Shown here: positions 1-37,463 of the stretch, piece by piece | Numbering within the stretch: the first letter of the stretch is position 1 | How the letters are laid out: every line of letters begins with the position of its first letter | Source of the DNA: Blastocatellia bacterium | Lineage (GTDB): Bacteria > Acidobacteriota > Blastocatellia > Pyrinomonadales > Pyrinomonadaceae | DNA length: 37,463 bases | Direction of reading: 5' to 3' | Assembly (NCBI GenBank): GCA_013697915.1 | Contig: JACCVY010000101.1 | Coordinates: 1 to 37,463, forward strand | Position numbers and translations under genes: made by a program | Notes under the pieces: generated by a model | Database searches by the model: none | What the model saw: only the letters and a program-made list of their open reading frames with translations | What the model was told of the DNA's origin: nothing

Positions 1-45
1 CTTCACCCCAGAAGGCTTTATGCTATCGCCTGCTCCGCAGGCTGA
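1..45. repeat. Partial copy of a hairpin repeat (family B)
   Basis: Contains the core GGCTTTATGCT followed by a 6-bp hairpin, GCCTGC-TCC-GCAGGC (28-42). The same core occurs in reverse complement at 9371-9381, beside a hairpin at the same distance with different but still paired arms (ACCCGC/GCGGGT, 9354-9368). The copy probably extends beyond the left window edge. It is non-coding; 1-102 holds no gene. Confidence 0.6.
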
Positions 46-102
46 GTTCATATTCGTTGCCGCGCGACTTTTTGTCCTGCTCATCACTTAGTACTGCCGA
101 CC

Positions 103-600
103 TCACTTCCTCTGCCTCATCACCTTCAACGGATTAATGTCTCCCCAGTTGCGCTCCGTCCCTTGTTCCAACTCCGCCTTCAACTCTGCAGCCGTAAGCA
201 TCTGCAGATTTTCATCCGCAACAGTGAGCGGCGCCGGCGCGAGCGCAATCGCCCGATTGACTGCTTCCAGACCCTGCTTAAACAAATCCTGATCGTAGTA
301 AACTCGCCCCCAGCCCTCGCGATAGAAAGAGTAGGCGATGTAAAACTGCGTCTTCGGATCACTCTGGGCCGGGTCAGCGCTCTGCCACTCGTCCCGCGCG
401 GCGCGAAATTGCTCGCGACGAAAGAGCGCAAGCGCCGCATCAAACTTCGCCTGGTCCACCTGATAAGTGCCCGCCGCCACCTGTGCCCCATTCGCAACTT
501 CCCTGAAGCTGCGCGGCTCCGTCGCATACAGCCATACTATCACCAGCGCGTAAACCACGGTCACCACGAGCCCAATAATTTGAACAACCTTTTGCCACAT
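103..600 (-). CDS. Membrane-anchored TPR-like protein
   Basis: A 165-aa protein of no family I can name. Residues 8-27 form one N-terminal membrane segment, followed by a linker and an alpha-helical stretch (about 52-122) with TPR-like spacing. That stretch contains FDAALALFRREQFRAARDEW and, later, AVNRAIALAP. The topology suggests a single-pass anchor with a soluble helical domain that could serve as a scaffold. A GAGG ribosome-binding site lies unusually close to the ATG at 600. No gene lies downstream within the window, and upstream is a repeat-rich non-coding stretch, so it appears monocistronic. The reading frame is well supported; the function is unknown. Confidence 0.7.
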   Translation of the reverse strand: MWQKVVQIIGLVVTVVYALVIVWLYATEPRSFREVANGAQVAAGTYQVDQAKFDAALALFRREQFRAARDEWQSADPAQSDPKTQFYIAYSFYREGWGRVYYDQDLFKQGLEAVNRAIALAPAPLTVADENLQMLTAAELKAELEQGTERNWGDINPLKVMRQRK

Positions 601-730
601 TCCTCAACAACCTTACTACATTCTTCGACTGCTGCTTTACAGCCTGCCATTCTGGCGTTCCGCGATCGACGATTTACCACTCAAGGTGGAATGTCTCGCA
701 GTTGGGAAGGGCGGCTTGCCCCCGCTCTTG

Positions 731-1055
731 GTAGCACCGCCTGCAATAGGGGGGTGGGTCGTCGCTCTGACGCCGGCTTCCTTCCTATGTAATTTGCCGA
801 ATCTGCGAATTACTGTTCGCTGTTTACTGTTCACTCGCATTTGCGATTCACGATCATTCACGATTCTTTGGACTGAAGTGGCTCGACGCCGCTTTTGATC
901 GGCGAAGATTGCCACCGCAGGTGGTACTGACAATCTATTTACGATTTACGCTTCACGGCTCTTTTCGGAGTGTGGCGGCTCGACGCCGCTTTTGGCCCTT
1001 CGAACGAGATCACCCACCCGCTACCGCAGGCGGTACTGACCTTCCATTCACGATT
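731..1055. repeat. Composite dispersed-repeat block in a 600-bp gene-free stretch
   Basis: The interval 601-1213 contains no convincing gene. It holds a composite repeat. A module with GTGG, an optional CGG and then CTCGACGCCGCTTTT occurs at 878-895 and 972-993. A second module, with CACCC, a variable gap and GCAGGCGGTACTGAC, occurs at 1011-1040 (full), 911-931 (short) and inverted at 731-765. A/T-rich phrases of the type ATTCACGATT and ACTGTTCGCTGTTTACTG (817-870, 938-958, 1045-1060) separate them. The alternation makes two tandem composite units of roughly 90-100 bp. No coding potential or transposase is visible. Confidence 0.6.
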
Positions 1056-1213
1056 CACACCGCTTCCACTTCATCTGCGGGCAGCATGCACTATATGCGA
1101 GCCACTCAAAAGGCACCCAGTCCTCTAACCCCAGCAAATCAGCCGATCCGGGCTCCTTGCGTGCTGGGCATAGCGGTTGCCATTGTTCTCCAGTAAGGGA
1201 GAAACCTACGCAC

Positions 1214-1828
1214 ATGAAAAATTTTGGAAAAGGGATTAGCGGGGCTCTTTTGTCGCTCGCGTTTGTTTTTGGAATAGTTGCGGCCATGAGCAGTGCCGCT
1301 CAGGCCCAGAATCGCAATGATGATGACTACTATCAGCGTGGTAATAGCGACGGTGACTGGAAAGACCAGAAACGGGAATGGAAACGACGTCGCAAGCAGC
1401 AGCGTCGCGATGCCCGTCAGGGTAACAACCAGGGCGATTGGAGACGCGATCGCGACCAAGACCGCGACGATGACGTATACGATAACAACGGGCAGTACGG
1501 CAACAACGGCCGCTATGGCAATAACGGTGGCTATGGCAACAATGGTGGCTATGGCAATAACGGCCGCTACGATCAAGCGGAACTGAATCGTGGCTACCAG
1601 CAGGGCCTGCAGACCGGCGCGAGTGATGGCCAGCGCAATCAGAATTACGACCCACAGCGTTCGCGCTACTTTAGAAACGCTTCATCGCAAGCTTTTCGTC
1701 AGGGATTTGTGCGGGGCTATGACCAGGGATTTCGGCAATACTCTGGAAACAGAAACCAACGCAACCGTAGCAGCAACTCGGGCTGGGGAAACATTCTTGG
1801 CGGCATCATGGGCGGCCAGCGCCCTTAA
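1214..1828 (+). CDS. Secreted Gly/Asn/Tyr-repeat protein
   Basis: A 204-aa protein starting at ATG 1214, with an AAGGGAG ribosome-binding site at 1195-1201; an upstream in-frame start at 1157 has no such site. Residues 1-32 look like a cleavable signal peptide ending in AQAQ. The mature part has an Asp/Arg/Lys-rich charged region, then five tandem YGNNG-type pentapeptide units (DNA 1480-1570), then a Gln/Arg-rich tail with GYQQGLQTGASDG and GFVRGYDQGFRQY. The low-complexity, charged composition suggests an intrinsically disordered periplasmic or surface protein. Function is unknown. A hairpin repeat and a strong terminator follow. Confidence 0.8.
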   Translation: MKNFGKGISGALLSLAFVFGIVAAMSSAAQAQNRNDDDYYQRGNSDGDWKDQKREWKRRRKQQRRDARQGNNQGDWRRDRDQDRDDDVYDNNGQYGNNGRYGNNGGYGNNGGYGNNGRYDQAELNRGYQQGLQTGASDGQRNQNYDPQRSRYFRNASSQAFRQGFVRGYDQGFRQYSGNRNQRNRSSNSGWGNILGGIMGGQRP

Positions 1829-1843
1829 GCCATAGAGGCCTGT

Positions 1844-1868
1844 AGTTCAGAGTACAAACTTTAGTTTG
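1844..1868 (+). repeat. Family A hairpin repeat, copy 1
   Basis: AGTTCAGAGT and one variable base precede a hairpin CAAACT-TT-AGTTTG. It matches 16407-16431 and the reverse complement of 16448-16472 in the flank, while stem position 4 differs with a matching change in the other arm. It sits between the stop codon at 1828 and the terminator at 1879. Confidence 0.65.
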
Positions 1869-1878
1869 CTCAACCTTG

Positions 1879-1912
1879 AATGCCGCGACTGCCTGTCGCG
1901 GCATTTCTGTTT
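1879..1912 (+). terminator. Rho-independent terminator of the secreted Gly/Asn-rich gene
   Basis: A perfect 10-bp stem (AATGCCGCGA at 1879-1888 with TCGCGGCATT at 1896-1905) has a 7-nt loop and is followed by a T-rich run (TTTCTGTTTT). It lies 50 bp after the stop codon of the upstream plus-strand gene. Confidence 0.8.
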
Positions 1913-1957
1913 TCGTCCCCGCCCAGTCCGCGTAATCTGCGGCTGGTTCATTTCTAT

Positions 1958-2242
1958 TTACGATCTTAGAACTCTCCGCGTCTGTAGGAACGCGAGAGCA
2001 TCTCGGTGCAGCGTTTCATCAACCCACGTCATTTCAATCTCGCTATCGTTAAGCAAACGTTCGCTAATGTCTAAAGCTGCTTGACGGGATACATGGCGCG
2101 CTTGGGCCAATGAAACGAATTCAACAAGGACGTAGTTGTGGGTGACTCGTGTTGTTGCTGCGTCGTAGAGTGAAATCGCGCTCTCGTGCTGTGATTCGCG
2201 GCGGTGGATTAGGCAGAGCAAGCCGGAAGTATCAACCAACAT
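1958..2242 (-). pseudogene. C-terminally truncated PIN-domain (VapC-like) gene
   Basis: A 94-aa product begins MLVDTSGLLCLI, the N-terminal strand and first metal-binding Asp of a PIN ribonuclease, and continues with THNYVLVEFVSLAQ and WVDETLHRDALAFL. PIN toxins of this type are usually about 130-140 aa. Here the frame leaves the family after HRDALAFLQTRR, so the last third, including a conserved acidic residue, is missing. The sequence beyond is repeat-like non-coding DNA containing GCCGCAGATTACGCGGA on the minus strand. No antitoxin gene lies upstream; 34 bp away a truncated HNH gene starts divergently. It is probably inactive as a nuclease. The truncation is inferred from the remembered family length. 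Confidence 0.7.
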
Positions 2243-2276
2243 CAGCCCGTTTCCTCGTGAGTGCTAGCATACTCAC

Positions 2277-2798
2277 GTGCAAGATCGTTGGATTCCGATT
2301 CCTTCCGACTTCAAGGTAAGTGGAATTCAAATGGGGAAGGGCTACGACACGCAGACCGTCACCGGTCAAAGATTGTGGCTGGATGTTACTGAAAGATTAG
2401 ATCAAGCAAAAGTAAGGAGTCTTGGCCCTGCGACAATCGCTGCCGCCGAGCAAGGTGCAAGATTCGGCAAACCCCAGGTCGTGACTCCACGCCTGGGCCA
2501 GGGCTCTTTCAGATTACTGGTTGCTGACGCATACGAACGCCGCTGCACCATGACCGGCGAACGAACGCTACCCGCATTGGAAGCAGCACACATACATCGC
2601 TACTCGCGCGGCGGAGACCACTCGTTGTCGAACGGGCTTCTGCTTCGTAGCGATCTTCATAAACTCTTTGACTTAGGCTATCTGACGATCGAGCCAAGCA
2701 CTTTGAAGATTCGGGTTAGTGGAAAGATCCGCGGGCTTCAGGAAAAAGCCTGGCCCACGGTCAGAGGCCCAGTCGGCGAGTTGATCGCCGCCAGCTAG
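2277..2798 (+). pseudogene. HNH endonuclease gene truncated at both ends
   Basis: The frame opens with a GTG at 2277 without a clear ribosome-binding site and encodes 173 aa. Residues about 80-135 carry the HNH_2-type core: RCTMTGERTLPALEAAHIHRY, then GGDHSLSNGLLLRSDLHKLFDLGYL, with the conserved His pair and DLHKLFD. Family members are usually about 280-300 aa. This frame begins in the middle, at a WIPIPSDF segment, and leaves the family near KIRVSGKIRG, after which it reads antisense through the truncated DUF4411 gene. Both ends are therefore missing. The nuclease core itself looks intact. It may be an inert remnant, or less likely a shortened expressed protein. Confidence 0.65.
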
Positions 2799-2945
2799 GA
2801 TCTCGTCGCCGACCTTCTCGATGCTGAATACCTGTTTCGCATTATTGCCTGCGATGAGCCAATCCCAAAACGCCGGACAAAAATCGAGACCGTAGTGCAG
2901 ATTCTTTCCTTGAATGAAGACGTTGGCGTCAAGCAGATAAGCCAT
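2673..2945 (-). pseudogene. DUF4411 PIN-like gene, N-terminal half only
   Basis: The product begins MAYLLDANVFIQGKN and continues YGLDFCPAFWDWL and FSIEKVGDEILAGGDQLADWA, the typical N-terminal half of DUF4411 PIN-like proteins (usually about 160 aa). Family similarity stops around GFFLKPAD, and the rest is antisense to the HNH remnant, so the C-terminal half is gone. The start chosen is ATG 2945; it overlaps the TGA of the preceding ImmA-like remnant (TGATG), a translational-coupling arrangement expected for an intact ImmA/DUF4411 pair. A GTG at 2948 is an alternative. This is a broken toxin-like gene. Confidence 0.65.
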
Positions 2946-3040
2946 CACGCCATCACTCCCAGGCTGCGTCCCAATTTCTTGAAAGTTTCTAACTTAGCGA
3001 ATCCCAACATCCGAAAAGCGTCGCGGTGAAGTGTCTGCCC
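2945..3040 (-). pseudogene. C-terminal remnant of an ImmA/IrrE-like metallopeptidase
   Basis: In the frame ending at TGA 2945-2947, the minus strand reads [14 protein letters not shown] then [17 protein letters not shown]. This resembles the C-terminal tail of ImmA/IrrE-type (COG2856) proteins that often precede DUF4411 PIN proteins. Only about 30 residues remain; the HEXXH catalytic region is absent. Upstream, at about 3040, the sequence switches to the N-terminus of a Ser/Thr kinase. The overlap of its stop with the DUF4411 ATG supports the reading. The assignment rests on a short tail and on context. Confidence 0.45.
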
Positions 3041-3192
3041 ATGAACTGAGGTGTGATCAGTTTGAGCGCGACATAGCGCTCAGTGCCGAGGTGCACGGCG
3101 AGATAGACGGCGCCCATGCCGCCCTGGCCCAGCAGCCGCTCCAGACGGTACTTCTCATCGAGTACCTTACCGAGATAATTGTCGGATGGCAT
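3040..3192 (-). pseudogene. Ser/Thr protein kinase gene fragment (N-terminal 51 residues)
   Basis: From ATG 3192 the minus strand encodes a Hanks-type kinase start: residues 11-20 LDEKYRLERL, the glycine-rich loop LGQGGMGAVYLA (21-32), and VALKLI (41-46) with the ATP-binding Lys44. Kinase similarity ends at Met51 (3040-3042). The frame runs on to 2989 as unrelated residues, so the catalytic loop, activation segment and C-lobe are absent. The following DNA instead encodes the ImmA-like tail in another frame. It cannot be an active kinase. It is a clear gene fragment created by recombination or deletion. Confidence 0.8.
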
Positions 3193-3208
3193 ACAGCGGG
3201 AATCGTAG

Positions 3209-3240
3209 ACCGGAAACAGTGAACCGTAAACAGTAAACCG
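3209..3240. repeat. Short tandem repeat upstream of the kinase fragment
   Basis: Two and a half near-identical units of about 13 nt, ACCGGAAACAGTGA, ACCGTAAACAGTA and AACCG, lie directly upstream of the kinase fragment's ATG. A related phrase occurs on the opposite strand at about 817-838. It may mark a recombination-prone site. Confidence 0.5.
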
Positions 3241-3294
3241 CAAAGAAAACGGTGGCTAATGACGCGGGTGATACGAAAGTAGAGGGCAGAAGGT

Positions 3295-3810
3295 TTAGGA
3301 CTTAGCAGCGGCGCGGAAACCAATGGCTTTCTTTGTCGCAGGCGGAATAAGCATTAATTGACGTATCGCATCAAAAACTACTTTGAACTGTAGATCATAC
3401 TTGCTTTCCAGCTGCGCTAATTTTCCGGCAAGTTCTACGTTGGATGTGAGCATTCGGCGAAGCCTTACAAAGGTGCGCATGATCTCCACGTTAACCAGGA
3501 TAGCGCGCTTGCTTCGCAAGACGCTCGACAACATTGCTACACCCTGTTCGGTGAAAGCCGTAACGCGCTTTGGGTACTTTAGTCTTGAGGATGTCACAGT
3601 TTGTGATATCCGCAAAATCTCGTCTCTTGTAAGTTCAAACATGAAATCCTGGGGAAACCTTTCCCGATTACGACTTGCTGCTTGATTGAGAACCCTTGTC
3701 TCTACTCCATAAATCTTCGCCAAGTCACGATCGAGCATGACCCGTTCGCCGCGAATGATAAATATTGCTTTCTCAATTTGCACGACCCGCCTTGCAATCG
3801 ATTTGGTCAT
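3295..3810 (-). CDS. ORF6N-domain protein
   Basis: A 171-aa protein with a complete N-terminal ORF6N domain: IRGERVMLDRDLAKIYGVETRVLNQ (about 19-43), then NRERFPQDFMFELT and AFTEQGVAMLSSVLRSKRAI (about 48-105). These motifs define a putative DNA-binding domain found in phage antirepressors and in many stand-alone bacterial proteins. The C-terminal part (110-160) is helical, with a short coiled-coil-like stretch (VELAGKLAQLESKYDLQF). The length is normal for the family. It stands alone, with no phage genes nearby. It is likely a mobile or phage-derived regulator; its target is unknown. Confidence 0.85.
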   Translation of the reverse strand: MTKSIARRVVQIEKAIFIIRGERVMLDRDLAKIYGVETRVLNQAASRNRERFPQDFMFELTRDEILRISQTVTSSRLKYPKRVTAFTEQGVAMLSSVLRSKRAILVNVEIMRTFVRLRRMLTSNVELAGKLAQLESKYDLQFKVVFDAIRQLMLIPPATKKAIGFRAAAKS

Positions 3811-3970
3811 ATGAGGTTCGAGTACTTCTTAGATGGACTGCTGTAACTGAAATCGTGGCTAACAGAGCACGAATCGAAATCTTGCTACGGTCGATAACGC
3901 TGAGCAAGTTCAACCCGTTAATTCGCGATTTCAGTTTTATGCAAAGGGTTTGGCAAGATTCTTGTCGCCA

Positions 3971-4549
3971 TCAGCACATCTGCCAGGCTTTGATGGCGTT
4001 AACGGGAGCAATCAGCATGAGGATTTCAAGCAACAGGCTATCGTGAATCCAAACAATCAGGATCAACTCAAGAGCCAGGAATAAAATTACTGAGCGCCGC
4101 AGGCCGAGTCGTTGCGCAATTAAGAATCCGGCGATGCAACAGAGTATGTCGCCGAAGGAGTTGACGACCGTGTCGCCGTTGTAGCCCAGCGCGGCAGTAG
4201 TCGAGCGATAGCGTTCGATGATGAAGTTTGTGTTTTCGAAAATTTCCCACGCGGCCTCCGCGGCGGTCGCCAGCAAGAGCTGCGTGGTTGCCGGCCAGCG
4301 CGGCGCCAGCCAGTAGATCAACCAGAAAAACAGAACGCCATGCAGCAGGTGTGTGAAGCTGTAGGGATCGAGAAAATGTTGCGAGTTGTCGGCGCTGCAA
4401 ACCTGACCGGACCAGGCCAGCAACTTTCCGCAAGCACAAATCCACAAACGGCCTTCAAGGTGAAGAAGGATCGCCATAGCAACGAATGATGCGACGATGC
4501 CAATGGCCGGCCCAAGTTTTCGTCGAGGAGCGAGAGCTGTTGTGGACAT
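3971..4549 (-). CDS. DUF2585 (UPF0314-like) integral membrane protein
   Basis: A 192-aa membrane protein with about five hydrophobic segments: 14-29, 67-83, 90-105, 130-147 and 152-172. Family landmarks are the Cys-containing WICACGKLLAW (about 36-46), NSQHFLDPYSFTHLLHG, EAAWEIFENTNFIIERYR (about 98-115) and GYNGDTVVNSFGD. The conserved His, Glu and Asp residues could be catalytic or metal-binding, but the family has no established function. It appears monocistronic, with about 110 bp of non-coding DNA on its 5' side. Confidence 0.8.
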   Translation of the reverse strand: MSTTALAPRRKLGPAIGIVASFVAMAILLHLEGRLWICACGKLLAWSGQVCSADNSQHFLDPYSFTHLLHGVLFFWLIYWLAPRWPATTQLLLATAAEAAWEIFENTNFIIERYRSTTAALGYNGDTVVNSFGDILCCIAGFLIAQRLGLRRSVILFLALELILIVWIHDSLLLEILMLIAPVNAIKAWQMC

Positions 4550-4657
4550 CGGAACACATTAGAATAGCAGACACAGCGAAATGATAACGAAGGCCGAGGT
4601 GGAAGAAAACGAAAGACTGGAGAACAATTGCAGGCAGTCTGACAGGCGACGCGCGTA

Positions 4658-5218
4658 CTATTCTACCGGCGGGTTGGCGAGAGAGAGAATGGAGACTATG
4701 CGCGCTCTGCCATTTTGGCCTTTAGCGATCACCCGATAGCCGCCGCTTGGCGTAGGGACATTCCACACCGCTCGCGTACCGGTTGAGACTGTGGCTGTTG
4801 TCAGATTTCCCAATCTCGCGAAAGGAATCTCTTTTCCAGGACGCACGAAACCGGTAATCCAAATCACACGTCCTTCCCGATCAACCTGTAACGCAACGGT
4901 AGCGTAATTCGTGGCTCTCAGAGCCCATGCTTCCTTGCGACCACCTTCACGCTCCTGTTCTTGGTCTTCGCGAGCTTCTTCTTCGCTATCTTCGCGAGTG
5001 CTGCGGGCTTTGCGTGTGCGGAGCCGATCAAGCTTTGCGTGGGCCTGATCGAGGGTAGTGCCAATTCCCACACCGAGAATGGAATCCGGGACTCGAGCTC
5101 GTTCAACTTTCTGCGCCGAGCCCACAGACGCAGCGAGAAATACCAGCAGGAATAAAAAGGGGCGGACCTGCCCCACCAAGGAACCGGTCCGCCGAAGTTG
5201 AAAACCAGAGGCTTTCAT
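4658..5218 (-). CDS. Secreted hypothetical protein with charged linker
   Basis: A 186-aa protein. Residues 18-35 (VRPFLFLLVFLAASVGSA) form a probable signal peptide after a basic N-terminus. The mature protein has GVGIGTTLDQAHAKLDRL (about 48-65), a Glu/Arg-rich disordered or helical linker (about 68-98) and a beta-rich C-terminal domain (about 100-180). I do not recognise a named family; the DQAHAKL segment resembles small repeat-like secreted proteins in which a scale of 'how strongly inputs map to output' is computed, but no function can be assigned. It starts 15 nt after the stop of the large BNR protein, so both are probably cotranscribed. Confidence 0.65.
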   Translation of the reverse strand: MKASGFQLRRTGSLVGQVRPFLFLLVFLAASVGSAQKVERARVPDSILGVGIGTTLDQAHAKLDRLRTRKARSTREDSEEEAREDQEQEREGGRKEAWALRATNYATVALQVDREGRVIWITGFVRPGKEIPFARLGNLTTATVSTGTRAVWNVPTPSGGYRVIAKGQNGRARIVSILSLANPPVE

Positions 5219-5233
5219 TTTATCTACCCTGAC

Positions 5234-8221
5234 CTAGCGGTGAAACTGAATATTACCCTGTGTCAGCACACCTGAGCGCGATGACGCACGTGCGCCCATG
5301 ATCATAATTGAGAACCTGTCATTCGTTCCCGGCTCACCATTATCCTGCACCTTAACAGTGAATAGGACCTGATCCCGACCGACATGCCCTTTACCTGTGA
5401 ACGTGACCTCATTCGTGACCGGGTCGTAGCTGAACGAATCAATTGAATCAGAGACAAGGTGGATGTCTTCCCCTTTGTCCTGGTAATTGAGATGACCGCT
5501 CGGCGTGTTGTCAGCGTTAAAGCCGAAGCTGACCAACTTGTTAAGAATATTCCCCCCGCCAGTCACCTTGGTGACATCCCCGACTCCGGGCGACGGACTG
5601 GGTGACGGACTTGGGCTTGGTGATGGTGACGGACTCGGGCTTGGCGATGGTGAAGGCGTCGGTCCGCAGTTAATTGTGTATTGCGTGCCGCCGCGAGTTA
5701 TATCACGGATGGCGTTTGCACCGGACGTGAATGCCTGGCCGCGCAATCCCACCAGAACGGAACCAGCACCCACAGCCGGACCATGAGTAACGAACGGATT
5801 GAGTTTGCTGGCAGAGACTTTGATGGTGACAGTCTTATTTACCGTGTCAAAGGATCCGCTATCAGCCGTCCCGCGCCTGGTGTAGGTTATGGTGCCGTCG
5901 GAATTCCTGACCGCTGTGCCGTACGAGAAAGTCGACGGCTGAGATGGATCGGTTGAGGCGCGTACCCAAAACTGGTCGCCGCGATCGGAGAGCCCATAAG
6001 TGTAATCTCCGGTCGCACTCAGTTTCGAATTTGGCGCGTTGGCCGTAAAGTTCATGCGCCAGTTGGCGGCAGGAGGCACGACAGTCAGGTCTGAAACTGT
6101 CATGGTCGCGACGATGACCGGATCGGTCGTCCCCTCGCACGAATATTTGATCGCCGTGACGTCCAGTGGGCTGGTGCCACCCGGTTCAGCTAACAAACCG
6201 ATGGTTTGGTCGCCTGTGAAGTCAGTCACCTGCTCACCGTTTGGACCGGGCTGTGCTGGCGGTGGGTTGAGGCCAGGAGCGAATGGACCAGATCCCGGTA
6301 CCGGCGCAGGAACTGAACCGCCATTAATACTCGGTCCGCTGATCTGACGCGACACAAAGGTGTGCCCGTCAAAATCGTTATGGTCGTCAGTGTAGTCGAT
6401 GACGGCCGCACCGGTTGGGTCAAACGAAATCTGAAAGTAGTCAAGCAGATTTCGATTGGCATTACCAAGCGTGCCACCTTCAGAGATATTGCTGCCGTGG
6501 ATGAAGTGGTCACTGACCTTCACTTGCCGGAAGGTCGGCTTATCGGCAGTTGCGTCGAAGCTCTGAGCGTAAAAGACGTTCCAGTTGGCGCTGTCATTGT
6601 TCGTGTTTTCCGTAGTTCCAAACCATGTGATGCCAACCGAGCCCGGCGTCTTGCCCGTCTCCATCCAGGGAACGATACTCGTCCTCGTGTCTGGGCCATC
6701 GCTGACGCGTACCGGCTTACTCCAGGTCGCGCCTTTATCTGTCGAATGAACGAGGAAGATATCCTTATCGTTCGAATAGGCAACATAGGCGGTGCCGAAA
6801 GGAGTGCCGTCGTCCGCGACCTTTACGCTGAAGAAGAGGTGCGCGACGCCGTTCGGGTCACTCGCGGCCACATTACATGTATAAGTAAGTGGCTCAGAGC
6901 CAGCCGGTAAAGGCGGCGGCGTGCCAACACAGACTTGGCCGCTGCTGCCGCTAATGTAGACGGTGCCGCTTGCCTGATGAACGTCAATCGAGCCCACCTG
7001 ACCAATCGCACCGGCAGTCTTGGCAGGGCCGTAGGTCAGGCCGCCGTCGTTTGAGCGTTGAATCATAGTCACGGCCGGCGCCAGCGTTCGGTAAAGCAGG
7101 TACACGCTGTCCTTGCCGTAAAACTCCTGCCATTCCCGATCATCTCCTGGTGCCCCTCCCGTTGCGTTGCCTAAAGGGTTGTTCATGAAGGTGACGCCCT
7201 TGTCGGTGGAACGCTGAGTCGAGATGTTTGCCGCAACCAGACTGGAAGCCGCCAAAGTTGGTGGGGTGTTGGTCCCCAGCGTCGTCGGATCAGGAAAACC
7301 GACGGCCAGGTCAACGTCGCCACCACCGTCAGCACCGACGGATGTGGCATCCGCCTCCGTGAATGAGTCAGGCTGCCCGCGATACACTGGGTGACGCATC
7401 ATCGGATCATAGGAGGGACTGCCGGGCTGCAAATCGAAATACCAAAGGTCAACGCCCGCGGGCACGCCGCGAATACCGGCGACGTAGTGGTTGCCCAGAT
7501 TATCTGTGCGGCTGCTAGGCTCGCCGTCGCGTCCAGCCGAGGGTGCCTTGACTGTTACGTTCGAGCTAAACGAAATGCCATCTTTAAGGTAGTTCGCGTT
7601 CCGTCCTTGCGCTGCATTCTGCACGGTAGCTGTGCCATGGTACTGATCGGCCAATGGTGTCACCGCAAAGTAGAGGGCGTGTACAGTGTAGACGCCTGTT
7701 CCCGTGGCCGTTGGATCGATGGACGCGCTCTCGCTGGTCTGCGGGGCGCCATCGGCGGAACTGCCCACAATGGGGCCAGCGTTCGAATCTTTGTGGATGT
7801 AAAGGTCGTAGTCGTTCGCCGGATTGGTCCATTGGATTTTCACAGCGATCAGTTTGCCCGCGTAATCGCCTGGTGCGACGTTCAGGGTATAGGTATCGCA
7901 GTTGACGCCCTCAACGCAGGCGCTTTCATTGGCGGCGCCAGTGCCAGCCGCCGTGCCATCCCATTGTTGAGTTGGTCCCGTAGGCGCAATGCTTCCGGCC
8001 GCGGGATTCGATGCGCTAATGGATCGCAGTGGGAGTGAAAGCATCGAAACAGCAAAGGCCACCACGAGAAGAAGATTTATCGGAGCATAAGAAGTTAACG
8101 ACGAAACTCTGAATGACCGCCTGAATGTTTTTCTTAATCTTTGCTTCTTGGTTAACTTTGTAGAAACAATCTTATGTTGTCTGTTCTCTGGACGCTGGTT
8201 GTTGATTATGCTGAATTTCAT
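5234..8221 (-). CDS. Large secreted BNR-repeat (sialidase-like fold) protein
   Basis: A 995-aa protein starting at ATG 8221, preceded by an AGGAG site 10 nt upstream; an upstream in-frame start at 8299 is less likely. The N-terminus is a long basic region plus a hydrophobic segment (about 47-66), an extended signal peptide. A pre-peptidase-like beta domain follows (about 85-190; NDYDLYIHKD), then a probable beta-propeller with Asp-box-like motifs: RSTDKGVTF, RSNDGGLTY and HSTDKGATW. After further beta-rich sequence comes a Pro-Ser repeat linker (DNA about 5585-5663). The C-terminal domain of about 100 aa contains VTGGGNI and VQDNGEPGTNDRF. It is probably exported and surface-associated or glycan-related. 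No catalytic sialidase triad was established, so enzymatic activity is unknown. Confidence 0.75.
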   Translation of the reverse strand: MKFSIINNQRPENRQHKIVSTKLTKKQRLRKTFRRSFRVSSLTSYAPINLLLVVAFAVSMLSLPLRSISASNPAAGSIAPTGPTQQWDGTAAGTGAANESACVEGVNCDTYTLNVAPGDYAGKLIAVKIQWTNPANDYDLYIHKDSNAGPIVGSSADGAPQTSESASIDPTATGTGVYTVHALYFAVTPLADQYHGTATVQNAAQGRNANYLKDGISFSSNVTVKAPSAGRDGEPSSRTDNLGNHYVAGIRGVPAGVDLWYFDLQPGSPSYDPMMRHPVYRGQPDSFTEADATSVGADGGGDVDLAVGFPDPTTLGTNTPPTLAASSLVAANISTQRSTDKGVTFMNNPLGNATGGAPGDDREWQEFYGKDSVYLLYRTLAPAVTMIQRSNDGGLTYGPAKTAGAIGQVGSIDVHQASGTVYISGSSGQVCVGTPPPLPAGSEPLTYTCNVAASDPNGVAHLFFSVKVADDGTPFGTAYVAYSNDKDIFLVHSTDKGATWSKPVRVSDGPDTRTSIVPWMETGKTPGSVGITWFGTTENTNNDSANWNVFYAQSFDATADKPTFRQVKVSDHFIHGSNISEGGTLGNANRNLLDYFQISFDPTGAAVIDYTDDHNDFDGHTFVSRQISGPSINGGSVPAPVPGSGPFAPGLNPPPAQPGPNGEQVTDFTGDQTIGLLAEPGGTSPLDVTAIKYSCEGTTDPVIVATMTVSDLTVVPPAANWRMNFTANAPNSKLSATGDYTYGLSDRGDQFWVRASTDPSQPSTFSYGTAVRNSDGTITYTRRGTADSGSFDTVNKTVTIKVSASKLNPFVTHGPAVGAGSVLVGLRGQAFTSGANAIRDITRGGTQYTINCGPTPSPSPSPSPSPSPSPSPSPSPSPGVGDVTKVTGGGNILNKLVSFGFNADNTPSGHLNYQDKGEDIHLVSDSIDSFSYDPVTNEVTFTGKGHVGRDQVLFTVKVQDNGEPGTNDRFSIMIMGARASSRSGVLTQGNIQFHR

Positions 8222-8577
8222 GTCCCGTTTACTCCTCTTTCGGCGAATCAATTGCGGGGCTGAATTCGCGCCGAACGACTGCCCCGTTTTGCCACTCATC
8301 GGCCTCGATTGCTCTACGCGCCTTTACGCAAAACAGAATAGTTCAGGGAGGTTGAGGATTAGTTGAGCCGGAAACTTGAGGTTTTAAACGAGGTTCAACC
8401 CTATTAGATGTCCAGTTTGCCGGTCGCCGACATTCCATAACAAACAAAGTGGAGCAGGATAAGGAGAGCAGTTGCTTCCGAGAAAAATACCTGGGCGGGA
8501 AAGAAACGGGCCCTAATGGCTCGCCGGAACGCACTTCACGAGACTGACTTTTTTAAACTAATTGCGGCGAATAAATT
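8222..8577. other. Gene-free 356-bp interval with the leader of the BNR gene
   Basis: No reading frame in this stretch resembles a gene. It should carry the promoter and leader of the large secreted-protein gene, whose AGGAG site lies at about 8232-8236 on the minus strand. I saw no known riboswitch consensus, tRNA or clear terminator. Two short AACCTC direct repeats lie at about 8380-8400 on the minus strand. Confidence 0.5.
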
Positions 8578-9234
8578 CTATTCTCGAGGTCGAGCGTAGT
8601 TGCGCGCATAGCTCGGCAATTCCACGTCGGAAGGGAGCCGAGGATCAGGCACCGGCTCGCTGGGGACGAGTTTTAGAGGAACAACGCCCGCCCAGACGCG
8701 CAGCGCGTAGTCGTCATCATCGTCGCTTGGTGGACCAGTGCGCACTTTCGCCGAAACCTCCTCGAGCGGCAGCGACAACACCGTGGTTGCTTTCAATTCT
8801 TTATCAGTCGGTTGGCGCACTTCGTCCCAGCGGCCGGGAATCATATGTTCCGAAAGTGCGCGGAGTGCCGCTAGTTTCGCGTCTGCTTCTTCAATTGCCG
8901 TTGCCTTGCCAAAAACAACGACTGAGCGGTAGTTCATGGAATGATTGAATGCCGAACGCGCCAGCACCAGACCGTCAAGCAGGGTAACCGTGACGCAAAC
9001 ATCAATATCGGTTTTCAAGATCCGAAGCATGCGACTGGCAACCGAACCATGGATGAGAAGTTGATCGTCAACGCGCGCGTAGCCGGTGGGAATTACAACC
9101 GGCTTGCCCTCGGCGACAAAACCTACATGGCAAATAAAACCTTCGTCGAGAATTGCGTAAACAAGTTGCCGATCGTAAACACCGCGCTGGGGCAGGCGTT
9201 TCAGCGTGCTGCGTTCGGTCTGGGGAAAGTCCAT
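8578..9234 (-). CDS. Pyridoxamine 5'-phosphate oxidase-family flavoprotein
   Basis: A 218-aa protein. Residues about 30-70 carry the split-barrel flavin-binding core: GFICHVGFVAEGKPVVIPTGYARVDDQLLIHGSVASRMLR. CVTVTLLDGLVLARS and SVVVFGKATAIEEADAKLAAL follow. This is the pattern of the PPOX/NimA-like group (COG3467-type) that binds FMN or a related cofactor. Members reduce varied small substrates, and some act on nitroimidazoles; the substrate here cannot be told. The acidic DDDDDY segment (about 170) and the proline-rich C-terminus are variable tails. It appears monocistronic. Not PdxH: it lacks that enzyme's usual substrate-binding C-terminal motif. Confidence 0.8.
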   Translation of the reverse strand: MDFPQTERSTLKRLPQRGVYDRQLVYAILDEGFICHVGFVAEGKPVVIPTGYARVDDQLLIHGSVASRMLRILKTDIDVCVTVTLLDGLVLARSAFNHSMNYRSVVVFGKATAIEEADAKLAALRALSEHMIPGRWDEVRQPTDKELKATTVLSLPLEEVSAKVRTGPPSDDDDDYALRVWAGVVPLKLVPSEPVPDPRLPSDVELPSYARNYARPRE

Positions 9235-9297
9235 AGGTGAATCGTAAATCGTCGCAGCGTAATAGTAAATTCTGGTAGTGGGTCAGTTTCGCTGCAA

Positions 9298-9583
9298 ATG
9301 TCCGATAAACTTTAGGAAGCTCTGATTAAGTTAATCAGGCTTACTTTTCCAAAACCCGCGCAGCGGGTGAAAGCATAAAGCCTCGGGTGGAGCGAAGCAG
9401 AACCCCAGGTAAACGTCGGGTAAGACCGAGCGCGCGAAGCGTGCGATAGGGCAAAGGCTACGATTTATTCATCAGGTGTCGCTGTCGCCAGCTTCGCGGG
9501 CTCAGTACAAACTTTTCAATGCTTTAATCAGAGGTTCCTTTAGTCTGTCGCGGCGTTACGACAAGCTAAAGCTTATCGGACAT
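9298..9583. mobile_element. MITE-like element with 18-bp terminal inverted repeats
   Basis: Ends at 9298-9315 (ATGTCCGATAAACTTTAG) and 9566-9583 are inverted repeats matching at 17 of 18 positions. A second, inner inverted pair lies at 9315-9330 and 9522-9538 (GGAAGCTCTGATTAAG and its near-complement). The 286-bp unit has no open reading frame. It carries a family B hairpin (9354-9390) and, in its right end, a CAAGCT-AA-AGCTT palindrome (9562-9574). The flanks share AATAGTAAATTC (9261-9272 and 9592-9603). This is consistent with a non-autonomous element, or with nested repeat insertions. The source transposase is unknown. Confidence 0.45.
9354..9390 (-). repeat. Family B hairpin repeat, copy 2
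   Basis: On the minus strand this reads CCACCCGA, GGCTTTATGCTTTC and then the hairpin ACCCGC-TGC-GCGGGT. It matches window positions 1-42 in the core, with both hairpin arms altered in a complementary way. It lies inside the 9298-9583 element. Confidence 0.6.
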
Positions 9584-9638
9584 CAAACTGAAATAGTAAA
9601 TTCCAATCGTGTTTCAAAGGCGTGTAGAATAACCGAGT

Positions 9639-9724
9639 GTAAAGCAAACTGTTAGTTTGCTGATGGTGGGTGAGCACTCAAGTTGAGAGGGTTTGCACCA
9701 ACGCAAACTAACAGTTTGCTTTAC
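9639..9724. repeat. Perfect 22-bp inverted repeat pair of nested palindromes
   Basis: Positions 9639-9660 and 9703-9724 are exact reverse complements separated by 42 bp. Each arm is also a hairpin by itself, GCAAACT-GTT-AGTTTGC and its complement. The pair could form one long cruciform or two small hairpins. It ends directly before the ribosome-binding site used for the TlpA-like gene. The stem resembles family A (CAAACT/AGTTTG), but the outer flank differs. Confidence 0.75.
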
Positions 9725-9736
9725 AAGGCGGCAGAC

Positions 9737-10330
9737 TTGAAAAATGCAGCGCGTCATTTGTTGTTAAATTCGTTGAGCTTAATCCTGCTCGCGATCTCAC
9801 TTTCTGTCGCGATCCTCTGCGGCGCTTGTGCAAGAACAAATAACGAACCAACGCCACCGGCGTCGACATTGCCCGCCACTACCTATCCAATGCCGCCGTT
9901 GTCTGCCTATGCGCAGATGGGCTGGATCGACGCAAACAACCAGCGCTCGCGCTTGCTAGACTATCGCGGCAAAGTGCTGGTGCTTGATTTTTACGCGACC
10001 TGGTGCGAGCCTTGCCGGCAAAGCATACCGCGGCTAAACGGACTGCAAGAGCAGTATGGACCAGAACGCGTTCAAGTTGTGGGATTGAATGTTGGCGGCC
10101 CGGACGATCGCATCAAGGTGCCCGAATTCGCGCAGGAACTGAACATTCGTTATCCGTTGGGTTTTCCCGACAAAGTGCTGACGGATTTTTTTCTTTCCGA
10201 CGATCAAACTATTCCGCAGACATTCGTATTCGCTCGCGACGGCGCACTGGCAAAACGATTTGTAGGCTATGACGCAACCACAGGCGCGGATCTGGAAACG
10301 GTGATTCAGACTGAACTGTCTAAAAAATAA
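9737..10330 (+). CDS. TlpA-like thioredoxin-fold lipoprotein or secreted protein
   Basis: TTG 9737 is chosen because AAGGCGG (9725-9731) lies 5 nt upstream and because an earlier TTG at 9683 would start inside the inverted repeat. From 9737 the protein has 197 aa. Residues about 9-30 form a hydrophobic export signal ending LCGAC, which may be a weak lipobox. The thioredoxin domain carries FYATWCEPCRQSIP (CxxC), then GLNVGGPDD and the cis-Pro loop TIPQTFVFARDG. This group reduces disulfides in the periplasm, for example for cytochrome c maturation or oxidative repair. No ccm or dsb genes are nearby. The two genes downstream run in the same direction. Confidence 0.8.
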   Translation: MKNAARHLLLNSLSLILLAISLSVAILCGACARTNNEPTPPASTLPATTYPMPPLSAYAQMGWIDANNQRSRLLDYRGKVLVLDFYATWCEPCRQSIPRLNGLQEQYGPERVQVVGLNVGGPDDRIKVPEFAQELNIRYPLGFPDKVLTDFFLSDDQTIPQTFVFARDGALAKRFVGYDATTGADLETVIQTELSKK

Positions 10331-10334
10331 TCAG

Positions 10335-10511
10335 ATGATTCGAGAACAACTGTTAAAGAGAGAGCTGGGAAAGACGAACGCATTTCGCTGCCGCAGTTAC
10401 ATGTTGACCGGAGTTGTAATGGCGGTAAATGGAATGGTTATGGGCGCGCGCCGAAGAAAGTTGGAAAAAGGATTCGAAAGTGGCGCGGAAGGCGAAGGCG
10501 TTCAAAGTTGA
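10335..10511 (+). CDS. Possible 58-aa membrane miniprotein
   Basis: An open frame from ATG 10335 to TGA 10511 encodes 58 aa, with a hydrophobic centre YMLTGVVMAVNGMVMGA (about 23-39) and Arg/Lys-rich flanks. Its stop overlaps the ATG of the methyltransferase gene (TGATG), an arrangement typical of translational coupling. No good ribosome-binding site lies before its ATG, and I recognise no family. It may simply be spacer sequence. Confidence 0.3.
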   Translation: MIREQLLKRELGKTNAFRCRSYMLTGVVMAVNGMVMGARRRKLEKGFESGAEGEGVQS

Positions 10512-11107
10512 TGACGATCACACTTGAGTTTGTACCAACTGTAGTTTTCCTGATCGTGATGCTTTGTTGGTTTGCTTTCGCCGCTGTCTTTATCTTTCGC
10601 AAACAACCGCCACCCGGCCCGGACAAGAAGCGCGATCGCTCATCTATTTCCGGCGTCGCGCTGCAAGCTTTGGCCTATGCGCTTGTTTGGTCAATTCATC
10701 GCCGGTTCTTTTCGCCGATAGTCCCTGGAATTGAATGGCTTGAGTTATTGACTGCCGCGATTGCGATAGCAGCGGCGATTGGATCGGTACTGCTAATCAT
10801 GACGGCGGTTAAGACGCTCGGCAAAGAGTGGAGCATTACGGCGCGCATGGTCGAGGATCATAGGCTTGCGACTAAAGGTCCTTACGCACACGTGCGACAT
10901 CCTATTTACACCGGAATGCTGGGTATGCTTGTCGCTACCGGTCTCGCTATCAGTCACTGGATGGTTCTGGTTGCAGCTATAGTTGTTTTCGCCATTGGCA
11001 CTTTGATTCGGGTGCGCATTGAAGAGCGGCTGCTGCGCGAAACGTTTGGACCGCGGTTTGAAGAGTATGCACGCCAGGTGCCGGCGGTCATTCCCGGAAT
11101 ATTCTGA
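10511..11107 (+). CDS. Isoprenylcysteine carboxylmethyltransferase-family membrane protein
   Basis: 198 aa from ATG 10511, in the TGATG overlap; a TTG at 10508 is an alternative. There are several membrane segments: residues about 9-28, 45-65, 74-97 and 137-160. The C-terminal half has the family signature: TKGPYAHVRHPIYTGML (about 122-138), then an RVRIEERLLRETFGPRFEEYARQVP tail. This fold binds S-adenosylmethionine and methylates prenylated or lipid-like substrates. In bacteria the substrate is usually unknown, since no prenylated CAAX proteins are established. It is downstream of the TlpA-like gene and 32 bp before pyruvate kinase. Confidence 0.85.
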   Translation: MTITLEFVPTVVFLIVMLCWFAFAAVFIFRKQPPPGPDKKRDRSSISGVALQALAYALVWSIHRRFFSPIVPGIEWLELLTAAIAIAAAIGSVLLIMTAVKTLGKEWSITARMVEDHRLATKGPYAHVRHPIYTGMLGMLVATGLAISHWMVLVAAIVVFAIGTLIRVRIEERLLRETFGPRFEEYARQVPAVIPGIF

Positions 11108-11139
11108 ACTAATCAAAACGCTATTATTGTGAGGACAAC

Positions 11140-12594
11140 GTGGACACACCGGTAAGAAAAGCAAAGATTCTGGCGACCCTGGGACCTGCGTCCCGCGAGC
11201 AAAGCGTAATCGAAGGTTTGATCCGGGCCGGCGCCAACGGCGTGCGCATTAACATGTCGCATGGCACGCGTGAAGAAAAAGCCGAGGACATCAAAAGCGC
11301 GCGCGCAGCCGCAGCAAAGTTGAAGCAGCCATTGGCTGTGCTGGTGGATCTCTCCGGACCAAAGATTCGCACGCGCCAGCTCAAAGACGGAAGGCCCGTG
11401 ACGCTCATTGCCGGCGAGCTGTTTACCTTGACTACGCGAGACATTCTCGGCGATGAAAAACAGGTGGCGACGAACTACCCGGACCTCGCTCACGCTGTCG
11501 AACCCGGCAGCAGACTTTTACTTGACGATGGCGCAATCGCGCTGCTGGTTGAAAGCACAACCAAGACCGACGTGGTTTGCCGCGTTATTAACGGCGGAAT
11601 CCTCGGCGAGCGCAAAGGCATCAATCTGCCCGGCGTTCCCTTGCCGATCGATTCACTAACGGAAAAAGATCTTGAGGATTTGAAGTGGGCAGTCTCGCAA
11701 AATGTGGACTACATCGCCTTGTCATTTGTACGGCGCGCTGAAGATTGCGCGCGCGCCAAGGCGTTGATTCACGAAGCGGGCGGGCGCGCGCCGTTAGTCG
11801 CAAAGATTGAGAAAGCCGAAGCGATAGATCATCTCGACGAGATCATTGCCACCGCCGATGCCGTCATGGTTGCGCGGGGTGACCTGGGAGTTGAGACAAG
11901 CGTGGAGCTGGTTCCGGTCTATCAAAAACGGATCATTGAAAAAGCAGTGACCGCCGGCAAGATGGTTATCACTGCGACGCAGATGCTGCAATCAATGGTC
12001 AGCAGTCCGCGGCCCACACGTGCCGAAGCTTCGGATGTCGCCAACGCAGTTTGGGATGGCACCGACGCGCTAATGCTATCGAATGAAACCGCCAGCGGCG
12101 ACTATCCGTTGCCGGCGGTTGAAACGATGTGCCGCATCATCGAATCGGCGGAAGCGGGCAAGGCGCCAGAGATAGACAACGTGAAAAAGCGGGCCGGAAG
12201 ACAGTCGGGCCGAGTCAGCCGCGCGCTGTGCGAGGCGGCAGCGTTCGCGGCGGAAGAGATGGGCACGCGAGTCACCGCTGTCTTAACTGAATCGGGTTTA
12301 ATGGCGCGGCGGCTTTCGGCGTTACGCCCGAACCAAAGGATCATTGCTTTGACTAATTCCGAAGACGTAAGAAATGAGCTGGCGCTGATCTGGGGCGTCG
12401 AGTCGCTGATCATGCCGCATGCTGACTCGACTGAAGAGATGCTGAAACTAGGAGAAAGGACTTTGCTGGAAAGCGGCGCCGTTGAAAGAGGCGAGATGAT
12501 TGTTGTGATGGCCGGCAGACTATCGGGCCTGGGGCTTTCAAGTTCGGTGACGCTGTTTACGGTTGAGGGAGATATACATCAGACCGTTGCTTAG
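11140..12594 (+). CDS. pyk: Pyruvate kinase
   Basis: 484 aa from GTG 11140, with a GAGG site 5 nt upstream. It transfers phosphate from phosphoenolpyruvate to ADP, the last step of glycolysis, in the cytoplasm. Visible landmarks are TKAKILATLGPAS-like AKILATLGPAS (about 7-17), GANGVRINMSHG (28-39), DLSGPKIRTR, the catalytic-Lys segment LVAKIEKAEAIDHLDEI (about 222-238) and VMVARGDLGVE with the metal and substrate ligands. The C-terminal allosteric domain starts near residue 355 and ends SSSVTLFTVEG. Full length and intact. It converges with the DUF2442 gene on the other strand. Confidence 0.96.
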   Translation: MDTPVRKAKILATLGPASREQSVIEGLIRAGANGVRINMSHGTREEKAEDIKSARAAAAKLKQPLAVLVDLSGPKIRTRQLKDGRPVTLIAGELFTLTTRDILGDEKQVATNYPDLAHAVEPGSRLLLDDGAIALLVESTTKTDVVCRVINGGILGERKGINLPGVPLPIDSLTEKDLEDLKWAVSQNVDYIALSFVRRAEDCARAKALIHEAGGRAPLVAKIEKAEAIDHLDEIIATADAVMVARGDLGVETSVELVPVYQKRIIEKAVTAGKMVITATQMLQSMVSSPRPTRAEASDVANAVWDGTDALMLSNETASGDYPLPAVETMCRIIESAEAGKAPEIDNVKKRAGRQSGRVSRALCEAAAFAAEEMGTRVTAVLTESGLMARRLSALRPNQRIIALTNSEDVRNELALIWGVESLIMPHADSTEEMLKLGERTLLESGAVERGEMIVVMAGRLSGLGLSSSVTLFTVEGDIHQTVA

Positions 12595-12628
12595 GTGGTT
12601 ATTAGCGAACAAGAACCAATCTGGGCCT

Positions 12629-12916
12629 TCAAGAACTTTCAAGGTCCGCTCCGGCCAGCAAGCCGGCCATGGACAGATCTTCATCCAGTTCGGACCAATG
12701 CAGCGAGGTTCCCCCACTGCCAATTTCGCATTTCATTCGCTGTTCCGGTGAGGCTTTGAGTAATAAAGGGAACCAGGCTATCGGCACGCTGACGCGCCGC
12801 CCATCTGTAAGTAGCACATGCATCATATCTTCATCAAAATTGACGGACTTCGCCAACGCCGTTGTGGGGACAAAGGCTCGTTGAGAGTTAGCCTCATTGC
12901 TTACTAAAGTACTCAT
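12629..12916 (-). CDS. DUF2442-domain protein
   Basis: 95 aa from ATG 12916, with a GGAGG site 6 nt upstream; an ORF extension to 12952 lacks one. The DUF2442 pattern is plain: VNFDEDMMHVLLTDGRRVSVPIAWFPLLLKASPEQR (about 26-61), then IHWSELDEDLS-like LHWSELDEDLSMAGLL. The family is found beside DUF4160 proteins, often in mobile or toxin-antitoxin-like contexts. Its start overlaps the end of the DUF4160 gene by 23 bp, so translation is probably coupled. The role is not established; one of the pair may neutralise the other. Confidence 0.88.
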   Translation of the reverse strand: MSTLVSNEANSQRAFVPTTALAKSVNFDEDMMHVLLTDGRRVSVPIAWFPLLLKASPEQRMKCEIGSGGTSLHWSELDEDLSMAGLLAGADLESS

Positions 12917-13133
12917 TCCAAACCTCCAGGAAAAACGACTCGTTTTCTGCAACCAACCGCTCGAGCTGCCTTAACTCTCGACTTGCAAACCCGTAGTTAG
13001 AGGCAAGTCGTATCGGGTTCAGCCAGAACTTCGCTTGGTTCTCAGCAGCCTTAACGTGAATATGAGCGGGTTCGTCTCGCTCATTGCTGAAAAAGTAGAA
13101 GCGAAACTTGCCTATCCGCAGCACGGTCGGCAT
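12894..13133 (-). CDS. DUF4160-domain protein
   Basis: A 79-aa protein with the family motif MPTVLRIGKFRFYFFSNERDEPAHIHVKA (1-29) and FWLNPIRLA, followed by LRQLERLVAENESFFLEVWNEYF. The conserved EPAHIHV His pair suggests metal binding or RNA cleavage, but no activity has been shown that I can cite. It comes first in the two-gene unit with DUF2442. Full length for the family. Confidence 0.9.
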   Translation of the reverse strand: MPTVLRIGKFRFYFFSNERDEPAHIHVKAAENQAKFWLNPIRLASNYGFASRELRQLERLVAENESFFLEVWNEYFSKQ

Positions 13134-13171
13134 ATGGAAAGTCTACAGGATTTGAGGAGAATTCGCAGCGT

Positions 13172-14188
13172 CTATTCAGCCCGCAACACTTCGTGGATAG
13201 TATCTTGCAGCGAGCTTTCCGGCTTTGTCTGTCCCGGCGCGTGCTGCGGATCACGCCAGTTATCCAAAATCCCAACCTGATGCACGCACTGCAAAGTGCA
13301 AGTTGGCGCGCACCATTTCTCGGTGTTGTATTCGCGATCAAAGTCATCCATCGTGTACTTCTCGAGCGGAATGCCGGGATAGCCGCGCTGCTGCGAGCAC
13401 CAATGGACCAGGCCGTCCTCGCAAATGTAGAGGTAGCGTGCGCCGGCGCGACAGCGCCAGTTGTAAGGCTTGCCTTCAGCAATGCTGTCCTGAAACCAAT
13501 TCAACCGCGCGTGATCTTTGTTGCCGAGCTTCTTCACCTGTTGGAAGAGATTTTTTTCTTTCGGCGACAGCGGCTTCAATGTTCCATCGTTGTCGTGAAT
13601 CACGCCGACCGTGGTCGAAAACTTCAGTTCCACAGCGCGGCGCGCAACCGAAAGCGCATCTTCCGGGTTTTTGATCCCGCCGCCGATCACCGAATTAATG
13701 TTCACATGAAAATCGGCGTATTCGGAGAGGTAGCGCAGCTTCTTATCGAGCACACGCAGACTCTTGCGCGAAACTTCATCCGGCTCAACGTTGTCGATAC
13801 TGATTTGCAAATACTCGAGACCCGCTTTGTTCAGCCGCTTAATGCGCTCAGGCGTGAAGTAGTAACCATTCGAGATCAAGCCGGCGATCATTCCGCGCAC
13901 GCGAATGTGATGAATGATGTCGTCGAGTTGCGGGTGCATCATCGGCTCGCCACCGGAGATGGTTACGATCGACGTTCCCAGCGAAGCGAGCTTATCAAGG
14001 CGGCTCTTAATAACATCAAGCGGCACCGGCGAAGACGTATGGTCATACTCATTGCAGTAGCCGCAAGCAAGGTTGCAGCGCCGCATCGGAATTAAGTGCG
14101 CCAAAACCGGATGACGGCTGGACAATAATGCGCGGCTGATGAAACCAGCTTCGCGAAGTTTTAATTTAACGAACTTACTTTTGCGCAT
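13172..14188 (-). CDS. Radical SAM protein with SPASM-like C-terminal cluster
   Basis: 338 aa from ATG 14188, the point where family similarity begins; an upstream start at 14275 adds an unlikely tail. The radical SAM motif is CNLACGYC (Cys38, Cys42, Cys45), which binds the [4Fe-4S] cluster and [16 protein letters not shown] gives the SAM-binding GGEP loop, and [12 protein letters not shown] follows. The C-terminal part has [23 protein letters not shown] and [11 protein letters not shown], spaced like a SPASM auxiliary cluster domain. This type often modifies peptides or other macromolecules. No precursor peptide gene is adjacent, so the substrate is unknown. It appears monocistronic. Confidence 0.82.
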
Positions 14189-14290
14189 CCTGGGGAACGT
14201 ATACGAATCTATCTGGGTCCGAATCTGATCTATCTTTCGAGTCGGAAGGATAGCGACAGAGGCAAACAAAGGCAACTGAGCTCAGTGCCT

Positions 14291-14328
14291 AAAAAATAAA
14301 AAAGGCTCTGGATTCAAGACTCAGAGCC
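14291..14328 (-). terminator. Rho-independent terminator of the LolA-like gene
   Basis: On the minus strand a GGCTCTG/CAGAGCC stem (14322-14328 and 14304-14310, loop 11 nt) is followed by TTTTTTATTTTTT. It lies 26 nt after the stop codon at 14354. Confidence 0.9.
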
Positions 14329-14353
14329 CGAAAGGCCTAAATTGTAACTGTCC

Positions 14354-15058
14354 TTAGCCTTTAACGATCTTCACGTTCGAATCCAACGGCACGCTGAACT
14401 CGTTTGCCGAGATCTTCAGGTTACGTTCGACTCCGCTCAAACGCATGGTTGTGGCGTCGTCGTTCTTCTCGACAATCTTTGTTTGGATGGGCATGCCCGA
14501 CGAATCAACCCAAATTTCAGCATACTTGAAGCTGGCATTTCCTTTGGGCAAGAGTGTCAGATGGATGGTGCTCACGCCACCCCACAATGTTTCTTCACGA
14601 ACATCCTGCACCGGTTGAAACTTGGCTTCGAGCTGCTGCTTGGACATGTACATCATGTCCAGAACGCCGCTGGCGCCCGCTTTTCCTTTCACAGAGCCGG
14701 ACTTGCCGACGATTGCCTGCCCCAGCGTTGGGCGGAACAAGGTGTACTGTCCCTTGGCAACTGCCAGAATTTCATGCCGCGGCTTCTGCCATTCGATACG
14801 CACCGACGCCTCGCGGCCGCTGCCGGGAACATACAACACCCAGCCGCTGTAGTTGTCCTTATCGCGGAGTTGCGCGTTGTACTTTTCCATGCTGATGCTC
14901 GCCTTGAGCGAGCGCAGCGACTGGCGATTGCGCTCCATCCGATTCAAAACCGAACTCACCAGGCCCGCGCTCTGGGCGTTGGCCGCTTTGGGAGATGTGA
15001 ACGTGATTGCGCCGACCAGCATCGTCAACAGCAAAGCAAGGGGAACTATTCTCTTCAT
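14354..15058 (-). CDS. LolA-like periplasmic lipid/lipoprotein-binding protein
   Basis: 234 aa from ATG 15058, with AGGAG 5 nt upstream. Residues 1-29 are a signal peptide (LLLTMLVGAITFTSPKAANAQ). The mature chain has the beta-barrel LolA/LppX-type pattern: MERNRQSLRSLKASISMEKYNAQLRDKDNYSGWVLYVPG, EASVRIEWQKPRHEILAVAKGQYTLFRP and LSGVERNLKISANEFSVPL. LolA carries lipoproteins from the inner to the outer membrane; other members of the fold carry other lipids. Consensus promoter hexamers lie upstream and a strong terminator lies downstream, so this looks like an abundant single-gene transcript. Confidence 0.7.
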   Translation of the reverse strand: MKRIVPLALLLTMLVGAITFTSPKAANAQSAGLVSSVLNRMERNRQSLRSLKASISMEKYNAQLRDKDNYSGWVLYVPGSGREASVRIEWQKPRHEILAVAKGQYTLFRPTLGQAIVGKSGSVKGKAGASGVLDMMYMSKQQLEAKFQPVQDVREETLWGGVSTIHLTLLPKGNASFKYAEIWVDSSGMPIQTKIVEKNDDATTMRLSGVERNLKISANEFSVPLDSNVKIVKG

Positions 15059-15122
15059 AAGAACTCCTAAATAAAATCCGAAAAAACGGCATCGTTAAAC
15101 CCTTGGCTCGAAAAACCCGGCA

Positions 15123-15150
15123 ATTATAAGGGCTGACTACCGTATGTCAA
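15123..15150 (-). promoter_or_regulatory. Consensus sigma-70 promoter for the LolA-like gene
   Basis: Perfect -35 TTGACA (15145-15150) and -10 TATAAT (15123-15128) are separated by 16 nt. The -35 and part of the spacer sit inside the last codons and stop of the upstream gene. The predicted start is near 15116, about 58 nt before the ATG at 15058. Confidence 0.85.
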
Positions 15151-15481
15151 TCTCGTACCCGGTTGTCTTACCATCCGGGCCGGTCAATTTGCGTACGCCC
15201 AGGACCTGCAAATCACTGCGTCCGGCAAAGGCCCGCAGCCGTTGTTCCAATTGGGCCGTATCCTGTGCCTTTTCAACAACTTCAGCGCCAACCACCAAGG
15301 TGGAGGCAGTTGGGCTTTGATGCGCCACAGCGGTCCGCCGTTCGCCGTTTTCAAACCAACTCTTTGGTGTCAAAAAGATGAAAATGAGAATGACAACGCA
15401 CAGGATGTCCCATTGCCAACTGCTTCTGGCGTAATTCCAAAAAAACAGCTTTTTTAGAGTTGTCAGCAATGCGTTTATCAC
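15137..15481 (-). CDS. Small single-pass membrane protein of unknown function
   Basis: 114 aa from GTG 15481; an in-frame TGA lies directly before it, so the start cannot be farther upstream. No clear ribosome-binding site is visible. One hydrophobic segment, WDILCVVILIFIFLTPKSWF (about 24-43), is followed by a soluble domain containing TLVVGAEVVEKAQDTAQLEQRLRAFAG and GPDGKTTGYEIDIR. I recognise no family. It lies 101 bp after the LolD-like ATPase gene and may be cotranscribed with it. Its 3' end contains the -35 element of the next gene's promoter. Confidence 0.6.
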   Translation of the reverse strand: MINALLTTLKKLFFWNYARSSWQWDILCVVILIFIFLTPKSWFENGERRTAVAHQSPTASTLVVGAEVVEKAQDTAQLEQRLRAFAGRSDLQVLGVRKLTGPDGKTTGYEIDIR

Positions 15482-15582
15482 TCAAGAAGGCTACTTCAGC
15501 AAGCGCCACGCCAATCCCATGGCGGGTCGCGATCCATTCTAACTGCGGCAAAAAACCCTGTAAATCAACTTGATTGGCCTGG

Positions 15583-16281
15583 TTACAATTGGACGGCGGC
15601 GGCGTGCTCCACAATGTGACCGTCACGCATTTGTATTATTCGTCGGCACATTGCTGCGGCTTCCGGATTGTGGGTAATCATGACGATGGTTTGATTGAAC
15701 CGGTAATTTAATTCCTGAAACATATTAAGGACGAGCGCGGAGTTTTCCGAGTCGAGGTTGCCGGTGGGTTCATCCGCCAGCACGATGGCGGGTCGCGTTA
15801 CGACGGCCCGGGCCAGCGCCACGCGCTGTTGTTCGCCGCCTGAGAGTTCGAGAGGTTTATGGTGCAATTTGTCCTGAAGTCCAAGCAGCCGCAAAACTTC
15901 GCGGCGTCGTTCGGGGTCTTCGCCGCCATTGCCGTGAATTCGTTCGGCCAGACGCAAATTCCCTTCGGCCGTAAGCGTGGGAAAAAGATTGAAGCGCTGA
16001 AAGACAAAACCAATTTTGCGCCGTCGGATATCGGTGCGCTTTGCGTCTGATGCAGCAGTCAAATCTTCGCCGTCAACAACAATTCTGCCGGTCGTCGGTG
16101 TCAACAAACCGCCAAGCAAGTGCAGCATCGTCGACTTGCCGCAACCCGAGGGTCCCATGATGGCCACGAATTCACCCTCATGAACTTCGAGCGAGACTCC
16201 TCTCAAAGCCGGCACATCAACTTTGCCAACGCGATAGGTCTTGGTCAGATTGTCTGCTTGTAGAATCGTTCTCATCAGCAA
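15583..16281 (-). CDS. lolD: ABC transporter ATP-binding protein, LolD/MacB-type
   Basis: 232 aa from ATG 16281, or ATG 16275. It is a complete nucleotide-binding domain: Walker [10 protein letters not shown] (about 43-51), Q-loop [10 protein letters not shown], signature [14 protein letters not shown] (about 143-156), Walker B IVLADEP (about 165-171), D-loop GNLDSEN and H-loop ITHNP. The order and the MLHLLGGL after Walker A fit the LolD/MacB/FtsE-like group. LolCDE releases outer-membrane lipoproteins from the inner membrane, fitting the LolA-like gene nearby. However, no LolC/LolE permease is adjacent, so the partner is elsewhere and the symbol is provisional. Confidence 0.75.
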
Positions 16282-16406
16282 TTGAAACCGTGCTCTGCGG
16301 AAGGCGCCAGCGCAAGCCAGCAGGGACGCAAGATGTTAATACATGCAGTCATTTAATAGCTACCGAAGTCGATGCTCGGGAGCCTTTTCTTTGGTTAGCG
16401 CCAAGA

Positions 16407-16472
16407 AGTTCAGAGTCCAACCTTCAGGTTGTCCGGTTGTGAAAGAGCAAGCTAAAGCTTGGACTCTGAACT
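16407..16472. repeat. Inverted pair of family A hairpin repeats
   Basis: Positions 16407-16420 (AGTTCAGAGTCCAA) and 16459-16472 form a perfect 14-bp inverted repeat. Inside lie two separate small hairpins, CAACCT-TC-AGGTTG (16418-16431) and CAAGCT-AA-AGCTTG (16448-16461). They share the AGTTCAGAGT flank with 1844-1853 and differ from each other at the fourth stem pair in a compensated manner. The block fills most of the gap between the ABC ATPase and the lipoprotein gene. Confidence 0.75.
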
Positions 16473-16512
16473 GCTTGTGTGGTTGCAATGGAGTAAGCTG
16501 CGAGATGAGAAC

Positions 16513-17589
16513 TTATTTAGGTGTAACTGCGGCCTTGTTGCGCTGTCGGGCATCCAGGTCGACTTCCGGCAATTGCCACCTGTTCTCGAGCACAAACGCT
16601 TCCGGCCGGAATTCCTTATCGACGTCAACTGCGGTTGGAGTCTGATAGGTAATGCTCAACTTGTAGTGATCGTGAGGTCGTGTAATTTCGATTCGGGTAG
16701 GCAGGCTGATCTGCCCACTTTCGCCCATGGGCTTCTCGTCCCAATAGGCCACGTCTGTAGTTATCAGGCCGTTCTCATCGAACGATTGAATACGCGCCAG
16801 GCGAATTCCATTCACTCGGTCAAACCAAAAGCGGCGCAACAAGCGGGCGTCACTCGTGCCGGCCTGCGAAAACTCTTCAAGCAGGTAATAACCTCGGACG
16901 ACTCGCGCACTTTTTTTCTCCGGACGGCTGTCAGCTTCTTCCTGATAAAACTCGCTTTGAACATAAGTCAAACCGCTTTGAGGCCCGGTAAGAACCGGGC
17001 TAATCATCAGCGCATCAGTTAAGTGTTGCGGACGCAGATTTGAAAGCGCACTAACAGTTTGCTTCTCATTCATCCTGGTGTTCTTGCTTTTTTGTGGCTC
17101 AGGTTCGGCTCCGTCACCGTCCAGTTTTTCATAGACCGCGCTATTTGTTCCCTTTACAAAACGACGATACTTTTCGTCGCCCTGCAACACAGCAACACGA
17201 AACGTCTCGCCGTTGGAAGTCATCTGCGCGATGTCTTTGGCAATGAACGGCACTGCGATTATCAGATAGATCTGACCGGGCCGTTGTAGCGTGACAGTGC
17301 CGTCCGCTTGCCGGTACTTCTCTGCAATACCTGACTCGGCGAATGATGTGTCTTCGAATTCGATGTCGACTTTTCCGTGCAGCGAACGCACGCTCGCGAG
17401 GCGATTGACTTCGGTGATGAGACGGCTCTTGGCTGCTTCGCTTAATGGCGTGAGGAGCTGCGGCACCTGCACTTTTTTATGAGTGCCAAACAGTCCACAG
17501 CCCGCATTAAACGCAAGCACAAACGTTAGTAACAGGAAAAACGAAACGCGAACTGGGGAACGCAAGTTCGCAGGTGTGGAGTTGGGCAT
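16513..17589 (-). CDS. LolA/DUF4292-like outer-membrane lipoprotein
   Basis: 358 aa from ATG 17589 (chosen over 17673), giving the lipoprotein signal FFLLLTFVLAFNAGC with lipobox N-A-G-C (Cys about 29). The mature part resembles the LolA/DUF4292-type beta fold: LASVRSLHGKVDIEFEDTSFAE, VTLQRPGQIYLIIAVPFI and LPTRIEITRPHDHYKLSITYQTP, ending with FRPEAFVLENRWQLPEVD. Such proteins are thought to bind lipids or lipoproteins, but the substrate here is unknown. The gene is followed by the family A repeats and then the ABC ATPase on the same strand. Confidence 0.7.
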   Translation of the reverse strand: MPNSTPANLRSPVRVSFFLLLTFVLAFNAGCGLFGTHKKVQVPQLLTPLSEAAKSRLITEVNRLASVRSLHGKVDIEFEDTSFAESGIAEKYRQADGTVTLQRPGQIYLIIAVPFIAKDIAQMTSNGETFRVAVLQGDEKYRRFVKGTNSAVYEKLDGDGAEPEPQKSKNTRMNEKQTVSALSNLRPQHLTDALMISPVLTGPQSGLTYVQSEFYQEEADSRPEKKSARVVRGYYLLEEFSQAGTSDARLLRRFWFDRVNGIRLARIQSFDENGLITTDVAYWDEKPMGESGQISLPTRIEITRPHDHYKLSITYQTPTAVDVDKEFRPEAFVLENRWQLPEVDLDARQRNKAAVTPK

Positions 17590-17783
17590 TGGCAAAGTTC
17601 TCGGGGAAACCAGCGTTTGTCTTAAGTAGGCAAAACAGCGGCTCAAGCTAACAAAGACGATTTTTGTTGTCAACGCAACCCTCTTCCCACTTTAGCAATT
17701 CGTGAACGCAGCATTTGCTCTGCCGTCGCTCAACAAGTTGGCAGGTTAGGCGTAGTAGTAAAGTCTTTTGACGCGTTTGCGTA

Positions 17784-18218
17784 TCACAACACGAGTTCTG
17801 GTTTGCCAAATCTGTGCCGCAGCTTATTGACATTTTTTAGAACGCGCGGCTGGCTGACAATCCTGCGTTCAAGTTTTTGTCTGCCGGGAAAATCCAGCAG
17901 CATGATCCCCAGCAGAATTGTCAAAAGGCCCTGGCCAGGCACGCCGGGTATCGACATCACAATCCCCAACGCGACCAACAAAACGCCCAGGACATTTTTG
18001 CCAATGATTCCCAGCAGCCGAATCGCCGGATGACGTCCTGACCAGAACTCACGCGGCCGACCTTCTTGAAAATAATTTGATGGAATCTTAACGAGGATGA
18101 TAGAAACAATCGCGAGACTGATGGCGAAACTAACAACGAAAAGCAAAGTTCCGAGCAACGCGCTCTGCCACGTCACCCTCGGCAAAATCGAAGTCCACAT
18201 GCCGCGCAGCTCCCCCAT
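17784..18218 (-). CDS. PGPGW-like membrane protein
   Basis: A 144-aa membrane protein with hydrophobic segments at about 20-43 and 73-108. The segment IPGVPGQGLLTILLGIMLLDFPGRQKLERRI corresponds to the PGPGW-type conserved region, here with GVPGQG. The C-terminal RVLKNVNKLRHRFGKPELVL is basic and probably cytoplasmic. The function of this family is unknown. It starts 5 nt after the stop of the HD-domain gene, so the two are likely cotranscribed. Confidence 0.7.
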   Translation of the reverse strand: MGELRGMWTSILPRVTWQSALLGTLLFVVSFAISLAIVSIILVKIPSNYFQEGRPREFWSGRHPAIRLLGIIGKNVLGVLLVALGIVMSIPGVPGQGLLTILLGIMLLDFPGRQKLERRIVSQPRVLKNVNKLRHRFGKPELVL

Positions 18219-18223
18219 TGCTC

Positions 18224-18799
18224 CTAATTAACTTTGCGGCGCTCGGCCACCAGCGAATCCAACACTTCGCGCACAACTGTCTGCGCAATCGCCGGAAGTT
18301 GAAAGTCGGCGGCGACAGCAACTTCCCAAAACTCGTCAAGCCCCTTCGCTCCCGCACGCTCCAGCGCATACGCCTGGACCAACAGGTCAATCACATCCGC
18401 TGCTTTCACGATGCGTGCTTCGATGCTTTGTCGCTGTTCATAATCGTCGTACAGCTTTTGGTAATCCGCCTCGCCTGGACCAACTCCGGCAACAATCTCC
18501 GCGAAGGCTTGACGTTCCGCGAGCTTTCTCGCCTCGGCGCCAAAATAGTGTGTAGCGGTTCTGGGCATGTCACCAACGCGCGTCTCGGCCCAGTCGTGCA
18601 ACAACGCCATGCGCAGCACTCGCTCCGTGTTGAGCTGCAGACCACGAGCGATAATCTCATCCGCCAGCACCATCGCGGTTACACTCACACCAAAGGAATG
18701 CGACGCCACCGACTCGGTCCCGTTTGGCAGACCGCGCAGCGTCCAACCCGTGCGGTCGAGGCGCTTTAAGCGTTGCAGCTCTATTAAAATGTTAAGCAT
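18224..18799 (-). CDS. HD-domain phosphohydrolase, YfbR/HDDC2-like
   Basis: 191 aa from ATG 18799 (preferred over 18877). The start MLNILIELQRLKRLDRTGW is typical of the YfbR/HDDC2 group. HD residues are in ESVASHSFGVSVTAMVLADEI (His), LRMALLHDWAETRVGDMP (HD pair) and KAADVIDLLVQAYAL (distal Asp). YfbR is a 5'-deoxynucleotidase acting on deoxyribonucleoside 5'-monophosphates. Fit to motifs is good, but family members vary in substrate. It is the first gene of a unit with the PGPGW-like gene. Confidence 0.8.
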   Translation of the reverse strand: MLNILIELQRLKRLDRTGWTLRGLPNGTESVASHSFGVSVTAMVLADEIIARGLQLNTERVLRMALLHDWAETRVGDMPRTATHYFGAEARKLAERQAFAEIVAGVGPGEADYQKLYDDYEQRQSIEARIVKAADVIDLLVQAYALERAGAKGLDEFWEVAVAADFQLPAIAQTVVREVLDSLVAERRKVN

Positions 18800-18936
18800 C
18801 ACAGTGACTGCTACTTTAACGCGCACTGGTGGCGAGCAACAACACGACTTGTCCACAACCGGTGCTGAAAATAACAAGCGGCGGCGCGATTACCTCGCGT
18901 CGCTGCTTGCCTGGTTTGTGGAAATGAAGAGTCGAA

Positions 18937-19752
18937 CTACTGTTTCGTTATGCCGGCGCCGGCAGATTGCGTCAGCATCAGATTAAACGTTGTGCCCTTC
19001 TCGAGGCGCAGATTTCCGCCCTGCAACGACAGCACCGAGCTGCCCTCGACCGAAGTGTTGCTCGATTGAGAAATCTGAATGCCCCCCAACGAACGGCCGA
19101 CTCCCGTAGTCGTGTTGCCGACGACGTTGGTAGTCGAGTCCACTGTCGAACCGAGAGCTGCCGTGGTGCCGCCAACCACATTCCCCACCGTCGAAGTGGT
19201 GGAACTGACAGCGCCGCCGAGCAATCCGCCATTGTTGGCTGATGAGCTGCGGGAGCTACCGGCACTTGCCGGCGACGATGTTGAGCTACTGGTGTCAAAT
19301 AGGTCATCGTTGCCCGCACGCGCGTTTGCGGTGCCACTAAACACGGAAGTTATCGTGGCCGCGATCGGCATATTCAACGAGCCGCCTTCCAGTCGATCAA
19401 AAAGAAGTCCAATGCGCGATTCGCCGCTGCTCTTGCTCTTCTGACTCACTTCCGTAACGTGGCCCACCAGTCGCGAACCTTTGCTAACGACCGTACGGCC
19501 TTGTGACTTGATCGCCTGCGTCGTCTTCAACACAACCTGATCGCCAACTTTGGCTTTGCGCGCATCGATGGTGCTTTGCAGCTCGCCCGCCAGGCGCGTT
19601 CCCGAATCCAGGTTGATGCTCTTATTCGCCGCGCGCGCCGCAGCCGAAGTTTGATTGCTTGCTTCGCCGCGCGCAGTCGTGTTGGCGGTCTGCGCATTCA
19701 CGGCTAAGCCACAAACAAGCGTCAGGCAGGCTGACAGGATGGTCTTCTTCAT
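18937..19752 (-). CDS. Secreted hypothetical protein with low-complexity linker
   Basis: 271 aa from ATG 19752, with AGAGGTG 6 nt upstream; a GTG at 19761 is in-frame but would overlap that site. Residues 1-21 are a signal peptide ending AVNAQ. A globular segment (about 48-135) with LDSGTRLAGELQSTIDARKAKVGDQVVLKT and SKGSRLVGHVTEVSQ has a beta-strand pattern like TrbI/conjugation-type folds. A Ser/Thr/Gly/Val-rich tail with repeated VVGGTT and TVDSTTNVVGNTT elements (about 155-220) follows. Function is unknown. Confidence 0.65.
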   Translation of the reverse strand: MKKTILSACLTLVCGLAVNAQTANTTARGEASNQTSAAARAANKSINLDSGTRLAGELQSTIDARKAKVGDQVVLKTTQAIKSQGRTVVSKGSRLVGHVTEVSQKSKSSGESRIGLLFDRLEGGSLNMPIAATITSVFSGTANARAGNDDLFDTSSSTSSPASAGSSRSSSANNGGLLGGAVSSTTSTVGNVVGGTTAALGSTVDSTTNVVGNTTTGVGRSLGGIQISQSSNTSVEGSSVLSLQGGNLRLEKGTTFNLMLTQSAGAGITKQ

Positions 19753-20045
19753 CTTTTTCACCTCTTAGTTTTTGCGCCCATCAACCGGGCGTTCGTAGAT
19801 CAAGTCAGTCGGGAGATTGGATTGGTTCGTTTGGAAACTGTTCCAGCTACAAACGTCAAAACAATTCGGTCAGCGAACCCATGACGTTTTGCTAGTCTCA
19901 GGATGAAAGAAGTTTAAAGGGCGTTGCCGGTGGGGACGGCTGTAACGGAGTTGCAAGTTTATTGCAAACGAAAATTACAGGATAAGGTGGTCGCACTGGC
20001 GGAATGGCCGGGCGGTGGAATTCTTTCTTCCGATTTCGCTAACGG

Positions 20046-20198
20046 CTAGCGACAACCGTCGTGTTCGCAGCCGCAACCGATTTCCATCACATGCGACTTC
20101 TCGGCGTTCTTGCAATACTCACTGCAATACTTGCTGTCTTGCTCTGCCGGACAATCGCAGGCTGGATGCGCGCAAATGCTTTCCTGTTTTTTTGCCAT
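20046..20198 (-). CDS. Small metallothionein-like protein
   Basis: A 50-aa frame from ATG 20198 to TAG 20046, with eight cysteines. The spacing CAHPACDC, YCSEYC, GCGC and DGC places Cys at 9, 14, 16, 25, 29, 42, 44 and 49. This matches bacterial SmtA/BmtA-type metallothioneins, in which Cys and His bind Zn, Cd or Cu; His residues 11, 36 and 46 could contribute. It should be cytoplasmic and buffer metal. A weak purine-rich site lies upstream of the ATG, and a promoter lies about 40-67 bp upstream. No metal transporter or metal-sensing regulator is adjacent. It is easily missed because of its length. Confidence 0.82.
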   Translation of the reverse strand: MAKKQESICAHPACDCPAEQDSKYCSEYCKNAEKSHVMEIGCGCEHDGCR

Positions 20199-20236
20199 AA
20201 ACGACCACTGCTTTCTGGTGAGTCTTACTGCTCTTG

Positions 20237-20265
20237 ATCCTAAGACTCCGTCATCGTGCGGTCAA
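20237..20265 (-). promoter_or_regulatory. Promoter of the metallothionein-like gene
   Basis: -35 TTGACC (20260-20265) and -10 TAGGAT (20237-20242) are 17 nt apart on the minus strand, giving a leader of about 30 nt. The spacer carries an imperfect GAC...GTC dyad that could be a metal-responsive operator, but this is weak. Confidence 0.55.
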
Positions 20266-20283
20266 GTAGTGACGGCCCGGTAT

Positions 20284-20856
20284 TCAGGGCGCTGGGCGAA
20301 CCACAATCGTGCGTTGCGCGTTGCCCAATGTTAATACCAACGGCCGGTCGATTTGCAGCGGATGCTCTTCACCGTCGATGCTGATAAGGAGATTCGCACT
20401 CGCGCGGCTAACCTGGGCTGTGTTCTCAACAACTGGAGCGACGCGTGGCAAAAGGTTCGTGGCGATGATGCGCCAGGTTGACGGTGTACAACGAATGCGA
20501 ATGCCCGGCGTGTCCGTTTCAAATGCTTCGCCAACCGCAAGAGCATCCGCCTTGAATAGTCCTTCACCGCAACGCACGCCGCTGGTGTCGTAAAAGGTCA
20601 CCAGCCCGGAAACAAACGCGTAGGAAACCGTGCTTGAGTTCTTAACTACCATGCGAATATTGGTGACTGGAGCATCCGCCGTGCCATTGAGCCCCGTCGT
20701 GCGCAAACTTCCCTCGAGTGCAGACGCGCCGGCGGCATCAAGCGCCACGGCCGTATCCGTCAGCGCCACGCGCCGCTCGCCAGACTCGTTGGGTTGTTGG
20801 GCTATAACACCAAGACTTGTGGTTGCGAACAGCGCCGCGAGCATGATGATTTTCAT
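20284..20856 (-). CDS. Secreted hypothetical protein
   Basis: 190 aa from ATG 20856, with GGAG 10 nt upstream. Residues 1-20 are a signal peptide (LAALFATTSLGVIAQQ). The mature part is beta-rich: NIRMVVKNSSTVSYAFVSGLVTFYDTSGVRCGEG, GEAFETDTPGIRIRC and LISIDGEEHPLQIDRPLVLTLG. I recognise no family. Downstream begins the metallothionein promoter, and 65 bp upstream is the stop of larA. Confidence 0.6.
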   Translation of the reverse strand: MKIIMLAALFATTSLGVIAQQPNESGERRVALTDTAVALDAAGASALEGSLRTTGLNGTADAPVTNIRMVVKNSSTVSYAFVSGLVTFYDTSGVRCGEGLFKADALAVGEAFETDTPGIRIRCTPSTWRIIATNLLPRVAPVVENTAQVSRASANLLISIDGEEHPLQIDRPLVLTLGNAQRTIVVRPAP

Positions 20857-20921
20857 TAGTTGTCGCTCCAATCTTTAACCGCAGGATGTGCAAAGTGATG
20901 GCAAACATTTTAGTGCCAGAC

Positions 20922-22226
20922 TCAGTCAGTAGCAAGATTGTCCGATTGACTGACACCGCGATCGGTCTTGACTATCGGCAAGAGCGCGGTGCCTCGCGGG
21001 AGAATGAAACCTTTATCCGACGTGCCGAATTGATTGATTACCTCGTCGTGTGAGCGCGCGGGAATCATGTGCATGCGACGCACATCTTCGTCCGGCAACT
21101 CCGAAATTAGGAAAATTCTGTGACGCTCAGCCTTGGTCAATAACGACCAGGCGGTTTGACCATTCACCTCGTAGTTCTCACGCAGGCGAGTGGCGAGAGC
21201 ACGCGAATCGTTCTCTGCAAACCATTTCAGAAAATCTGCGCGGCCCAGACCGTCGCCGCATTCCGCCAGCAACACAATGGTGCCGCCCTTGTTGGTCGCC
21301 TGCGCGGCCATCTCGAGCGCCTTGTGGGCCTGGATCAAGTTGATGTCCCAGGGCGAGCCGCCGCAACTAACGATTACCAAATCGCGCGGCGCATCAATGG
21401 CCACTGAATGTGTTGCGAAATATTCTTCACAGCCCGCGCGATGAGCCGCGCGCCATTGGCCTGCATAAACGCGGACTACACGCCCGCGTTGGTCGACGAC
21501 AGCGTTAACGCCAAAGCGCGGCTCGATCAGCGCGGCAATGCGCTCGCATTCTTCATTGACTGGATTGCCGTCTAACTTGCCCGTGCCTACGCCGGCGCGC
21601 CGGCCACCAGTTTCAAAATCAAGCGCCAGCATGTGCGTGGCTTCAATCGTTCGCGCCGATGCCAGCCCCGGACAGATCGACTTGCGACCGCCGGTGAACC
21701 CGGCGAAGTAATGAAAACCAATCGCGCCCGTGACGATGACTCGAGAAAAATCTTTGAGTGCGCGGTTAACTTCAACGGGCGTGCCGCGATCGGTGACACC
21801 AAGCGAAACGAATGCTTCAGAATCGTAAGCGTCGTGATGAAGCACTCGTAAGCGCTGGGCGATGAATGGAGTTAATAATTCATTTCTTTCTTCATCATTT
21901 ACGCGGCGGTGTATTCCAGTAGCAAAAATCACTGCGATGTCCGAAGGGGAAACGCTCGCTTGAATTAAGCGGCGCACCAGGAGATGGATGATCTGGGCGC
22001 TGCCGGTGGCGCGCGTCGCGTCTGAGACGACGATCAGGACGCTATCGCCGGCGGAGAAGAGATCGTCGATGGGCAGCGACTCGATTGTGTCGCTAAACGC
22101 CGCGCCAATCTCAACATCGGTTAACGGTTTATCATCGACAGGATTTGGTTCCAGGACCTGAAAGCGCGCGTCGTCAAAGCTAAGGGTCTGTGTGCCGCGT
22201 CCGTAGCCTAATTGTATTTCACTCAT
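20922..22226 (-). CDS. larA: Nickel-dependent lactate racemase LarA-like
   Basis: 434 aa from ATG 22226 (an upstream extension to 22352 is unrelated). LarA interconverts D- and L-lactate using a covalently bound nickel-pincer nucleotide. Catalytic residues known from the family are visible at nearly matching positions: Arg72 in SDATRATG, His106 in TGIHRRVN, His172 and Lys182 in FHYFAGFTGGRKSICPG. The pincer-making LarB, LarC and LarE are not in this window. LarA homologues act on various 2-hydroxyacids, so lactate is the best guess only. It lies downstream of a small hypothetical gene (gap 38 bp) and the trans-sulfuration gene. Confidence 0.85.
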   Translation of the reverse strand: MSEIQLGYGRGTQTLSFDDARFQVLEPNPVDDKPLTDVEIGAAFSDTIESLPIDDLFSAGDSVLIVVSDATRATGSAQIIHLLVRRLIQASVSPSDIAVIFATGIHRRVNDEERNELLTPFIAQRLRVLHHDAYDSEAFVSLGVTDRGTPVEVNRALKDFSRVIVTGAIGFHYFAGFTGGRKSICPGLASARTIEATHMLALDFETGGRRAGVGTGKLDGNPVNEECERIAALIEPRFGVNAVVDQRGRVVRVYAGQWRAAHRAGCEEYFATHSVAIDAPRDLVIVSCGGSPWDINLIQAHKALEMAAQATNKGGTIVLLAECGDGLGRADFLKWFAENDSRALATRLRENYEVNGQTAWSLLTKAERHRIFLISELPDEDVRRMHMIPARSHDEVINQFGTSDKGFILPRGTALLPIVKTDRGVSQSDNLATD

Positions 22227-22264
22227 GTACAGAATTTTCGCGACGCGGACGGAAGCCCCACCGA

Positions 22265-22507
22265 CTAAGCGCCAAACTCCACCAGCGCGCGTTCGATAAC
22301 GTGCAGCGAAGCAAAGTCGGTTTCGCCCGCCGTGCGCGCTTCCGCCAGCCACTTGCGAAGTTGCCGGGCCTCTTCGAGCGAGGCGATGCGGCAGGCACCC
22401 GTTAAAGCGAGAGTGACCAGCGCGTCAGGAGCACCATGAGTAACCAGCGCAGCTTGCAGGGCTGCCTGTTCGCGAAGATCGAGTGTGAGCAGAAGCTTGA
22501 TCTCCAT
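22265..22507 (-). CDS. Small hypothetical protein
   Basis: An 80-aa soluble, mostly alpha-helical protein (LLLTLDLREQAALQAALVTHGAPDALVTLALTG and LRKWLAEARTAGETDFASLHVIERAL) with no family I recognise. It sits 39 nt after the trans-sulfuration gene and 38 nt before larA in the same direction, so it is plausibly part of that operon. The codon pattern is consistent with its neighbours. Confidence 0.5.
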   Translation of the reverse strand: MEIKLLLTLDLREQAALQAALVTHGAPDALVTLALTGACRIASLEEARQLRKWLAEARTAGETDFASLHVIERALVEFGA

Positions 22508-22546
22508 AAACCGTTCAACGAGCCGCTGTCATAGTTTGGAAGTTAG

Positions 22547-23749
22547 TCAGATATTATTGAGCGCTTGAGTGATATCGGCGATTATGTCCACCGACGCTTC
22601 AATGCCGACTGCAAAACGCACCGTAGCAGCAGAAACACCCGCGGCCTGGAGTTGCTGATCGCTAAAGCCTGCATGCGAAGAATAGAGCGGATAGCTCGCA
22701 AGCGTTTCAACGCCGCCGAGCGAAGGCGCGGTACGCACGAGCTTTAGCGAATTGAAAAGCTTTTCAACTTCGAGCTCACCGCCAACCACATCAATCGCCA
22801 CGACGCCGCCGAAGCCGCTCATTTGCCGGCTGGCTAATTCGTGCCCGGGATCGTCTTCGAGTCCGGGATAGTAAGCGCGCGCAACTCTTGGATGTTGCCG
22901 CAACGAGCGCGCCAACGCCAGGGCATTCTCGCAGGATGCGCGAACCCGCAGAGCAACTGTTTTCATTCCGCGAGAAAGAAGATAAGCAGCCGCCGGATCG
23001 AGGGTGGTGCCGACCATCACTGACTTCTGTCTCGCGCGATCGATGAATTCTTTGCTCCCAGTTAAGGCACCGGCCGTCAGGTCCGAGTGACCGCCCAAAT
23101 ACTTGGTGGCGCTGTGCATCACGGCATCAATGCCATGTTCAATCGGCCGTTGCAGCACGGGCGATGCAAACGTGTTATCGACCACGGAAAAAAGTTTTGC
23201 CTGGTTACATACGTCCGCAACCATATCCAGATCGACGATGCGATTAAGCGGATTCGCAGGAGTCTCAAACCAGAAAACTTTTGAACGCTCGCCGGCGATT
23301 TCAGCCAGGTTCGGAATTTCGTCGAGCGAAACAAATCGCGTGTTGATTCCCAAATGGCTGAAGACTTTGGTAAGCACTTTCACCGTGCCGCCGTAAATTG
23401 AATCGCTGGCGATTACCTCATCGCCGGCTTCGCAGAGCGTCGCCAGCGCGCAGAACGTGGCCGCCGAGCCGGAGGATGTGACCAGCGCCGCTGCAGCGCC
23501 TTCAAGTTCGGCAATTTTTCTTTCTGCTTCGGCTACGGTGGGGTTGGCGTAACGCGAATAGAAATAAGCATCGGTCAACTCGCCGCGCGCATACCGGCGC
23601 ATTTGATCAAAGTTTGCGAAAGCAAAAGTGGCCGTATGAAAAACCGGAGAGACAACTGCGCCGTGCGGTTGTTCGTCGGTGCGTTCGCCACCATGGACCG
23701 CCAACGTAGCTTGAGAGAGTTTTTCCGACTTGGAATTATTTGCAGTCAT
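22547..23749 (-). CDS. PLP-dependent trans-sulfuration enzyme (cystathionine gamma-synthase/methionine gamma-lyase type)
   Basis: 400 aa, full length, fold-type I PLP enzyme. The lysine binding PLP is Lys216 in MHSATKYLGGHSD. Other landmarks are YFYSRYANPTVAEAERKIAELEG (about 62-84), SSGSAATFCAL, VFWFETPANPLNRI, DNTFASPVLQRPIEHG and APSLGGVETLASYP near the C-terminus. The group includes cystathionine gamma-synthase, cystathionine gamma-lyase, O-acetylhomoserine sulfhydrylase and methionine gamma-lyase; sequence alone cannot separate them here. It handles sulfur amino acids in the cytoplasm. It is upstream of the small gene and larA on the same strand. Confidence 0.87.
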   Translation of the reverse strand: MTANNSKSEKLSQATLAVHGGERTDEQPHGAVVSPVFHTATFAFANFDQMRRYARGELTDAYFYSRYANPTVAEAERKIAELEGAAAALVTSSGSAATFCALATLCEAGDEVIASDSIYGGTVKVLTKVFSHLGINTRFVSLDEIPNLAEIAGERSKVFWFETPANPLNRIVDLDMVADVCNQAKLFSVVDNTFASPVLQRPIEHGIDAVMHSATKYLGGHSDLTAGALTGSKEFIDRARQKSVMVGTTLDPAAAYLLSRGMKTVALRVRASCENALALARSLRQHPRVARAYYPGLEDDPGHELASRQMSGFGGVVAIDVVGGELEVEKLFNSLKLVRTAPSLGGVETLASYPLYSSHAGFSDQQLQAAGVSAATVRFAVGIEASVDIIADITQALNNI

Positions 23750-23877
23750 GCGGCAAGCTCGCGGGCGAAAGCTGGATTAGCGGGACCAGCTTAACAAATC
23801 CGCCGGAGGGAAAACAGAAATAACGCTGCGTCCGAGGAAACATCGTCACAACGAGAATGGAATCGCTGCGCCACTCA

Positions 23878-24585
23878 CTACAGCCGCGCGATCGCTTTCT
23901 GCGCCAGCGTTTTCGATTTTTTTATTTTGTTGGTCTGATCTCCTGAGCCGCCAATGCTGATACGTAGATAAGCATTTCCTCTAAGAACATAGAGCGCGCC
24001 GCCGACTCGACTGCCGATCCAAAAAGCGTCGTCGCCGACGCCCGCTACCTTTTGCGGCGGCGTTGACTCTTCCTCTTCTTCTCCGCCACGTGCGCCCGCC
24101 TTTTTATCTTTGTCGCGATTTTTCTTGTTGCGCTCTCGTTCTCGCTCTTTTTCTTCAGCACTATCTTTCTGAAACGTCTCGCGCCAAAAGTCCTTCGGGT
24201 CTCTCGCGTCTGCGCCATCGCCTTTCTGGGCCACCAGCAGGCTGATGGAATTCGAAAAAGTCGGCAGCGTAAAAAAGCATTGCGAGATTTGCAGACCACC
24301 GCCCACTTGTCCGCTCAACTTCGTTTCTTTAACAGCTTCGCTCTGGACCGTTTCGATTTCTTTGCTGTTCAACAGGGCACAGGCGTCGACCTTGGGCTTT
24401 ACCGCCGTTGCTACTTGAGCTGCGGATGGCGAACCTGACGAACTTATTTGTCCCGGGCTTGAGGCGGTGCTGGTTTCCGAACTGCCCGAAGAAGTATTCG
24501 CGGGCGATTGCGTGGTCGTCGAAGTCTTGCACGCGCCAATAGCAACGAACAAGAGACAGAACGAAAGCATAGGAATACGGCGCAT
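23878..24585 (-). CDS. Lipoprotein with charged low-complexity segment
   Basis: 235 aa from ATG 24585, with AAGGAG about 7 nt upstream; a GTG at 24591 is an alternative. The signal FCLLFVAIGAC has a lipobox ending at Cys. Next are a Ser/Thr/Pro-rich linker (about 22-62), a domain starting DACALLNSKEIETVQSEAV (about 68-86) and continuing to a beta-rich segment, a Glu/Lys/Arg-rich stretch (about 140-170) and a final domain VGDDAFWIGSRVGGALYVLRGNAYLRISIGG. The DACALL and GDDAFW motifs resemble DUF3558-like lipoproteins, but that link is uncertain. Function unknown. Confidence 0.65.
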   Translation of the reverse strand: MRRIPMLSFCLLFVAIGACKTSTTTQSPANTSSGSSETSTASSPGQISSSGSPSAAQVATAVKPKVDACALLNSKEIETVQSEAVKETKLSGQVGGGLQISQCFFTLPTFSNSISLLVAQKGDGADARDPKDFWRETFQKDSAEEKERERERNKKNRDKDKKAGARGGEEEEESTPPQKVAGVGDDAFWIGSRVGGALYVLRGNAYLRISIGGSGDQTNKIKKSKTLAQKAIARL

Positions 24586-24762
24586 AAGCACGCTCCTTCA
24601 AACAAGGAATTGAAAGTATGAGCAGGCGAATTCTTGCATGGCGGTGTGCTCATCGCAAGCCGCAATGCTCCGATTCTGCAATGTCTATTAATAGCAAACG
24701 ACTCTTGAGAAAAACTTGAGGTGTGGTCGATTAAACCAGGATTGCCTTGCTTTCTAAAAGGA

Positions 24763-24786
24763 AAAGGCCACACGGAAGTGGCCTTT
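24763..24786 (-). terminator. Terminator after the zinc-ribbon/receiver-like gene
   Basis: A perfect 9-bp stem, AAAGGCCAC/GTGGCCTTT, with a 6-nt loop is followed on the minus strand by TTCCTTTT. It lies 27 nt after the stop codon at 24813. Confidence 0.75.
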
Positions 24787-24812
24787 AGACAATCGGGTTT
24801 TTGAAACTCAAC

Positions 24813-25583
24813 CTACAACGCCGGGACGCCGTTGACGTGATTAAAGTCTTTGTAGAGCTCGTTGTATTCACGCAGCCGATGTTCGATAAGCCGCGGGACT
24901 TCATCTGTCTCATTGACGTTGATTATCACATTGACGTTGTTTAAAAATGCTGCGTGTGGGTCCATGGTGCGCAGTGAGGGCGACAGCAAAACAAAGAAGA
25001 CCCGGCGGCGCTGGGCCGGCCTGAGAATGCTGATCTCGCGTGTCACATAAACGGTTCCCTGCTCAACCGGATCAAAGCGCGCATCCAGGACCACCACGTC
25101 CAATTGATTTTCCCGCATTCTTTCCACTGCCTGACGTGTATCGTTGGCCACAAAGACTTTGTAACCGTTTTCAGCAAGCGCGCGGGCGACGCTTTCGCGG
25201 TTCTCTTCGGGCGCGCATACTAATGCTTTCCGCGGGTTCCACGATGGCCTGGCGCCTTCCGGATCATGACCCTGCGGTAGCGATTGCCCGGCGAGTTTGG
25301 AAATCAATTCCAGCAACATGTCTGCCGCCGATGCGTTTGGCTTCGCTTCCTGTCCGCTGCCGTCAACTTCAAAAAGCGGCGCTGGATTTGGCTGTTCAAA
25401 ACGCGAATTGCCGGTGGCGGGCGAATCTCCCAAAGCAATAGCACTCTGATCAAAGGCGGGACTTGGCGGCGCAAACTCCACCGTGCTGTTACATTTCGGG
25501 CAACGAATACTAAAGGAACCAGTTGGCACCTTGGTTTCATCAACCTGCAATCGTGAAGCGCATTTCTGGCAAGCAATAATCAT
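24813..25583 (-). CDS. Zinc-ribbon plus receiver-like domain protein
   Basis: 256 aa. Residues 1-38 are a zinc ribbon of the MJ0042/zinc-ribbon type: CQKCASRLQVDETKVPTGSFSIRCPKCN, two CxxC pairs. A Pro/Ala-rich linker (about 40-115) leads to a response-regulator-like domain (about 118-245): KALVCAPEENRESVARALAENGYKVFVANDTRQAVERMRENQLDVVVLDARFDP, in which an Asp follows VVVL at the phospho-acceptor position. The usual conserved Lys of strand 5 is not evident, so phosphorylation is uncertain. It lies 45 nt after pilT on the same strand and may modulate pilus motility; that is inference. Confidence 0.75.
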   Translation of the reverse strand: MIIACQKCASRLQVDETKVPTGSFSIRCPKCNSTVEFAPPSPAFDQSAIALGDSPATGNSRFEQPNPAPLFEVDGSGQEAKPNASAADMLLELISKLAGQSLPQGHDPEGARPSWNPRKALVCAPEENRESVARALAENGYKVFVANDTRQAVERMRENQLDVVVLDARFDPVEQGTVYVTREISILRPAQRRRVFFVLLSPSLRTMDPHAAFLNNVNVIINVNETDEVPRLIEHRLREYNELYKDFNHVNGVPAL

Positions 25584-25628
25584 AAAGTGAAAGTTATGGG
25601 CTGAAGTTTCATTTCTTCGAGAGAAGGG

Positions 25629-26813
25629 TTATTCGATCATGTTTAGCATCGATCCGCTTTCGGAGATGGCATTCAAGGGCATTGCTCCGCCGCCGCGCTG
25701 CATGAATTCCTCTGCGGCCGTAACTCCTTTGAGCGAAAGCAGCAGATTGTTCTGATTCGTTGCGAAAGCCAGGCCATCTTCCAGACTGACGCGCCCGGTT
25801 TCGATCATGTATTTGATGACGGTGTCAAAGTCCTGCATGCCATCAAGTTTTCCGTCGCGCATTGCATCGAGCAAAGACTTGCCGTCAGCCTCTCCTGCCT
25901 CGATGTATTCGCGCGTGCGCGGACTCGAGCGCAGTATTTCAACTGCCGCAATGCGGCCGCGCCGATCTGCACGAGGAATGAGACGCTGACAAACAATGTA
26001 GCGAAAGGTTTGGGCTAGGCGAGTGCGAATGACAGCTTCCTCGTTCTTGGGATAAAGACCAATAATGCGATCCACCGTTTTCGAAGCATCGATCGTGTGC
26101 AGTGTTGAGAGCACCAGATGGCCCGTCTCCGCAGCTTCCAAAGCGATCTCAGTTGTTTCAAAGTCGCGCATTTCACCGATCAGAATCACTTTTGGCGCCT
26201 GTCGCAGAGTTGCGCGCAGCGCTGAAGGAAAATCACGCGTGTCGTGTCCCACTTCGCGTTGGTTAATCGTCGAACTCTTATGCGAGTGGAGATACTCGAT
26301 TGGATCTTCGATAGTCACCACGTGGTAGTGCTTCTTTTCATTGATGAGGTCGATGATCGCAGCCTGGGTTGAGCTCTTTCCCGATCCGGTCGGACCGGTC
26401 ATCAATACCAGGCCGTTTCTCAGTTCGGCAATCGCGGACAGTTGGTCCGGAAGACCCAGCGACTTGATCGTCGGAATGTCCGTGGGAATCACGCGCATGA
26501 CGATTGAATACACACCGCGCTGTTGAAAAATATTGACACGAAAGCGCGCTCGAGAAGGAAGCGAGTAACTGAGGTCGGCAGTACCCGTGCGCGCCAGGCG
26601 TTCGGCGGCATCAGGGTTACCATGCATCAGCGCCATCGCGATGATCTCAGTTTGATAAGGCGTCAGTTTCTGCATCCCCAAAGGCTGCACCGGCGTGAGC
26701 TTGCCGTTAACCTCCACCTGGGGAAGTTGGCCAACGGAGAAGTTCAGATCACTGATCTTTTCAGAGACGAGCAGCATGCGCTCGATGATGGGCGGCAGAT
26801 CGAAGAAACTCAT
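25629..26813 (-). CDS. pilT: Type IV pilus retraction ATPase, PilT family
   Basis: 394 aa. Visible motifs are Walker A GPTGSGKSST (140-149), the Asp-box IEDPIEYLHSHKSS, Walker B with LIGEMRDFETTEIALEAAETGH, and the His box STLHTIDASKTVDRII. The N-terminal PAS-like domain contains SDLNFSVGQLPQVEVNGKL. PilT disassembles pilin subunits and so powers twitching motility and DNA uptake. The C-terminus (about 310-394) is longer and more variable than in the classical protein. No pilB or pilC is adjacent. It precedes the zinc-ribbon/receiver-like gene. Confidence 0.92.
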   Translation of the reverse strand: MSFFDLPPIIERMLLVSEKISDLNFSVGQLPQVEVNGKLTPVQPLGMQKLTPYQTEIIAMALMHGNPDAAERLARTGTADLSYSLPSRARFRVNIFQQRGVYSIVMRVIPTDIPTIKSLGLPDQLSAIAELRNGLVLMTGPTGSGKSSTQAAIIDLINEKKHYHVVTIEDPIEYLHSHKSSTINQREVGHDTRDFPSALRATLRQAPKVILIGEMRDFETTEIALEAAETGHLVLSTLHTIDASKTVDRIIGLYPKNEEAVIRTRLAQTFRYIVCQRLIPRADRRGRIAAVEILRSSPRTREYIEAGEADGKSLLDAMRDGKLDGMQDFDTVIKYMIETGRVSLEDGLAFATNQNNLLLSLKGVTAAEEFMQRGGGAMPLNAISESGSMLNMIE

Positions 26814-26976
26814 TTAGTTGAAACCCCGGAAGAAACTGATGAAAACTTTCGGGCGGGAAGGCAGCCACTAAGGGACACCCTGGTTGGCGGAGCAATTCTG
26901 GCGCACAACACTGTCAAACGCAAGCAAAAATTGTTGCTTTGACGGTTTTAGCGCTTTTATCAGAATGTTTTGGAGA

Positions 26977-27573
26977 TTAACCAGCCCAGAGGTCCCTGAT
27001 CACAGCCACCGCGTCTGCACCGGCGGCCATTACGGCGTCTCGATTGGTGGCGTCGATGCCACCAATAGCGACTAAGGGAATTCCCGGAACGGCTAGTCGA
27101 ACGGCCGTGAGTCCCGCAAGACCGACCACAGGATTTGAGCTGTCTTTAGTAGAGGTCGGAAAGATTGGACCAATGGCCAGGTAATCGATGGGCCGCCGCG
27201 CTGCTTGTTGTGCCTGTGCCAGATTGTGGGTGGAAACGCCGATGATTACATCGTTACCAAGTAAGCTACGCGCAGCCTCAACAGGAAGATCATCCTGACC
27301 GAGGTGTACACCGTCAGCATCTACAGCAAGTGCAATGTCAACACGGTCATTGATTATGATCTTAATGCCTTGATGACGCGCGACCACCACTGCTTGCTCA
27401 GCTTCACGATAGAACTCGCCTGAGGAGAGATTCTTTTCCCGTAATTGGACGAGTGTCATGCCTCGGTTCGCGAACTCCGTCACCTGCTCAGCGTGGGAAA
27501 GTCCGGACAACAACTTGTCCGTGATTGGATAGGTTCGAGTCGCATCGAGCGAATCCAGGAAAGCTGAAGTCAC
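26977..27573 (-). CDS. thiE: Thiamine-phosphate synthase
   Basis: 198 aa. It joins hydroxymethylpyrimidine pyrophosphate and thiazole phosphate to thiamine phosphate in the cytoplasm. Motifs are [10 protein letters not shown] at the start, [12 protein letters not shown] (pyrophosphate and Mg region), [47 protein letters not shown] and [12 protein letters not shown]. Length matches the family. The ATG overlaps the TGA of typA (ATGA), indicating translational coupling. No thiC, thiD or thiG is visible in the window. Confidence 0.93.
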
Positions 27574-29405
27574 GGCTGCATCAAGCCTCCTAAGTCTTTG
27601 CGCTTTGGTCGCTCATTGAAACGCAACACGCGTTTACGTAGTCGAATATTCTTCGGCGTCACTTCGACCAGTTCATCCTCCCCAATGAACTCAATAGCCT
27701 GCTCGAGCGACAGTTCTTTGGGCGGCACCAAACGCATCGCCTCATCCGCGGATGCCGCTCGCATATTGGTTAGCTTCTTTTCCTTAATCGCATTCACGTC
27801 GAGATCGACAGCGCGCGCGTTTTCCCCGATTATCATCCCCTCGTAAACTTTTGTGCCGGGCCGCACGAAAAGACTCCCGCGTTCCTGAAGATTAAAAAGC
27901 GCGTAGGTCGTCGTCTCGCCGGTGCGATCGGAAACAAGGGAACCTGTTGAACGGCCGCGTAGAGTTCCCTGCCAATCGCCCCAACGGAGGAACAGAGTAT
28001 TGAGCAGACCCGTGCCTTTGGTTTCAGTCAGGAATTCATTACGAAAGCCAATTAGTCCGCGTGAGGGTGTTTCAAACTCCAGTCGCACGCGTCCGGTGCC
28101 GTGATTCACCATCTTCGTCATCTGTCCCTTGCGCCGGCCGACGGCTTCGGTGACGACGCCGATGAATTCCTCGGGGCAATCGATCACCACCAACTCGATC
28201 GGCTCGAGCGTGACGCCGTTGCTCTGGCGCGTAATTGCTTCAGGCTTGGAAACCTGAAGTTCGTAACCTTCGCGACGCATCATTTCGATCAGGATCGACA
28301 ACTGCAACTCGCCGCGGCCTGAAACCTTAAACTGCTCAGGCGCGGCTGTCTCTTCCACGCGAATAGCTACGTTCCCCAGCGTCTCGCGGTCGAGCCGTTC
28401 TTTCACCTGGCGGGAAGTAACGAAGCGGCCGTCTTTGCCGGCAAAAGGCGAGTTGTTCACGCTGAAAATCATGGAGATGGTGGGCTCGTCAACTGCAATT
28501 GCAGGCAGCGCCTGGGGGTTGTCAGCTGAAGTGATCGTATCTCCTATTTCAATATCTTCGATCCCGGCCAGCGCCACGATCTCGCCAAACTCGGCTCGAT
28601 CAATAGACTCGCGCTTCAAACCTTCAAAAGCATATAACTGTGAAACCCGTACCTTTCGGAGCGAACCGTCGGGCTTGGCGACGGTTACCTGATCGCCAAG
28701 TGCAATCGCGCCGGAATAAATCCGTCCAATTGCGAGACGCCCGACGTACTCACTGTAGTCGAGGTTTGCGACCAACAATTGCAACGAGTCGTCCCTTAAT
28801 TGCCGAGGCGCGGGAATCGTAGTTACGATTTGCTCAAAGAGTGGCTGCAGGTTTTGGCTTTGATCCGCCAGGGTTTTCTTTGCTATACCCTCGCGCGAGA
28901 CGGAATAGAGAATTGGAAACTCGATTTGCGCATCGGTGGCATCAAGATCGAGGAACAGTTCGTAGATTTCGTTCACTACCTCTTCAGGCCGCGCATCTTG
29001 CCGGTCGATCTTGTTTACGACCGCGATGGCCGGCAAGCGAGCTTCGAGAGCTTTCCGGAGGACAAATCGAGTTTGAGGTAAACATCCTTCGGCGGCGTCA
29101 ACCAGCAACATCACACCGTCGACCATTTTAAGGACCCGCTCCACTTCGCCGCCGAAATCGGCGTGGCCGGGAGTATCGACGATATTAATCTTTACATCGC
29201 GATAGTGTACGGCGGTGTTCTTTGCCATGATGGTGATGCCACGCTCGCGCTCCAGATCCATTGAATCCATTACCCGGTCGCGCACCTGCTCGTTTTCGCG
29301 GAACGTTCCGGACTGCCGCAACATGGCATCAACCAGCGTGGTCTTACCGTGGTCGACGTGAGCGATGATTGCTATATTTCGGATGTCTTTTCTTTCGTTA
29401 CTCAT
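27570..29405 (-). CDS. typA: Translational GTPase TypA/BipA
   Basis: 611 aa from ATG 29405 (chosen over 29426). The G domain begins [17 protein letters not shown], followed by [28 protein letters not shown] and [12 protein letters not shown]. Domains II, III and V and the TypA-specific C-terminus, ending [12 protein letters not shown], follow. It binds ribosomes and affects translation and ribosome assembly under stress, notably cold. A 9-bp dyad just upstream may regulate it. It is the first gene of a unit with thiE. Confidence 0.95.
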
Positions 29406-29428
29406 TAACTCTACCCGCGACTTCATTG

Positions 29429-29463
29429 CATAGTTTCAAATTTGCCTTCGAGGCGAAACTATG
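29429..29463. promoter_or_regulatory. Hairpin/dyad directly upstream of typA
   Basis: CATAGTTTC (29429-29437) and GAAACTATG (29455-29463) form a perfect 9-bp inverted repeat, with an inner GCC/GGC pairing around a TTCGA loop. It begins 24 nt before the typA start. A TTGTCA-16 nt-CATAGT promoter-like arrangement overlaps it, so it could be an operator or a leader hairpin. Confidence 0.5.
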
Positions 29464-29556
29464 AATGTTACCACCTGGTTGACAATAACTCCCGTGTCGA
29501 GAGACCACGCGGCCGTTATTGAAGGAAGATCGGCGCAGCGGAGGGCTTTCAACGAA

Positions 29557-30021
29557 CTAGCGTGACAGCAAGCCACCTGTCTGACGTAGGGCCTCGTACA
29601 GCACGATCCCGACAGCGGTTGCGAGATTCAGGCTACGCACCTGCGCGTTTGGCATCGGTATGGTAAGGCAACGATCCCAGTTTGAGGTGAGCACCGACTC
29701 GGGTAAACCACGCGTTTCGCGACCAAAGACCAGGCAGTCGTCGCGCAGGAATACCCAATCGGTGTAACTCCGGGTTGCTTTGCTGGTGAGATAAAGAAAG
29801 CGAGCTTGGGGCAGTGATTCATGCAGGTCCGAAAGAGTTGGGTGCCGGCTCAGGACTACTTGGGGCCAATAGTCGAGACCGGCTCGGCGTACCGCCCTAT
29901 CATCCAGTCGAAAGCCGGTAGCACCGATGATGTGAAGCGGAACATTCGTCGCGGCACAAAGCCGCGCGATGTTTCCCGTGTTGGGTGGAATCTCGGGCTC
30001 GACAAGTGCGACGCGAATCAT
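29557..30021 (-). CDS. trmL: tRNA (cytidine(34)-2'-O)-methyltransferase TrmL-like
   Basis: 154 aa. The small SPOUT methyltransferase folds as a knotted dimer and methylates the 2'-OH of C34 or U34 in leucine tRNAs. Motifs are IRVALVEPEIPPNTGNIARLCAA (1-24), LVFGRETRGLP (about 97-107), PMPNAQVRSLNLATAVGIVLYEALRQ (about 121-146), which form the SAM-binding knot. The length is right for TrmL. It stands alone, with non-coding DNA on both sides. Confidence 0.9.
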   Translation of the reverse strand: MIRVALVEPEIPPNTGNIARLCAATNVPLHIIGATGFRLDDRAVRRAGLDYWPQVVLSRHPTLSDLHESLPQARFLYLTSKATRSYTDWVFLRDDCLVFGRETRGLPESVLTSNWDRCLTIPMPNAQVRSLNLATAVGIVLYEALRQTGGLLSR

Positions 30022-30084
30022 CAGCGACGTTGCGGTCAGTGGAGGAACGCTTGTATGCCGGTTAGGATATCAAAGACGAAATAC

Positions 30085-30128
30085 AAAAGGAACGACGAGA
30101 TTCGCTTGAAGTGCTCGTCGTTCCTTTT
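30085..30128 (-). terminator. Strong hairpin terminator after the Lys/Gly-rich gene
   Basis: A perfect 15-bp stem (30085-30099 with 30114-30128) has a 14-nt loop. Its T-rich arm ends CCTTTT on the minus strand, 73 nt after the stop at 30201. The A-tract on the opposite side could allow termination in both directions. Confidence 0.75.
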
Positions 30129-30200
30129 GAAAGGCCCTGCTGGCCTGTTGAAGTTTGTGTGCGCCAGTTGGAGGTTGCTGTTCTACCGTCGAAGTCCGAA

Positions 30201-30296
30201 CTATCTCTTCTTGGCTGCCTTCTTGCCGCCCTTCTTCGAACCGCCCTTCTTGCCACCTTTTTTCGCTGACTTCTTTCCACCTTTTTTAGTTGCCAT
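30201..30296 (-). CDS. 31-aa Lys/Gly-rich basic miniprotein
   Basis: ATG 30296 to TAG 30201 encodes a protein with 14 Lys and 8 Gly among 31 residues in a KKGG/KKSA/KKAA repeat. AAGGAG lies 8 nt upstream, a consensus promoter about 110 bp upstream, and a 15-bp terminator downstream, so it looks like a real expressed gene. The composition resembles histone-H1-like or other nucleic-acid-binding tails of bacteria, but no family could be assigned. A longer 72-aa frame on the same strand (30062-30280) overlaps in another phase and has no comparable signals. Confidence 0.7.
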   Translation of the reverse strand: MATKKGGKKSAKKGGKKGGSKKGGKKAAKKR

Positions 30297-30403
30297 TCTG
30301 TTTGCTCCTTCGTTTCAAAATTTTTAGGGTTTAGGTCTTAACCACAAGATACTGTGCTTACTTCTCTCTTGTGGGCTAGAGTAAACGGCGCACAACATCT
30401 TGC

Positions 30404-30432
30404 TATATAAACGCAAACGCCCGCGATGTCAA
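30404..30432 (-). promoter_or_regulatory. Consensus promoter of the Lys/Gly-rich gene
   Basis: -35 TTGACA (30427-30432) and -10 TATATA (30404-30409) are separated by exactly 17 nt on the minus strand. Predicted start is near 30397, giving a leader of about 100 nt. Confidence 0.85.
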
Positions 30433-30478
30433 CAACTTATTACAGCTTCGGGTGAAAAATAATTTGGGTCTGTGGGCG

Positions 30479-30518
30479 CGCGCGAAGGTGATCAGCGGTG
30501 TCAGATCACCTTCGCGCG
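30479..30518. repeat. 14-bp perfect hairpin without T-tract
   Basis: CGCGCGAAGGTGAT (30479-30492) pairs with 30505-30518 around a 12-nt loop. It lies between the Lys/Gly-rich gene's promoter and the end of the prepilin-like gene. No U-run follows on either strand. It may act as a terminator-like structure or belong to a repeat family. The rest of 30297-30644 contains no gene. Confidence 0.6.
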
Positions 30519-30644
30519 ATCGCGTTCCGACAAAATGAGAACGCGTTAAGTGACGCTATCGCGAGCAGGTTGGTCCATAAGCGATGTCTGATCCGAGTAT
30601 GAAGTGAGTTTGAAAATTTGGATCTCTGATTGCAGTCGATGGAG

Positions 30645-31292
30645 TTAACGGAATAGAGGAGTGAAGATCCAGCCATCGTGATGATCGATGCCATAATAGA
30701 AAAGTACCGAATGAGTTTTGTCCTCGCTGCTCACGCCAATGAAGGGTCCGGAACTATTCCCTGCGCTACTGGAGGAGGAGGCGGTTGGCGTGGCCCTCGG
30801 GTTTGGCAACACTGGCGGAACCATATCTCGTTCTAGCTGTTGAAGTTCCTGGCCATGAGTTTCAGGTTTTATGTTTCGCGCAAACGACATTACGGAGCGC
30901 AGGAAGTCTATTAACTCGTTCGAGCGAGGTCTAACCATCTGCCACTCGCCAGATTCGGACAACGGATCACGCGCAGCGGAGCCACGCAGAATCTGAACCT
31001 TCTTGGTACCGACGGACAAGCCTTCACGCAGATCATCGATCGATGATGGCAACCCAGGCTCTCCAGTAACGCCTTTCGATACTTTGTACAAATAGTAAAG
31101 ACGAATGGCTTCTGCTACCTGTTCACCGCGGAAGATCGCTTCCTTCTCTCCTTCACGACGTGCTTGTTGTTGCAGACTTGGCGCCGCTGCGGCTGCGAAC
31201 AATGCCAGGATCGTCATCAGCGCCAGCAAGGCAACCAGCGTGTAACCGCCCTCGTTTTGGCGACTGGGGCTCGGATGCAGACAGGATCTCAT
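30645..31292 (-). CDS. Prepilin-like (type IV pilin/pseudopilin) protein
   Basis: 215 aa from ATG 31292, giving a 16-residue leader ending GG before YTLVALLALMTILALFAAAAAPSL; an ATG at 31355 would lengthen the leader to 37. This is a class III signal cut by PilD. The hydrophobic segment (about 17-36) is followed by an alpha/beta head: EKEAIFRGEQVAEAIRLYYLYK and a Ser-rich loop at about 170-185. The +5 residue is Ala rather than the usual Glu, as in pseudopilin tip-type proteins. It closes the PilN-PilO-PilP-like run, so it may be a minor pilin or pseudopilin. Confidence 0.75.
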   Translation of the reverse strand: MRSCLHPSPSRQNEGGYTLVALLALMTILALFAAAAAPSLQQQARREGEKEAIFRGEQVAEAIRLYYLYKVSKGVTGEPGLPSSIDDLREGLSVGTKKVQILRGSAARDPLSESGEWQMVRPRSNELIDFLRSVMSFARNIKPETHGQELQQLERDMVPPVLPNPRATPTASSSSSAGNSSGPFIGVSSEDKTHSVLFYYGIDHHDGWIFTPLFR

Positions 31293-31341
31293 ATCAGGAG
31301 CGCCTGATCGCTCTGTCCATATATTGTGGTGTGGTCCATTG

Positions 31342-32256
31342 CTACGGTTGGTCATCGTCACTGTCAACTCGCGGTGTAGGTCGTTGCATCGGGTTACCTT
31401 TTTCACCCGAAACTGAAAACGGCAACGTGTGTTTGATCTTCAGATTATTATCGACGAGCACCAGTTCTTTTTCCGAGATGCTGGTGACGCGAAATCTTCC
31501 GCCTAGCAAATCTCCACGCTGGACGTTCAACGTTTCCTTTGATCCCTTGTCCTGGAGAATGGCGGTGTCAATATACCGGCGTGTGCCAATAATGCCGACA
31601 TAGGTGTAGTTAGGTGTCGGCGGAGCATTCACCGTCAGCGTCACAGGGTTCGAATAAAGCTTTCCGTCGGCGGAGCGCGCTATCACTTGACGGCTGCCAG
31701 GGTTGGCAATTAGGACGGCGGGCACTGTCGCGGATAACTGTTGCGGACTTAGGTAGCGCGTGGGCAATTCCGTGTTGTCAACCACGATCCGTAGCTGAGG
31801 CGTGAACTTGTCGCCGGCAACTTCCAGCGTAAAGTCTCCGGTTCGCGCGAATGTGTTGGCAGGTGACAGGCTTGCAAGCAAAACCGGAGGCGTCGGTGTT
31901 GGCGTGGGAGTTGGAACCGAAGCAACCGCTACAGATTTTGGCGGCGGCTCATAATAGGCAAATATATTGCGCTTTGCTTCCGCAACAGCAGGGGCCGAGC
32001 TCTCAAAATTTATCGGCCTCAGACGTTCCAGAATGTCATCCTTAACGTCTGTTGTAGGCGAGGGCTGGGGTTCTGCCGAAACAACTCTACTGCCAGGCGA
32101 AACTGTATTAACCGGAGGCCGTTGCGCGACTGGTTTAGAGCTGCCGCCAAATCCGAAGAAGGCCCACCAAAGCAGCACCAGCGAAATGATTCCCAGCGCG
32201 CCCGCCAAGATCAATTTTTTGCGTTCGGCTGGATTTTGAATATCGCTAATTTGCAT
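31342..32256 (-). CDS. PilP/GspC-like pilus assembly protein with TIG-like domain
   Basis: 304 aa. Residues about 14-36 are a membrane anchor. A Pro/Thr-rich linker is followed by LASLSPANTFARTGDFTLEVAGDKFTPQLRIVVDNTELPTRYLS and RQVIARSADGKLYSNPVTLTV (about 127-208), which look like an IPT/TIG immunoglobulin-like domain. A C-terminal PilP-type segment, YVGIIGTRRYIDTAILQDKG and VQRGDLLGGRFRVTSISEKELVLVDN, follows. PilP normally links the inner membrane PilNO complex to the secretin. The extra domain is unusual. It sits directly downstream of pilO. Confidence 0.7.
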   Translation of the reverse strand: MQISDIQNPAERKKLILAGALGIISLVLLWWAFFGFGGSSKPVAQRPPVNTVSPGSRVVSAEPQPSPTTDVKDDILERLRPINFESSAPAVAEAKRNIFAYYEPPPKSVAVASVPTPTPTPTPPVLLASLSPANTFARTGDFTLEVAGDKFTPQLRIVVDNTELPTRYLSPQQLSATVPAVLIANPGSRQVIARSADGKLYSNPVTLTVNAPPTPNYTYVGIIGTRRYIDTAILQDKGSKETLNVQRGDLLGGRFRVTSISEKELVLVDNNLKIKHTLPFSVSGEKGNPMQRPTPRVDSDDDQP

Positions 32257-32275
32257 GGATTAACAAACGACCGTT

Positions 32276-33004
32276 CTAATCGCCAGAAATATTTTCAGCG
32301 CCACCGCGTTGAAAATAGGTAGTCATCTCAAGGCGCAGACTCACCAAAGAGGCTCCCCCGGCCCCACTGTCGGAAGCAGTATTGGATTCGGTAGCACGTT
32401 CCAGCTCAACCGTATTGATAATTATGAACTGCTTACTTGTCTCCAGGTCGCGGACAAAGCGTCGCAGATTCTGATAGGGACCCTCGACAGTTAGGCTAAT
32501 GGCGATGCCCGGATAAATACTTTGCCACTTCGTATTTGCGGCCCTTGATCCGGGGCTGGCCTTTGAGCCTACAGGTTCAAGGGGTGTATAGGTTGGCCCC
32601 GACGTATTTCGCAGACCGTTCTTGCGAATAAGACTATTGAGACTGTCATACAAACTCATGCGTCCGCGATTCGCGTCCACCAATCCAGTTGTCTCGAAAG
32701 CGTCGAGACTTTGCGTGATGTTGTGAACCGTTGCATCCGTACTTTGGCCTCGTACCAGCACGTCCTGCGAATTTCTTAGCTGGCTTTGCAGGCGAGCCCG
32801 CTCCAACTCAAGCGTTGCGCGACGAGAGCGAGCGGGGACAAGGAAATAGAGGTACGAAACGACCACCAGAACAAGGATCAACAAAGCACCAGCAAGTCCA
32901 ATAATCTCAGCCAGCCCAAAAACTCCAGACCGGCGCGAGACGCGCAAGTTGCTAAAGCGCGCGCGAAGTTCGCGTTTCTGAATCGATGGTGGTTGTTGGC
33001 TCAT
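32276..33004 (-). CDS. pilO: Pilus assembly protein PilO-like
   Basis: 242 aa. Residues about 31-53 are one membrane segment, followed by a coiled-coil region (RRATLELERARLQSQLRNSQDVL) and the ferredoxin-like domain with VEGPYQNLRRFVRDLETSKQFIIINTVELERA, matching PilO. It pairs with PilN in the inner-membrane alignment complex. Its ATG overlaps the TGA of pilN by 4 bp. Residues 195-225 include a Ser/Gly-rich insertion. Confidence 0.82.
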   Translation of the reverse strand: MSQQPPSIQKRELRARFSNLRVSRRSGVFGLAEIIGLAGALLILVLVVVSYLYFLVPARSRRATLELERARLQSQLRNSQDVLVRGQSTDATVHNITQSLDAFETTGLVDANRGRMSLYDSLNSLIRKNGLRNTSGPTYTPLEPVGSKASPGSRAANTKWQSIYPGIAISLTVEGPYQNLRRFVRDLETSKQFIIINTVELERATESNTASDSGAGGASLVSLRLEMTTYFQRGGAENISGD

Positions 33005-33627
33005 TTGGTTAAGTCTGCTTCTCCTACGTTGGAAGCTAGCGCGCTGTTCCCCGTCGCCGCTCCAGCTCGTGGTCTATAGGTCACAGCCAACTCATATTCG
33101 GCGCCACTTTCGCCGCGACCACGTTGTAAATTCTGCGCGCGCAATTCCGAATGAAACACGCCCGCCCGGTCCATCTCCGCAATCATGTCGGTCACAATCG
33201 CGGGGGTCTTTGCCACCACGGTCATGTCCAACTCCGCTAACGTTTCGTCTCCCCGAGTAGCCACGCGTCGCACGGCAATACTCTTGACACGAACCGTACC
33301 AGGCAATGCCGATTCTAAGTCTGCAAAAAGACGCGACCACGAAAAATGCTTTCGATCGACTAGCGCGTGGGCTGCATCCAGTGTCTGCAGTTGCTGGGAA
33401 GTGAGCGAGTTCTTGACGGTTTCCGCCTGTTGCCGCAGGGCATGTTCCTGACGTCCGAGGTTATTGATATCGTTCTGAACCGCATTTGCTTGCGCATTTG
33501 CCTCCCGCGTCGCTCTCACGATGAAAACGAGGCTTACCAGTGACACGAAAATCACCGCCGCGGTGATCATCCAGGGCAGTGCGCGATTATTGAACGGCCG
33601 GCTTGCCAGGTTTAGTTTCGTAGGCAC
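33001..33627 (-). CDS. pilN: Pilus assembly protein PilN-like
   Basis: 208 aa from GTG 33627, preceded by GGAAAGG; the longer frame to 33708 is not supported. The start PTKLNLASRPFNNRALPW is the characteristic PilN N-terminus that binds PilM. The membrane segment is WMITAAVIFVSLVSLVFIV (about 19-37), then a coiled coil and a ferredoxin-like domain with LESALPGTVRVKSIAVRR. No pilM gene lies upstream; the neighbour is the diguanylate cyclase gene (gap about 160 bp). It begins the PilN-O-P-pilin operon. Confidence 0.82.
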   Translation of the reverse strand: MPTKLNLASRPFNNRALPWMITAAVIFVSLVSLVFIVRATREANAQANAVQNDINNLGRQEHALRQQAETVKNSLTSQQLQTLDAAHALVDRKHFSWSRLFADLESALPGTVRVKSIAVRRVATRGDETLAELDMTVVAKTPAIVTDMIAEMDRAGVFHSELRAQNLQRGRGESGAEYELAVTYRPRAGAATGNSALASNVGEADLTK

Positions 33628-33788
33628 GAAAAGCCTTTCCAGTCCTTCTGAGGAGTGTGATGCGGACTTTGCTGCTGAAGGATACACGCCCCACTTGAGA
33701 GCGTGCAACCGGGCAAGAAAAGGGCCGCGACCCGCACAATTACACGCCCGGTCGCAGTGGATGTTTCATAAAACAGGACTGCTGTTTG

Positions 33789-34784
33789 TTATGACGTACG
33801 TCGAGCAGGGAGTGGGCCTTCAGTCATCGCCAGTGACGGACGATAAGCGCAAATGCGATTTCGGCCGTCGCGCTTGGCGCGATAAAGAGCAGAATCGGCA
33901 AGCTCGACGAGTTGGATTGGATCCATCGCATCATCTGGAAAGGCAGCGACGCCGATGCTGATCGTGATGCGGTGCGTTGCCGCTGCGTCGGGCGAGTCCT
34001 GGCGCGTCGCGGAGAATTCGTGGTCAGCTATGGCAACGCGGACGCGTTCGGCCGCGACCAGACCCTGTGCGTAGTTGGCATCAAGCAAAAAGGCCGCAAA
34101 CTCTTCGCCGCCAAAGCGGGCCGCGACATCGCCTGCCCTTAATGCCTGCTTTATGACATGCCCGGTTTTTTCGAGTGTCTTGCTGCCAACCAGATGACCA
34201 TAAGTGTCGTTAACTTCTTTAAAGTGATCCAGGTCCATCATCAAAACGCAGAATGGGCGCGCTTCGGAGTGCGCGCGCGCAGCTTCACGCCGTAGTTCCG
34301 AAAAAAAAGATTTGCTGGTGAGCAAGCCGGTCAGCTCGTCGTGCGCCAGGAGTCGATGGATCTGTTGCTGAAACTCACGATCGATCTCATCAAGCATGTC
34401 AAACCTGAATAGGTTATCGCCAATCACGATTTTATCGCCGTCGCTGAGCGGTGCTTCAGTAATCAGATCGCCATTGAGGAGCGTACCGTTTGTCGAACCT
34501 AGATCTGTTATTGAGTAGACAGTTTCATCGGTGAGCGTGTCGTGGTTGCTGTTGATACGCGCATGAAGACGCGATGCGCGCTGATCGTTAATGCGCACGT
34601 CAGCTTCCAGTGCGCGTCCAATGGTCACCTGGCTGCGTTCCAGCGGAATGGGAACAGCCATTAATTCTCCGCGCAATGAAACGAGAGCCGGCCGGCGTTC
34701 TTTTTGAATTGCCTTTGCACTAGCTGCCGGCCGGCGGGTTTCGGTTTGGCCGGAAAGGTCGTCGTTATTATTTTGACTGGGCAT
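33789..34784 (-). CDS. FHA-GGDEF diguanylate cyclase
   Basis: 331 aa. An FHA domain (about 50-130) has TIGRALEADVRINDQRASRLHARI and DLGSTNGTLLNGD, the phosphothreonine-binding pattern. The GGDEF domain (about 146-315) has GGEEF (225-229), a complete catalytic signature, and RAGD (216-219) as an intact I-site for product inhibition. It makes cyclic di-GMP from two GTP, likely in response to a phosphorylated partner. It is upstream of the pil operon on the same strand, so c-di-GMP control of pili is plausible but inferred. Confidence 0.9.
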   Translation of the reverse strand: MPSQNNNDDLSGQTETRRPAASAKAIQKERRPALVSLRGELMAVPIPLERSQVTIGRALEADVRINDQRASRLHARINSNHDTLTDETVYSITDLGSTNGTLLNGDLITEAPLSDGDKIVIGDNLFRFDMLDEIDREFQQQIHRLLAHDELTGLLTSKSFFSELRREAARAHSEARPFCVLMMDLDHFKEVNDTYGHLVGSKTLEKTGHVIKQALRAGDVAARFGGEEFAAFLLDANYAQGLVAAERVRVAIADHEFSATRQDSPDAAATHRITISIGVAAFPDDAMDPIQLVELADSALYRAKRDGRNRICAYRPSLAMTEGPLPARRTS

Positions 34785-34932
34785 TGAGTGTGGCGTTGCT
34801 CAAGCGACACGGGCCTTTGCGTTGCCGGCATAAGCCAAACGGTCGATGCATTTTATCCTGCGACTGTTAACGGGGGCAATGAAATACCACTGATCCAATG
34901 TTCATTGCTATTTCAGCAGCAGGTAGGCCTTC

Positions 34933-34961
34933 TTGTGACCTCTGGAGGTTACTCCTATAAT
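34933..34961 (+). promoter_or_regulatory. Probable promoter of ribA
   Basis: -35-like TTGTGA (34933-34938), 17 nt, and a perfect -10 TATAAT (34956-34961) lie 71 bp before the ribA start. I looked for an FMN riboswitch in the leader and saw none. The remaining part of 34785-35031 contains no gene. Confidence 0.65.
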
Positions 34962-35031
34962 CGACAAACCAATAAATTTCAGGAGTGCTTCTTGTCCTGC
35001 CGCTGCTCGGGATTTTGCAAAGGAGTTCTAA

Positions 35032-35667
35032 GTGAAGGAACAGTTAACCACCGCATGCGACGAGGCTGAACGCCCGCTATCAATCGAGCGAGTTGCGGTG
35101 GCCCAATTGCCGACTGAGTGGGGTAATTTCAAGATTGCCGGTTACCGCTCGCTGACGAGCAATGAAGAATTTGTCGCATTATTCAAAGGAGAAATGCGCC
35201 GCGACGTGCCCACATTGGTGCGCATTCACTCGCAATGTTTGACGGGCGATGTCTTCGGCTCGAACAAGTGCGATTGTGGCCAGCAATTGCATCAAACGAT
35301 GCGCATGATTGAACTCGAAGAGCGTGGAGCGATCGTCTATCAACAACAAGAGGGCCGCGGCATTGGAATCTTGAATAAGATTCGCGCCTACGCACTTCAG
35401 GATGAAGGCGCCGACACAGTTGAAGCAAACGAACAACTAGGTCTGGCCGTCGACTTACGCGAATATAAACAGTGCGCGGAGATTCTTTTTGACCTGGGTC
35501 TCTGCCAGGTGCGCGTGATTTCAAATAACCCGCTTAAGCTGCAGGCGCTGGAGGAAGCAGGCTTGCGTATTGTCGAACGCGTTTCAATTCAGGTGGAGCC
35601 CACCGAAAACGCCGCGAGTTATCTGCGAACTAAGAAAGAGAAGCTAGGCCACCTTCTAGATTCTTAA
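35032..35667 (+). CDS. ribA: GTP cyclohydrolase II
   Basis: 211 aa from GTG 35032, with AAGGAG (35019-35024) 7 nt upstream. It converts GTP to diaminohydroxyphosphoribosylaminopyrimidine 5'-phosphate, the first step of riboflavin synthesis. Zn ligands are Cys69, Cys80 and Cys82 in [32 protein letters not shown] and [18 protein letters not shown] follow. It is the stand-alone RibA, without a RibB domain. Its stop is one base from that of the convergent permease gene. Confidence 0.95.
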
Positions 35668-35668
35668 T

Positions 35669-36997
35669 TTAATTGGCTCGACCGTTTGTCACCTCTCCTG
35701 TCCTTCCGCCCCCCGCAAGCAACACTACAACACCGACCAGTAAGACTCCGATTCCAGCAAGCCCGCCCAAGCCGGTATAGGCCACGCTTGACCAAAGCAT
35801 GTAAGCGGACGCAAGACAGAAAAGAATTGGAGTAAAGGGATACAGCGGAACGCGGAACGGTCTGGGCGTATGCGGATCTTTGCGGCGCAGTACGAACAGA
35901 GAGATGCCCGTCAGCAAGAAGAAGAACCAGAACACGGGAGCTGTGTATTCAACCAACGTTTCAAACCCTTTCCGTTGCCACTGCCCAAATGCTACCAGGC
36001 ACAAAGCAATAACCCCTTGCGTAACCAAAGCAGCTAGAGGTGTCTTCGTCCGCTCATGCCATTTCCCCATAAAGCGGAGCGGGCCAAATCCGCGACCCAA
36101 AGCATAGTTTGTTCGCGCGCCGGTAAAAATCGTTCCGCTGGCTGCCCCAAGGGTAGAAATCACAATCAATATGCTAATGAACTTCGCGCCGTACTCTCCC
36201 AAGGCCCTGCGCATTAAATCGGCCGCAACCACTTCTGAATCAGCGACTCCCTTGAGTCCCAGGACATTCACATAGGCAAGATTCACGAGAACAAAGACGA
36301 GCGTGATAATGAAAATTCCCCATAAGAGCGCTCGCAACATGTCGCGTTTCAGATTGCGAAATTCGGCTGAGGCAAAAGCTATCTCGTTCCAACCTCCATA
36401 GGTCAAAAGGATAAAAACCATGGCTAAGCCCAGAGAGCGGTTCGGCGAGGAGTCCTGGGCAACTGAAACCGGCGCCGTAGGAAGCCAGATTCCAATAATG
36501 ATGATGCATAAGAGGCCCAGAATTTTCGCTCCCGACAAAAGATTCTGCGTTCGGGTACTGTGTTTGAGACTTACGGAATTCAGGATCGAGAGAATGATAA
36601 TGGCGGCTGCGGCGTAGATAGCGGATGCATTAGGCCCAAGCGGAAATAATTGTGAAGCATAATCGCCGAAGACAAAAGCGAGGATAACAATCGAGCCAGT
36701 CTGAATCACAGTGAGTCTGGCCCAGGCAAATAAGAAGGCAACCCACTTTCCAAATGACAGGCGAAAGTATTGGTAATCTCCGCCCTCACTGGGATAAGCG
36801 CTCGCCAATTCGGCGTAACACAGCGCGCCAACTAAAGACAGCGCACCCCCCAATGGCCAGAGCAAGAGAAATACTGTTTTACTACCGGCGGTCGCGGCGA
36901 CGATGGAGGGAGTTTTGAAAATTCCGGCGCCGATGACAATGCCGACAATAATCGCCACCGCATCCACGACGGACAGTTGTTTTCCACGCCTTTCCAC
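35669..36997 (-). CDS. APC-superfamily amino acid permease
   Basis: 442 aa from GTG 36997. It has about 12 hydrophobic segments from residue 12 to 430. Family features are VDAVAIIVGIVIGAGIFKTPSIVA (segment 1), PLGGALSLVGALCYAELASAYPSEGGDYQYF (segment 2) and TYGGWNEIAFASAEFRNLKRDMLRAL (segment 6 region). The pattern fits the L-type/LAT-like amino acid exchangers. The substrate cannot be told from sequence. Monocistronic, convergent with ribA. Confidence 0.87.
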   Translation of the reverse strand: MERRGKQLSVVDAVAIIVGIVIGAGIFKTPSIVAATAGSKTVFLLLWPLGGALSLVGALCYAELASAYPSEGGDYQYFRLSFGKWVAFLFAWARLTVIQTGSIVILAFVFGDYASQLFPLGPNASAIYAAAAIIILSILNSVSLKHSTRTQNLLSGAKILGLLCIIIIGIWLPTAPVSVAQDSSPNRSLGLAMVFILLTYGGWNEIAFASAEFRNLKRDMLRALLWGIFIITLVFVLVNLAYVNVLGLKGVADSEVVAADLMRRALGEYGAKFISILIVISTLGAASGTIFTGARTNYALGRGFGPLRFMGKWHERTKTPLAALVTQGVIALCLVAFGQWQRKGFETLVEYTAPVFWFFFLLTGISLFVLRRKDPHTPRPFRVPLYPFTPILFCLASAYMLWSSVAYTGLGGLAGIGVLLVGVVVLLAGGGRTGEVTNGRAN

Positions 36998-37164
36998 TGG
37001 CTATACCCTTTCGCGATTCTAGAATTACGTGTGGAACCAGAGAAAGAAATGGATTATAGACAAAGACGCCGGAGATAGCATTCAGAAGCACCAAAACTTT
37101 TTGCGGTGAAACGGACGCGTGTTATTCTGTTGGCTAACTTCAATCCGAATCGAGGGGAAAAATT

Positions 37165-37463
37165 ATGAGATATCTTTTGGCGTCTGTGCTTCTTCTCTCA
37201 TGGTTACCATCAATATCTCGATCAATCTCTCCCGATGACAAGTCGGCTCTTACCGCGGAACAAATAATCAGTAAACATTTGGAAGCTGCTGGTGGAAGGC
37301 AAGCGCTCAGTAAGTTTCAGTCGCGTATCGCCATTGGAACAGTTAAGAGAGAGCAAGATCCCGAAGCACAGATGGCCATCGTATCGGAATCGCCAAACCG
37401 CGTGTCCGCCATATTTGTTTTCAGCAAATACGATTGGCAACTGACCTATGATGGCGCCAAGTC
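37165..37463 (+). CDS. LolA-like secreted protein, cut by the window edge
   Basis: ATG 37165, with GAGGGG (37152-37157) 7 nt upstream; the frame stays open to the end of the window, giving 99 complete codons. A short signal peptide ([17 protein letters not shown]) precedes [49 protein letters not shown], typical of LolA-type 'outer membrane lipoprotein-sorting' proteins. It is divergent from the permease gene; the 167-bp gap probably holds both promoters. The C-terminal part is missing. Confidence 0.6.

Follow-up and report, generated by a model that had tools for sequence, protein, structure and literature searches.

A structured leader RNA joined to a histone H1-tail-like miniprotein gene in the class Blastocatellia

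What is made, and to what end, from a very short gene that is surrounded by unusually strong expression signals? The question is raised by a locus in a stretch of 37,463 nucleotides (hereafter the window) on contig JACCVY010000101.1 of a Blastocatellia bacterium. The initial annotation proposed a Lys/Gly-rich protein of 31 residues, mostly KKGG repeats, that would bind nucleic acids or polyphosphate, or else a regulatory RNA that also encodes it. The open reading frame (ORF) was confirmed as MATKKGGKKSAKKGGKKGGSKKGGKKAAKKR, with 14 lysines among its 31 residues and low complexity throughout. The gene and all its signals lie on the minus strand of the window (Table 1); in transcript order it follows pilus-type genes and precedes trmL and typA, all of them on that same strand. 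The proposed AAGGAG was found ahead of the start codon and a leader of roughly 100 nt is indeed present (99 nt were folded in the stability test below). The promoter had been called a perfect TTGACA-17-TATATA, a description that holds for the -35 box but not for the -10 box, as TATATA matches TATAAT at four of six positions; a consensus scan missed this promoter because the final T of TATAAT is lacking. The terminator escaped the same scan because its loop is too long; the hairpin exists, with a stem of 16 bp instead of the announced 15. The whole transcript is only moderately more stable than its shuffles (z = -2.54) and the 99-nt leader alone is indistinguishable from them (z = -0.14), so that the case for RNA structure rests on comparison rather than on folding energy.

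Table 1 Features of the miniprotein locus, in window coordinates; A3 is the leader alignment described in the text
Feature	Position	Strand	Basis
-35/-10 promoter, TTGACA (30432-30427), 17-nt spacer, TATATA (30409-30404), with an AT-rich stretch 5' of it	30404..30432	minus	sequence; TTGACA conservation in loci
S1 5' arm, AUGUUGUG, A3 columns 12-19	30391..30398	minus	alignment, pairing statistics
S3 5' arm, UGCGCC, two-base overlap with S1	30387..30392	minus	Pyrinomonadaceae comparison
S2 5' arm, core CCACAAG, A3 columns 35-42	30368..30375	minus	alignment, pairing statistics
S1 3' arm, CACAGUAU, A3 columns 54-61	30349..30356	minus	alignment, pairing statistics
S2 3' arm, core CUUGUGG, A3 columns 62-69, adjoining the S1 3' arm	30341..30348	minus	alignment, pairing statistics
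Shine-Dalgarno AAGGAG	30305..30310	minus	sequence
ORF, 31 aa, stop included; ATG at 30296, TAG at 30203-30201	30201..30296	minus	translation; pN/pS 0.15 in genus
3'-UTR motif GGCGCACAC, with GGCGCA as S3 3' arm	30157..30165	minus	Pyrinomonadaceae comparison
Terminator hairpin, 16 bp (30129-30114 with 30099-30084), 3' arm T-rich	30084..30129	minus	fold (z = -8.0); covarying stem in relatives

To see how widely the element is spread, 162 genomes of Blastocatellia, a class of the Acidobacteriota, were studied. A protein search with the 31-residue query in 59 genomes, its own included (E up to 1), gave matches in 15 genomes at 16 places: the window's copy (L001), 13 true relatives (L002-L013 and L015) and two chance matches (L014 and L016) that were dropped after inspection of their loci. 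Promoter, leader, start, stop and terminator are all alignable among the true relatives. A covariance model of the promoter and leader (R1, 14 sequences) retrieved 74 places in 72 of the 162 class genomes, and a second model built from 60 sequences across families (R2) retrieved 83 places in 80 of them, normally one per genome. When R2 was run on 396 genomes sampled across the phylum, every one of its 21 matches fell in Blastocatellia. The leader was also written as an exact IUPAC pattern, which by its exactness misses divergent copies. Scanned over 84,980 species genomes, this pattern found 60 stretches, 57 of them from Acidobacteria or members of this group; two further ones (HRbin10 and an 'Actinomycetota' bin) were taken as class genomes (G068 and G063), and a 'Bacillota' match (L124) with no basic ORF was set aside as chance. 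The cultured Pyrinomonas methylaliphatogenes K22 (NZ_CBXV010000002.1, L147) is among the carriers. In the 73 loci whose upstream DNA reaches far enough, the -35 box is TTGACA in 71 and TTGACT in the remaining two, the -10 box starts with TATA in 71, and the DNA just 5' of the promoter exceeds the background AT content in 72; as judged from these counts, the promoter is conserved more than chance would allow. The best explanation seems to be that this single-gene unit was ancestral in the class.

By the initial annotation, loss of the frame in relatives that keep the RNA would speak against its proposal. This did not prove to be the case: at the 83 R2 places, a basic low-complexity ORF follows the leader in 82, the remaining one being cut by the end of its contig. 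A simple rule (a Shine-Dalgarno sequence and an ATG soon after the leader) found whole ORFs at 71 of the 74 R1 places. Four loci depart from the common picture: in L038 a Lys/Gly-rich ORF runs off the contig, in L063 the contig ends right after the leader, in L085 an ORF of 16 residues, MATKKKAAKKTAKKKR, lies farther downstream, and in L029 the sequence is broken by a stretch of N. All nine extra R2 places have a basic ORF, that of G054 being less Lys-rich. Three genomes carry a second, diverged leader, each ahead of a basic ORF, with KLPKLTKIPP repeats in G100 (L089), related repeats in G144 (L077) and a 31-residue Lys-rich product in G043 (L162). Even a duplicated leader is thus accompanied by a basic ORF, which ties the leader to the polycation.

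Within the genus of the window, the comparison of synonymous and non-synonymous changes recommended in the initial annotation gave a pooled pN/pS of 0.150 (15 sequences, 105 pairs that are not independent), with 199, 224 and 837 differences at the three codon positions; by this measure the ORF is under purifying selection. Across loci, however, the sequence moves from KKGG to KKAAPAKK repeats and the length varies between 16 and 168 aa; the repeat type follows the family: KKGG in the Pyrinomonadaceae, which is the family of the window, AKKGGAKK in f2, PAKKAAPAKK in f6 and long H1-tail-like sequences of 125-168 residues in f3. The 71 whole ORFs measure 22-168 residues with a median Lys fraction of 0.39, and Asp and Glu are absent from 64 of them, while the four ORFs of f3 carry 1 to 21 such residues. 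Between families, only composition is conserved. What the comparison shows is that the gene encodes a polycation of low complexity, made of Lys plus Ala, Gly, Ser, Thr or Pro and selected for charge and composition, not for sequence or length. As composition alone is conserved, similarity searches miss this protein family: Pfam gave no family match for the window protein and seven relatives, apart from two weak unrelated ones, and nothing in Pfam or NCBIfam reached the cut-off for the protein; NF038053, whose cut-off is 80 bits, scored 11.9 and 12.3 bits with two long relatives.

In alignments across families, the leader varies less than the protein. Its structure was studied in an alignment (A3) of 70 rows, 64 of them distinct, that covers 70 of the 74 loci and leaves out two truncated or deleted leaders and two second copies (L063, L076, L077 and L089); a further alignment (A4) holds 60 of these rows. 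Columns 12-70 of A3 are gap-free and contain two helices, S1, in which AUGUUGUG pairs with CACAGYAU, and S2, in which CCACAAG pairs with CUUGUGG. Taken together, S1 and S2 are paired in 91.9% of cells; the figure is 88.2% for shuffles and does not exceed 55.4% if the arms are slid. Their double-changed cells number 34, compared with 14.0 for shuffles. Double changes occur in seven of the 16 pairs, a number that 26 of 500 shuffles reach; another seven pairs are invariant and hence uninformative. The two helices are unequally supported. S2 alone has 20 double-changed cells against 6.3, with four invariant pairs, whereas S1 alone has 14 against 7.5 and its three double-changed pairs are no more than in shuffles; two inner S1 pairs are unpaired in 15 and 18 of the 64 rows, and a standing U-G pair is seen in 45. 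Compensatory changes include the outer S2 pair, which goes from C-G to A-U in f2, and a G-C pair (columns 42 and 62) that becomes U-A in two rows of f4. Mismatches are of the G-U kind in 107 cases and of the mirror A-C kind in 14, an asymmetry expected of sense-strand RNA. Unaided, RNAalifold recovers S2 only; single-sequence folds give a 15-bp S1 in L086 of f3 (z = -7.7), S2 in L062 of f2 and an extended S1 in the window leader. This extension (CAAG with CUUG) was not counted, as all four bases occur among relatives at column 11 of A3. On these comparative grounds the leader is shown to carry two predicted helices, for which both the compensatory changes and the strand-specific G-U pairs speak. 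The helices may be mutually exclusive or may together make a pseudoknot; loops of 15, 11 and 0 nt would allow the latter, in which the 3' arms of both helices would stack into a single strand, an argument of geometry and not a computed model. From the distance to the -10 box, transcription likely starts at or a few nucleotides from the S1 5' arm.

In the Pyrinomonadaceae a third pairing, S3, joins the leader to the 3' UTR, where GGCGCA, complementary to UGCGCC of the leader, typically stands about 40 nt after the stop codon. A count anchored on CGCA covered 40 of 42 loci (L029 and L076 were missed): columns 18-21 pair in all 40 and columns 22 and 23 in 38 each, the column-22 failures (L051 and L058) being due to an anchor on the wrong CGCA. 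Compensatory changes are found in G019 (GCGUU with AACGC) and in genus g20 (GCGCU with AGCGC). Because S3 overlaps S1 by two bases, the two may compete. A search for S3 outside this family found nothing consistent above chance. Two observations concern the same region. The leader of L076 (G149, minus strand) has a deletion of about 23 nt that removes the -10 box and the S1 5' arm, and in its 3'-UTR motif GGCGUA has replaced GGCGCA, as though the partner of S3 were gone, although an assembly error is possible. In f2, AAAACGGGGGTTCTCTGTGTGAGAAC is identical in all seven loci (L060, L061, L062, L069, L070, L072 and L073), in the gap between ORF and terminator, and is another conserved 3'-UTR hairpin.

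The search for relatives in the same position, also recommended in the initial annotation, had an outcome that depends on the family. With second copies left out, a pilus-type gene stands upstream in 43 of the 44 Pyrinomonadaceae loci and TrmL downstream in 40 of them, within the DNA examined; outside this family none of these neighbours was seen in 28 loci, and the neighbours vary by family without giving a functional clue. Elsewhere in the window (1157..1828, plus strand) lies an ORF that contains YGNNGG repeats and may encode a signal sequence, and the GGYYGN repeats of an ORF 5' of the element in L078 are similar to them. Twelve leaderless Pyrinomonadaceae genomes were examined out of the 82 class genomes that have no match. 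In a TrmL tree, 11 of these 12 stand apart from a group of 41 rows (support 92/93, not starred) made up of all 40 leader-bearing rows and G011, which suggests a single loss in a subclade, as far as 12 of the 82 leaderless genomes can tell. The contig of G011 ends 282 nt before TrmL, inside a tandem repeat; this repeat of about 65-70 nt (L172, first 282 nt, reverse strand) is directly upstream of TrmL and occupies the place of the Lys-rich gene in relatives. Judging from this subclade and from other class genomes that are without it, the element is not essential to all. A search for Hfq gave a separate observation: all 39 leader-bearing Pyrinomonadaceae genomes with a match score E = 1.7e-24 or better, and 67 of the 71 leader-lacking genomes with a match fall short of this score, their reading frames often being shorter; the exceptions are the drafts G011, G088, G096 and G146. 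This association could be a lead for a partner, and it is likely confounded by phylogeny.

Is any part of this unit known? On the element itself, an Rfam search that admitted E values up to 10 gave a single match, of the staphylococcal sRNA sau-5971 to the terminator hairpin, which was put down to chance, and no family, 6S RNA included, matched it at gathering score; the three matches at that score among 18 class loci are all away from the element. An identity with 6S RNA was rejected, since RF00013 matches another contig (C209; 46.3 bits, cut-off 46.4). Two matches of Acido-Lenti-1 RNA stand on opposite strands of L078, separated by about 95 nt (3743-3789, minus, and 3884-3930, plus). In being short, conserved and placed before one type of gene, and in its two interlocking helices, the 5' leader recalls bacterial pseudoknot leaders and riboswitches; the element has the covariation-backed structure tied to one gene type that is expected of a cis-regulatory leader, but it matches none of those in Rfam. 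The protein, for its part, is Lys-rich, of low complexity and variable in length through its repeats, like the chlamydial Hc1/Hc2 and the Burkholderia-type NF038053, but none of eight proteins has a Pfam match and the NF038053 scores remain far below the curated cut-off (about 12 bits against 80). It also resembles the C-terminal KPAA tails of AlgP and PhaF, which are Lys/Ala/Pro-rich, disordered, repetitive and H1-tail-like, with variable repeats (PMC9239181). In Pseudomonas AlgP, a helical N-terminal domain of 124 residues precedes this DNA-binding KPAA-rich tail; the window protein has no such domain, being a tail of only 31 residues, with KKGG in its family in place of KPAA, and the passages on AlgP do not mention a leader RNA (PMC9239181). 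A literature search, from which subscription journals were mostly absent, found no description of the gene or of its leader. The leader is a new structured element, joined to an H1-tail-like miniprotein, and both alternatives of the initial annotation hold in part: there is a coding gene and there is a conserved structured leader RNA.

The reading that we favor, with a probability of roughly 0.58, is that the product of the gene is a disordered polycation present in abundance, that it condenses nucleic acid, and that the new leader, acting in cis, sets its dose. The near-invariant promoter of sigma-70 type, strong by its signals, would produce a short and discretely terminated mRNA. As the comparison shows, its first 58 nt or so hold S1 and S2 with their abutting 3' arms, either as a pseudoknot or as two alternative states; in the Pyrinomonadaceae the 3'-UTR motif could pair with the same 5' segment. 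The sequence downstream encodes the low-complexity polycation, which would condense or neutralise DNA, RNA or both in the manner of a free histone-H1 tail, while the leader would set its dose through mRNA stability or translation. Both the nucleic-acid binding and the abundance are inferred. Since the leader is nearly constant and the protein free to change, recognition of the leader by some conserved component of the cell is more likely than a specific contact with the protein; the ribosome, a nuclease, an RNA chaperone or a small molecule would be candidates. Several points count against this explanation: the acidic residues of the f3 proteins, the weaker support for S1, the seven invariant pairs, the recovery of S2 only by RNAalifold, the differing single-sequence folds of the families, and the lack of the element in a subclade of the Pyrinomonadaceae and in other class genomes.

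Several other scenarios may be considered. In one, what matters most is the transcript itself, which at about 310 nt would act in trans throughout the class as a regulatory or structural RNA, with the ORF as a secondary part of a dual-function molecule. The leader is indeed better conserved than the ORF, promoter and terminator are strong, and pieces of the 3' UTR are conserved within families. Nevertheless, the near-universal retention of the ORF, the purifying selection on it, the basic ORFs behind second leaders and an ORF region that is not conserved as RNA, ranging from 16 to 168 codons, make this scenario improbable. Alternatively, the leader could be a riboswitch-like element in which S1, joined in the Pyrinomonadaceae by S3, competes with S2 or locks it, so as to sense the free polycation or polyanion state and titrate a counter-ion protein defined by composition only; polyamines, Mg2+, a nucleotide alarmone or the encoded peptide could be the signal. 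We regard this as a tentative and rather unlikely idea. If it were true, feedback would respond to charge and not to any particular fold, and would have been kept class-wide.

It could also be that the peptide organises polyphosphate or PHA granules, like the tails of AlgP and PhaF. AlgP, with its KPAA-rich tail, localises to polyphosphate granules and is needed for their spacing (PMC9239181). The window's genome has Ppk1, along with two matches of the HU family, and 51 of the 80 leader genomes have a Ppk1 match. Yet the other 29, of which 15 are at least 95% complete, have no PF02503 (Ppk1) match, among them the Chloracidobacterium-like genus and three further families; furthermore, the window protein is a tail without a granule-binding domain. 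The polyphosphate target named at the outset is thus less supported, polyphosphate as sole target is unlikely, and a granule organiser seems quite doubtful. Small basic proteins such as bTHX, bS22 and bL37 belong to the ribosome or associate with it, and the size, charge and strong expression signals of the peptide would fit such a role; a length of 16 to 168 residues and a complete drift of the repeats, in place of a fixed length and sequence, do not fit a fixed rRNA site, and no protein family matches, so this role is very unlikely. An operator in the DNA, bound by a dimeric regulator, is an equally unlikely account of the leader repeats, which would then not be RNA helices. Inverted repeats just 3' of the promoter and four invariant S2 pairs would suit one, but DNA symmetry does not predict that tolerated mismatches are so often sense-strand G-U and so rarely A-C, nor the standing U-G pair of S1.

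H1-tail-like proteins recur in bacteria and, to our knowledge, little is known about their control. The locus described here is a class-wide single-gene unit in which an H1-like tail at its bare minimum, down to 16 residues, is combined with a structured leader, and it is an example of a protein family that is invisible to similarity search. With one promoter, one leader, one mini-polycation and one terminator, and with a cultured member, the unit would offer a clean system in which to study how a polycation is dosed.
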